Positions 1-29,412 of a stretch of DNA of 29,412 nucleotides are shown piece by piece. Positions within the stretch are counted from its first letter, which is position 1. Each line of letters begins with the position of its first letter. The DNA comes from a virus: positions 1 through 29,412 of the IMG/VR virus record IMGVR_UViG_3300017989_000342; one strand, 5' to 3'. The notes below the pieces were generated by a model. That model had not been told where the DNA came from, ran no database searches, and saw only the letters and a program-made list of their open reading frames with translations. The position numbers and the translations under genes were made by a program.

Positions 1-348
1 AACGCCTAGTTGACCGGCAGCCTGTGCAATTCCTAAAAGTTCATTAGTCGATACAGGAATTTCACTAGATAATTTTTGAAACTCTTTACCAAATTTTTCT
101 AATCTTTTTCCTTCAATATTAGTTGTTTTACCTACACCTACTAAAGCAGTTTCATAATCAGCAAATGATTTAGTTACTAAAGCGATAGAGGCAGCAAAAC
201 CGGCAAAAGCTACTGCAGATGTTTTAGCTGTTTTGGACAAAACTTTTTCTAGATCTTTAGTTTCTTTTTTTACTTTATCTATTTCATCTAAAAAATCTTT
301 AGCATTACCATTAATTTCAATAATTAATTTTTGATCTTTATCCGCCAT
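1..348 (-). CDS. Phage tail tape measure protein, N-terminal part (3' end outside window)
   Basis: The first 116 residues of a tape measure protein, which sets tail length and helps DNA pass through the envelope. The N-terminus has a short charged stretch (residues 1-40), a small hydrophobic alanine-rich segment (about 45-60), then the family signature: [15 protein letters not shown] near 63-77 and [20 protein letters not shown] at the cut end. The ATG overlaps the stop of the upstream chaperone gene by one base (TAATG), so the two are probably translationally coupled. The remainder lies beyond base 1. The recognition rests on well-known sequence patterns of tape measure N-termini and is firm despite truncation. 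Confidence 0.9.
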
Positions 349-1028
349 TATTTACTATCCTTGGATTTATTTTTTTCATAACGAGATTGTAGTTCTTTTA
401 AAGCATCTAACGCCTGTTGTTCTTGATCTGCTTCCTCTTCTTCTGAAATATCGTTAAATTTTATTCTTGGTTTAAGTTTCTTACCTTGAAGTGCTGCCTG
501 TACTTCTAGCTCTTCATAAGATTTATCTCCTATTACGGTAAGTAACATATGTAATTGACGTAAAGTCAATTGATAAAATTGATCTAATGTATATCCATAT
601 CTTTTTGCAACTGTATCGAAATAACCTACATAGCAAGGGGTTCCTTCATTCTCTGTACCTTTTATTTCTTGAAGCTCTTTATATCTTTTTTTATTTTTAA
701 TAAGAGGCATCGATAGCCTGATAGATAAATTTAATGCCTCATACATTTTTGCTGATTTATCCACTATAGAATCTTTCCCAGATAATACTTCCTTTTTAAA
801 CTCTATTATGGAGTTTTTAAATTCTGATTTGTTTATTACTAATATCCATATAATATTAAGAAGCTCTAAAGCATCCTTCTTTATATAATTAAAAATTTCA
901 TCTAAAGATCCGTATCTTTCTTGAAGTAATACTTCCTTTTGGAGAGTTAAAAGAGATATAGAAATATCTTTATCATTAATCTTGATAACCGGATTTGAGG
1001 GGCTTAGCTCTGAAACTGTAAAACTCAT
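348..1028 (-). CDS. Putative tail assembly chaperone
   Basis: A 226-residue soluble, acidic protein directly upstream of and overlapping the tape measure gene, the usual place of tail assembly chaperones (lambda gpG/gpGT role: keeping the tape measure soluble while the tube polymerises on it). Residues about 1-125 are helical. Residues 130-170 carry the motif [22 protein letters not shown], and the C-terminus (195-226) is a charged E/K-rich tail. A GGAG ribosome binding site precedes the ATG. Many chaperones are made in two forms by a -1 frameshift; I found no convincing slippery heptamer, so the two parts may be permanently joined here. The function is inferred mainly from position. Confidence 0.6.
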
Positions 1029-1098
1029 CTACACTCCTATAATCAAATTGTATAATTTTTATACAAATAAAGCATGTCCTTTTTTGTCTGACATTTTG

Positions 1099-1127
1099 TT
1101 GACACAAAGCGTCTTACGTGATATGAT
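1099..1127 (+). promoter_or_regulatory. Sigma70-type promoter of the moron cassette
   Basis: TTGACA at 1099-1104 and TATGAT at 1122-1127 are separated by 17 bases, almost perfect consensus. Transcription would start near 1134, just before a GGGAG ribosome binding site and the ATG at 1148. This gives the plus-strand cassette independent expression against the surrounding minus-strand late genes. Confidence 0.85.
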
Positions 1128-1147
1128 GGTTTCATCAGGGAGAAATT

Positions 1148-1327
1148 ATGAAATATAAATTAGAATTAAAAAAAGTAAATCAAGAAATAGAAAAACTAGA
1201 AAAAGAATGGGATTTAGCAGATAAAAATAATGATTACCGAAAATGCGAGAAGATAACTGAAATATTAGAAAAAAAGAATAAGCTTAAAGAAGGATTGGAA
1301 TTTATAATTAAATTTAGTGCGCCATAG
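1148..1327 (+). CDS. Small coiled-coil protein of the moron cassette
   Basis: A 59-residue ORF, MKYKLELKKVNQEIEKLEKE..., very rich in K and E and predicted to be almost entirely one helix or coiled coil (residues 1-52). It starts 14 bases after the predicted transcription start, behind the sequence ATCAGGGAGAAAT, a strong ribosome binding site shared with the first early gene. The stop TAG is followed by AGGAGG, the ribosome binding site of the next gene. I do not recognise a family. As first gene of a self-promoted cassette with a probable DNA-binding protein and a lipoprotein, it may be expressed from a prophage. Confidence 0.65.
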   Translation: MKYKLELKKVNQEIEKLEKEWDLADKNNDYRKCEKITEILEKKNKLKEGLEFIIKFSAP

Positions 1328-1335
1328 GAGGGGAT

Positions 1336-1542
1336 ATGAGTATAAGGTTGAAAAAAAGTAAGAAAAACAAAACAAGTAAAATAAGCTTTAGATGTTTAGA
1401 GGAAGAAGAAAATAAACTGCAGCAGAAAGCAAATATATATACTGATGGTAATTTATCGGAGTATCTACTTTTTGCTGGTTTAAATTTTGTACCTAGTAAA
1501 GAAGACTTTGAAGAAACCAATAAAAAAGGGAGAAAGAAATGA
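1336..1542 (+). CDS. Ribbon-helix-helix/MobC-like DNA-binding protein
   Basis: A 68-residue basic protein. After a lysine-rich arm (5-16) comes ISFRCLEEEENKLQQKA, a beta strand followed by a helix, then a turn and LSEYLLFAGLNFVP. This is the arrangement seen in ribbon-helix-helix proteins and MobC-like relaxosome accessory proteins, whose strands insert into the major groove as dimers. A plausible job is autorepression of the promoter at 1099-1127 or regulation elsewhere in the phage. An AGGAGG ribosome binding site precedes the ATG, and its stop overlaps the lipoprotein start (ATGA). The family assignment is from pattern only. Confidence 0.6.
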   Translation: MSIRLKKSKKNKTSKISFRCLEEEENKLQQKANIYTDGNLSEYLLFAGLNFVPSKEDFEETNKKGRKK

Positions 1543-1973
1543 AAGTATTAGTTTTATTGTTCTTAATTGTATCTTGTGCTAGTTCAATAATACCAAAAGA
1601 ACAAAGAAAATTAAGTATTATTGAAGAGACTAATAATGATTATGAGGATGCTATGATTTATATTGCTAAATCTTTTGGGGATAGTTCTAAAGCAGTTAAG
1701 TACCATAATAAGCAGAAAAGAACTATTATCATAAAAGGAAATACCGAATGCAATATATTCAGGCAGTGGGGTGATCCTAATAAATATCTTTTACAATTTA
1801 CTGCTACAATTAGATTTAAAGTTGGAAAAGTTCACTTGCTATTTGAAAATCTATATATCTCTAGTAGATTAGGCCAACCGGTTTCATGGGGATATAATCA
1901 ATTATCTGATGATTCAAAAGTTAAAAAATCTCAGGAATGTCTTCAATCATTTATTAATGGAATTTATCAATAA
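1539..1973 (+). CDS. Phage-borne lipoprotein, DUF4468-like
   Basis: A 144-residue lipoprotein precursor. Residues 1-12 form a short hydrophobic signal ending in the lipobox LIVSC, so Cys13 would be lipidated after cleavage by signal peptidase II. The mature part (IIEETNNDYEDAMIYIAKSF... then TIIIKGNTEC..., an FTATIRFKVG strand) resembles the DUF4468 fold, with an N-terminal helix and a beta sheet. It follows the RHH gene with an ATGA overlap. Phage-encoded lipoproteins placed as morons often alter the lysogen surface, for example by superinfection exclusion (lambda Bor and Llp are other phage lipoproteins). That role is inference; the lipobox is seen directly. Confidence 0.7.
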   Translation: MKVLVLLFLIVSCASSIIPKEQRKLSIIEETNNDYEDAMIYIAKSFGDSSKAVKYHNKQKRTIIIKGNTECNIFRQWGDPNKYLLQFTATIRFKVGKVHLLFENLYISSRLGQPVSWGYNQLSDDSKVKKSQECLQSFINGIYQ

Positions 1974-1997
1974 AAAGGAGGGGGTTAACCCCCTCCC
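1974..1997 (-). terminator. Rho-independent terminator after the tail tube gene
   Basis: A perfect 8-bp GC-rich stem (GGAGGGGG, 1977-1984; CCCCCTCC, 1989-1996) with a TTAA loop. Read on the minus strand it is followed by TTTTT, so it stops leftward transcription 28 bases after the tube gene stop. On the plus strand there is no T tract, so it is at best a weak stop for the moron cassette, whose TAA it almost touches. Confidence 0.85.
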
Positions 1998-2023
1998 ATA
2001 TAGTTACTTGAAATCATCCGTGA

Positions 2024-2926
2024 TTAACAAGATCCTACACCTGCTTTAGCTCTAATTGTAGCAACTTTATCTTCGCATCCATCTTGAACAAGCTTCATAG
2101 CAAGCTCAGGGATAGCAAAAGTTTGCTCTTCAAATGGGATAGGCATACCAGAACCAACAACTCTATAAAGTTCCATCTCAAAAGTATCGCCATTAGCTCG
2201 TTTCTGGCCAAGACACAGTTGACGATGTTCTGGGAAAATTGTTGAACCTGATCCGATATCAATTGTAGAAAGACCGTTGTGTGCTGATCTAACGCTAAAT
2301 CTAGCGGTATCGTCTGCAGTCATTCCAATTGTACCAGAACCACCTGTAAGTTCTACACCAAGCCCAACAATTTCAACGGCTGCGCCTGTGGTAATAGTTA
2401 AAGGCGAGTCAGTAATTTTAAGATCTTCATTAAGATACTCAAGCACATTTGTTGCGCCAAGTTTCTTGAATTCGATATCAGTTAAAGCATATACGTCTAC
2501 AGTCGTTGCCGTAACTGCTTTAACAATATAGATACCGTCTTTAAGATCCTCATCACTTCCAGATTTTACCGCCACAGAAGCAATCCCTGTTGATGCATCT
2601 AGAACAGATTCATTAAGAACATTAGCAAAATCCCCTACTGTACCAGTAGCAGAAGCCGCAGTTGTTGTGACACTTGCTCCTAGGAAAAGTTCAAACATAA
2701 AATCAGGCATAGATTTAACTGTAGCAGTCCATTCACTAGAAATGGTTTTCGATTCAACTGCCCATGCGAACTTGTTGGAACCTCCGAATAGCTCCTCGAA
2801 TTCACTAGAAAGTGTCATCGTACCTCCACCTAGAACTTTCAAAATACCATATGGCAATCCATCACTTATCCTAAAAGGACAAATTGAATGAATACCATAA
2901 TTAATTCTATTGTAACCAAAACTCAT
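2024..2926 (-). CDS. Major tail tube protein
   Basis: A 300-residue structural protein that polymerises into the tube of the non-contractile tail. The N-terminus has the tail tube pattern PYGILKVLGGGTMTLSSEF, followed by a glycine/serine-rich segment and VESKTISSEWTATVKSMP. The middle (about 100-240) holds alternating beta strands with many T, V and G residues, probably an Ig-like insertion between the two halves of the tube fold, and the C-terminus closes with PIPFEEQTFAIPELAMKL. It is followed directly by a strong terminator, as expected for a very abundant protein. Siphovirus assignment comes from the tube plus the absence of a sheath gene in the window. Confidence 0.8.
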   Translation of the reverse strand: MSFGYNRINYGIHSICPFRISDGLPYGILKVLGGGTMTLSSEFEELFGGSNKFAWAVESKTISSEWTATVKSMPDFMFELFLGASVTTTAASATGTVGDFANVLNESVLDASTGIASVAVKSGSDEDLKDGIYIVKAVTATTVDVYALTDIEFKKLGATNVLEYLNEDLKITDSPLTITTGAAVEIVGLGVELTGGSGTIGMTADDTARFSVRSAHNGLSTIDIGSGSTIFPEHRQLCLGQKRANGDTFEMELYRVVGSGMPIPFEEQTFAIPELAMKLVQDGCEDKVATIRAKAGVGSC

Positions 2927-2933
2927 TTTTACC

Positions 2934-3119
2934 TCACTGTTTAATTACTTTTTCGGTTTTAAGATTTGGCAAAAACATTTTGTGCACTTCTATAGCTTCT
3001 CCCTTCTTCAGTTCGTAATAAAACTCATTCATTTTAATTACAAAATCCTTTAAAGGCATAACTTTTTTAAGGTCACTTTTTGTTTTTACTTCCTCTTTTT
3101 CTTTTTTCACATCTTCCAT
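2934..3119 (-). CDS. Small conserved-type phage protein upstream of the tube gene
   Basis: A 61-residue protein with a charged start (residues 1-20, K/E-rich) and then KDFVIKMNEFYYELKKGEAIEV, a small beta-hairpin-like region ending in MFLPNLKTEKVIK. The pattern of a short beta domain with a closing LKTEKVI helix recurs in small phage proteins of head-tail modules, and a loosely similar gene sits at 8478-8732 after the capsid gene. The function is unknown. It sits 7 bases before the tube gene and 15 bases after the tail terminator candidate, so it is part of the late operon. It may assist tube assembly; no direct evidence. Confidence 0.6.
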   Translation of the reverse strand: MEDVKKEKEEVKTKSDLKKVMPLKDFVIKMNEFYYELKKGEAIEVHKMFLPNLKTEKVIKQ

Positions 3120-3134
3120 AAATACTCCCTTACT

Positions 3135-3623
3135 CTAATTAGCAGTCACTGAGGCCGTGACTTCTAGGCCAATTGTGAGTATTACTTTTTTATTACTATA
3201 TGGAAAAGCATCAGGTCTGAGGCTAGACACCAGAGGTTTAGCATAATTCCGAAATACATCGGGATTTTTCATGATAACCTGCTTTAATGCTCTTCTATAT
3301 CGTAAAAGTTTATATAATGTATTTGATCTTTGCGATTCTCCTTTATCAATAGTAGCTATTTGAAATGTGATAACAACATCTTCAATAAAATTATCTACAT
3401 TAGCTTCTCTTGGCGGAGTATCAACTAGACCATACTGAATCCAAAATCCTTTATAATTAAGTATCCTTGAATCTAATGTTTCAAAAATATATTTATCAGT
3501 TGGTATATGATCTAAAGTTAAAGAATCATTTTTTTCTGCATTAATACAATCAATTTCATCATTTAATTTTTCTTTAAATAATGTTTCTATATCTTTAATC
3601 ATTAATTCTTCATCATAAAACAT
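3135..3623 (-). CDS. Putative tail terminator / gp37-like protein
   Basis: A 162-residue protein lying between the gpG-like tail completion gene and the tube gene, the standard slot for the tail terminator that caps the tube. It begins with an acidic helix (DEELMIKDIETLFKEKL). Alternating strands follow (FIEDVVITFQIATIDKG), then a helix LYKLLRYRRALKQVI and a final strand KVILTIGLEVTASV, the alpha-beta order of gpU-like and DUF1834-like proteins. Its ATG overlaps the preceding stop (TAATG). The role rests on synteny and predicted fold, not on a diagnostic motif. Confidence 0.5.
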   Translation of the reverse strand: MFYDEELMIKDIETLFKEKLNDEIDCINAEKNDSLTLDHIPTDKYIFETLDSRILNYKGFWIQYGLVDTPPREANVDNFIEDVVITFQIATIDKGESQRSNTLYKLLRYRRALKQVIMKNPDVFRNYAKPLVSSLRPDAFPYSNKKVILTIGLEVTASVTAN

Positions 3624-4207
3624 TATTTAACCTTTCCTGTTACAATTTGTTTAATATGTTCTTGTATAATAGCTTTCCATCTTTCACGTCTTCCGTAAAG
3701 CCTGGAATCTTTAGATTTATCTCCCGGCCCTCCTGTAATAAATATAAATTTACGTTGAGGTAAAGTTTTTCTAGGAGCATCACTTTGGTGAAATTTGCCG
3801 TAAGGAACGGATGTACCTATTTGAAGAGATTTTCTTCCTAAAAAGAATATCGAATATCTATGATTTTTAGATAAGGTAGAATCTTTTAAATCTCCGGTTT
3901 CTCCGAATAAAATTGGTGCCCATGGATGCCCTGTTTTCTTTTCTTTTAATGCTTCTGCCCTTTCTCTTTTTGTTTGATTACCGAATCCACTCATAGCATT
4001 GTAATTAAAGCCTCCTAGTGGATTATAAAGCCCTTCACTTTTAAGATTAAATAATTGTTTCTGTGATCGATAAAAATCAGAAGCAATTAACCTAAAAGGT
4101 GTGCGAAAATCATCAGTAAATCTTCCTAATGCATTAATAGATCTTTCAAAATCTTGATTATTTCTAATAGTCCATTTAAAAGGTTTATTATTGCTTTTTC
4201 TTACCAA
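3623..4207 (-). CDS. Mu gpG-like virion morphogenesis / tail completion protein
   Basis: A 194-residue basic protein. An N-terminal helical part is followed by a loop rich in G/N/K (about 60-100). The family signature is near residues 130-152: GTSVPYGKFHQSDAPRKTLP with QRKFIFI, matching the conserved vPYa-x-HQ-x(n)-iPaRpFl pattern of the phage virion morphogenesis family (Mu gpG), where the protein joins tail to head or completes the tail. It overlaps the connector gene by 7 bases upstream and the next gene by one base downstream. A basic C-terminus (KQIVTGKVK) ends it. Assignment is good at the family level. Confidence 0.75.
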   Translation of the reverse strand: MVRKSNNKPFKWTIRNNQDFERSINALGRFTDDFRTPFRLIASDFYRSQKQLFNLKSEGLYNPLGGFNYNAMSGFGNQTKRERAEALKEKKTGHPWAPILFGETGDLKDSTLSKNHRYSIFFLGRKSLQIGTSVPYGKFHQSDAPRKTLPQRKFIFITGGPGDKSKDSRLYGRRERWKAIIQEHIKQIVTGKVK

Positions 4208-4662
4208 TTATCTGCTCCTTTCTCAAATATTCTGCCAGTTGTCGCTTTAACAGACATCTTATTCTTTTGTGTAGGAGTACCTATATAAACTGCATCGGGT
4301 AATTTCATAGTAGGTTCGCATTGACGACAAGTCTTTTTATCTTTTTCAGGAACTAGCGCTTTCATAAGCATTTCTGCTTTTTTACACCATGTAGGTTTTT
4401 TATCTGCTTCAGCATAATCATTTAAAATATCATCTACAATACAAGCAACTTTAAACATTTGAAGTTGCTTTAAAACTTTAAATGACTCGGGATTTTGTAA
4501 TTCAGTTATAGGCATCTCATAAAGTGTGCCTATTTTAGAATCAATCATTGCGGTAGTATTAGCAATAAATAGATCTAAATCAGTATCATCTACTGCAGCT
4601 TCTGTGTTATCTGCAAAATCTCTAAACATTGCTTTTACATCGTCTTTAGTTGCATAGCTCAT
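4201..4662 (-). CDS. Head-tail connector, DUF1320 (Mu gp36-like)
   Basis: A 153-residue helical protein beginning MSYATKDDVKAMF, then DLDLFIANTTAMIDSKIG, the typical start of DUF1320 adaptor proteins. These bind under the portal and connect the head to the tail. A helix with FKVACIVDDILND follows, and a C-terminal tail has a CRQC pair (about 112-115). The place in the order connector, gpG-like, terminator, tube agrees with the role. It overlaps the upstream membrane protein gene by 17 bases. The Cys pair may bind metal or be incidental. Confidence 0.75.
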   Translation of the reverse strand: MSYATKDDVKAMFRDFADNTEAAVDDTDLDLFIANTTAMIDSKIGTLYEMPITELQNPESFKVLKQLQMFKVACIVDDILNDYAEADKKPTWCKKAEMLMKALVPEKDKKTCRQCEPTMKLPDAVYIGTPTQKNKMSVKATTGRIFEKGADNW

Positions 4663-4897
4663 GTTGACATTCCCTTTTTTCTAATTTGTTTAATCTATGA
4701 AAAATCTCTCTTACATTTTTTTCTAATTCCTCTATTCTTCTTTCTTTACTCTCACTTCTTACACTTATTTCTGCTAACTTTACTTTAACAGCATTTAAGT
4801 CTAAAAAGATTCCTCTTAAAAAGAAAGCATTAACTGATAATCCTAAGGTACACAATGAACCCACAATACTGATAATAACAATATATTCAATTTTCAT
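4646..4897 (-). CDS. Small membrane-anchored coiled-coil protein (i-spanin-like layout)
   Basis: An 83-residue protein with one N-terminal membrane segment (about residues 4-28, IEYIVIISIVGSLCTLGLSV) and then a long charged coiled coil (35-75, with RIEELEKNVREIFHRLNKLE). One membrane helix followed by an extended coiled coil is the layout of i-spanins and of several phage lysis accessory proteins, and the gene follows a putative peptidoglycan amidase with an 11-base overlap. It could instead be a virion-associated membrane protein. The CxxxxC at the C-terminus is noted without a known role. The lysis role is inferred. Confidence 0.55.
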   Translation of the reverse strand: MKIEYIVIISIVGSLCTLGLSVNAFFLRGIFLDLNAVKVKLAEISVRSESKERRIEELEKNVREIFHRLNKLEKRECQHELCN

Positions 4898-5486
4898 CTT
4901 CTATCCTTGAATCGATTATAACCTCAAAGAATTCTTCATCGAGGAATGTATTTTCATCATATATTTTTTTAGCTTTTGCTATATTATTACATTTTAAATT
5001 TATATAAGGAAAAACACATTTAAAACATTCAGCTACTAGTTCAAAACAGTACAGATTTTTATTTCCTATTTTAAACATATAGTCGTACTCTATATCTTTA
5101 AAACCTAAAGCAGCATCTTGAATAGCATATTTAAATTTATCATAATCTCTTATAAATGTTGGTTTACATCCTATAACTAAATCTTTGGTAGTTAAAAAGG
5201 TAACTAAATCAGTTAATACCGCTCCTTTTCCAGTTGCTTCTGCTACATATCGAATATCAGTATGATCAATTTTTCCTATGTAAATACCTGCATGTTTTAT
5301 TTCAGTAGGATTAATTAAATTGGAAAGTTCTCCATTTGTTTTAGTTAAAAACACTGTACCTATTTCGATACTTTCTCTCCATTTATAATAATGTATTCCT
5401 GTTATTTTTTTATGAGTAAAAGGGAAATGCAGCTTTCCCCAAAACTTTATAAAAGGTGTTAATATTCTAAATAATAAATCAATCAT
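4887..5486 (-). CDS. YiiX/NlpC-P60-like permuted papain-fold amidase
   Basis: A 199-residue protein with the features of circularly permuted NlpC/P60-like hydrolases: a strand with EIGTVFLTKTNG (41-52), the histidine motif EIKHAGIYIG (His65), the acidic motif AEATGKGA (Glu83) and the nucleophile motif NLYCFELVAECF (Cys147). Such enzymes cleave amide or thioester bonds in peptidoglycan or lipids. In phages they act as endolysins or as virion-associated cell wall hydrolases. A hydrophobic N-terminus (about 3-16) may direct it to the membrane. No holin-like four-helix partner is visible. Family membership is fairly safe; the substrate is unknown. Confidence 0.7.
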   Translation of the reverse strand: MIDLLFRILTPFIKFWGKLHFPFTHKKITGIHYYKWRESIEIGTVFLTKTNGELSNLINPTEIKHAGIYIGKIDHTDIRYVAEATGKGAVLTDLVTFLTTKDLVIGCKPTFIRDYDKFKYAIQDAALGFKDIEYDYMFKIGNKNLYCFELVAECFKCVFPYINLKCNNIAKAKKIYDENTFLDEEFFEVIIDSRIEDEN

Positions 5487-5494
5487 AATTACGC

Positions 5495-6127
5495 CTATGA
5501 AGTAACTACCTCATGAAAAATTAAATTAAATCCTACAGTTTTATCTGAGGCAGTATCATTCTTATAGGTAACAATAATTTGCATGTGTTCAAAAACATCA
5601 GCATCGTAATCCGATTTATCTGAATAAAGTAATTCTGATACTACAACATCAAAACCGAATTGGTTTAATAAAATATCCGCCGGCATCCCATAAGCTGCAG
5701 CTATATTAGCATCTACAGGAGATTTAACAAGTAAGTCTACACGATCTAAAGCATTAGCATCTATAATTTCAAGCTTATTAATTTTGGCCTTTGTGTAGGG
5801 TACTACAAAGACAATATCCTTCTCTTGCCCAGCTGGAATAGTCTCTTTTACTCCATGCTTACGACGAAATAATTTAGAGCCATCCTTTAACACTTTTGTA
5901 GCAAATGGTTCTCTTGAGTAGAAACTTCCAATCTTTTTATTAGCATTAGGTAGATAATTAGCTTCGTAGTTTTCATTTTCATCCTGATCCAATGAATGTT
6001 TAAAAATTAATGGGCCGTCAATGGCCACCAATTGATACTGATCATTGGTTTTATAACTAAAATGATCTAGCAGTTTGCTATTCACTTCATTTTTCCAATC
6101 TAAATAATTTAAATTAATTGTAATCAT
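5495..6127 (-). CDS. Virion structural protein with LNQFGF/YDAD motifs
   Basis: A 210-residue protein. I start it at the ATG at 6127 rather than an in-frame start 78 bases upstream, because this ATG has a GAGGAA ribosome binding site and lies one base after the preceding stop. Predicted mostly beta. The middle has INKLEIIDANALDRVDLLVK, then DILLNQFGFDVVVSELLY, SDYDADVFEHMQI and a closing NLIFHEV strand. This set of motifs recurs in uncharacterised structural proteins of marine and environmental phages. A role in fibres or head decoration is likely from its neighbours, but the exact position in the virion is not known. Confidence 0.6.
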   Translation of the reverse strand: MITINLNYLDWKNEVNSKLLDHFSYKTNDQYQLVAIDGPLIFKHSLDQDENENYEANYLPNANKKIGSFYSREPFATKVLKDGSKLFRRKHGVKETIPAGQEKDIVFVVPYTKAKINKLEIIDANALDRVDLLVKSPVDANIAAAYGMPADILLNQFGFDVVVSELLYSDKSDYDADVFEHMQIIVTYKNDTASDKTVGFNLIFHEVVTS

Positions 6128-6128
6128 A

Positions 6129-6539
6129 TCATTCCTCAACTTCACCGATAAAAATACTATAAGCCTGTAAATCCCTTCTTTGACTACTAGAGTTTGATTT
6201 TGCAAAAATTTTTACACTGCTATAAAATTCCACTGGATTACTAAATCCTAATTTACAAATATTGCCACCTTTATGAACTTTTAGTGGGTAGGTAATATTT
6301 CTCCCATCTGTCAAATTAAAGTAATCTAAAAATGCATTAATGTCTTGCTCTAGTATAATAGAGTTATCAAGTTCAACCTTGAGAATGACATCATCATTGT
6401 TAAATTTAAATAGCGAAGTTACATAAATTCCCTTACCTTCAAAATTAAAAATTTCTATATAGTCGTCAGTAACTACAGGTAAGTTTATTTTATTTTTTGA
6501 AAAGAAATGTTTTAAGTTAGCACCTATATTAATTTTCAT
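6129..6539 (-). CDS. Beta-rich virion protein, paralogue of its upstream neighbour
   Basis: A 136-residue beta-rich protein. It shares the order of motifs with the next gene upstream (6541-7050): an early strand pair (IEIFNFEGKGIYVTSLFKFNN), then LKVELDNSIIL, then FSNPVEFYSSVKIFAKS and a closing SIFIG. The neighbour has GIITISGFLLSFNN, VRLEIDGIEIF, FPMKSSSSLKIQARS and SIIQVG in the same places. This suggests tandem duplication of a small beta-sandwich. Probably part of a head or tail fibre/decoration complex. There is a one-base gap to the next gene and very tight spacing upstream. Confidence 0.6.
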   Translation of the reverse strand: MKINIGANLKHFFSKNKINLPVVTDDYIEIFNFEGKGIYVTSLFKFNNDDVILKVELDNSIILEQDINAFLDYFNLTDGRNITYPLKVHKGGNICKLGFSNPVEFYSSVKIFAKSNSSSQRRDLQAYSIFIGEVEE

Positions 6540-6540
6540 C

Positions 6541-7050
6541 TTAACCCACCTGGATAATACTTCCTAAATATTTTTTAGACTCACCTGTCTCAGATCTTGC
6601 CTGAATTTTTAATGAACTTGAGGATTTCATTGGGAAATTAGGTGTAAAATAAAAGACTTTCAACGCATCATTCCAACTTACATAAGTCTGTGGTTGAGAT
6701 GCCGAATTCCAATCTGACACATCTTTAAATTTCTCAACATTGATATCAAAGATTTCAATACCATCAATCTCTAGCCTTACCCACACCTTTTTATTATTAA
6801 ATGATAGCAGAAAACCTGATATTGTAATGATGCCAATTCCACTATATATATCGTAATAGGTTGTATCACTTAATACATAATCTTGATCATATTCTTGCAA
6901 TATCTCTAATTCTGTACTTATTGATGTTTCAGAGTCAACGAGTAATCGCTGACTCCCATCAGGTTTAAGTATAACATCGGCTGCGTATTCTTCATCACGA
7001 CCGACTATTCTCACACTCTCAGATTGTTTTTGCTCTTCAATATCAGCCAT
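6541..7050 (-). CDS. Beta-rich virion protein, tandem paralogue
   Basis: A 169-residue protein with an acidic, flexible N-terminus (1-45, MADIEEQKQSESVRIVGRDE...) and a beta-sandwich-like domain (about 55-169). The domain has the motifs GIITISGFLLSFNN, VRLEIDGIEIF, FPMKSSSSLKIQARS and SIIQVG, matching the downstream gene. The extra N-terminal arm resembles the start of the repeat protein just upstream (both begin MAD and contain repeated DG/VD runs), so the arm may be a shared docking segment for the particle. The function is unknown beyond probable virion structure. Confidence 0.6.
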   Translation of the reverse strand: MADIEEQKQSESVRIVGRDEEYAADVILKPDGSQRLLVDSETSISTELEILQEYDQDYVLSDTTYYDIYSGIGIITISGFLLSFNNKKVWVRLEIDGIEIFDINVEKFKDVSDWNSASQPQTYVSWNDALKVFYFTPNFPMKSSSSLKIQARSETGESKKYLGSIIQVG

Positions 7051-7055
7051 CTAAA

Positions 7056-7817
7056 TTATACCTCTAATCCTAACAATGTACTGTAAACATCTTGTGCTTG
7101 ATTATCACGGTTAGTAATTGTTATTCTAATTACTTCAGTGGCATTTGCTTTGCAGATTTTCTTTAGTGGTATTTCAATATTAGGCATCGAAGTTGAGTTA
7201 AATCCTACGAACTTAGATACTGCATTTACTAGTACTTCTACTTTTAACTTACCTGATCCACTAACCCAAACTTGTTCACCTAAGAAAGTTTTCGCTGCGG
7301 TAACTGTATAATCATGATTAACAGATGCATCCTTAGCAACTGCGGAACTTGTATTATAATCGCAAATTTCATCCCCAGCTTGATCGCTAACCATTTCTAC
7401 AGGTACAGGATTGGAAGCATCTACATCAACATCTCCAATTTGAAGATTAACATTTGCATTTAAATTATCATGTGTTGATTGATCTACGGTAAGCGTACCC
7501 CCTGCGTCTGATATTGGTACAGGATTAGCATTATCTACATCAGCGTCACCTACTTGCAAGTTAGCATTAGCATTTAAATTATCGTGTGTACTTTGACTAA
7601 CTACCGAGTTAATACTTCCATCTGCATTAACATCAAGATCGTCTGTACCATCAGTTATTATAATTTTTTCCCCTGAAGGAATACTTGCATTTACGTCAAT
7701 GCTTCCATCTGCATTAACAGCTAGTTTATTCGCTGGTGTTGTTGGATCGGATACATTGATATCAAGATCTCCATCACTCTCAGTTCTTACTGGTAAACTT
7801 GAATCATAATCTGCCAT
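7056..7817 (-). CDS. Repeat-containing virion protein (fibre or decoration type)
   Basis: A 253-residue acidic protein. Residues 1-75 hold imperfect beta repeats (AVNADGSIDVNAS at 33-45 and LDVNADGSINSVV at 61-73). Residues 75-139 hold two near-identical 27-residue units that begin QSTHDNLNAN and end in NPVP. The C-terminal domain (about 150-253) contains DYTVTAAKTFLGEQVWVSGS and LKVEVLVNAVSKFVGF, similar in layout to the VTYTVPTGKILALQHVEASG region of the gene at 7995-8435. A repeat shaft plus a globular beta domain is the design of short fibres or spikes. The exact role is inferred; adhesion or capsid decoration are both possible. Confidence 0.65.
   Translation of the reverse strand: MADYDSSLPVRTESDGDLDINVSDPTTPANKLAVNADGSIDVNASIPSGEKIIITDGTDDLDVNADGSINSVVSQSTHDNLNANANLQVGDADVDNANPVPISDAGGTLTVDQSTHDNLNANVNLQIGDVDVDASNPVPVEMVSDQAGDEICDYNTSSAVAKDASVNHDYTVTAAKTFLGEQVWVSGSGKLKVEVLVNAVSKFVGFNSTSMPNIEIPLKKICKANATEVIRITITNRDNQAQDVYSTLLGLEV
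7401..7595 (-). repeat. Two-copy protein-level repeat in the fibre-like gene
   Basis: Two copies of a roughly 27-residue unit (STHDNLNANxNLQxGDxDVDxxNPVP) occupy residues 75-101 and 113-139, a 38-residue period. The DNA copies are visibly similar (the minus strand repeats the codons for THDNLNAN). Such repeats form extended shafts and are prone to copy-number change. Confidence 0.75.
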
Positions 7818-7819
7818 GA

Positions 7820-7993
7820 CTATTCTCCTTTAATTTGTTCTTGCAATTCTGAAATTCTTTCATCTTGCAGGTTAATATTTTCTTTTAATCGTTCAATTTC
7901 TTCTAATCTTTGAGCTATTTTAAGTTCGAACTCTGCCCTAGCAGCTTGTACTTTCATTAACTCAACTTGTTTTTTCTTCTTTTCAATATTCAT
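7820..7993 (-). CDS. Small coiled-coil protein
   Basis: A 57-residue protein, almost entirely one coiled coil (K/E/L/I heptads from about residue 3 to 55, ending LQEQIKGE). The ATG at 7993 is preferred over one nine bases upstream because the AAAGGA ribosome binding site is 8 bases away from it and only two from the other. It lies between two beta-rich virion genes with two bases after it, so it is translated with them. It could be a fibre chaperone or an oligomerisation factor. No family recognised. Confidence 0.5.
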   Translation of the reverse strand: MNIEKKKKQVELMKVQAARAEFELKIAQRLEEIERLKENINLQDERISELQEQIKGE

Positions 7994-7994
7994 T

Positions 7995-8435
7995 TTATGC
8001 ATCCTTTAAGCTACCTATAATTTTAGCAGCATAATTATTAACTTTTCCAGAAGTATTATTAGCTTTTACTTTAATAATTGATCCTGCACTATATTCAATT
8101 CCTCCAAAAGGAGAAACAAAATCATAAGCTCCATGCGCTGTTCTTCTTTTGCCTATTATAGCTGTATCGACTAAAACAGAATACTCACTAATACTGCAGC
8201 CGCTTGCCTCTACATGTTGTAAGGCTAAAATTTTCCCTGTTGGTACAGTATAAGTAACGATATCAATCGTAGAACCTATAGCAACAGAATTCTGTTCATC
8301 AAATGCATTAATTGCTTGGCCAGCAGTAAAAATAACTGGAATAGGGTTACTAGACAAATTTGCAACATTAACATAAAGGGATGATTTATTATTTTGACTT
8401 TTATCCCATGCCTCTATTGCGTTAATTAAATCCAT
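7995..8435 (-). CDS. Beta-sandwich virion protein
   Basis: A 146-residue protein. A helical N-terminus (MDLINAIEAWDKSQ) is followed by a beta-rich domain: SLYVNVANLSSNPIPVIFTAG, then DIVTYTVPTGKILALQHVEA, SVLVDTAIIGKRR and a closing NNYAAKIIGSL. The TYTVP-TGK-L-L pattern with a following variable strand is common in small phage structural proteins with a jelly-roll-like fold. It resembles the C-terminal domain of the gene at 7056-7817. It follows the terminator at 8446-8472, so its level is probably set by readthrough. The function is not known. Confidence 0.55.
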   Translation of the reverse strand: MDLINAIEAWDKSQNNKSSLYVNVANLSSNPIPVIFTAGQAINAFDEQNSVAIGSTIDIVTYTVPTGKILALQHVEASGCSISEYSVLVDTAIIGKRRTAHGAYDFVSPFGGIEYSAGSIIKVKANNTSGKVNNYAAKIIGSLKDA

Positions 8436-8445
8436 TTTTTACCTT

Positions 8446-8472
8446 GAAAAACAAGGGGGATTTCTCCCCCTT
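8446..8472 (-). terminator. Rho-independent terminator
   Basis: On the minus strand AAGGGGGA (8472-8465), loop GAAA, TCCCCCTT (8460-8453), then GTTTTT. An 8-bp GC-rich stem with a GNRA-type tetraloop and a T tract, ending leftward transcription after the 84-residue gene. The fibre-like genes further left would then be expressed by partial readthrough. Confidence 0.85.
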
Positions 8473-8477
8473 TATGA

Positions 8478-8732
8478 TTACTTTTCGTCTTTTATGACTT
8501 TAACAGGTTTTCCCATAGGCTTTTTTTTCATTTCTTCATCGTAATCTTTTTTAGAAATTAACCAAGCCCTACAACCTTCAGTTTTAAGTTCTTTTACTTC
8601 TTTTTCATTAAGCTCAAATTCTTTAAATGTAAGTCCAACAACATGAGAACCTAATCTAAATTGCTTGGCCGGATGACGTTTTCTAAGTTTCAAAGATACT
8701 TTAACTAGTTTTTCTTTCTTTTCTTCTGCCAT
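8478..8732 (-). CDS. Small basic protein following the capsid gene
   Basis: An 84-residue lysine-rich protein (MAEEKKEKLVKVSLKLRKR...). The middle (HPAKQFRLGSHVVGLTFKEF) looks like two or three beta strands, followed by LNEKEVKELKTEGCRAWL and a basic tail. Its outline resembles the 61-residue gene at 2934-3119, suggesting a small family used twice in this phage, after capsid and before tube. It is bracketed by terminators on both sides, so it forms its own transcriptional step. The function is unknown; similar small proteins occur near head-tail connectors. Confidence 0.55.
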   Translation of the reverse strand: MAEEKKEKLVKVSLKLRKRHPAKQFRLGSHVVGLTFKEFELNEKEVKELKTEGCRAWLISKKDYDEEMKKKPMGKPVKVIKDEK

Positions 8733-8742
8733 TTTATCCTCA

Positions 8743-8770
8743 CAGAAAGGAGGAGGGCCAAGCCCTCCTC
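8743..8770 (-). terminator. Rho-independent terminator after the major capsid gene
   Basis: On the minus strand GAGGAGGGC (8770-8762), loop TTG, GCCCTCCTC (8758-8750), then CTTTCTG. A perfect 9-bp GC-rich stem four bases after the capsid stop codon. The T tract is short and interrupted, so partial termination is likely. Confidence 0.75.
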
Positions 8771-8773
8771 ATA

Positions 8774-9685
8774 TTAGGTATTAGTAACTTTAATCATTTT
8801 TTGCCATAGACCGTAGCCGAATCCTACTCGATAATCGATACCATAAAGATATTTTTTTCTCATGAATCCTGCATCACTGTCACCTTCAAGAGAATTAAAC
8901 TCTGGATTTTGACGGTTTTGCTTAATAATAGGTTTCATACCATCAGAGATATCTGCAATATACCAATCATTAGCATCTGTTAATCTTGAAGAGTAAGTAA
9001 TTTGAGAAATTCTACCTTTCATAGCGTTGTCACTATTATTGATAAGTCTCAAAGTATTTAGCTCAATGAATTGATTCTTCAATTGAACTGGACAAACAAC
9101 TCCAATTTTAACTTCTCCTTCATTCCAAGGCTCACCTGTATCATCTTTGTAAGATAACATAGTTGCCTCAGCAGTATCAATATCAGCTTTAATTTGCGCT
9201 AAAGTTGAGCCTGTACCTGTTTGAAGATTTGATTGAACACCTGATTCCCCTTCTTGGTGAGAAGCGGAGAAAAATGGTTGTCCATCATAACAAAGCTCAG
9301 TTGTTCCATCTACTAGAGCTTCAATGAAAAGTTTTCTAGGATGGATTCTTGCTTTTCTAGCAAGGTCATTAATTCTGATTTGAACATTACCTAATTGATC
9401 ATCTTTAAGAGCGTTTCTATCTACAGATAGTGTTGCTTCAAAATCTTTATTAGGAATTTCGTAATCAAATTCACCTAATGATTTAAGTTTTCTTTCATCA
9501 ACCCATTCAGTTAAAGAAGGGGATTGACCAAGCCATCCATAACTTTCTTTATCTGATGTTGAATTTGTTTCCATGATAAAAGGCATTACATCGGCCGGAT
9601 CTTCAGCATTATTAAATGCTTTCACAAAAGCCGCGTTTAGACCTTTTCTCAGAGTTACTAATTCTTTTCCTGCATATGTACTCAT
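8774..9685 (-). CDS. Major capsid protein, Mu gpT-like
   Basis: A 303-residue protein that forms the icosahedral shell. The sequence follows the Mu gpT family throughout: a start with a helical arm, the segment SYGWLGQSPSLTEWVDER (about 48-65), DFEATLSVDRNALKDDQLG (82-100), the long helix ARKARIHPRKLFIEAL, GQPFFSASHQ (135-144), and a C-terminal ARKARIH-independent beta region ending GFGYGLWQKMIKV. Length fits the family (about 300). It follows the decoration gene at 18 bases and is closed by a terminator, as expected for the most abundant virion protein. Confidence 0.88.
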   Translation of the reverse strand: MSTYAGKELVTLRKGLNAAFVKAFNNAEDPADVMPFIMETNSTSDKESYGWLGQSPSLTEWVDERKLKSLGEFDYEIPNKDFEATLSVDRNALKDDQLGNVQIRINDLARKARIHPRKLFIEALVDGTTELCYDGQPFFSASHQEGESGVQSNLQTGTGSTLAQIKADIDTAEATMLSYKDDTGEPWNEGEVKIGVVCPVQLKNQFIELNTLRLINNSDNAMKGRISQITYSSRLTDANDWYIADISDGMKPIIKQNRQNPEFNSLEGDSDAGFMRKKYLYGIDYRVGFGYGLWQKMIKVTNT

Positions 9686-9703
9686 AATCTAAACTCCTTT
9701 TAA

Positions 9704-10117
9704 TTAAACTGCGTAGTTATCAATTCTAACACGTACTTCGGTACTAGAAATGAATTCTACAATTCTTCCAACTGCTAACTCATTAGTTCCTTGAGTTGTA
9801 GAAATAGTATTATCATCAGATGCATAAGCTATAGAGCCTACATCTGCCTGAGAAAAACCAGTTCCATTCATCAAGAAAGCACCATACTTCTCTGCTCGAC
9901 AAGTTAAATCCCCTGCAGCTCCTGCAGAATTATCAACTTTCTCATAAGCAATACCAGCAAAAGCAGCTCCTGCTTCTGCAGCCATTGGTGCCAAATATCC
10001 TGCAGCATTATGCTTTACTATTGCGCCTTGATAAATAATATCAGAAGCAACAACAGGATGAGCTAATAGCTTGCCTTCTTTTTCTTTTCTATCAACATTT
10101 TCTGTTAATGCAGCCAT
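9704..10117 (-). CDS. Capsid decoration/cement protein (DUF2190-like)
   Basis: A 137-residue protein rich in Ala and Gly with short beta strands: VVASDIIYQGAIVKHNAAGYLAPM (22-45), then AGIAYEKVDNSAG, CRAEKYGAFLMNGTG and a C-terminal GRIVEFISSTEVRVRI. This is the pattern of small capsid-stabilising proteins that sit between the protease/scaffold gene and the major capsid gene in Mu-like and lambda-like heads. It would bind the outside of the expanded capsid. The closest named family by pattern is DUF2190. Position and composition agree; the exact family is not certain. Confidence 0.7.
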   Translation of the reverse strand: MAALTENVDRKEKEGKLLAHPVVASDIIYQGAIVKHNAAGYLAPMAAEAGAAFAGIAYEKVDNSAGAAGDLTCRAEKYGAFLMNGTGFSQADVGSIAYASDDNTISTTQGTNELAVGRIVEFISSTEVRVRIDNYAV

Positions 10118-10129
10118 TTTTACTCCTTA

Positions 10130-11359
10130 TTACTTGTTGTACTCAACGTACTCTTTATCAGTTAAGCCAAGTTGCTCAGCAATTTCCTTTTCTTTAGCAG
10201 AAAGTACAATCTCATCATCCTCAGGTGTCTCATCAGATCCTTTGGCTTTTGTATTCATCTTTTCATTTAAAGAAAGAACTTCAAGCATGTCCTTACCTTC
10301 ATTAAGAGCAACTAGTTGCGCCTTATTAATTTTCCCCTCAGCGAAAAGCTTATCATGAACTTTTTCCTTATCAGATTTTGTAATCTTATCTTCAAGTTCT
10401 TTAACCTTATCACTAAGCTCAACATTCTTGGCCTCTTCAGCATCAAGTTTGCCTTGAACCTCAGAGACTTTGTTATTCAGTTCAACAATTTTCTCATTGT
10501 GAACTGAAAGTTCAATAGTTGTTTCTGTTGTCACTTTTTCAGCTCCTTGTGATTTATTATTAAGTTCGACAATGGCATCCATTTTCAGGAAAGGATAATT
10601 TGTTAATGCGCCTCCTACTAAGGTGGCACCAAATTTTTCCCCTGAGTGTGGATGTTTGTAACTAAATCTAAATTCAGGAGAGAAATATCTGTATTCCTTT
10701 TCGCTTAAAGCAGTAATACCTTTTGTATTCCACATGACTTGAGCATAAAGCGTTTGCTTATCAAAAGATAAGAAAACATCTTTAAACCATCCGAACGCCT
10801 CATTTTTCTTATGATCCTCGTTTATGCTCAAGTCAACGCCTGTAACTTTAGATTTAAAATTACTTTCCATTGACTCCAAATGTTCTTGTGTTATGACTAA
10901 CCTACCGTGGATAGGATGCTCACCTTCTGCTACTCTTGCTATTTCAATTATGTGAGGCAACCCTTCATGTAGATCTATAGTTTTAAATTCAGAAGAAAGA
11001 TTAACTTCTCCTTTATCATTGAATGAGATTTCTTGGCAGCATGGTACTTCTATAAGTTCGCCGATAAATCCTACTACATCCCTTCCAAGAGTTACTTTAG
11101 TTTCTGTAGGAGAAATTTGCTTTTCAGATATCGCTACAGCAATAAATTCATTATCATTTTCTTCAATATTATAATCCCAAAAATATTTAGATTTCAAATA
11201 CTCTCTTGCTTCTTCCTCAGTTTGAAATCTTTCTTTTCCTAGAATTACTTTATGAATAATAGCTCTATCTGAAATATTATTTTCTTCTAGAAATTTTTCA
11301 ATATCAGTATCTATCTCTAATATTTTCTCTTCTCTAATAAAATCTTTTAAAAAATTCAT
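10130..11359 (-). CDS. Prohead protease/scaffold, Mu gpI-like
   Basis: A 409-residue fusion of capsid maturation protease and internal scaffold. Residues about 33-90 form a small N-terminal alpha-beta domain (QTEEEAREYLKSKYF). The gpI-like protease region runs from about 128 to 265: GEHPIHGRLVITQEHLESM, DHKKNEAFGWFKDV, YFSPEFRFSY and GGALTNYPFLKMDAI. From about 275 to 409 comes a coiled-coil scaffold (VSEVQGKLDAEEAKNVELSDKVKELE) with an acidic stretch near 376-384. The scaffold fills the prohead and is then cleaved and released. Its start overlaps the stop of the zinc protein gene (ATGA). Confidence 0.82.
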   Translation of the reverse strand: MNFLKDFIREEKILEIDTDIEKFLEENNISDRAIIHKVILGKERFQTEEEAREYLKSKYFWDYNIEENDNEFIAVAISEKQISPTETKVTLGRDVVGFIGELIEVPCCQEISFNDKGEVNLSSEFKTIDLHEGLPHIIEIARVAEGEHPIHGRLVITQEHLESMESNFKSKVTGVDLSINEDHKKNEAFGWFKDVFLSFDKQTLYAQVMWNTKGITALSEKEYRYFSPEFRFSYKHPHSGEKFGATLVGGALTNYPFLKMDAIVELNNKSQGAEKVTTETTIELSVHNEKIVELNNKVSEVQGKLDAEEAKNVELSDKVKELEDKITKSDKEKVHDKLFAEGKINKAQLVALNEGKDMLEVLSLNEKMNTKAKGSDETPEDDEIVLSAKEKEIAEQLGLTDKEYVEYNK

Positions 11360-11478
11360 ACTATCCCCTTACCTTTACAAATATGACATTCCTTTGTTTC
11401 ACCATTAGGCATTTCTATAACGCCCATCCCATGACATTTCCAACAAGCTTGCTTAAAAATTCTAATTAACTTTTTCAT
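11356..11478 (-). CDS. Tiny CxxCxGxG zinc-hairpin protein
   Basis: A 40-residue protein with two CxxCxGxG motifs, CWKCHGMG (residues 12-19) and CHICKGKG (31-38), joined by a 11-residue loop. This is the zinc hairpin known from DnaJ, with four Cys binding one zinc. Its ATG overlaps the portal stop and its TGA overlaps the protease start (both ATGA), so translation of the three is chained. Mu encodes a small zinc finger, Com, that activates translation, but Com has a different Cys arrangement, so homology is not claimed. A chaperone-like or RNA-binding role in head assembly is possible. The ORF is short but the motif is unmistakable. Confidence 0.75.
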   Translation of the reverse strand: MKKLIRIFKQACWKCHGMGVIEMPNGETKECHICKGKGIV

Positions 11479-13706
11479 AGCGTAATACTCTTCTTAGCTG
11501 TTGCTGATGGAGATAAAGTAGATACCTCCAACCCATCAACTCCTTTTGATGTTTTTAAATTTGCTCTTAAATATGATTTACAATTATGATGTAGAGGCGG
11601 CGAATATCTCAAGCTCTCAGCATCATTTGTATTAAAAGTTGTTCCTGCTAATTCCTTACAAATAGCAGATTTAGGTGCAATGTTTATAAATGTAAAAGAA
11701 TGAATTTCCTCTAAAACATCTGGTTCAAAGAAAAAGGCATCTCTTCCTTCATTTACCATTAATGCTGCTGAGTTATTTCCTTTCACTTCTACTTGATTAG
11801 ATTCAATAAATTTCTCAGCATCATCTTCCATTGACTGCCTAATAACATTTTCATCAGATGATTTAGTCTCAATACCTGAGTAAGAAAAATCAATTCTCTT
11901 TTTAAGTTCTTTTATTGAATCTTCACTAATCAAGTCAGATTGTTTTTGAATCAATACTTGAATATAAGTTGGGAGCTTTGAGGCATCATTTAATTTTATT
12001 TCATTAACAGATTCTCCATATTTTTCTACCATTCTAATCATATCTCTTTCATGATTATTAAGCTCAACATTTCTCATTGAAGGTATTTCTTTCTTGGCCA
12101 TATCTATTGCTTTGAAAGCAGTATCAGTTAATGAACGCTTAAGAGATTTTTTTAAATCATTAACTCCGCTCATTTTAATTTTACTTGTGGCCAATTGTTT
12201 TTTGCTATCAGCTAATTGCTTATATCTATTCATCACATCATTGATATATTTTGCTGAGGAAAATTCTAAGGTAGCTCGAATATCATCTGCTATTCTGCTT
12301 CCTTGCTTAGCAATCAATGTTCTGGGTGTTTTCGGAGTTCCCTTCTCAGATAGTTCAACGTCATCTTGCTCTTCTTGTTTTCCAGAATCGCCTCCATCAG
12401 AATTATCATTAGAAGAACTATTAGAAGACTTCTTATTATCTTCATTTTTAGCTTCCTTGTTTTCAAGCATATCTCCATCAGCTTTTTTAGGTAGATTGTG
12501 CGATCTTCTTACATGATCTTCTAGAGGCTCATCAGCGGTAATAATTCCCTTCTCGACATAACCAGTTACAACCCTCATAAGCTCTTCGCCTGCTTCATCA
12601 GCAATACCAGAATGAATGAGTTTCGGCATAACCTCAACGGAATCGCCAAAATTTAGGCGAACAAGATTAGGAATTAAATTTAGATTAATTGTATCAGCAA
12701 TCTTGTCTGCAATGTATTCTATTCCATCACGGAAAAATTCAACAGATTGTGCGGTAGAAGATCCTACTGCAGCATTCCCTCCAATACCCATTTCAAGCCA
12801 CATCGCAATTATAGCACCTGCTATTTCTTCATTCTCTGCTTTAATCGCTATTTGTACTTTTGCAGGATCAAATGTATTAGCTTGATCTAAATTTAAATTA
12901 TATCCATCAGGTAAAATAATATGTGCTGATTCCGCCTGAGTATATTCAGTCAAAACATCCATAGCATGTTTATATTCATCAGATTCATAATCAATACCAG
13001 GAGGAAGAGTTAAAACAGGTACACCAATAGCGCCTTTCTCGATTCCAATAGCTTGAAGCTGCTTATATAAAAGTTTTCTTTTATAATTTCCGTAAAGCAT
13101 TCTACAGAATGGATAACCTGTATCATTCCCTTTCTTTTCATTGTAAAAAATCAAGAGAGTATCGGCGTCCATGTCTTCATTAACTTCTACATCACCTGAT
13201 TGTGTTTGATGGATTTTCTCTAATATCCCTTCGCGGTTAAATTTCCACTTATCTAGAGTTCTTTGATCACGCCAAGCTATATTAGCTAGACCAGTGTACG
13301 GGCCAAAAGGCTTTTCAACTCTATTTTTATGCACTACTTCAAAAACAGAATGGCCGTGCCAGGGAAATGTTAAAATTTCATCTAGCTTGGCCTTCCATCC
13401 ATCAGGTACATTATTGAACAGGATATGATGAATTAATGCCGCTACTTCTAAATCTTTCTTTTCATCAGATGCTGGTTCAATATCCCATTTAGCAGATTTT
13501 ATAGGGTTGTTGATTGCATGATAAGGTTTTCTGATAGAAGCATCTGATAAGAGCATTTTAGCATAAGTCTCTTGACCTGCTTCTCCGATTAGGTTTTTTA
13601 GATAATCATTTTGGACTGTATCTGCTGTTATTAATGTCCCTGATTTGCCTTTAGGTTTGAAATTAGTTTTAGGAGTTTCTTTTTCCGTAAAATCTTGATC
13701 TGCCAT
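11475..13706 (-). CDS. Portal protein (DUF935, Mu gp29-like) fused to a MuF-like minor head domain
   Basis: A 743-residue protein. The N-terminal two thirds (about 20-400) are a portal: TLITADTVQNDYLKN, NPIKSAKWDIEP, TFPWHGHSVFEVV, IAWRDQRTLDKW and GTGGNAAVG-type loops (LEMGIGGNAAVGSSTAQSVE). An acidic low-complexity linker (about 415-450) follows. The last part (500-743) is helical and ends in the MuF signature: AICKELAGTTFN and PPLHHNCKSYLRANL (703-717). In Mu, portal (gp29) and gpF are separate. I start at the ATG at 13706; the TTG 78 bases upstream overlaps the -35 box of a good promoter and has no ribosome binding site. Confidence 0.85.
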   Translation of the reverse strand: MADQDFTEKETPKTNFKPKGKSGTLITADTVQNDYLKNLIGEAGQETYAKMLLSDASIRKPYHAINNPIKSAKWDIEPASDEKKDLEVAALIHHILFNNVPDGWKAKLDEILTFPWHGHSVFEVVHKNRVEKPFGPYTGLANIAWRDQRTLDKWKFNREGILEKIHQTQSGDVEVNEDMDADTLLIFYNEKKGNDTGYPFCRMLYGNYKRKLLYKQLQAIGIEKGAIGVPVLTLPPGIDYESDEYKHAMDVLTEYTQAESAHIILPDGYNLNLDQANTFDPAKVQIAIKAENEEIAGAIIAMWLEMGIGGNAAVGSSTAQSVEFFRDGIEYIADKIADTINLNLIPNLVRLNFGDSVEVMPKLIHSGIADEAGEELMRVVTGYVEKGIITADEPLEDHVRRSHNLPKKADGDMLENKEAKNEDNKKSSNSSSNDNSDGGDSGKQEEQDDVELSEKGTPKTPRTLIAKQGSRIADDIRATLEFSSAKYINDVMNRYKQLADSKKQLATSKIKMSGVNDLKKSLKRSLTDTAFKAIDMAKKEIPSMRNVELNNHERDMIRMVEKYGESVNEIKLNDASKLPTYIQVLIQKQSDLISEDSIKELKKRIDFSYSGIETKSSDENVIRQSMEDDAEKFIESNQVEVKGNNSAALMVNEGRDAFFFEPDVLEEIHSFTFINIAPKSAICKELAGTTFNTNDAESLRYSPPLHHNCKSYLRANLKTSKGVDGLEVSTLSPSATAKKSITL

Positions 13707-13754
13707 GATGCCTCGATTAAGGGTATTAAATTTATTATTGACTGAAATCATAAA

Positions 13755-13784
13755 ATTGTAAAATGAATTAATTTGTTCTGACAA
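13755..13784 (-). promoter_or_regulatory. Sigma70-type promoter before the portal gene
   Basis: On the minus strand TTGTCA (13784-13779), an 18-base spacer, then TACAAT (13760-13755). Transcription would begin about 42 bases before the portal ATG. It lies in the 157-base gap between terL and portal and would supply head genes independently of the terminase transcript. No other gene or hairpin is visible in the gap. Confidence 0.65.
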
Positions 13785-13863
13785 CCCAAATCAATATTTT
13801 TTTATGACGCGGAGAGTATTAGGCATACGATTTTATTTGATCGCAGAAGCTCATATTTCGATT

Positions 13864-15420
13864 CTAAGCTTCTCTAGTTTTGAAACGTGATGAATGAGTC
13901 GTATTTTTCTTTTGAAACGATTTACGGTAAGGTTCTGATGTTTTGTTGGTGTCTTTCATGCTACCCACGGAACCTAATTCATCCAAATGCTGAATTGCTT
14001 GAGTTGCTGAATCAACTTGATCATCATGCTTACCATTAGGAAATACCATTAATTCTAAGATAAAGTCATTTATCCATGGAGCTATCATAGGATCAGGAAA
14101 GTATATATCTCCCGATTTAAATAACGGAGCCTGTGACTGTGCGCGTTCAACTTTAGATCCATTCGGTTCAACTTCAATGATACGCTTAATATTATTTTTG
14201 CGAAGCATCGAAATGATACCTGGACCATTAGCTTTATCTTCAATCAACAATGCTTTATAGTCAGGATGTTTAGTTATAAACAATTCACATGCCTCTAGAG
14301 TTTTATCAAATCCCATTCTAGATCTAACCATATCAGGTAAAAGAAATATATCACCGGTTGAACTCCTCCCCCACTCAGTGCCTACAACAAAATCAGTCTT
14401 ATTTTTTTTATTCTTAGACTTTTCTTTAAAAGTCATATCCCATGAGTGACATTTATAAACTATGTCTTTTGGTATTTGAGTATAGAATTTAAAATGTTCT
14501 CTTTTAAAAATATTACCATCTGCAGGAGCAGGACGTTGCTGCATTTGTCCTGCAAACATTTCTGCATCAGAAACTCGCATAGCTTCTAAATCATCTTCAT
14601 TGTGTTTCGCTTTCCAAAGCGCTTCGCCTTTTTCACGCGGATCAAATTCACTTTTACCATCTTCATTCAATGCAGGAAGATTGAGATGATAAAATTTAAA
14701 TTCACTTCCTCCATCTAAAAGAAACCCTGCTAAATCGTCTTCATGCAATCTCTGCATAATAATTATTATCGGAGTATCTTTAGAATTTACTCTAGATTTG
14801 ATTGTATTATTAAATCGATCATTAATTCGTGAACGAATTGTATCACTGGCAGCGTCATCAGGCTTAAGCGGATCATCAATTAAAATTGCACCATTAAACT
14901 CAAAAGGTGCATCAGGATCTTGAACAGTACCAGCACCAAATCCAGTAATCTGCCCTCCTGTTGCTACGGCATACATACCTCCGCCCATATGATTAAACCA
15001 TTTCTTTTTGGATTGTGAATCTTGTTTCAAAACCATTGGCCATCGAGATTGATACTCATCACTCGTTACAATTTCTTTAATTGCAGAACTATTATCTAAC
15101 GCAAGATCATCAGAATAAGATAAATGTAAAAATTTACATTTAGGGTTACGAGCTAAACACCAACTAACAAATGCTTTAATTACAATTTCTGTTTTTGAAT
15201 ATCGCGGAGGAAGATTAATTAGCAGGTAGGTAATCTCTCCGCGATAAACTTTCATAAGAGCATCACAAATAGAATCATGATGCCAGTTTTCGAGAAATTC
15301 TTCTCGTTTAATTTCTCTAAACATCCATTTCAAGAATTTTTTTAAATCTTCTTCAAGCTCTAATGTATCTAATCGATGCTGTATGGATTCAACTGAAGGA
15401 ATTTCTAGATTACTTATCAC
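13864..15420 (-). CDS. terL: Terminase large subunit
   Basis: A 518-residue DNA packaging motor. The ATPase part has a Walker A-like NLPPRYSKTE (69-78), Walker B AILIDD (178-183) and the coupling motif IIMQRLHEDD (220-229). The nuclease part has the acidic positions SWDMTFK (Asp328), LIEDKANGP (Glu394, Asp395) and KHDDQVDSA (Asp466/467/470), the RNase H-like triad that cuts concatemers. A GTG start overlaps the terS stop region by 11 bases. Length and motif order are those of complete TerL proteins of the type with the C-terminal domain common in Mu-like and lambdoid phages. Confidence 0.93.
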   Translation of the reverse strand: MISNLEIPSVESIQHRLDTLELEEDLKKFLKWMFREIKREEFLENWHHDSICDALMKVYRGEITYLLINLPPRYSKTEIVIKAFVSWCLARNPKCKFLHLSYSDDLALDNSSAIKEIVTSDEYQSRWPMVLKQDSQSKKKWFNHMGGGMYAVATGGQITGFGAGTVQDPDAPFEFNGAILIDDPLKPDDAASDTIRSRINDRFNNTIKSRVNSKDTPIIIIMQRLHEDDLAGFLLDGGSEFKFYHLNLPALNEDGKSEFDPREKGEALWKAKHNEDDLEAMRVSDAEMFAGQMQQRPAPADGNIFKREHFKFYTQIPKDIVYKCHSWDMTFKEKSKNKKNKTDFVVGTEWGRSSTGDIFLLPDMVRSRMGFDKTLEACELFITKHPDYKALLIEDKANGPGIISMLRKNNIKRIIEVEPNGSKVERAQSQAPLFKSGDIYFPDPMIAPWINDFILELMVFPNGKHDDQVDSATQAIQHLDELGSVGSMKDTNKTSEPYRKSFQKKNTTHSSRFKTREA

Positions 15421-15880
15421 TTTGAGTTTTCTCCGCCATTGCTTTAAGAGAAAGCAATTCTTCCTTGGAGAGTTTTTTTAAATCAATTGAATTAGTATTT
15501 TCCATAGAACCAGTTAAATTAATATTTGTCTGTTCACGTTCTTTTCCAAGAATATGATTCACAAACCAATTAATTTGAACTTGATCCCCTCCCTCCATAG
15601 ATTTAAGAATAGACTTAATTACCATTTTGTCTAAAGCAGGAGTATTAGCTGCCCGATATAATTTATTAAGTTCTGCCTTAGGGAGAGTAATATAGCGATT
15701 AAGTATATTTTTAAATTGTGTTCTAGTTTTAAGAGACAAGGCTTTTTCTTCATCAGTCATCTTCGGTCTACCAAAGCCTTTAGATTTAGTATGCCCTTTT
15801 TTAAATTGTGTCGCACGTTGTCGAGCCGCCTTCTCAGGATCTTTTGACATTTTAGATTTGCCTTTCTTTTTTACTGCCAT
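15410..15880 (-). CDS. terS: Putative terminase small subunit
   Basis: A 156-residue basic protein just before terL. The first 40 residues are lysine-rich and contain QFKKGHTKSKGFGRPK, a motif found at the N-terminus of DUF5681-type terminase small subunits. A helical core follows (TRTQFKNILNRYITLP, LDKMVIKSILKSME), and then an acidic C-terminal helix (SKEELLSLKAMAEK). The protein recognises pac/cos DNA and loads TerL. I start at the ATG at 15880, preceded by AAGG. An in-frame GTG at 15934 touches the -10 box of the promoter and so would not be in the mRNA. Confidence 0.75.
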   Translation of the reverse strand: MAVKKKGKSKMSKDPEKAARQRATQFKKGHTKSKGFGRPKMTDEEKALSLKTRTQFKNILNRYITLPKAELNKLYRAANTPALDKMVIKSILKSMEGGDQVQINWFVNHILGKEREQTNINLTGSMENTNSIDLKKLSKEELLSLKAMAEKTQSDK

Positions 15881-15934
15881 GCGATAGCCTTTTTTATGCC
15901 TAATTACTATTTCGCCTTGAATTAATGGTATCAC

Positions 15935-15964
15935 ATTCTATCGACGATCGAAACCTCAAGTCAA
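15935..15964 (-). promoter_or_regulatory. Sigma70-type promoter of the terminase/late operon
   Basis: On the minus strand TTGACT (15964-15959), 18-base spacer, TAGAAT (15940-15935). The start point would be near 15928, about 48 bases before the terS ATG. This is the best candidate for the promoter that opens the late operon, and it flanks the iteron-like region on the packaging side. Confidence 0.72.
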
Positions 15965-16015
15965 CTATTTATTTTTTGTTTAGACGCACAAGTAAACCTC
16001 AGATGTAAGATCGAA

Positions 16016-16320
16016 AAGTGAAAGTGACACTTTATCACTTTTTCTACTTACACTCCACTTTTTTACGGTACACGCACACATATATTTTATTTTTATGTAT
16101 TATATATATAAAACAAAATATCACTTTATAACTTCCTTAGCGGTTTTAATGACTTGACGCGGATCTGAAATATAAATAAAGTATCACCGAGTGATAAAAT
16201 TTTATCACTTTGACGCAAAACTAAGACACAATGCAAGGTAACAACTCTCCGCGCAGTCACAGTGCACCAAAACAAAAATGATTGAAGTGATACTTTTAAA
16301 AGTGACACTTTTTATCACTA
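16016..16320. repeat. Iteron-like AAGTGA/TCACTT array with AT-rich core (candidate replication origin)
   Basis: The non-coding stretch 15965-16329 holds at least seven exact AAGTGA/TCACTT hexamers: plus orientation at 16016, 16022, 16285 and 16300; minus orientation at 16035, 16121 and 16205. There are near copies at 16184, 16191 and 16315. Several pair as dyads: AAAGTGA-N7-TCACTTT (16021-16041), TATCAC-CGA-GTGATA (16182-16196) and the 18-base palindrome GTGATAAAATTTTATCAC (16191-16208). A very AT-rich tract lies between them (16081-16120). The array adjoins the 3' end of the primase-helicase gene. This is the layout of a replication origin with initiator sites and an unwinding region. A pac site or operator cluster is the alternative. 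Confidence 0.65.
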
Positions 16321-16329
16321 AATTTTTAA

Positions 16330-18873
16330 TTAAATGCTGTCAGAACTTTCGATTGACTCTCCGATCCCAGAGATATGGAACCCTTTATTGGTATTTTTTG
16401 TAGTAAAACCTGCATCATTCATGGCGTTTAAAAAGCTCATTTTTCCCATTTGATTTTTAGAATCAAGATAGGTTTGCTGCCATGTAGCAAACATTTTCCA
16501 TATTTTTGATCTTAAAATTTTCTCTTCTTTATCCAAAAATACAGAAGTGATATGACCGTCTACGTCGATAGGTTCTTCAATAATAGAATTAATAAAGCTC
16601 CAAATACAGTCATCTTTCTTTGACCATTTATCGACATTCTCTTGACTTTTAATAGTTTTTGTATATTCACCATTATTATCTACGGCCAATTTTTTAAGGC
16701 CATTCAATGCAAAAGTAAGTACACCAAGAGGATCATTATTAAATAGATCTTTAGCAATTTCGGTATTAGGTCTACCATTATATTGCTTACTAAAATTGAT
16801 AATACTGAAACGCCTTTTCATAGCACCACTATAACCTTCGCCGGTAATGGGCATCTTATTAGCGCCAAAGATATGTAGAGCAGGCAGCTTAGTATAAACA
16901 TCATCACGCTTCTTAATTTCAATTCTAACGATGTCCTGGTCATCTACTTGCTTAACAATATCATCATCAATCCTACAGTTGGTTTTGATATCGCTTACGA
17001 TATTCATAAGCTTACCAATCATAGAGGTCATATGAAATCCATGGAACTTATCAGGAGAAACACCACTGATATTTTTATCATTCTTATGGAGTTGCTTTAG
17101 TATTTTTATAGTTGTTGATTTCCCTGTAGATGTTTTACCTAGCAAAACAAAAAATTGAGGAAATTTAGGCATTAAGCTTGCGCCAAACATTTGTTGAACA
17201 AGGTCAAAACTTTCTTTATCTTCTTCTAGATACTCATATAACCAATCTTCAAAATCATCATTACGTCTAGAAGTATCATGAAGATAGTCACTATATTTTT
17301 GTTCAATAATAGTAGTACAGAAATCACTTTTGTCATGTTCTTTAAATACTAATTGATATTCGTTATTTTTATTTCTCTCTAGATGGAGAGTACCATCTAA
17401 GAAATTGGCCATATCATTTCGAGGAGCAAATAGATCGACATCCTCCGGCTTTTCAGGAACGTAAAGTGTGAACATTTTAAATACTGAATCAAGCTTTCTT
17501 ATGGAGAGTTTATTCTTATATTTAGAATTTAACTTAGTTTTTAGAATATGAATTTTAGCTTCATCCAAAAACTGCCAGTGCTTATCTTTGTAGTAAAATA
17601 GATTCACTGCATCTTGTTTAACAATTAATCCACTACTAAATGTTTCGCTATCTTCATCAAAATCAGCGCCGAATATGTTCTCCATAAGCCATCTAACGCC
17701 GATAAACTCATTATTAAGCTTAGTAGGTGACTCAGCATTTGCAGGCATATCAACAGTAGTAGGGCGCTTCTCAGGATCTAATTTTTTCCAGATGGTACAC
17801 TTAGCAGAGCAGTAAATTGATTTACATTCATCTTGACAACCAAAATTATAATTGTTATGCCGCTCATATATATTATTAATAATCGCTGTTAATTCTGATA
17901 GCGGTAAATCATTCTCAGATGCCCATGTTGACAAATCCCTTTCACATGCTTTTTGCGTTTTACCTGTACGAAAATAGTCGTTTACTATACGGAGCGCAGC
18001 ATTGTTTCGACCGATATCATCACATCTAGATTCTAGCATTTTGGTAATACATATTTTTCCATCATACTTTTCAAAAGGAGATGGTTTAACTAATGTACCT
18101 GCTTTTTCCTTTTCAATTTCGTATGACTTTCGTAGTACTTTTTCATATTCAGAAACCAAAACCTCAGAGGTTTCGTTTTCCATTTCAACATACTGCATGA
18201 AATCATAACAGTGAGGCTCTTCACATTCTTCTAGAATATTATCTAACTCTCCAAGCCTTACAACATTCTTATAAAGTCCGCTCTTTTCATGTTTAGTAAA
18301 AGGAACTCTAAATTTACGATTATAGTTATAGATAGAATCATCTAGTGTAGGGAAATCATCCTTCAAATGCTTAGCTAAATCTTTTAATTGATTTGGTAAA
18401 TGTTCATTTGCTTCTAATGGAAATAAACTAAAAGGAATCATTAAATGAAATCCTTTATTACCACTAAAAAATAAAACATATTGGTTGTTATTAAGCTTAA
18501 GCCATTTAATAAAATTATCTACATCGTAGAGAGCATCTGCAGGATCATCTGCATCGAAATCAAAGCTAACCATATTTAAAGCAGGTCTAGCTATTCCCTC
18601 ATATTGAGTAAAGGTTTTACCATTACATTTAAATTCAGGATTAGAGGGCGTTTGACCAGATAAATGATATTCATATATGGATTTGCCTTCAGTATCCTTT
18701 TTATTTGTATCCCATTCGAGTTTTAAATAATCGTTATCTAGATCGAAATAACAGCAATATGCTGTATCTCCGTTATGATTTAGAATTTTATCATACAGAT
18801 TACAGGACTTTAGGTGCCCTTGAGTTAACTTAGAATGCTTCTTGCTTAAAAAGTAATTAACGTAGTTTCTCAT
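16330..18873 (-). CDS. AEP-type primase fused to SF3 helicase
   Basis: An 847-residue replication protein. Residues about 90-215 are an archaeo-eukaryotic primase domain: the metal motif SFDFDADD (Asp105, Asp107), the nucleotide motif FSGNKGFHLMI (136-146) and NRKFRVPFTKHEKSG (185-199). A PriCT-like helical region (275-340) leads to four Cys (346, 350, 355, 359) that could bind zinc or a cluster. The D5-type SF3 helicase follows: Walker A LLGKTSTGKSTT (577-588), Walker B-like region near Asp628, sensor FGANKMP (669-675) and arginine finger MKRRF (685-689). It would initiate and unwind, probably at the adjacent iterons. The ribosome binding site is TCAGGGAAA. Confidence 0.88.
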   Translation of the reverse strand: MRNYVNYFLSKKHSKLTQGHLKSCNLYDKILNHNGDTAYCCYFDLDNDYLKLEWDTNKKDTEGKSIYEYHLSGQTPSNPEFKCNGKTFTQYEGIARPALNMVSFDFDADDPADALYDVDNFIKWLKLNNNQYVLFFSGNKGFHLMIPFSLFPLEANEHLPNQLKDLAKHLKDDFPTLDDSIYNYNRKFRVPFTKHEKSGLYKNVVRLGELDNILEECEEPHCYDFMQYVEMENETSEVLVSEYEKVLRKSYEIEKEKAGTLVKPSPFEKYDGKICITKMLESRCDDIGRNNAALRIVNDYFRTGKTQKACERDLSTWASENDLPLSELTAIINNIYERHNNYNFGCQDECKSIYCSAKCTIWKKLDPEKRPTTVDMPANAESPTKLNNEFIGVRWLMENIFGADFDEDSETFSSGLIVKQDAVNLFYYKDKHWQFLDEAKIHILKTKLNSKYKNKLSIRKLDSVFKMFTLYVPEKPEDVDLFAPRNDMANFLDGTLHLERNKNNEYQLVFKEHDKSDFCTTIIEQKYSDYLHDTSRRNDDFEDWLYEYLEEDKESFDLVQQMFGASLMPKFPQFFVLLGKTSTGKSTTIKILKQLHKNDKNISGVSPDKFHGFHMTSMIGKLMNIVSDIKTNCRIDDDIVKQVDDQDIVRIEIKKRDDVYTKLPALHIFGANKMPITGEGYSGAMKRRFSIINFSKQYNGRPNTEIAKDLFNNDPLGVLTFALNGLKKLAVDNNGEYTKTIKSQENVDKWSKKDDCIWSFINSIIEEPIDVDGHITSVFLDKEEKILRSKIWKMFATWQQTYLDSKNQMGKMSFLNAMNDAGFTTKNTNKGFHISGIGESIESSDSI

Positions 18874-18894
18874 TTAATTTCCCTGAAAAATAAT

Positions 18895-18923
18895 ATTAGA
18901 AAGCACTTTTTTTAATTTGACAA
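18895..18923 (-). promoter_or_regulatory. Leftward promoter of the primase-helicase gene
   Basis: On the minus strand TTGTCA (18923-18918), 17 bases, TCTAAT (18900-18895). Its -35 box shares bases with the -35 box of the rightward promoter at 18917-18946, so RNA polymerase cannot occupy both at once. Confidence 0.65.
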
Positions 18924-18946
18924 GGAGATTTTTTATTTCTTATAAT
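18917..18946 (+). promoter_or_regulatory. Strong rightward sigma70-type promoter of the candidate small RNA
   Basis: TTGACA at 18917-18922 and TATAAT at 18941-18946 match both consensus hexamers exactly with an 18-base spacer (TTATAA at 17 bases is the alternative -10). Transcription would start near 18952-18954. It is the closest match to consensus in the window. Confidence 0.8.
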
Positions 18947-18950
18947 TTTA

Positions 18951-18964
18951 GATACTTCGATATC
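18951..18964. promoter_or_regulatory. Operator-like dyad at the small RNA start site
   Basis: GATACTTCGATATC has GATA and TATC arms around a six-base centre, placed over the predicted transcription start. It shares the sequence GATATCG (on one strand) with the dyad in the next rightward promoter. It may be a repressor site, or a 5' hairpin of the RNA if transcription starts at its first base. Confidence 0.4.
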
Positions 18965-19029
18965 CTTTCCCTGATAAGATTGGTGATGAGAGTCCTTAGG
19001 CATCTGATTTTTCAGGTGCCTATCTTTTT
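18952..19029 (+). ncRNA. Candidate phage small RNA with anti-ribosome-binding-site segment
   Basis: A roughly 78-base transcript is defined by a consensus promoter upstream and an intrinsic terminator downstream, with no ORF of note inside. Between them lies TTTCCCTGATAA (18966-18977). Its reverse complement TTATCAGGGAAA matches the ribosome binding sites of the primase gene (11 of 12 bases, TCAGGGAAA exact), of the first early gene at 19136 (10 exact, TTATCAGGGA) and of the moron gene at 1148 (8 exact, ATCAGGGA). The architecture (possible short 5' hairpin, C-rich open segment, terminator hairpin) is that of trans-acting bacterial sRNAs. Alternatively it is an attenuated leader of the early operon. 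Sequence elements are seen; expression and targets are inferred. Confidence 0.6.
18997..19029 (+). terminator. Rho-independent terminator of the candidate small RNA
   Basis: AGGCATCTGA (18998-19007), loop TTTT, TCAGGTGCCT (19012-19021), with one G-U pair and one more closing A-T pair, then TCTTTTT (19023-19029). A clean 10-11 bp hairpin plus T tract on the plus strand, 45 bases after the predicted start. Confidence 0.85.
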
Positions 19030-19072
19030 AGTATTCAAATAAAAATAAATTTTCATATTGACAAAAAACTTG

Positions 19073-19101
19073 TTGACGATATCGCTTGGATATCTTTTAA
19101 T
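19073..19101 (+). promoter_or_regulatory. Rightward promoter of the early operon
   Basis: TTGACG at 19073-19078, 17 bases, TTTAAT at 19096-19101. It lies after the small RNA terminator and 35 bases before the first early ATG, so the operon can be transcribed independently of the small RNA. Another TTGACA at 19058-19063 has no matching -10 box. Confidence 0.65.
19078..19094. promoter_or_regulatory. GATATC dyad filling the spacer of the early promoter
   Basis: Two GATATC hexamers (19078-19083 and 19089-19094) are separated by five bases and occupy almost exactly the spacer between the -35 and -10 boxes of the early promoter. A protein bound here would block RNA polymerase. This is a candidate operator for an early gene repressor that is not identified in the window. 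Confidence 0.5.
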
Positions 19102-19135
19102 AGGTTTTCAAAATTAATTATCAGGGAGAAATAAA

Positions 19136-19438
19136 ATGAATGAACAAGAAATAATTATAAAAGATTTAAAATCAAAAATTGAAATTGCTAATCTTAAAAT
19201 AGCAGAGCTAAATCAAAAAAATCAAATTATGAATCAAGCCTTAAAAAGCGAATCAGAAGAATTAATGAAACTAAGAAAAGAAAGGAAATCATTAATAGAA
19301 TCTGCTGATAGAGAAATTAACCAACTAAGAGGAGATATAAAACTTCTAGAAGACGACAACAAAGCTATATCAGAACATAATATTGCATTGGAAAATAAAA
19401 TAAGAGTACTTAAAAAAGCTATGAAGGAGTTATTATAA
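19136..19438 (+). CDS. Coiled-coil protein, first gene of the early operon
   Basis: A 100-residue protein predicted to be coiled coil over nearly its whole length (I/L heptads with K, E, N; for example IIIKDLKSKIEIANLKIAEL and QLRGDIKLLEDDNKAI). The ribosome binding site GGGAG lies in the block ATCAGGGAGAAAT shared with the moron gene and complementary to the candidate small RNA. First position behind the early promoter suggests early, abundant synthesis. No family recognised; it could be a scaffold for early complexes or a host takeover factor, but nothing shows this directly. Confidence 0.65.
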   Translation: MNEQEIIIKDLKSKIEIANLKIAELNQKNQIMNQALKSESEELMKLRKERKSLIESADREINQLRGDIKLLEDDNKAISEHNIALENKIRVLKKAMKELL

Positions 19439-19440
19439 TT

Positions 19441-19794
19441 ATGAAAGCAGAAATCAATTTAGAAAACAAAGAAGAAGCAGCTAGACAAGTTGCGCTTATT
19501 CAAAAATCAATCGATGAACTTCTAGAGGTTATTGAGACGCAGAAGAATGAGCTTTTAAATAATGTTAAAGTTATGAAAGAAGCAGAAGATCATATTAAGA
19601 CCTTGGAGAAAAGCACTATTGATTTGACTCAAACGATAAAGGGCATTCATATGATTCTAGGATCTAGAAAAGATAAGTTTGAAGGAGATGAAGAGATGAA
19701 CGAACTTATGAACCATTTATCCGTATTCGTAATGGGATCAGGTTCAATCAAAATAGGAGTAATGGAAAATGAGAGAAAAAACAATAACAGTTAG
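19441..19794 (+). CDS. Second early coiled-coil protein
   Basis: A 117-residue acidic protein, mostly helical (MKAEINLENKEEAARQVALI, then a long helix to about residue 75). A more globular C-terminal part follows with HMILGSRKDKFEGDEEMNEL and FVMGSGSIKIGVMENE. Two bases separate it from the previous stop. It might be related to that gene by duplication of helical content, but no clear sequence identity is visible. The function is unknown. It overlaps the next gene by 26 bases. Confidence 0.6.
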   Translation: MKAEINLENKEEAARQVALIQKSIDELLEVIETQKNELLNNVKVMKEAEDHIKTLEKSTIDLTQTIKGIHMILGSRKDKFEGDEEMNELMNHLSVFVMGSGSIKIGVMENERKNNNS

Positions 19795-20017
19795 TCCTGC
19801 ACAAGCTCAAAGTTTATTCAATGTAATAGATCATTTGGTAGCTGAAAATATAGAGTTAAGAGAAGCTTTAGCGAAACAAGAAGCTAGAAATAAATTTAGC
19901 TCAGAAGATTATTATAGGGAATTAAGGAAGGAGATAGAAAATGAGTCAACAAATGGGTTCATCACAACTGCTAGATTTCAAAACCAAAGTAGACGTGGTA
20001 GTAAAGCTTTTTCCTAA
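19769..20017 (+). CDS. Small early protein with unusually long 3' overlap
   Basis: An 82-residue ORF (MREKTITVSPAQAQSLFNVI...). Residues 1-55 look like a normal helical protein. The last 23 residues (STNGFITTARFQ...) are rich in S, R, Q, and are encoded in a stretch that is also the start of the next gene in another frame (77-base overlap). This suggests that the original stop was lost and reading continues to the next available one. GGAG lies 9 bases before the ATG. The function is unknown. Confidence 0.5.
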   Translation: MREKTITVSPAQAQSLFNVIDHLVAENIELREALAKQEARNKFSSEDYYRELRKEIENESTNGFITTARFQNQSRRGSKAFS

Positions 20018-20141
20018 TGATGCTCATGCATGTGTGGATAAAGTGTTCTCTACTCCTTTTGAAGCAGAAAAATATGTAGCTAAAAAAGAAAAACAAGGAT
20101 CTAATTATAAATATGAAATTGAATCTAAGGAGATAGAGTGA
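19941..20141 (+). CDS. Small early protein of unknown function
   Basis: A 66-residue protein with a strong ribosome binding site (AAGGAGATAGAAA before the ATG), which makes its start convincing although it lies inside the 3' end of the previous ORF. The sequence has an alpha-beta look: FKTKVDVVVKLFPNDAHACVD, then FSTPFEAEKYVAKKEKQ and YKYEIESKE, as in small phage proteins that process or bind nucleotides. No motif is diagnostic. Its stop overlaps the next start (GTGA). Confidence 0.6.
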   Translation: MSQQMGSSQLLDFKTKVDVVVKLFPNDAHACVDKVFSTPFEAEKYVAKKEKQGSNYKYEIESKEIE

Positions 20142-20302
20142 AATTATTAAAAAGAATATTTTTTGTTTTAACTAATTGGTTAACTATATTAACTTCGCCG
20201 GTATGGGTGCTTCCTGTATTTTTATTTCTAATTTTTACTGATTCTAATTGCGCCTATAAATATTTCTTTAAAGGTCAATTGTCTATATTTTTCGAGAAAT
20301 AA
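20138..20302 (+). CDS. Small membrane protein
   Basis: A 54-residue ORF with GTG start overlapping the previous stop, and GGAG before it. A basic N-terminus (MKLLKR) leads into one long or two short hydrophobic segments (7-33: IFFVLTNWLTILTS and VWVLPVFLFLIF), then a short polar tail with CAYKYFFKG. Positive-inside rule places the N-terminus in the cytoplasm. Phages often encode such small inner membrane proteins early, for example for superinfection exclusion or to block host functions. The precise role is unknown. Confidence 0.55.
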   Translation: MKLLKRIFFVLTNWLTILTSPVWVLPVFLFLIFTDSNCAYKYFFKGQLSIFFEK

Positions 20303-20303
20303 A

Positions 20304-20549
20304 ATGGGAAAAACTCAAAGAAAAATATATGAAGATTCTCGTTATTATTTATCCTTATATAATTTGGATGTTGTAGAGATAAATAAAAAAGATTCTGATT
20401 TTATTACTTTGAGATTAATAACCAGCGATAAAAAAGTTGTAGCTAGAAAAACAGTATCAAAAATAGATTTTAGCTATCCTATGCAGGTACAAGATTTAAT
20501 TTTAATTCATGCTACCGATAGAGGTAATAATGAAGGCTTAAGGGAATAG
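20304..20549 (+). CDS. Hypothetical early protein
   Basis: An 81-residue basic protein (MGKTQRKIYEDSRYYLSLYN...) with a beta-rich middle (DFITLRLITSDKKVVARKTV) and a C-terminal helix-like stretch. No family recognised. The gene begins one base after the preceding stop and ends two bases before the next ATG, so it belongs to the early operon. The ribosome binding site is poor; translation may depend on coupling to the upstream membrane protein gene. Confidence 0.55.
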   Translation: MGKTQRKIYEDSRYYLSLYNLDVVEINKKDSDFITLRLITSDKKVVARKTVSKIDFSYPMQVQDLILIHATDRGNNEGLRE

Positions 20550-20551
20550 GA

Positions 20552-20743
20552 ATGAAGGTTAGAGTTAGAAAATGCGTTTCATATAGATACTATAAAGTTC
20601 CGCAACAAGATGGAGAGATAGGGATTAAAGACATTGAAAAGCTAGATAAAATAGAGTTTATTTTTAGCGAAGGAATGAGCGAGCAAGAAAAGAAACGTAT
20701 ATTAAATAGATGGAAAAATAAAGACATAACCATAAAGGAGTAA
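20552..20743 (+). CDS. Hypothetical early protein
   Basis: A 63-residue protein with a basic start (MKVRVRKCVSYRYYKV), an acidic centre with DGEIGIKDIEKLDKIEFIF and a helical C-terminus (SEQEKKRILNRWKNKD). The pattern suggests a small alpha-beta fold. No family is recognised and the neighbours on both sides are also unknown. A weak GGAAT-type site overlaps the previous stop region. The ORF is supported by operon packing and by an absence of competing frames. Confidence 0.5.
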   Translation: MKVRVRKCVSYRYYKVPQQDGEIGIKDIEKLDKIEFIFSEGMSEQEKKRILNRWKNKDITIKE

Positions 20744-20745
20744 GT

Positions 20746-20922
20746 ATGAAATTTGTAATTTACAGAGACAAGAAAGGCGAATGGCGCTGGCATTTAAAAG
20801 CGCGAAATGGACGTATTGTTGCGGAGAGCGGCGAGGGCTATAAGAGTAAAGCGCATTGTAGAAAGATGGTTAAAAAGATTGAAATGGGTGCTTTTAGCGC
20901 TGAAATAGTGGAAAAATTATGA
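20746..20922 (+). CDS. YegP-like DUF1508 protein
   Basis: A 58-residue protein with the DUF1508 (YegP) pattern in full: FVIYRDKKGEWRWHLKARNG (3-22), then RIVAESGEGYKSKAHC (23-38) and a helix. A single copy of this strand-strand-helix unit is present; bacterial YegP has two tandem copies. The function of the family is not established. AAGGAG lies before the ATG, and the stop overlaps the next start (ATGA). The gene is strikingly richer in GC than its neighbours (many GCG and CGC codons), which may indicate recent acquisition. Confidence 0.8.
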   Translation: MKFVIYRDKKGEWRWHLKARNGRIVAESGEGYKSKAHCRKMVKKIEMGAFSAEIVEKL

Positions 20923-21251
20923 ATCAAATAATGAATGAAAATCCTAAAACTCTCCAAATGAAATTCGTTACCGGCGAACTTCAAGGCCTCCGTGAGGTTT
21001 TAAGTTATCTTTGGGATGGAGAACAAGAAGCTTTTAATGCTCTACTATTTATTAAATCTAACTATAAGCAATGGCCTGATATGATTAAATGGCTTAAAGA
21101 TAATCGAATCAAAGGTAAAAAATTAGTTGAGCTTATGCAAAATGAATCACCTGATGGAAAAGGATATCATTTAGGTGCTACTAAAATTATCTCTATGATG
21201 GAAGGATTAAAATTTAGAGAAAGAATGATTAAAGCAAATGAGTTAATGTGA
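20919..21251 (+). CDS. Hypothetical early protein
   Basis: A 110-residue helical protein (LQMKFVTGELQGLREVLSYL, FNALLFIKSNYKQWPDMIKW, ATKIISMMEGLKFRERM). No catalytic or binding motif is evident and no family is recognised. The start overlaps the stop of the YegP-like gene by four bases, and its own stop overlaps the next ATG by one, so these genes form a coupled series. The local GC content returns to the AT-rich level here, unlike the previous gene. Confidence 0.6.
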   Translation: MNQIMNENPKTLQMKFVTGELQGLREVLSYLWDGEQEAFNALLFIKSNYKQWPDMIKWLKDNRIKGKKLVELMQNESPDGKGYHLGATKIISMMEGLKFRERMIKANELM

Positions 21252-21580
21252 TGAACAAATTAATTTTAAAACCGCTAATTAAAAAGAATGATGGAAGATT
21301 TTGTAAAATAGATTTCTATTGCAAGTACCCATACAAAACCACGATGAATCGAGAAGAGATTAAAGAGCATTTAGAGGATGGCTGGGAAATTAAAATAGAT
21401 ATGTCAGCGGTGGGGAAATCTATTAATTATAAATCATTAAAGATTACTGAATATGATGTTTATATGAGATTACTTACTACTTTTGAAAAAAGAATAAAAG
21501 AAGGTGATACTCAATTTTTAAATAGAATTATTAGAAATGGTGGGTTTATTAATTATATAAATAAATTGGAGAAGAAATGA
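21251..21580 (+). CDS. Hypothetical early protein
   Basis: A 109-residue basic protein. I use the ATG at 21251 (TGATG overlap with the preceding stop) and not the GTG three bases upstream. It starts with beta-like segments (LILKPLIKKNDGRFCKIDFY), then NREEIKEHLEDGWEIKIDM and a helical C-terminus (MRLLTTFEKRIKEG, FLNRIIRNGGFINYINKL). No family recognised. It belongs to the unbroken early operon and ends with an overlap of four bases with the zinc-ribbon gene. Confidence 0.6.
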   Translation: MNKLILKPLIKKNDGRFCKIDFYCKYPYKTTMNREEIKEHLEDGWEIKIDMSAVGKSINYKSLKITEYDVYMRLLTTFEKRIKEGDTQFLNRIIRNGGFINYINKLEKK

Positions 21581-21873
21581 AAACGAAATGCATTCATTGT
21601 GAACATGTGTACGCTTTAGATCAAAATAATAAATGCCCTTCTTGTGGAAAACAAGGAGGATATTTACAGGAACCTAAATTAAAAAAGATAGGTGATTTAG
21701 ATATTCATTTGGAAGATGTTTTAATTCATACTAAAAGCGCTAATGAATATCAGGTAAAAGAAATACAGTCATCAGGTATTGTTGCGGTAATTATTAGAAC
21801 TATTTTTCCACATTTAACAGGCAAAAGAGCATATATTTCAAATGTTAATATTAATGAATATGAGGTAAAATAG
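21577..21873 (+). CDS. Zinc-ribbon protein
   Basis: A 98-residue protein with an N-terminal zinc ribbon, KCIHCEHVY (Cys5, Cys8) and KCPSCGKQG (Cys20, Cys23), followed by a beta-rich domain (GDLDIHLEDVLIHTKSA, GIVAVIIRTIFPH). Such small zinc-ribbon proteins commonly bind nucleic acid or act as adaptors to host polymerases. The start ATGA overlaps the previous stop, and the next gene begins immediately after its stop. No specific family is identified. Confidence 0.65.
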   Translation: MKTKCIHCEHVYALDQNNKCPSCGKQGGYLQEPKLKKIGDLDIHLEDVLIHTKSANEYQVKEIQSSGIVAVIIRTIFPHLTGKRAYISNVNINEYEVK

Positions 21874-22137
21874 ATGAATCAAATTAATAATATCCAAAGA
21901 ATATTAAATAAAGATAAATCTGAAGCAGATAATAATATTTCTCATTTTACTATTGAGGAAAAATGTTCGGCCATAGCTAATTGGTATCAATGTTCTGAAA
22001 TTAAATTTGATATGTCTTTTGTAAATTCTGTTCATGATCATTTTATAAGATTTGGGAAATGTTCTGAAAAGCAAATATATGCAGTAGATAAAATTATAAA
22101 TAAATTTAAAATTGATGTTGATAGGTGGGTATTATGA
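21874..22137 (+). CDS. Hypothetical early protein with FxxxGxxSxKQ motif
   Basis: An 87-residue helical protein. The last 40 residues (FVNSVHDHFIRFGKCSEKQI, then DKIINKF) match a small domain seen in phage replication-region proteins and at the ends of some phage enzymes, in which a helix is followed by G-x-x-S/T-x-K-Q and a second helix. It may mediate binding to a replication partner. The first 40 residues are helical and polar. It begins immediately after the zinc-ribbon gene stop and overlaps the next start (ATGA). Confidence 0.55.
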   Translation: MNQINNIQRILNKDKSEADNNISHFTIEEKCSAIANWYQCSEIKFDMSFVNSVHDHFIRFGKCSEKQIYAVDKIINKFKIDVDRWVL

Positions 22138-22358
22138 TTACTGTATTCAGTATAGAAATAATAGATTTAAAAACCCATAAAAAAGAGCACATATATACGT
22201 CGAATAAAAAGGAAGCAGATCAGGCAGTTATAGCTGCCTTATTTATGGATGAGGTATCTATTATTTATAAAAAAGAGAAAGTACATGAAGATTATTATAA
22301 ATCAGAGCTAAGGCGTAGAGCTAAGCAATTTGAAAATGATATTATTGAGGGATTATGA
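22134..22358 (+). CDS. Hypothetical early protein
   Basis: A 74-residue protein. I use the ATG at 22134 (ATGA overlap with the previous stop, AGGTGGG ahead) rather than the GTG nine bases upstream. The start ITVFSIEIIDLKTHKKEHIY reads as a beta hairpin, followed by a helix (NKKEADQAVIAALFMD), a strand and a basic C-terminal helix (YKSELRRRAKQFENDIIEG). No family recognised. The alpha-beta order is common in small phage proteins that interfere with host enzymes, but that is not shown here. Confidence 0.5.
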   Translation: MITVFSIEIIDLKTHKKEHIYTSNKKEADQAVIAALFMDEVSIIYKKEKVHEDYYKSELRRRAKQFENDIIEGL

Positions 22359-22480
22359 TGAAAAATATATTTAAATTTATAATAAAAAGTGGAGTTTATT
22401 TTTTGATCATACCTGTAAGGTTATGGTTAAGATTTGCTAAAATATTTGACTTACATATGAAGATAGAAATTAATTCATAA
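22355..22480 (+). CDS. Tiny membrane protein
   Basis: A 41-residue basic, hydrophobic protein (MMKNIFKFIIKSGVYFLIIP...). One membrane segment spans about residues 12-25, and basic residues flank it on both sides. It overlaps the previous stop by four bases (ATGA), with GAGG ahead of it, and is followed by a 13-base gap before the helicase gene. Function unknown; a role at the inner membrane is likely from composition only. Confidence 0.45.
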   Translation: MMKNIFKFIIKSGVYFLIIPVRLWLRFAKIFDLHMKIEINS

Positions 22481-22493
22481 TAGTAGAGAATAA

Positions 22494-23990
22494 ATGACCA
22501 TTACACTAAGGGATTATCAAATTGAAGCACATGAAGGGATGATTAAGCATTTTAAGCTTAATCAGAAAGTGCTTCTTTGGGTTATGGCCGGTGGAGGTAA
22601 ATCAATTACTGCAGGATCATTTATAGCTAAATATCATCAATTTTATAAATTTGTTTTAATAGTTAGAAAAAGGAATTTAGTAGAGCAGTTAGCAGAAGAT
22701 GCCCTTGATACTTTTGATTTAGATTATTCAATCTTTATGGCCGGACATGAGAAAATGGATTTAAATAAATCTATTCAAGTCTGTTCAAAAGATACAATGG
22801 ATGCCAGGGATTATTTACCTTTTGAGGGAGAAGATAATGTTGTTGTAATGGTTGATGAATGTGATGAATTTCCTGATTATCAAAAAGAAATTATTGAGAG
22901 ATATTCTGCTAGTAGCAGATTTTTTTATTTTGGAATGACTGCAACGCCTTTTAATGGTCTAGATCACTTCGATGTAGTATTAAACCCCATAAGCGCTAGA
23001 GGATTATTGAAAAAGGGAATTCTAGTGCCTTTTGATTATATAATACCAAAGCAGTTAAATTTTAAAGATGTGGAAGTAGTTGACGGTGCTTTTAAAACAA
23101 CTGATATAATTAGAAAATTAGACCATCCAAAGGCCATTGCTGAGAGCTTTGAGTCATGGTTATGTTTCGGAGATAATCGCCAAACACTGATATTTTGTAT
23201 TAATAAAGAGCATTCAAAAAGAGTTGTCGAATATATTAATAATTACTATGGAAAAGAAATGGCGATCCATTGTGATGCTGATACTCCAAAAGAGGAAAGA
23301 AAAAGTGCTATTGATAAATTTCGTAGAGGTACTATTAGGTTTTTATCTAATATCCGCCTTTTTACTCGTGGAACTAATATCGTGGAAATAGGATGTATAT
23401 GGGATAATGCTTGCACATTATCACTAAACAATCACATACAAAAACTAGGAAGAGGATCTAGAAAAAATCCAATTTATAATAATTGTATTCTTATAGATGT
23501 AGCGAATAATCTCTTGAATAATGGGCATTTTTATCAAGAGAGAACTGTTGACCTAAAAAATAGTTACAAGAAAACTAAAACAGCCCTTGAGGTTCAACAG
23601 ATGAGAGTGTGTGAGTCGTGTTTTAGGGCAGCGGAACCTCAAGAATTTGGGGTTCATAATTGCTGCCCTTTTTGTGGATTTAAAAATAAACCCATAAAAA
23701 AGAAGAAGTTATCTGATTATGCTAAGAAAAAAATGTTTATGGAGACGGCTACTGAGGAGCAAATAGAGCAGAGAAATATGATAAATGAGTTTAAAAAGCT
23801 CTTGTGGAAGAAGATAAATTTAGGTAAAAGATATCCAAAGGATATCGCAAGAGAATATGCTCAGATGGATATGTTGAAAAAATATGGGATTGAAAAAGTA
23901 TTAAAAATAAGAAAATCAATTGGTTTAAAACAAGAGATTATTGATAAATATAAAAGACGTTATGAATATATACCATTAAACGGATTATAA
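22494..23990 (+). CDS. SF2 DNA helicase (DEAH/UvsW-like) with C-terminal zinc ribbon
   Basis: A 498-residue ATP-dependent helicase. Motifs in order: Q-motif region LRDYQIEA (5-12), Walker A MAGGGKSITA (31-40), DECD box (121-124), TATP (149-152), and in the second RecA fold LIFCINKEHS (232-241), LFTRGTNI (289-296) and motif VI LGRGSR (318-323). A zinc ribbon lies at 373-394 (CESC and CPFC), and a basic helical tail ends the protein. UvsW and RecG-like enzymes remodel forks and recombination intermediates, which fits the position beside a VRR-NUC nuclease and a DNA polymerase. The exact substrate is inferred. Confidence 0.85.
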   Translation: MTITLRDYQIEAHEGMIKHFKLNQKVLLWVMAGGGKSITAGSFIAKYHQFYKFVLIVRKRNLVEQLAEDALDTFDLDYSIFMAGHEKMDLNKSIQVCSKDTMDARDYLPFEGEDNVVVMVDECDEFPDYQKEIIERYSASSRFFYFGMTATPFNGLDHFDVVLNPISARGLLKKGILVPFDYIIPKQLNFKDVEVVDGAFKTTDIIRKLDHPKAIAESFESWLCFGDNRQTLIFCINKEHSKRVVEYINNYYGKEMAIHCDADTPKEERKSAIDKFRRGTIRFLSNIRLFTRGTNIVEIGCIWDNACTLSLNNHIQKLGRGSRKNPIYNNCILIDVANNLLNNGHFYQERTVDLKNSYKKTKTALEVQQMRVCESCFRAAEPQEFGVHNCCPFCGFKNKPIKKKKLSDYAKKKMFMETATEEQIEQRNMINEFKKLLWKKINLGKRYPKDIAREYAQMDMLKKYGIEKVLKIRKSIGLKQEIIDKYKRRYEYIPLNGL

Positions 23991-23991
23991 A

Positions 23992-24339
23992 ATGAAAAAA
24001 GGTTCAACTCTCCAACACCAAAATCTTGTTAAGGATTTCATGATAGCAGTATCAAAAGAGTTCCCTAATGTGATGATACTGCCGTATACCAATGGGATGT
24101 TTAGGGCGTTTGATAATCCTGATAGAATCATTAGAGCAGGTCAAAAAGGTGTAATGGATTTACTCGTATTAGGTAAAGGTTTTTACATATGGTTCGACGC
24201 TAAAACAGGTCATGCTCAATTTACAAAAGAGCAGCGAGCGTTTAGAGATAGATTAACTGAAATTAATGAATGGGGGGTAGCTTTTAAACTTTCCTCTATT
24301 GAATATGGGTTGAAAGTAATAAGAGAATTTCATGACTAA
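23992..24339 (+). CDS. VRR-NUC domain nuclease
   Basis: A 115-residue PD-(D/E)xK nuclease of the stand-alone phage VRR-NUC type. The catalytic region is QKGVMDLLVL (51-60, Asp56), then FYIWFDAKTG (64-73, with Asp69-Ala-Lys71 in place of the usual Glu-x-Lys) and QFTKEQRAF (76-84). Such enzymes are predicted to cut branched DNA such as Holliday junctions or flaps, and often lie beside SF2 helicases in phage replication modules, as here (two bases between them). The Asp for Glu change in the active site is conservative. Confidence 0.85.
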   Translation: MKKGSTLQHQNLVKDFMIAVSKEFPNVMILPYTNGMFRAFDNPDRIIRAGQKGVMDLLVLGKGFYIWFDAKTGHAQFTKEQRAFRDRLTEINEWGVAFKLSSIEYGLKVIREFHD

Positions 24340-24826
24340 AAAACCATTTGATATAGCATGTGAGGATGCGGAAAAATTTGCTAATGAAAGGTTAGCGGAG
24401 CAAAAAAGATTAGCTCCGTTTTTAAATAGGAATCTTTTTCAAATATACAATATAGATAATAAGATTAAAGAGTTAGAAAAAGTTAAACAAGAAAAGTTAG
24501 AAAAATTAGGTGAACTAATGGATTTAGCTATGGTAAATACTCATTCACTTAAAAATGGATTTACTGTTAAACCTGATAATAAAAGAAAAGTAATTGTAAA
24601 AGATATAGCTAAATTTATGGCATGGCTTAAGGTCAATAAAAAACCTCAGGAGGTATTTGATTTTTTTAAAGATGCTATGAAAATATCCGCTTTAAAATCA
24701 TTTTGTGAAAAAGAAGCTAATGATCAAAGAATAAAAGGGATAATGAATCCTGAAATTGATGGGGTTGAATTTGGAGAAATTACTTATAGAAGATTAACAA
24801 CTTATATGAAAAAGGAGAAGAAGTGA
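24332..24826 (+). CDS. Helical phage protein (Gam-like layout), function uncertain
   Basis: A 164-residue protein. A coiled-coil-like N-terminal half (about 10-70, with IDNKIKELEKVKQEKLEKL) is followed by a compact domain: LKNGFTVKPDNKRKVIVKDI, FMAWLKVNKKPQEVF, LKSFCEKE and a final GEITYRRLTTYMK strand. A long helical hairpin and a small alpha-beta domain is the layout of Mu Gam-like host nuclease inhibitors, and position beside nuclease and helicase genes would suit this. The similarity is structural impression only; it could equally be an unrelated replication accessory protein. Overlap with the previous gene is 8 bases. Confidence 0.45.
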   Translation: MTKKPFDIACEDAEKFANERLAEQKRLAPFLNRNLFQIYNIDNKIKELEKVKQEKLEKLGELMDLAMVNTHSLKNGFTVKPDNKRKVIVKDIAKFMAWLKVNKKPQEVFDFFKDAMKISALKSFCEKEANDQRIKGIMNPEIDGVEFGEITYRRLTTYMKKEKK

Positions 24827-24903
24827 ATAGCAATAAATTAAGGAAGAAAAAGAAAAGAAGAAAAAAGATCGCACAAAAATCAAAACGTATTAACCGAAAA
24901 TAA
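24823..24903 (+). CDS. 26-residue extremely basic peptide
   Basis: A short ORF starting with GTG that overlaps the previous stop (GTGA), with AAAGGAGAA immediately ahead. Fifteen of the 26 residues are K or R and there is no acidic residue (MNSNKLRKKKKRRKKI...). The next gene follows after 11 bases with its own site. The strong ribosome binding site and coupling suggest it is translated. The composition implies nucleic acid binding, for example to DNA or rRNA. It is too short for any family assignment. Confidence 0.5.
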   Translation: MNSNKLRKKKKRRKKIAQKSKRINRK

Positions 24904-24914
24904 GGAGAAAGGGA

Positions 24915-25223
24915 ATGAGCGAAGAACAAAAAGAATTATTCAACAACGAAAATCAACAAGAAGGAACTATAATTTTAGATCCTGAAATGAAAGCAAAAGT
25001 AGAAAAGAAAAGAGAAGAAGAAAAAGCTAAACAAGAAAAAATGAAATTAATAAATGAATTAATGAAAGAGACATTAACTAATTTAGAAGAAAAAGCAGGA
25101 CTTAAAATTTATGTAGCCGCTTATCAACCTGAATTAGATGAAGTAGGAGTATGGAAATCTAAAAATTTAAATTTTATTGAGGAAGTAGGATTATCAAAAA
25201 TAATTGATGGCCAATTTAACTAG
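24915..25223 (+). CDS. Hypothetical early protein
   Basis: A 102-residue acidic/charged protein. Residues 1-25 are polar and Q/E/N-rich, 26-65 are a charged helix (KVEKKREEEKAKQEKMKLIN), and the C-terminal part (LKIYVAAYQPELDEVGVWKS) is likely a small beta domain ending in EEVGLSKIIDG. An AAGGAGAAAGGG stretch serves as the ribosome binding site. It lies immediately before the possible ssDNA-binding protein gene. No family recognised. Confidence 0.55.
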   Translation: MSEEQKELFNNENQQEGTIILDPEMKAKVEKKREEEKAKQEKMKLINELMKETLTNLEEKAGLKIYVAAYQPELDEVGVWKSKNLNFIEEVGLSKIIDGQFN

Positions 25224-25233
25224 GAGAAAAGAG

Positions 25234-26094
25234 ATGGCAAAAAAACAAAGTAAAGAAGTTGCATTAAAAGAGGCAACATTAAGTTCAACTGCTATGGCAA
25301 AATTTGCTAATTATACTGATAAGGAAATGGCAGCTTTCAATGATATATCTTTGGATGTAGCAGATAATAATGAGTTGTTTCAAAATGATATTTTGATTCC
25401 TAAAGTATGGTTGATTCAGGCCATGAGTGAGCTTAGAAAACAAAAGAAAGCAGATGAAGGAGATTTTGTTGATTCTCAAACTGCTGAAATCTTAGCTTCT
25501 GAAGGCGAAACTCTTCAATTTGTTGTGCTTAAAACATTTAAAAGATGGCATACCTTTAAGCTTGTAGCTAATGATAAAAAAGAATTTGTATCAAGTGAAA
25601 TTATGGTATTCGGTAAAAATCATGATCTTCCTTATGAAGAGACTGTAGAGGGCGATAAACTTGTTAGAAGACAAGTAATTAGTGCTTATGTCCTTTTAGA
25701 AAAAGATGCTGTATTAGGTGTTAATAAGCCTTATATTATTGATTTCGCTAGTTCATCTAAAAGAGCAGGCAGAATGCTTATATCAGATATTAAAACGCTC
25801 AATACGCCGACTCCTGATCGCCCAGGTCTACCTTGTTTTGTAGGTTACTTTAAAATGACTGCAAACGAAGAGAACTTTTCTGAAGGTTCTGCTTATGTTA
25901 AACATGTACAATTTGGTGGATATTTACCTAAAACATCTATGCCATTTTTAGCAGATTGTAGAAGACAACTAGATGTAATGGAGTCACAAATTGAAATTGA
26001 TGATTCTGATGTTATCGAGTCAACTTCGGCAACTAAAAAGAAAACTAGTACTAAAGTAGGTAAAAAAGCTGATTCAACTGAAGCGAGGATATAA
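25234..26094 (+). CDS. Replication-module protein, possibly ssDNA-binding
   Basis: A 286-residue protein. I start at the ATG at 25234 (AGGAG 8 bases ahead), not at an in-frame codon 30 bases upstream. The central region is beta-rich: LIPKVWLIQAMSELRKQKKA, then LQFVVLKTFKRWHTFKLV, VISAYVLLEKDAV, PYIIDFASSS and YFKMTANEENFSEG. A polar, lysine- and serine-rich tail (about 255-286) follows. Proteins with this layout often lie just before the family A polymerase in phages, and an OB-fold ssDNA-binding role has been proposed for similar ones. There is no acidic C-terminal tail as in T7 gp2.5, so the call stays tentative. Confidence 0.45.
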   Translation: MAKKQSKEVALKEATLSSTAMAKFANYTDKEMAAFNDISLDVADNNELFQNDILIPKVWLIQAMSELRKQKKADEGDFVDSQTAEILASEGETLQFVVLKTFKRWHTFKLVANDKKEFVSSEIMVFGKNHDLPYEETVEGDKLVRRQVISAYVLLEKDAVLGVNKPYIIDFASSSKRAGRMLISDIKTLNTPTPDRPGLPCFVGYFKMTANEENFSEGSAYVKHVQFGGYLPKTSMPFLADCRRQLDVMESQIEIDDSDVIESTSATKKKTSTKVGKKADSTEARI

Positions 26095-26306
26095 TGCGAA
26101 GAGGAGCTAGAATTAACATTCCTAAAGAAAAAACTCGTAAAGCACTCTATGCTAAAAAATGTGATGTAAAAATAATAGAAAAAATTGACAATATCACAGA
26201 AAAAACAGGCGTAGCAAAATGGGTTGTGATAGAGAGTATTTTAGCTACTTCTTTAGGAATTAAAACAAACAACAAACTAGATTTGAAAAAATGGCTAAAA
26301 ATTTAA
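26094..26306 (+). CDS. Small RHH/HTH-like protein
   Basis: A 70-residue very basic protein starting on the last base of the previous stop (TAATG). The N-terminal half is lysine/arginine-rich (RRGARINIPKEKTRKALYAK). The rest (VKIIEKIDNITEKTGVAKWV, VIESILATSLGI) has the spacing of a ribbon-helix-helix or small helix-turn-helix protein: a helix, a G-x-x-K turn and a second hydrophobic helix. It would bind DNA, possibly as repressor or as polymerase partner. The 3' end overlaps the polymerase start by 16 bases. No family recognised with confidence. Confidence 0.5.
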   Translation: MRRGARINIPKEKTRKALYAKKCDVKIIEKIDNITEKTGVAKWVVIESILATSLGIKTNNKLDLKKWLKI

Positions 26307-28348
26307 TTAACAATTTAAAAGATTTGAGAGAGGCCGTTCATGAATTAAAACAACATGAACGGCTTTCTTCAGATACTGAAACTTACGGGCCGTCGGGAGT
26401 AGGCGGCCTTTATCCTTTCCATGGAAGTAGAGCTTTTTCTATCATTTTTGCTACAAAAACTGATGAATTTTATTTTAATTTTAATAAAGATGGAATCCAT
26501 AAAAGGCATAAACATGAGTTGCAAACTATTTTCGATGATCCTAATAGGGTTATATTTTTTATCAATGCTCTCTTTGATGCTACAATATTGCATTTTGATG
26601 GAATAGAAATTAAATCAAGAATAGTCGATGGCCCTAGTATTGCAAGAATTGAATACAATAAGCATGGTAAAAATCCCTGGGATAAAGAAAGTTTTTTATC
26701 TCTTGAGTATTTAGCAAATTATTATGAAGTACAGCAAAAAATTGATGCTGTTAAAAAATATATAAAAGAAAATAATCTCTATGATGAAAAAAGAGATATT
26801 TTTAATGGTAAGCTGATCCCTTTATATAATAAAGTTCCCCTCGATTTAATGTTTGAATATGGGTGCGGAGATGTTAGATCAACTTTTGATGTCTGTACAA
26901 AGATAATTAAATGCATAAATTTCAAAGATAAAAATTATGAAGAGCATAGGGGTGATACTCCTCCAATGATAGAGATAGCTAAAAACGAAATATTGCTTAC
27001 TAGCGTTTTAGTAGATATGAAAATAAAAGGTATTCGTTTGTGGACTGATTACATTCAAAAAGCTATCGCACATGAATCAAAAATATCGAAAGCACTTCAT
27101 ACCGAAATTTCCCTACTTACAGGAGGAATAAACCTTAATAGTGGAAAACAAGTAGCAGAATATTTAATCTCCAAAGGCGTTGAGGTTCCTAGAAAAGCTC
27201 CTACTGATCACGCAATTAGTATGATGGATAAATGGCTTGAAAAGCACGATATATTGGTTGATCAAATGTATCGTGCTAAAACTGATCGACAAAAACTCTC
27301 CTTAAAAAATAAAGCACTCCAAGCAGAAGAAAAAATTAATACTTATCGTCAAGGTAACTACATAACTGATAAAAAAACATTAGCTAAACTAATGCAAAAA
27401 TATCCTAATTTAGATTTCCTATCTAAGATAACTAAAGCAAAAGAAGCGGATAAAAAAATTGGAACTTATTACGAAAATTTTATGCTTTTAAAGGATGAAA
27501 AAAATATTATTCATTGTGGATTAAATCAAGAAGCTACAAAAACAGGGAGATTTAGTTCTAACTCTCCGAATCTTCAAAATCTACATAAAGAAGAATGGGA
27601 TAAATCAAAAGATCAATTTTTAATTAGAAAATCTTTTATAGCAGATGAAGGGTATAGATTATTTTTTGCAGATTATTCTCAACAAGAAATGATTGTTATG
27701 CTTGATCAAGCAGGGGAAATGAGTGTTATTGAAAAGCTTTTATCAGGAGAATATAAAGATTTTTATTTAGCTACTGCCTCAGTTTTAAAAGATATTTTAA
27801 ACGTAGAAATATCAAGAAAAGAAGCAAAAGCAATGGCCTTAGGTCTAGCTTATGGTCAGGGAAAAAATTTATTAGCTAAATCTTTAAATAAAACTCCTGA
27901 TGAAGCAGCAGAATTTAAAGCTGCATTCTTTAATGCGTTACCTAAACTTAAAAAATTTGCTAGAAAATTGGAAAATCAAGTTAAATGGTATGGGAAAATT
28001 CATAATGCATTTGGGCGTGTTATGTATCTTGATAAAGAAGAATCATATAAGGCGCTTAATGGATACGTACAAGGAACCTCAGCGGATATTACGAAAACGG
28101 CCATGATAGCAATTCACAAAGGGTTTAAAGAGGCAAATTTAGAGTCTAGGCTTGCTTTATGCATTCATGATGAAACTGCGTGTAATATAAAAATCGGAGA
28201 AGAAGATAAAGCTATTCCTATTATTAGAAAAGCAATGATAGAGGCGTACCCATATAAACATATCCCATTAAAAGTTGATTTTGAATTTTCTGAAATTAAT
28301 GATTATGGGGTTTCTAGTTGGGGGGAAAAACAGGAATATGAATTATGA
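26291..28348 (+). CDS. polA: Family A DNA polymerase (exonuclease plus polymerase)
   Basis: A 685-residue replicative polymerase. The 3'-5' exonuclease domain has Exo I SSDTET (Asp28, Glu30), Exo II NALFDA (Asn92, Asp96) and Exo III EYGCGD (Tyr190, Asp194). The polymerase domain has TGRFSSNSPNLQN (418-430), motif A FADYSQQEM (Asp461), motif B RKEAKAMALGLAYG (509-522) and motif C IHDE (625-628). There is no 5'-3' nuclease domain. At the site equivalent to Phe762 of E. coli Pol I this enzyme has Leu517. A 300-390 helical stretch is charged. All catalytic carboxylates are present, so the enzyme should be active. Confidence 0.93.
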   Translation: MAKNLINNLKDLREAVHELKQHERLSSDTETYGPSGVGGLYPFHGSRAFSIIFATKTDEFYFNFNKDGIHKRHKHELQTIFDDPNRVIFFINALFDATILHFDGIEIKSRIVDGPSIARIEYNKHGKNPWDKESFLSLEYLANYYEVQQKIDAVKKYIKENNLYDEKRDIFNGKLIPLYNKVPLDLMFEYGCGDVRSTFDVCTKIIKCINFKDKNYEEHRGDTPPMIEIAKNEILLTSVLVDMKIKGIRLWTDYIQKAIAHESKISKALHTEISLLTGGINLNSGKQVAEYLISKGVEVPRKAPTDHAISMMDKWLEKHDILVDQMYRAKTDRQKLSLKNKALQAEEKINTYRQGNYITDKKTLAKLMQKYPNLDFLSKITKAKEADKKIGTYYENFMLLKDEKNIIHCGLNQEATKTGRFSSNSPNLQNLHKEEWDKSKDQFLIRKSFIADEGYRLFFADYSQQEMIVMLDQAGEMSVIEKLLSGEYKDFYLATASVLKDILNVEISRKEAKAMALGLAYGQGKNLLAKSLNKTPDEAAEFKAAFFNALPKLKKFARKLENQVKWYGKIHNAFGRVMYLDKEESYKALNGYVQGTSADITKTAMIAIHKGFKEANLESRLALCIHDETACNIKIGEEDKAIPIIRKAMIEAYPYKHIPLKVDFEFSEINDYGVSSWGEKQEYEL

Positions 28349-28503
28349 GTGATGAAATGAGTTGTGAAATGAGTTGTGAAATGAGTTGTGAAATGAGTTG
28401 TGAAATGAGTTGTGAATCATGCAATCAGAATGGGCTATATTGTAACTGTTTATTTTGTGAAAAATTCAACATGTGGGAATCACTTGAGGACAAAAATGAC
28501 TAA
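28345..28503 (+). CDS. Cys-rich protein with MSCE tetrapeptide repeats
   Basis: A 52-residue ORF starting in the stop codon of the polymerase gene (ATGA). It reads MSDE, then MSCE five times, then SCNQNGLYCNCLFCEKF and a polar tail. The five repeats are encoded by identical 12-base units, and ten Cys lie in the first 38 residues, so metal binding is likely, for example zinc in the CNC/FC cluster. Each repeat carries an in-frame ATG. The stop lies within the start of the next gene (8-base overlap). No family recognised. The perfect reading frame through repeat and cluster supports real coding. Confidence 0.6.
   Translation: MSDEMSCEMSCEMSCEMSCEMSCESCNQNGLYCNCLFCEKFNMWESLEDKND
28357..28416 (+). 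repeat. Five perfect 12-base tandem repeats (ATGAGTTGTGAA)
   Basis: The unit ATGAGTTGTGAA is repeated five times without change from 28357 to 28416, preceded by a variant copy (ATGAGTGATGAA, 28345-28356). The period is a multiple of three, so gain or loss of copies keeps the reading frame. Replication slippage is the likely origin. Confidence 0.95.
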
Positions 28504-28831
28504 CGAAACTGAATTGAAAGAGGCGAGTTTGGTTGTCTGTAGATATTACTGGCCAGATGTTAAGTGCCAACAATATATGGGCAATGGGATTGTTATAGTC
28601 ACTCCATATAGTCTTAGCTCCAGCAAGAGAATTGATTGCCTCGACTTGAATTTCTTGGCAGAGGTTTGGAAGAAAATTGCCTCTGAAACAGTTAATAAAA
28701 TATTTGGCATGACATTGATACACTCTGAAAATGAAATGATTATACTACCATGTAAGAATATACAGGAAGCAGCACTACTCGCCACAGACAAAGCAATAAC
28801 CGAACTAAACCAAAACAATGATAGGGAGTGA
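28496..28831 (+). CDS. Hypothetical early protein
   Basis: A 111-residue protein. I start at the ATG at 28496 (GAGG six bases ahead, overlapping the previous stop) and not at an in-frame GTG 84 bases upstream, because that extension runs through the MSCE repeat gene in another frame. It is alpha-beta in look: LVVCRYYWPDVKC, NGIVIVTPYSL, FLAEVWKKIASETV, MTLIHSENEMIILP and a C-terminal helix. Three Cys lie in the first third. No family recognised. Confidence 0.55.
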   Translation: MTNETELKEASLVVCRYYWPDVKCQQYMGNGIVIVTPYSLSSSKRIDCLDLNFLAEVWKKIASETVNKIFGMTLIHSENEMIILPCKNIQEAALLATDKAITELNQNNDRE

Positions 28832-28834
28832 GGG

Positions 28835-29104
28835 ATGAATTATTTAGCAATAGTAGAGTTAAGTCTTTTTGCGTGTTTTACAATATTTCTTGGTTACTGC
28901 ACGATCAAGCTCGGAAAAAGTGCAATAGGGCTTATTAGGACATGTGAAAAGTTAAATGAAGAATCAGATAAAATGTGCAAAGATATCGAACCTTTTTTGG
29001 ATTTCTTGACAAAGGCAAAAATAGCTATGGAAGAAATCGAGAATGATAAACACGAAAAGTGTGATGCGTGTGATAAGTTGTTTAACCCAAACAATAGGAG
29101 TTGA
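28835..29104 (+). CDS. Single-pass membrane protein with CxxC
   Basis: An 89-residue protein with one N-terminal membrane segment (about 4-24, LAIVELSLFACFTIFLGYC). A helical, possibly coiled-coil part follows (30-70: LIRTCEKLNEESDKMCKDIE, LTKAKIAMEEIEND), and then a CDAC pair in HEKCDACDKLFN. This N-terminal anchor plus cytoplasmic helix recalls DUF948-like proteins. GGGAGTGAGGG before the ATG gives a good ribosome binding site. Likely in the inner membrane. The function is unknown. Confidence 0.55.
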   Translation: MNYLAIVELSLFACFTIFLGYCTIKLGKSAIGLIRTCEKLNEESDKMCKDIEPFLDFLTKAKIAMEEIENDKHEKCDACDKLFNPNNRS

Positions 29105-29106
29105 AG

Positions 29107-29295
29107 ATGGAAGTAAGAAGTGTTGAAAATATAACTAAACAAATGCAAGAAATTGCAAATAGAGATGATGATCCTGAAGCTGACCACTGCAAAGCAGATT
29201 ATCTTCTTAGAGAAGCGCTACTATCGCTAGAGGCAAGCAAAAGAATTAGAGAATTGCTGAATGCATATGAAAAAGTACGTAAGTGGTATGCTTAA
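29107..29295 (+). CDS. Hypothetical helical protein
   Basis: A 62-residue helical protein (MEVRSVENITKQMQEIANRD..., then LLREALLSLEASKRIRELLN). The ATG at 29107 with GGAG six bases ahead is preferred over the in-frame TTG six bases upstream. It contains an acidic stretch (DDDPEAD, 21-27) between two helices. No family recognised. It is the last complete gene in the window and ends 24 bases before the next start. Confidence 0.5.
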   Translation: MEVRSVENITKQMQEIANRDDDPEADHCKADYLLREALLSLEASKRIRELLNAYEKVRKWYA

Positions 29296-29319
29296 GATTT
29301 GATTAAATAGGGAGGGGAG

Positions 29320-29412
29320 ATGAAAAAAAGAGATACAATTATATTTGATGGCGAGTATAGAAATGTAAAGTTTGAGATAAATAATTTCTTCCTGTCATAC
29401 CAAGGCGATTGT
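29320..29412 (+). CDS. Start of a further early gene (cut by window end)
   Basis: The first 31 residues of an ORF starting MKKRDTIIFDGEYRNVKF, with the strong ribosome binding site GGGAGGGGAG before the ATG. The open frame runs to the window edge. No assignment is possible from this fragment. Confidence 0.5.
   Translation, partial: MKKRDTIIFDGEYRNVKFEINNFFLSYQGDC

Follow-up and report, generated by a model that had tools for sequence, protein, structure and literature searches.

Which product is encoded in the 262-base divergent region of this phage, and on which genes would it act? The window, i.e. the whole stretch of 29,412 bases analysed here, is an IMG/VR virus record with a GC content of 32%. 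Its genes code for a Mu-type portal, gpT head proteins, a PriCT_1/DUF5906 primase-helicase, a helicase, a family A DNA polymerase and a terminase. They are organized in a leftward block, in which the primase gene comes first and is followed by terminase, head and packaging genes, and a rightward block of early and replication genes starting from 19136. The divergent region separates these two blocks and contains the locus of a predicted small RNA. Another gap of about 395 bases, between the primase and small terminase genes (15935-16329), possesses repeated GTGATAAA / AAGTGTCACTTT motifs and is perhaps a late promoter or origin region.

Promoter, body and terminator of the predicted RNA

The sequence-only reading had proposed an exact-consensus promoter, an intrinsic terminator and a short body without ORF between them, and all of these elements were located in the divergent region (Table 1). 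No convincing ORF was found in the small RNA. The only ATG frame noted in it has 18 codons, is without SD, crosses the terminator and is not conserved. The genomes were scanned for promoter-terminator units, defined as a promoter matching at least 10 of 12 consensus positions plus a terminator. The window and its diverged relative described below have exactly one unit each, at orthologous positions. Shuffled genomes showed weaker units with a mean of 0.3 for the window and 0.75 for the relative, and the observed unit strength was reached in none of the 60 shuffles of either genome. Analysis of the small RNA against Rfam families gave no match at the gathering threshold; isrK and Ref66 were rejected as its identity, as both were sub-threshold and far below the gathering scores.

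Table 1. Features of the predicted RNA locus, its flanking genes and its candidate targets. Positions are those of the window except where L012 is given.
Feature	Position	Strand	Remarks
Small RNA promoter	18917-18946	+	TTGACA-18-TATAAT, 12/12 consensus
Small RNA body (predicted)	18953-19029	+	about 77 nt; ends estimated from the -10 box (5') and the terminator (3')
5' imperfect hairpin	18954-18993	+	CCCUGAUA exposed in the apical loop
RNA pairing segment	18966-18977	+	UUUCCCUGAUAA (= TTTCCCTGATAA); 12 contiguous pairs with early leader, 9 with primase leader
Intrinsic terminator	18997-19022	+	stem-loop of 11 pairs, then TCTTTTT
Primase promoter (putative)	18895-18923	-	TTGTCA-17-TCTAAT, 10/12; -35 box overlaps that of the RNA promoter
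Early promoter (putative)	19073-19101	+	TTGACG-17-TTTAAT, 10/12
Tandem palindromes	19078-19094		GATATC-N5-GATATC, between early promoter -35 and -10
Primase/helicase gene	16330-18873	-	PriCT_1, DUF5906; first gene of leftward block
First early gene	19136-19438	+	putative protein of 100 aa, coiled-coil-like
Candidate target, first early gene SD region	19118-19129	+	UUAUCAGGGAGA
Candidate target, primase SD region	18878-18886	-	UCAGGGAAA; block TCAGGGAAA
Weak third candidate target, SD region of 59-aa gene at 1148	1134-1143	+	AUCAGGGAGA
RNA promoter of the diverged relative	L012:2020-2048		TTGACA-17-TACAAT, 11/12

Conservation of the locus in a diverged relative

Terminase and primase searches identified only one diverged relative which covers the region, IMGVR_UViG_3300033149_005420 (39,553 bases, hereafter G004). 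The primases of the two phages show 59% amino acid identity in the aligned N-terminal part. The primase gene of G004 is split across both contig ends, which probably makes the contig a complete genome in circularly permuted form. The order of elements in the divergent region of G004 (L012:1964-2239) is the same as in the window: a minus-strand primase promoter, the RNA promoter overlapping it at the -35 box, the RNA body, the terminator hairpin and the early promoter. The terminator hairpin of G004 is situated at the equivalent position with a different sequence, and its putative early promoter is TTGACG-17-CATTAT (9/12). The first early genes of the window and G004 are not homologous.

The window and G004 represent the only two independent loci with the RNA unit in the collections searched. 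A sibling contig, IMGVR 3300017987_000428, was 99.99% identical to the window and so uninformative as a second locus. The DNA search of 50,697 phage records gave no match, and the terminase profile search of genome contigs revealed neither host nor prophage. Pattern matches in L014, L016 and L069 were inside coding regions and were rejected as chance. Other Mu-like relatives also possess the head genes, but they have different replication modules or their contigs end before the region, and the unit scan found no promoter-UCCC-terminator unit in them. In L026 (6298-6420) and L027 (6068-6196), a TTGACA-18-TAAAAT promoter and, after it, a terminator hairpin are situated directly 5' of a small ORF, which is similar in sequence in both phages. 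These attenuator-like leaders were rejected as counterparts, as they directly precede another gene and are without the CCCTGA segment.

A lysogeny switch had been suggested as one role of the RNA. No tyrosine integrase, serine recombinase or ParA gene (PF00589, PF00239, PF13614) was found in the window, which is an incomplete genome, in the apparently complete G004 or in three further relatives. This suggestion is therefore unsupported.

Conserved fold of the RNA

Both RNAs are composed of a 5' hairpin followed by a strong terminator hairpin, with an MFE of -24.0 kcal/mol (z -3.7) in the window and -31.5 kcal/mol (z -4.3) in G004. On folding, the loop bases of the window hairpin were unpaired with a probability of 0.9-1.0. 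The apical loop of G004 holds UUCCCU, and an unpaired UCCC/CCCU motif in the hairpin loop is present in both phages. UUCCCUGA is identical in the two phages, and no invariant stretch of the body is longer. The stem sequences differ between the phages while the two-hairpin layout is kept, which along with the invariant UUCCCUGA argues for a function at the RNA level. That the locus is a short, conserved RNA gene whose loop is complementary to SD sites is well supported, also by the covariation with the first early leader described below.

Complementarity of the RNA to gene starts

The segment at 18966-18977 had been described as complementary to blocks at three gene starts and at none of the others checked. 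All three blocks were found: TTATCAGGGA at 19118-19127 in front of the first early gene, TCAGGGAAA in front of the primase gene and ATCAGGGA at 1134-1141 at the start of gene 1148 ('moron'). TCAGGG is present at no further listed gene start in the window, and in G004 it occurs at gene starts only at the flanking genes. As candidate targets, the three sites are of different standing.

The leader of the first early gene is the solid predicted target. In the window it forms 12 contiguous pairs with the RNA (UUUCCCUGAUAA with UUAUCAGGGAGA), and the G004 leader forms 13 (UUUCUUCCCUGAA with UUCAGGGGAGAAA). When the partners were swapped between the phages, the contiguous pairs fell to 9 and 8. The native pairings were better than the swapped ones by 10.4 kcal/mol in all (cognate minus cross -10.4), an advantage matched by none of 3000 simulated leaders, which were generated by random mutation outside the AGGG core. 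The early leader also stood out against dinucleotide-shuffled RNA bodies (P = 0.001 in the window and 0.0005 in G004). It ranked first among 49 window leaders by raw energy and showed a net energy after opening of -11.6 in the window and -10.2 in G004. Since the two first early genes lack homology, what travels with the RNA is the leader.

The primase leader is a plausible target. Its complementarity is kept in both phages, with 9 pairs in the window and 11 in G004, though a 9-pair run is uninformative for the window primase as it was reached by 22% of mock windows with G-U allowed. Native and swapped pairings were equally good (difference -0.1, P 0.12) and gave no covariation signal, so only conservation of the core can be claimed here. 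Against dinucleotide-shuffled RNA bodies, P was 0.0185 in the window and 0.001 in G004. The leader ranked 4 of 49 and 7 of 55 by raw energy, with net energies after opening of -7.5 and -6.9, respectively. Taken jointly, the early and primase leaders gave P 0.0005 against shuffled RNAs in the window; in G004, none of 2000 shuffled RNAs did as well.

The leader of gene 1148 is a weak third candidate. It ranked 5 of 49 by raw energy in the window, and the corresponding start in G004 is without the TCAGGG block, pairs through GGGAAGAAAG and ranked 5 of 55. The sequence-only reading had set the covariation of seed and targets in related phages as one of its tests; this was borne out for the first early leader and gave no signal for the primase leader, and the 1148 block is not kept in G004. 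The window leaders 1336 and 2934 score nearly as well by energy. Raw energy favours purine-rich SD sites generally, and for this reason only the early leader is called solid. The leader of the DNA polymerase A gene of G004, GGGAAGAAAGGC (gene start L012 12165), is exactly complementary over 12 bases to the RNA segment GCCTTTCTTCCC; at -27.4 it is the best of 55 leaders, and this match is not present in the window.

Proposed action and alternative explanations

We consider it likely, on balance, that the locus encodes a UCCC-loop antisense RNA which, resembling the P1 C4 RNA in function, brakes translation of the early operon and, probably, of primase. Host RNA polymerase would transcribe the RNA of about 77 nt from the consensus promoter wedged between the gene blocks. 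The CCCU/UCCC loop of the 5' hairpin would then initiate pairing at SD sites, with 12-13 pairs at the first early gene and, probably, 9-11 at primase. The paired RNA would block ribosome entry, and early and replication expression would be braked. Since each genome copy would yield the RNA from its consensus promoter, the likeliest role of the RNA appears to be a dosage-dependent brake or an early shut-off. A more specific form of the proposal is offered tentatively. Here, a single RNA, transcribed between divergent operons from a promoter which overlaps that of primase, would repress the first gene of both at the SD and act as a copy-number-coupled brake balancing primase and early output.

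In the read-through RNA of both phages, the RNA segment and the early SD pair in cis with a probability of 1.0. Covariation alone therefore does not separate cis from trans, and we infer the action in trans. In a cis-acting leader, the main alternative, the read-through UUUCCCUGAUAA would fold onto UUAUCAGGGAGA, hide the early SD and insulate early translation from the 18917 promoter, while most transcripts would stop at the terminator and the short RNA would be only an attenuated by-product. The covariation of the early leader is equally expected from such a leader, which also fits the gene order and strand, and the promoter-terminator leaders of related phages directly precede another gene. 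However, the early operon has its own conserved, putative promoter with an operator, the terminator is strong, and a consensus promoter yielding only waste is improbable in itself. Nor would such a leader explain why the divergent primase SD is complementary to the RNA in both phages. A cis-acting leader is unlikely on this evidence, and both the match to the primase SD and the early operon's own promoter speak for action in trans.

An RNA which is real and acts elsewhere, on host mRNAs or at a transcript-dependent replication origin, would have its SD matches as a by-product of a C/U-rich loop. The energies of the 1336, 2934 and G004 DNA polymerase A leaders, nearly as good or best, are in line with this, but the covariation with the adjacent early leader and the confinement of gene-start TCAGGG to the flanking genes in G004 make it quite improbable. 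The repeated block could instead be the DNA operator of a transcription regulator with one copy at each of three places, as three TCAGGG copies in both orientations are found within 262 bp of a divergent promoter region. We give very little credence to this explanation, because the block is always at SD distance from the ATG at both genes, the changes between the phages are compensatory for RNA pairing, and GATATC-N5-GATATC is a better operator candidate. The kept RNA fold and the leader-RNA differences, which fit G-U wobbles, also speak against it. A chance origin, in which promoter-like and terminator-like sequences match by coincidence and yield no transcript, could be expected in an AT-rich genome; the unique orthologous units in two diverged phages, with none as strong in 120 shuffled genomes, leave chance barely credible.

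Comparison with known regulatory RNAs

The proposed trans-acting antisense RNA shares individual features with several known systems, which are its closest counterparts in function. The C4 RNA of P1/P7 binds by base pairing at the RBS of icd, upstream of ant, and is likewise a short phage antisense RNA encoded beside its targets. By a title cited in PMC8546580, the P1 C4 RNA is 77 bases long; it acts in trans on gene products of the phage itself. C4 is processed from the transcript of its target and serves immunity, whereas the RNA described here has its own promoter and terminator and faces the primase operon too, in phages where no lysogeny genes were found. An origin of the C4 type, from the target operon transcript, is not indicated, as the RNA and the early operon have separate promoters (the early one putative). 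The P4 CI RNA is also a phage antisense RNA, directed at the replication genes of P4 itself (PMC4825925). It acts by premature transcription termination through seqA and seqC, whereas this RNA would pair at SD sites behind separate promoters. Flanking complementary sites in one transcript, as in P4 CI, are also absent, the sites being on opposite strands with separate promoters.

Pairing of accessible UCCC loop motifs with SD sites is an established hallmark of RNAs which repress translation (PMC3861533). The Gram-positive UCCC-loop sRNAs (Rsa family, RNAIII, LhrC) have, like this RNA, an accessible UCCC hairpin loop complementary to the SD. They are host regulators with many targets, whereas this RNA is phage-encoded, is situated between its apparent targets and has no Rfam match. 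Lambda OOP and P22 sar are short phage RNAs acting on the developmental genes of their own phage, as proposed here, and OOP lies near replication genes and is of similar length to this RNA. Both are cis-antisense and fully complementary to one target, whereas the complementarity of this RNA is short and covers two separate leaders. P22 sar blocks translation initiation of ant (PMC12197685). None of these RNAs, i.e. C4, P4 CI, OOP, sar and the UCCC-loop sRNAs, fits by sequence (Rfam) or by all defining features. The predicted arrangement of one RNA between divergent operons, complementary to the first-gene SD of each, is unmatched among the known phage antisense RNAs considered.

The locus appears to add a new case to the phages which restrain their own early genes through a small RNA. 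To our knowledge, only a small number of phage-encoded small RNAs have defined targets in the phage, most of them in temperate phages that have been studied well. The candidate described here belongs to a group of uncultivated phages in which no integration genes were detected, and has covariation evidence for its main target. It would place an RNA brake at the divergent promoter region which launches DNA replication, in a simple layout of one loop and two flanking SD sites. If true, post-transcriptional self-control of early genes would not be limited to lysogeny circuits.

Candidate operator of the early promoter

The tandem palindromes GATATC-N5-GATATC at the early promoter are likely a repressor operator. 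A second copy is present inside the helicase gene at a homologous place in both phages (window 23830-23846, L012 8925-8941), and this intragenic copy is a likely auxiliary operator. In G004, where the copies are at L012 2187-2203 and 8925-8941, the second half is GATATT at both sites. Two pairs of small conserved proteins are candidates for the protein which binds this putative operator. One pair (window 26094-26306 and L012 11944-12147) is ribbon-helix-helix-like by eye with no significant Pfam match, and the other (window 1336-1542 and L013 8280-8480) is weakly NikA-like.
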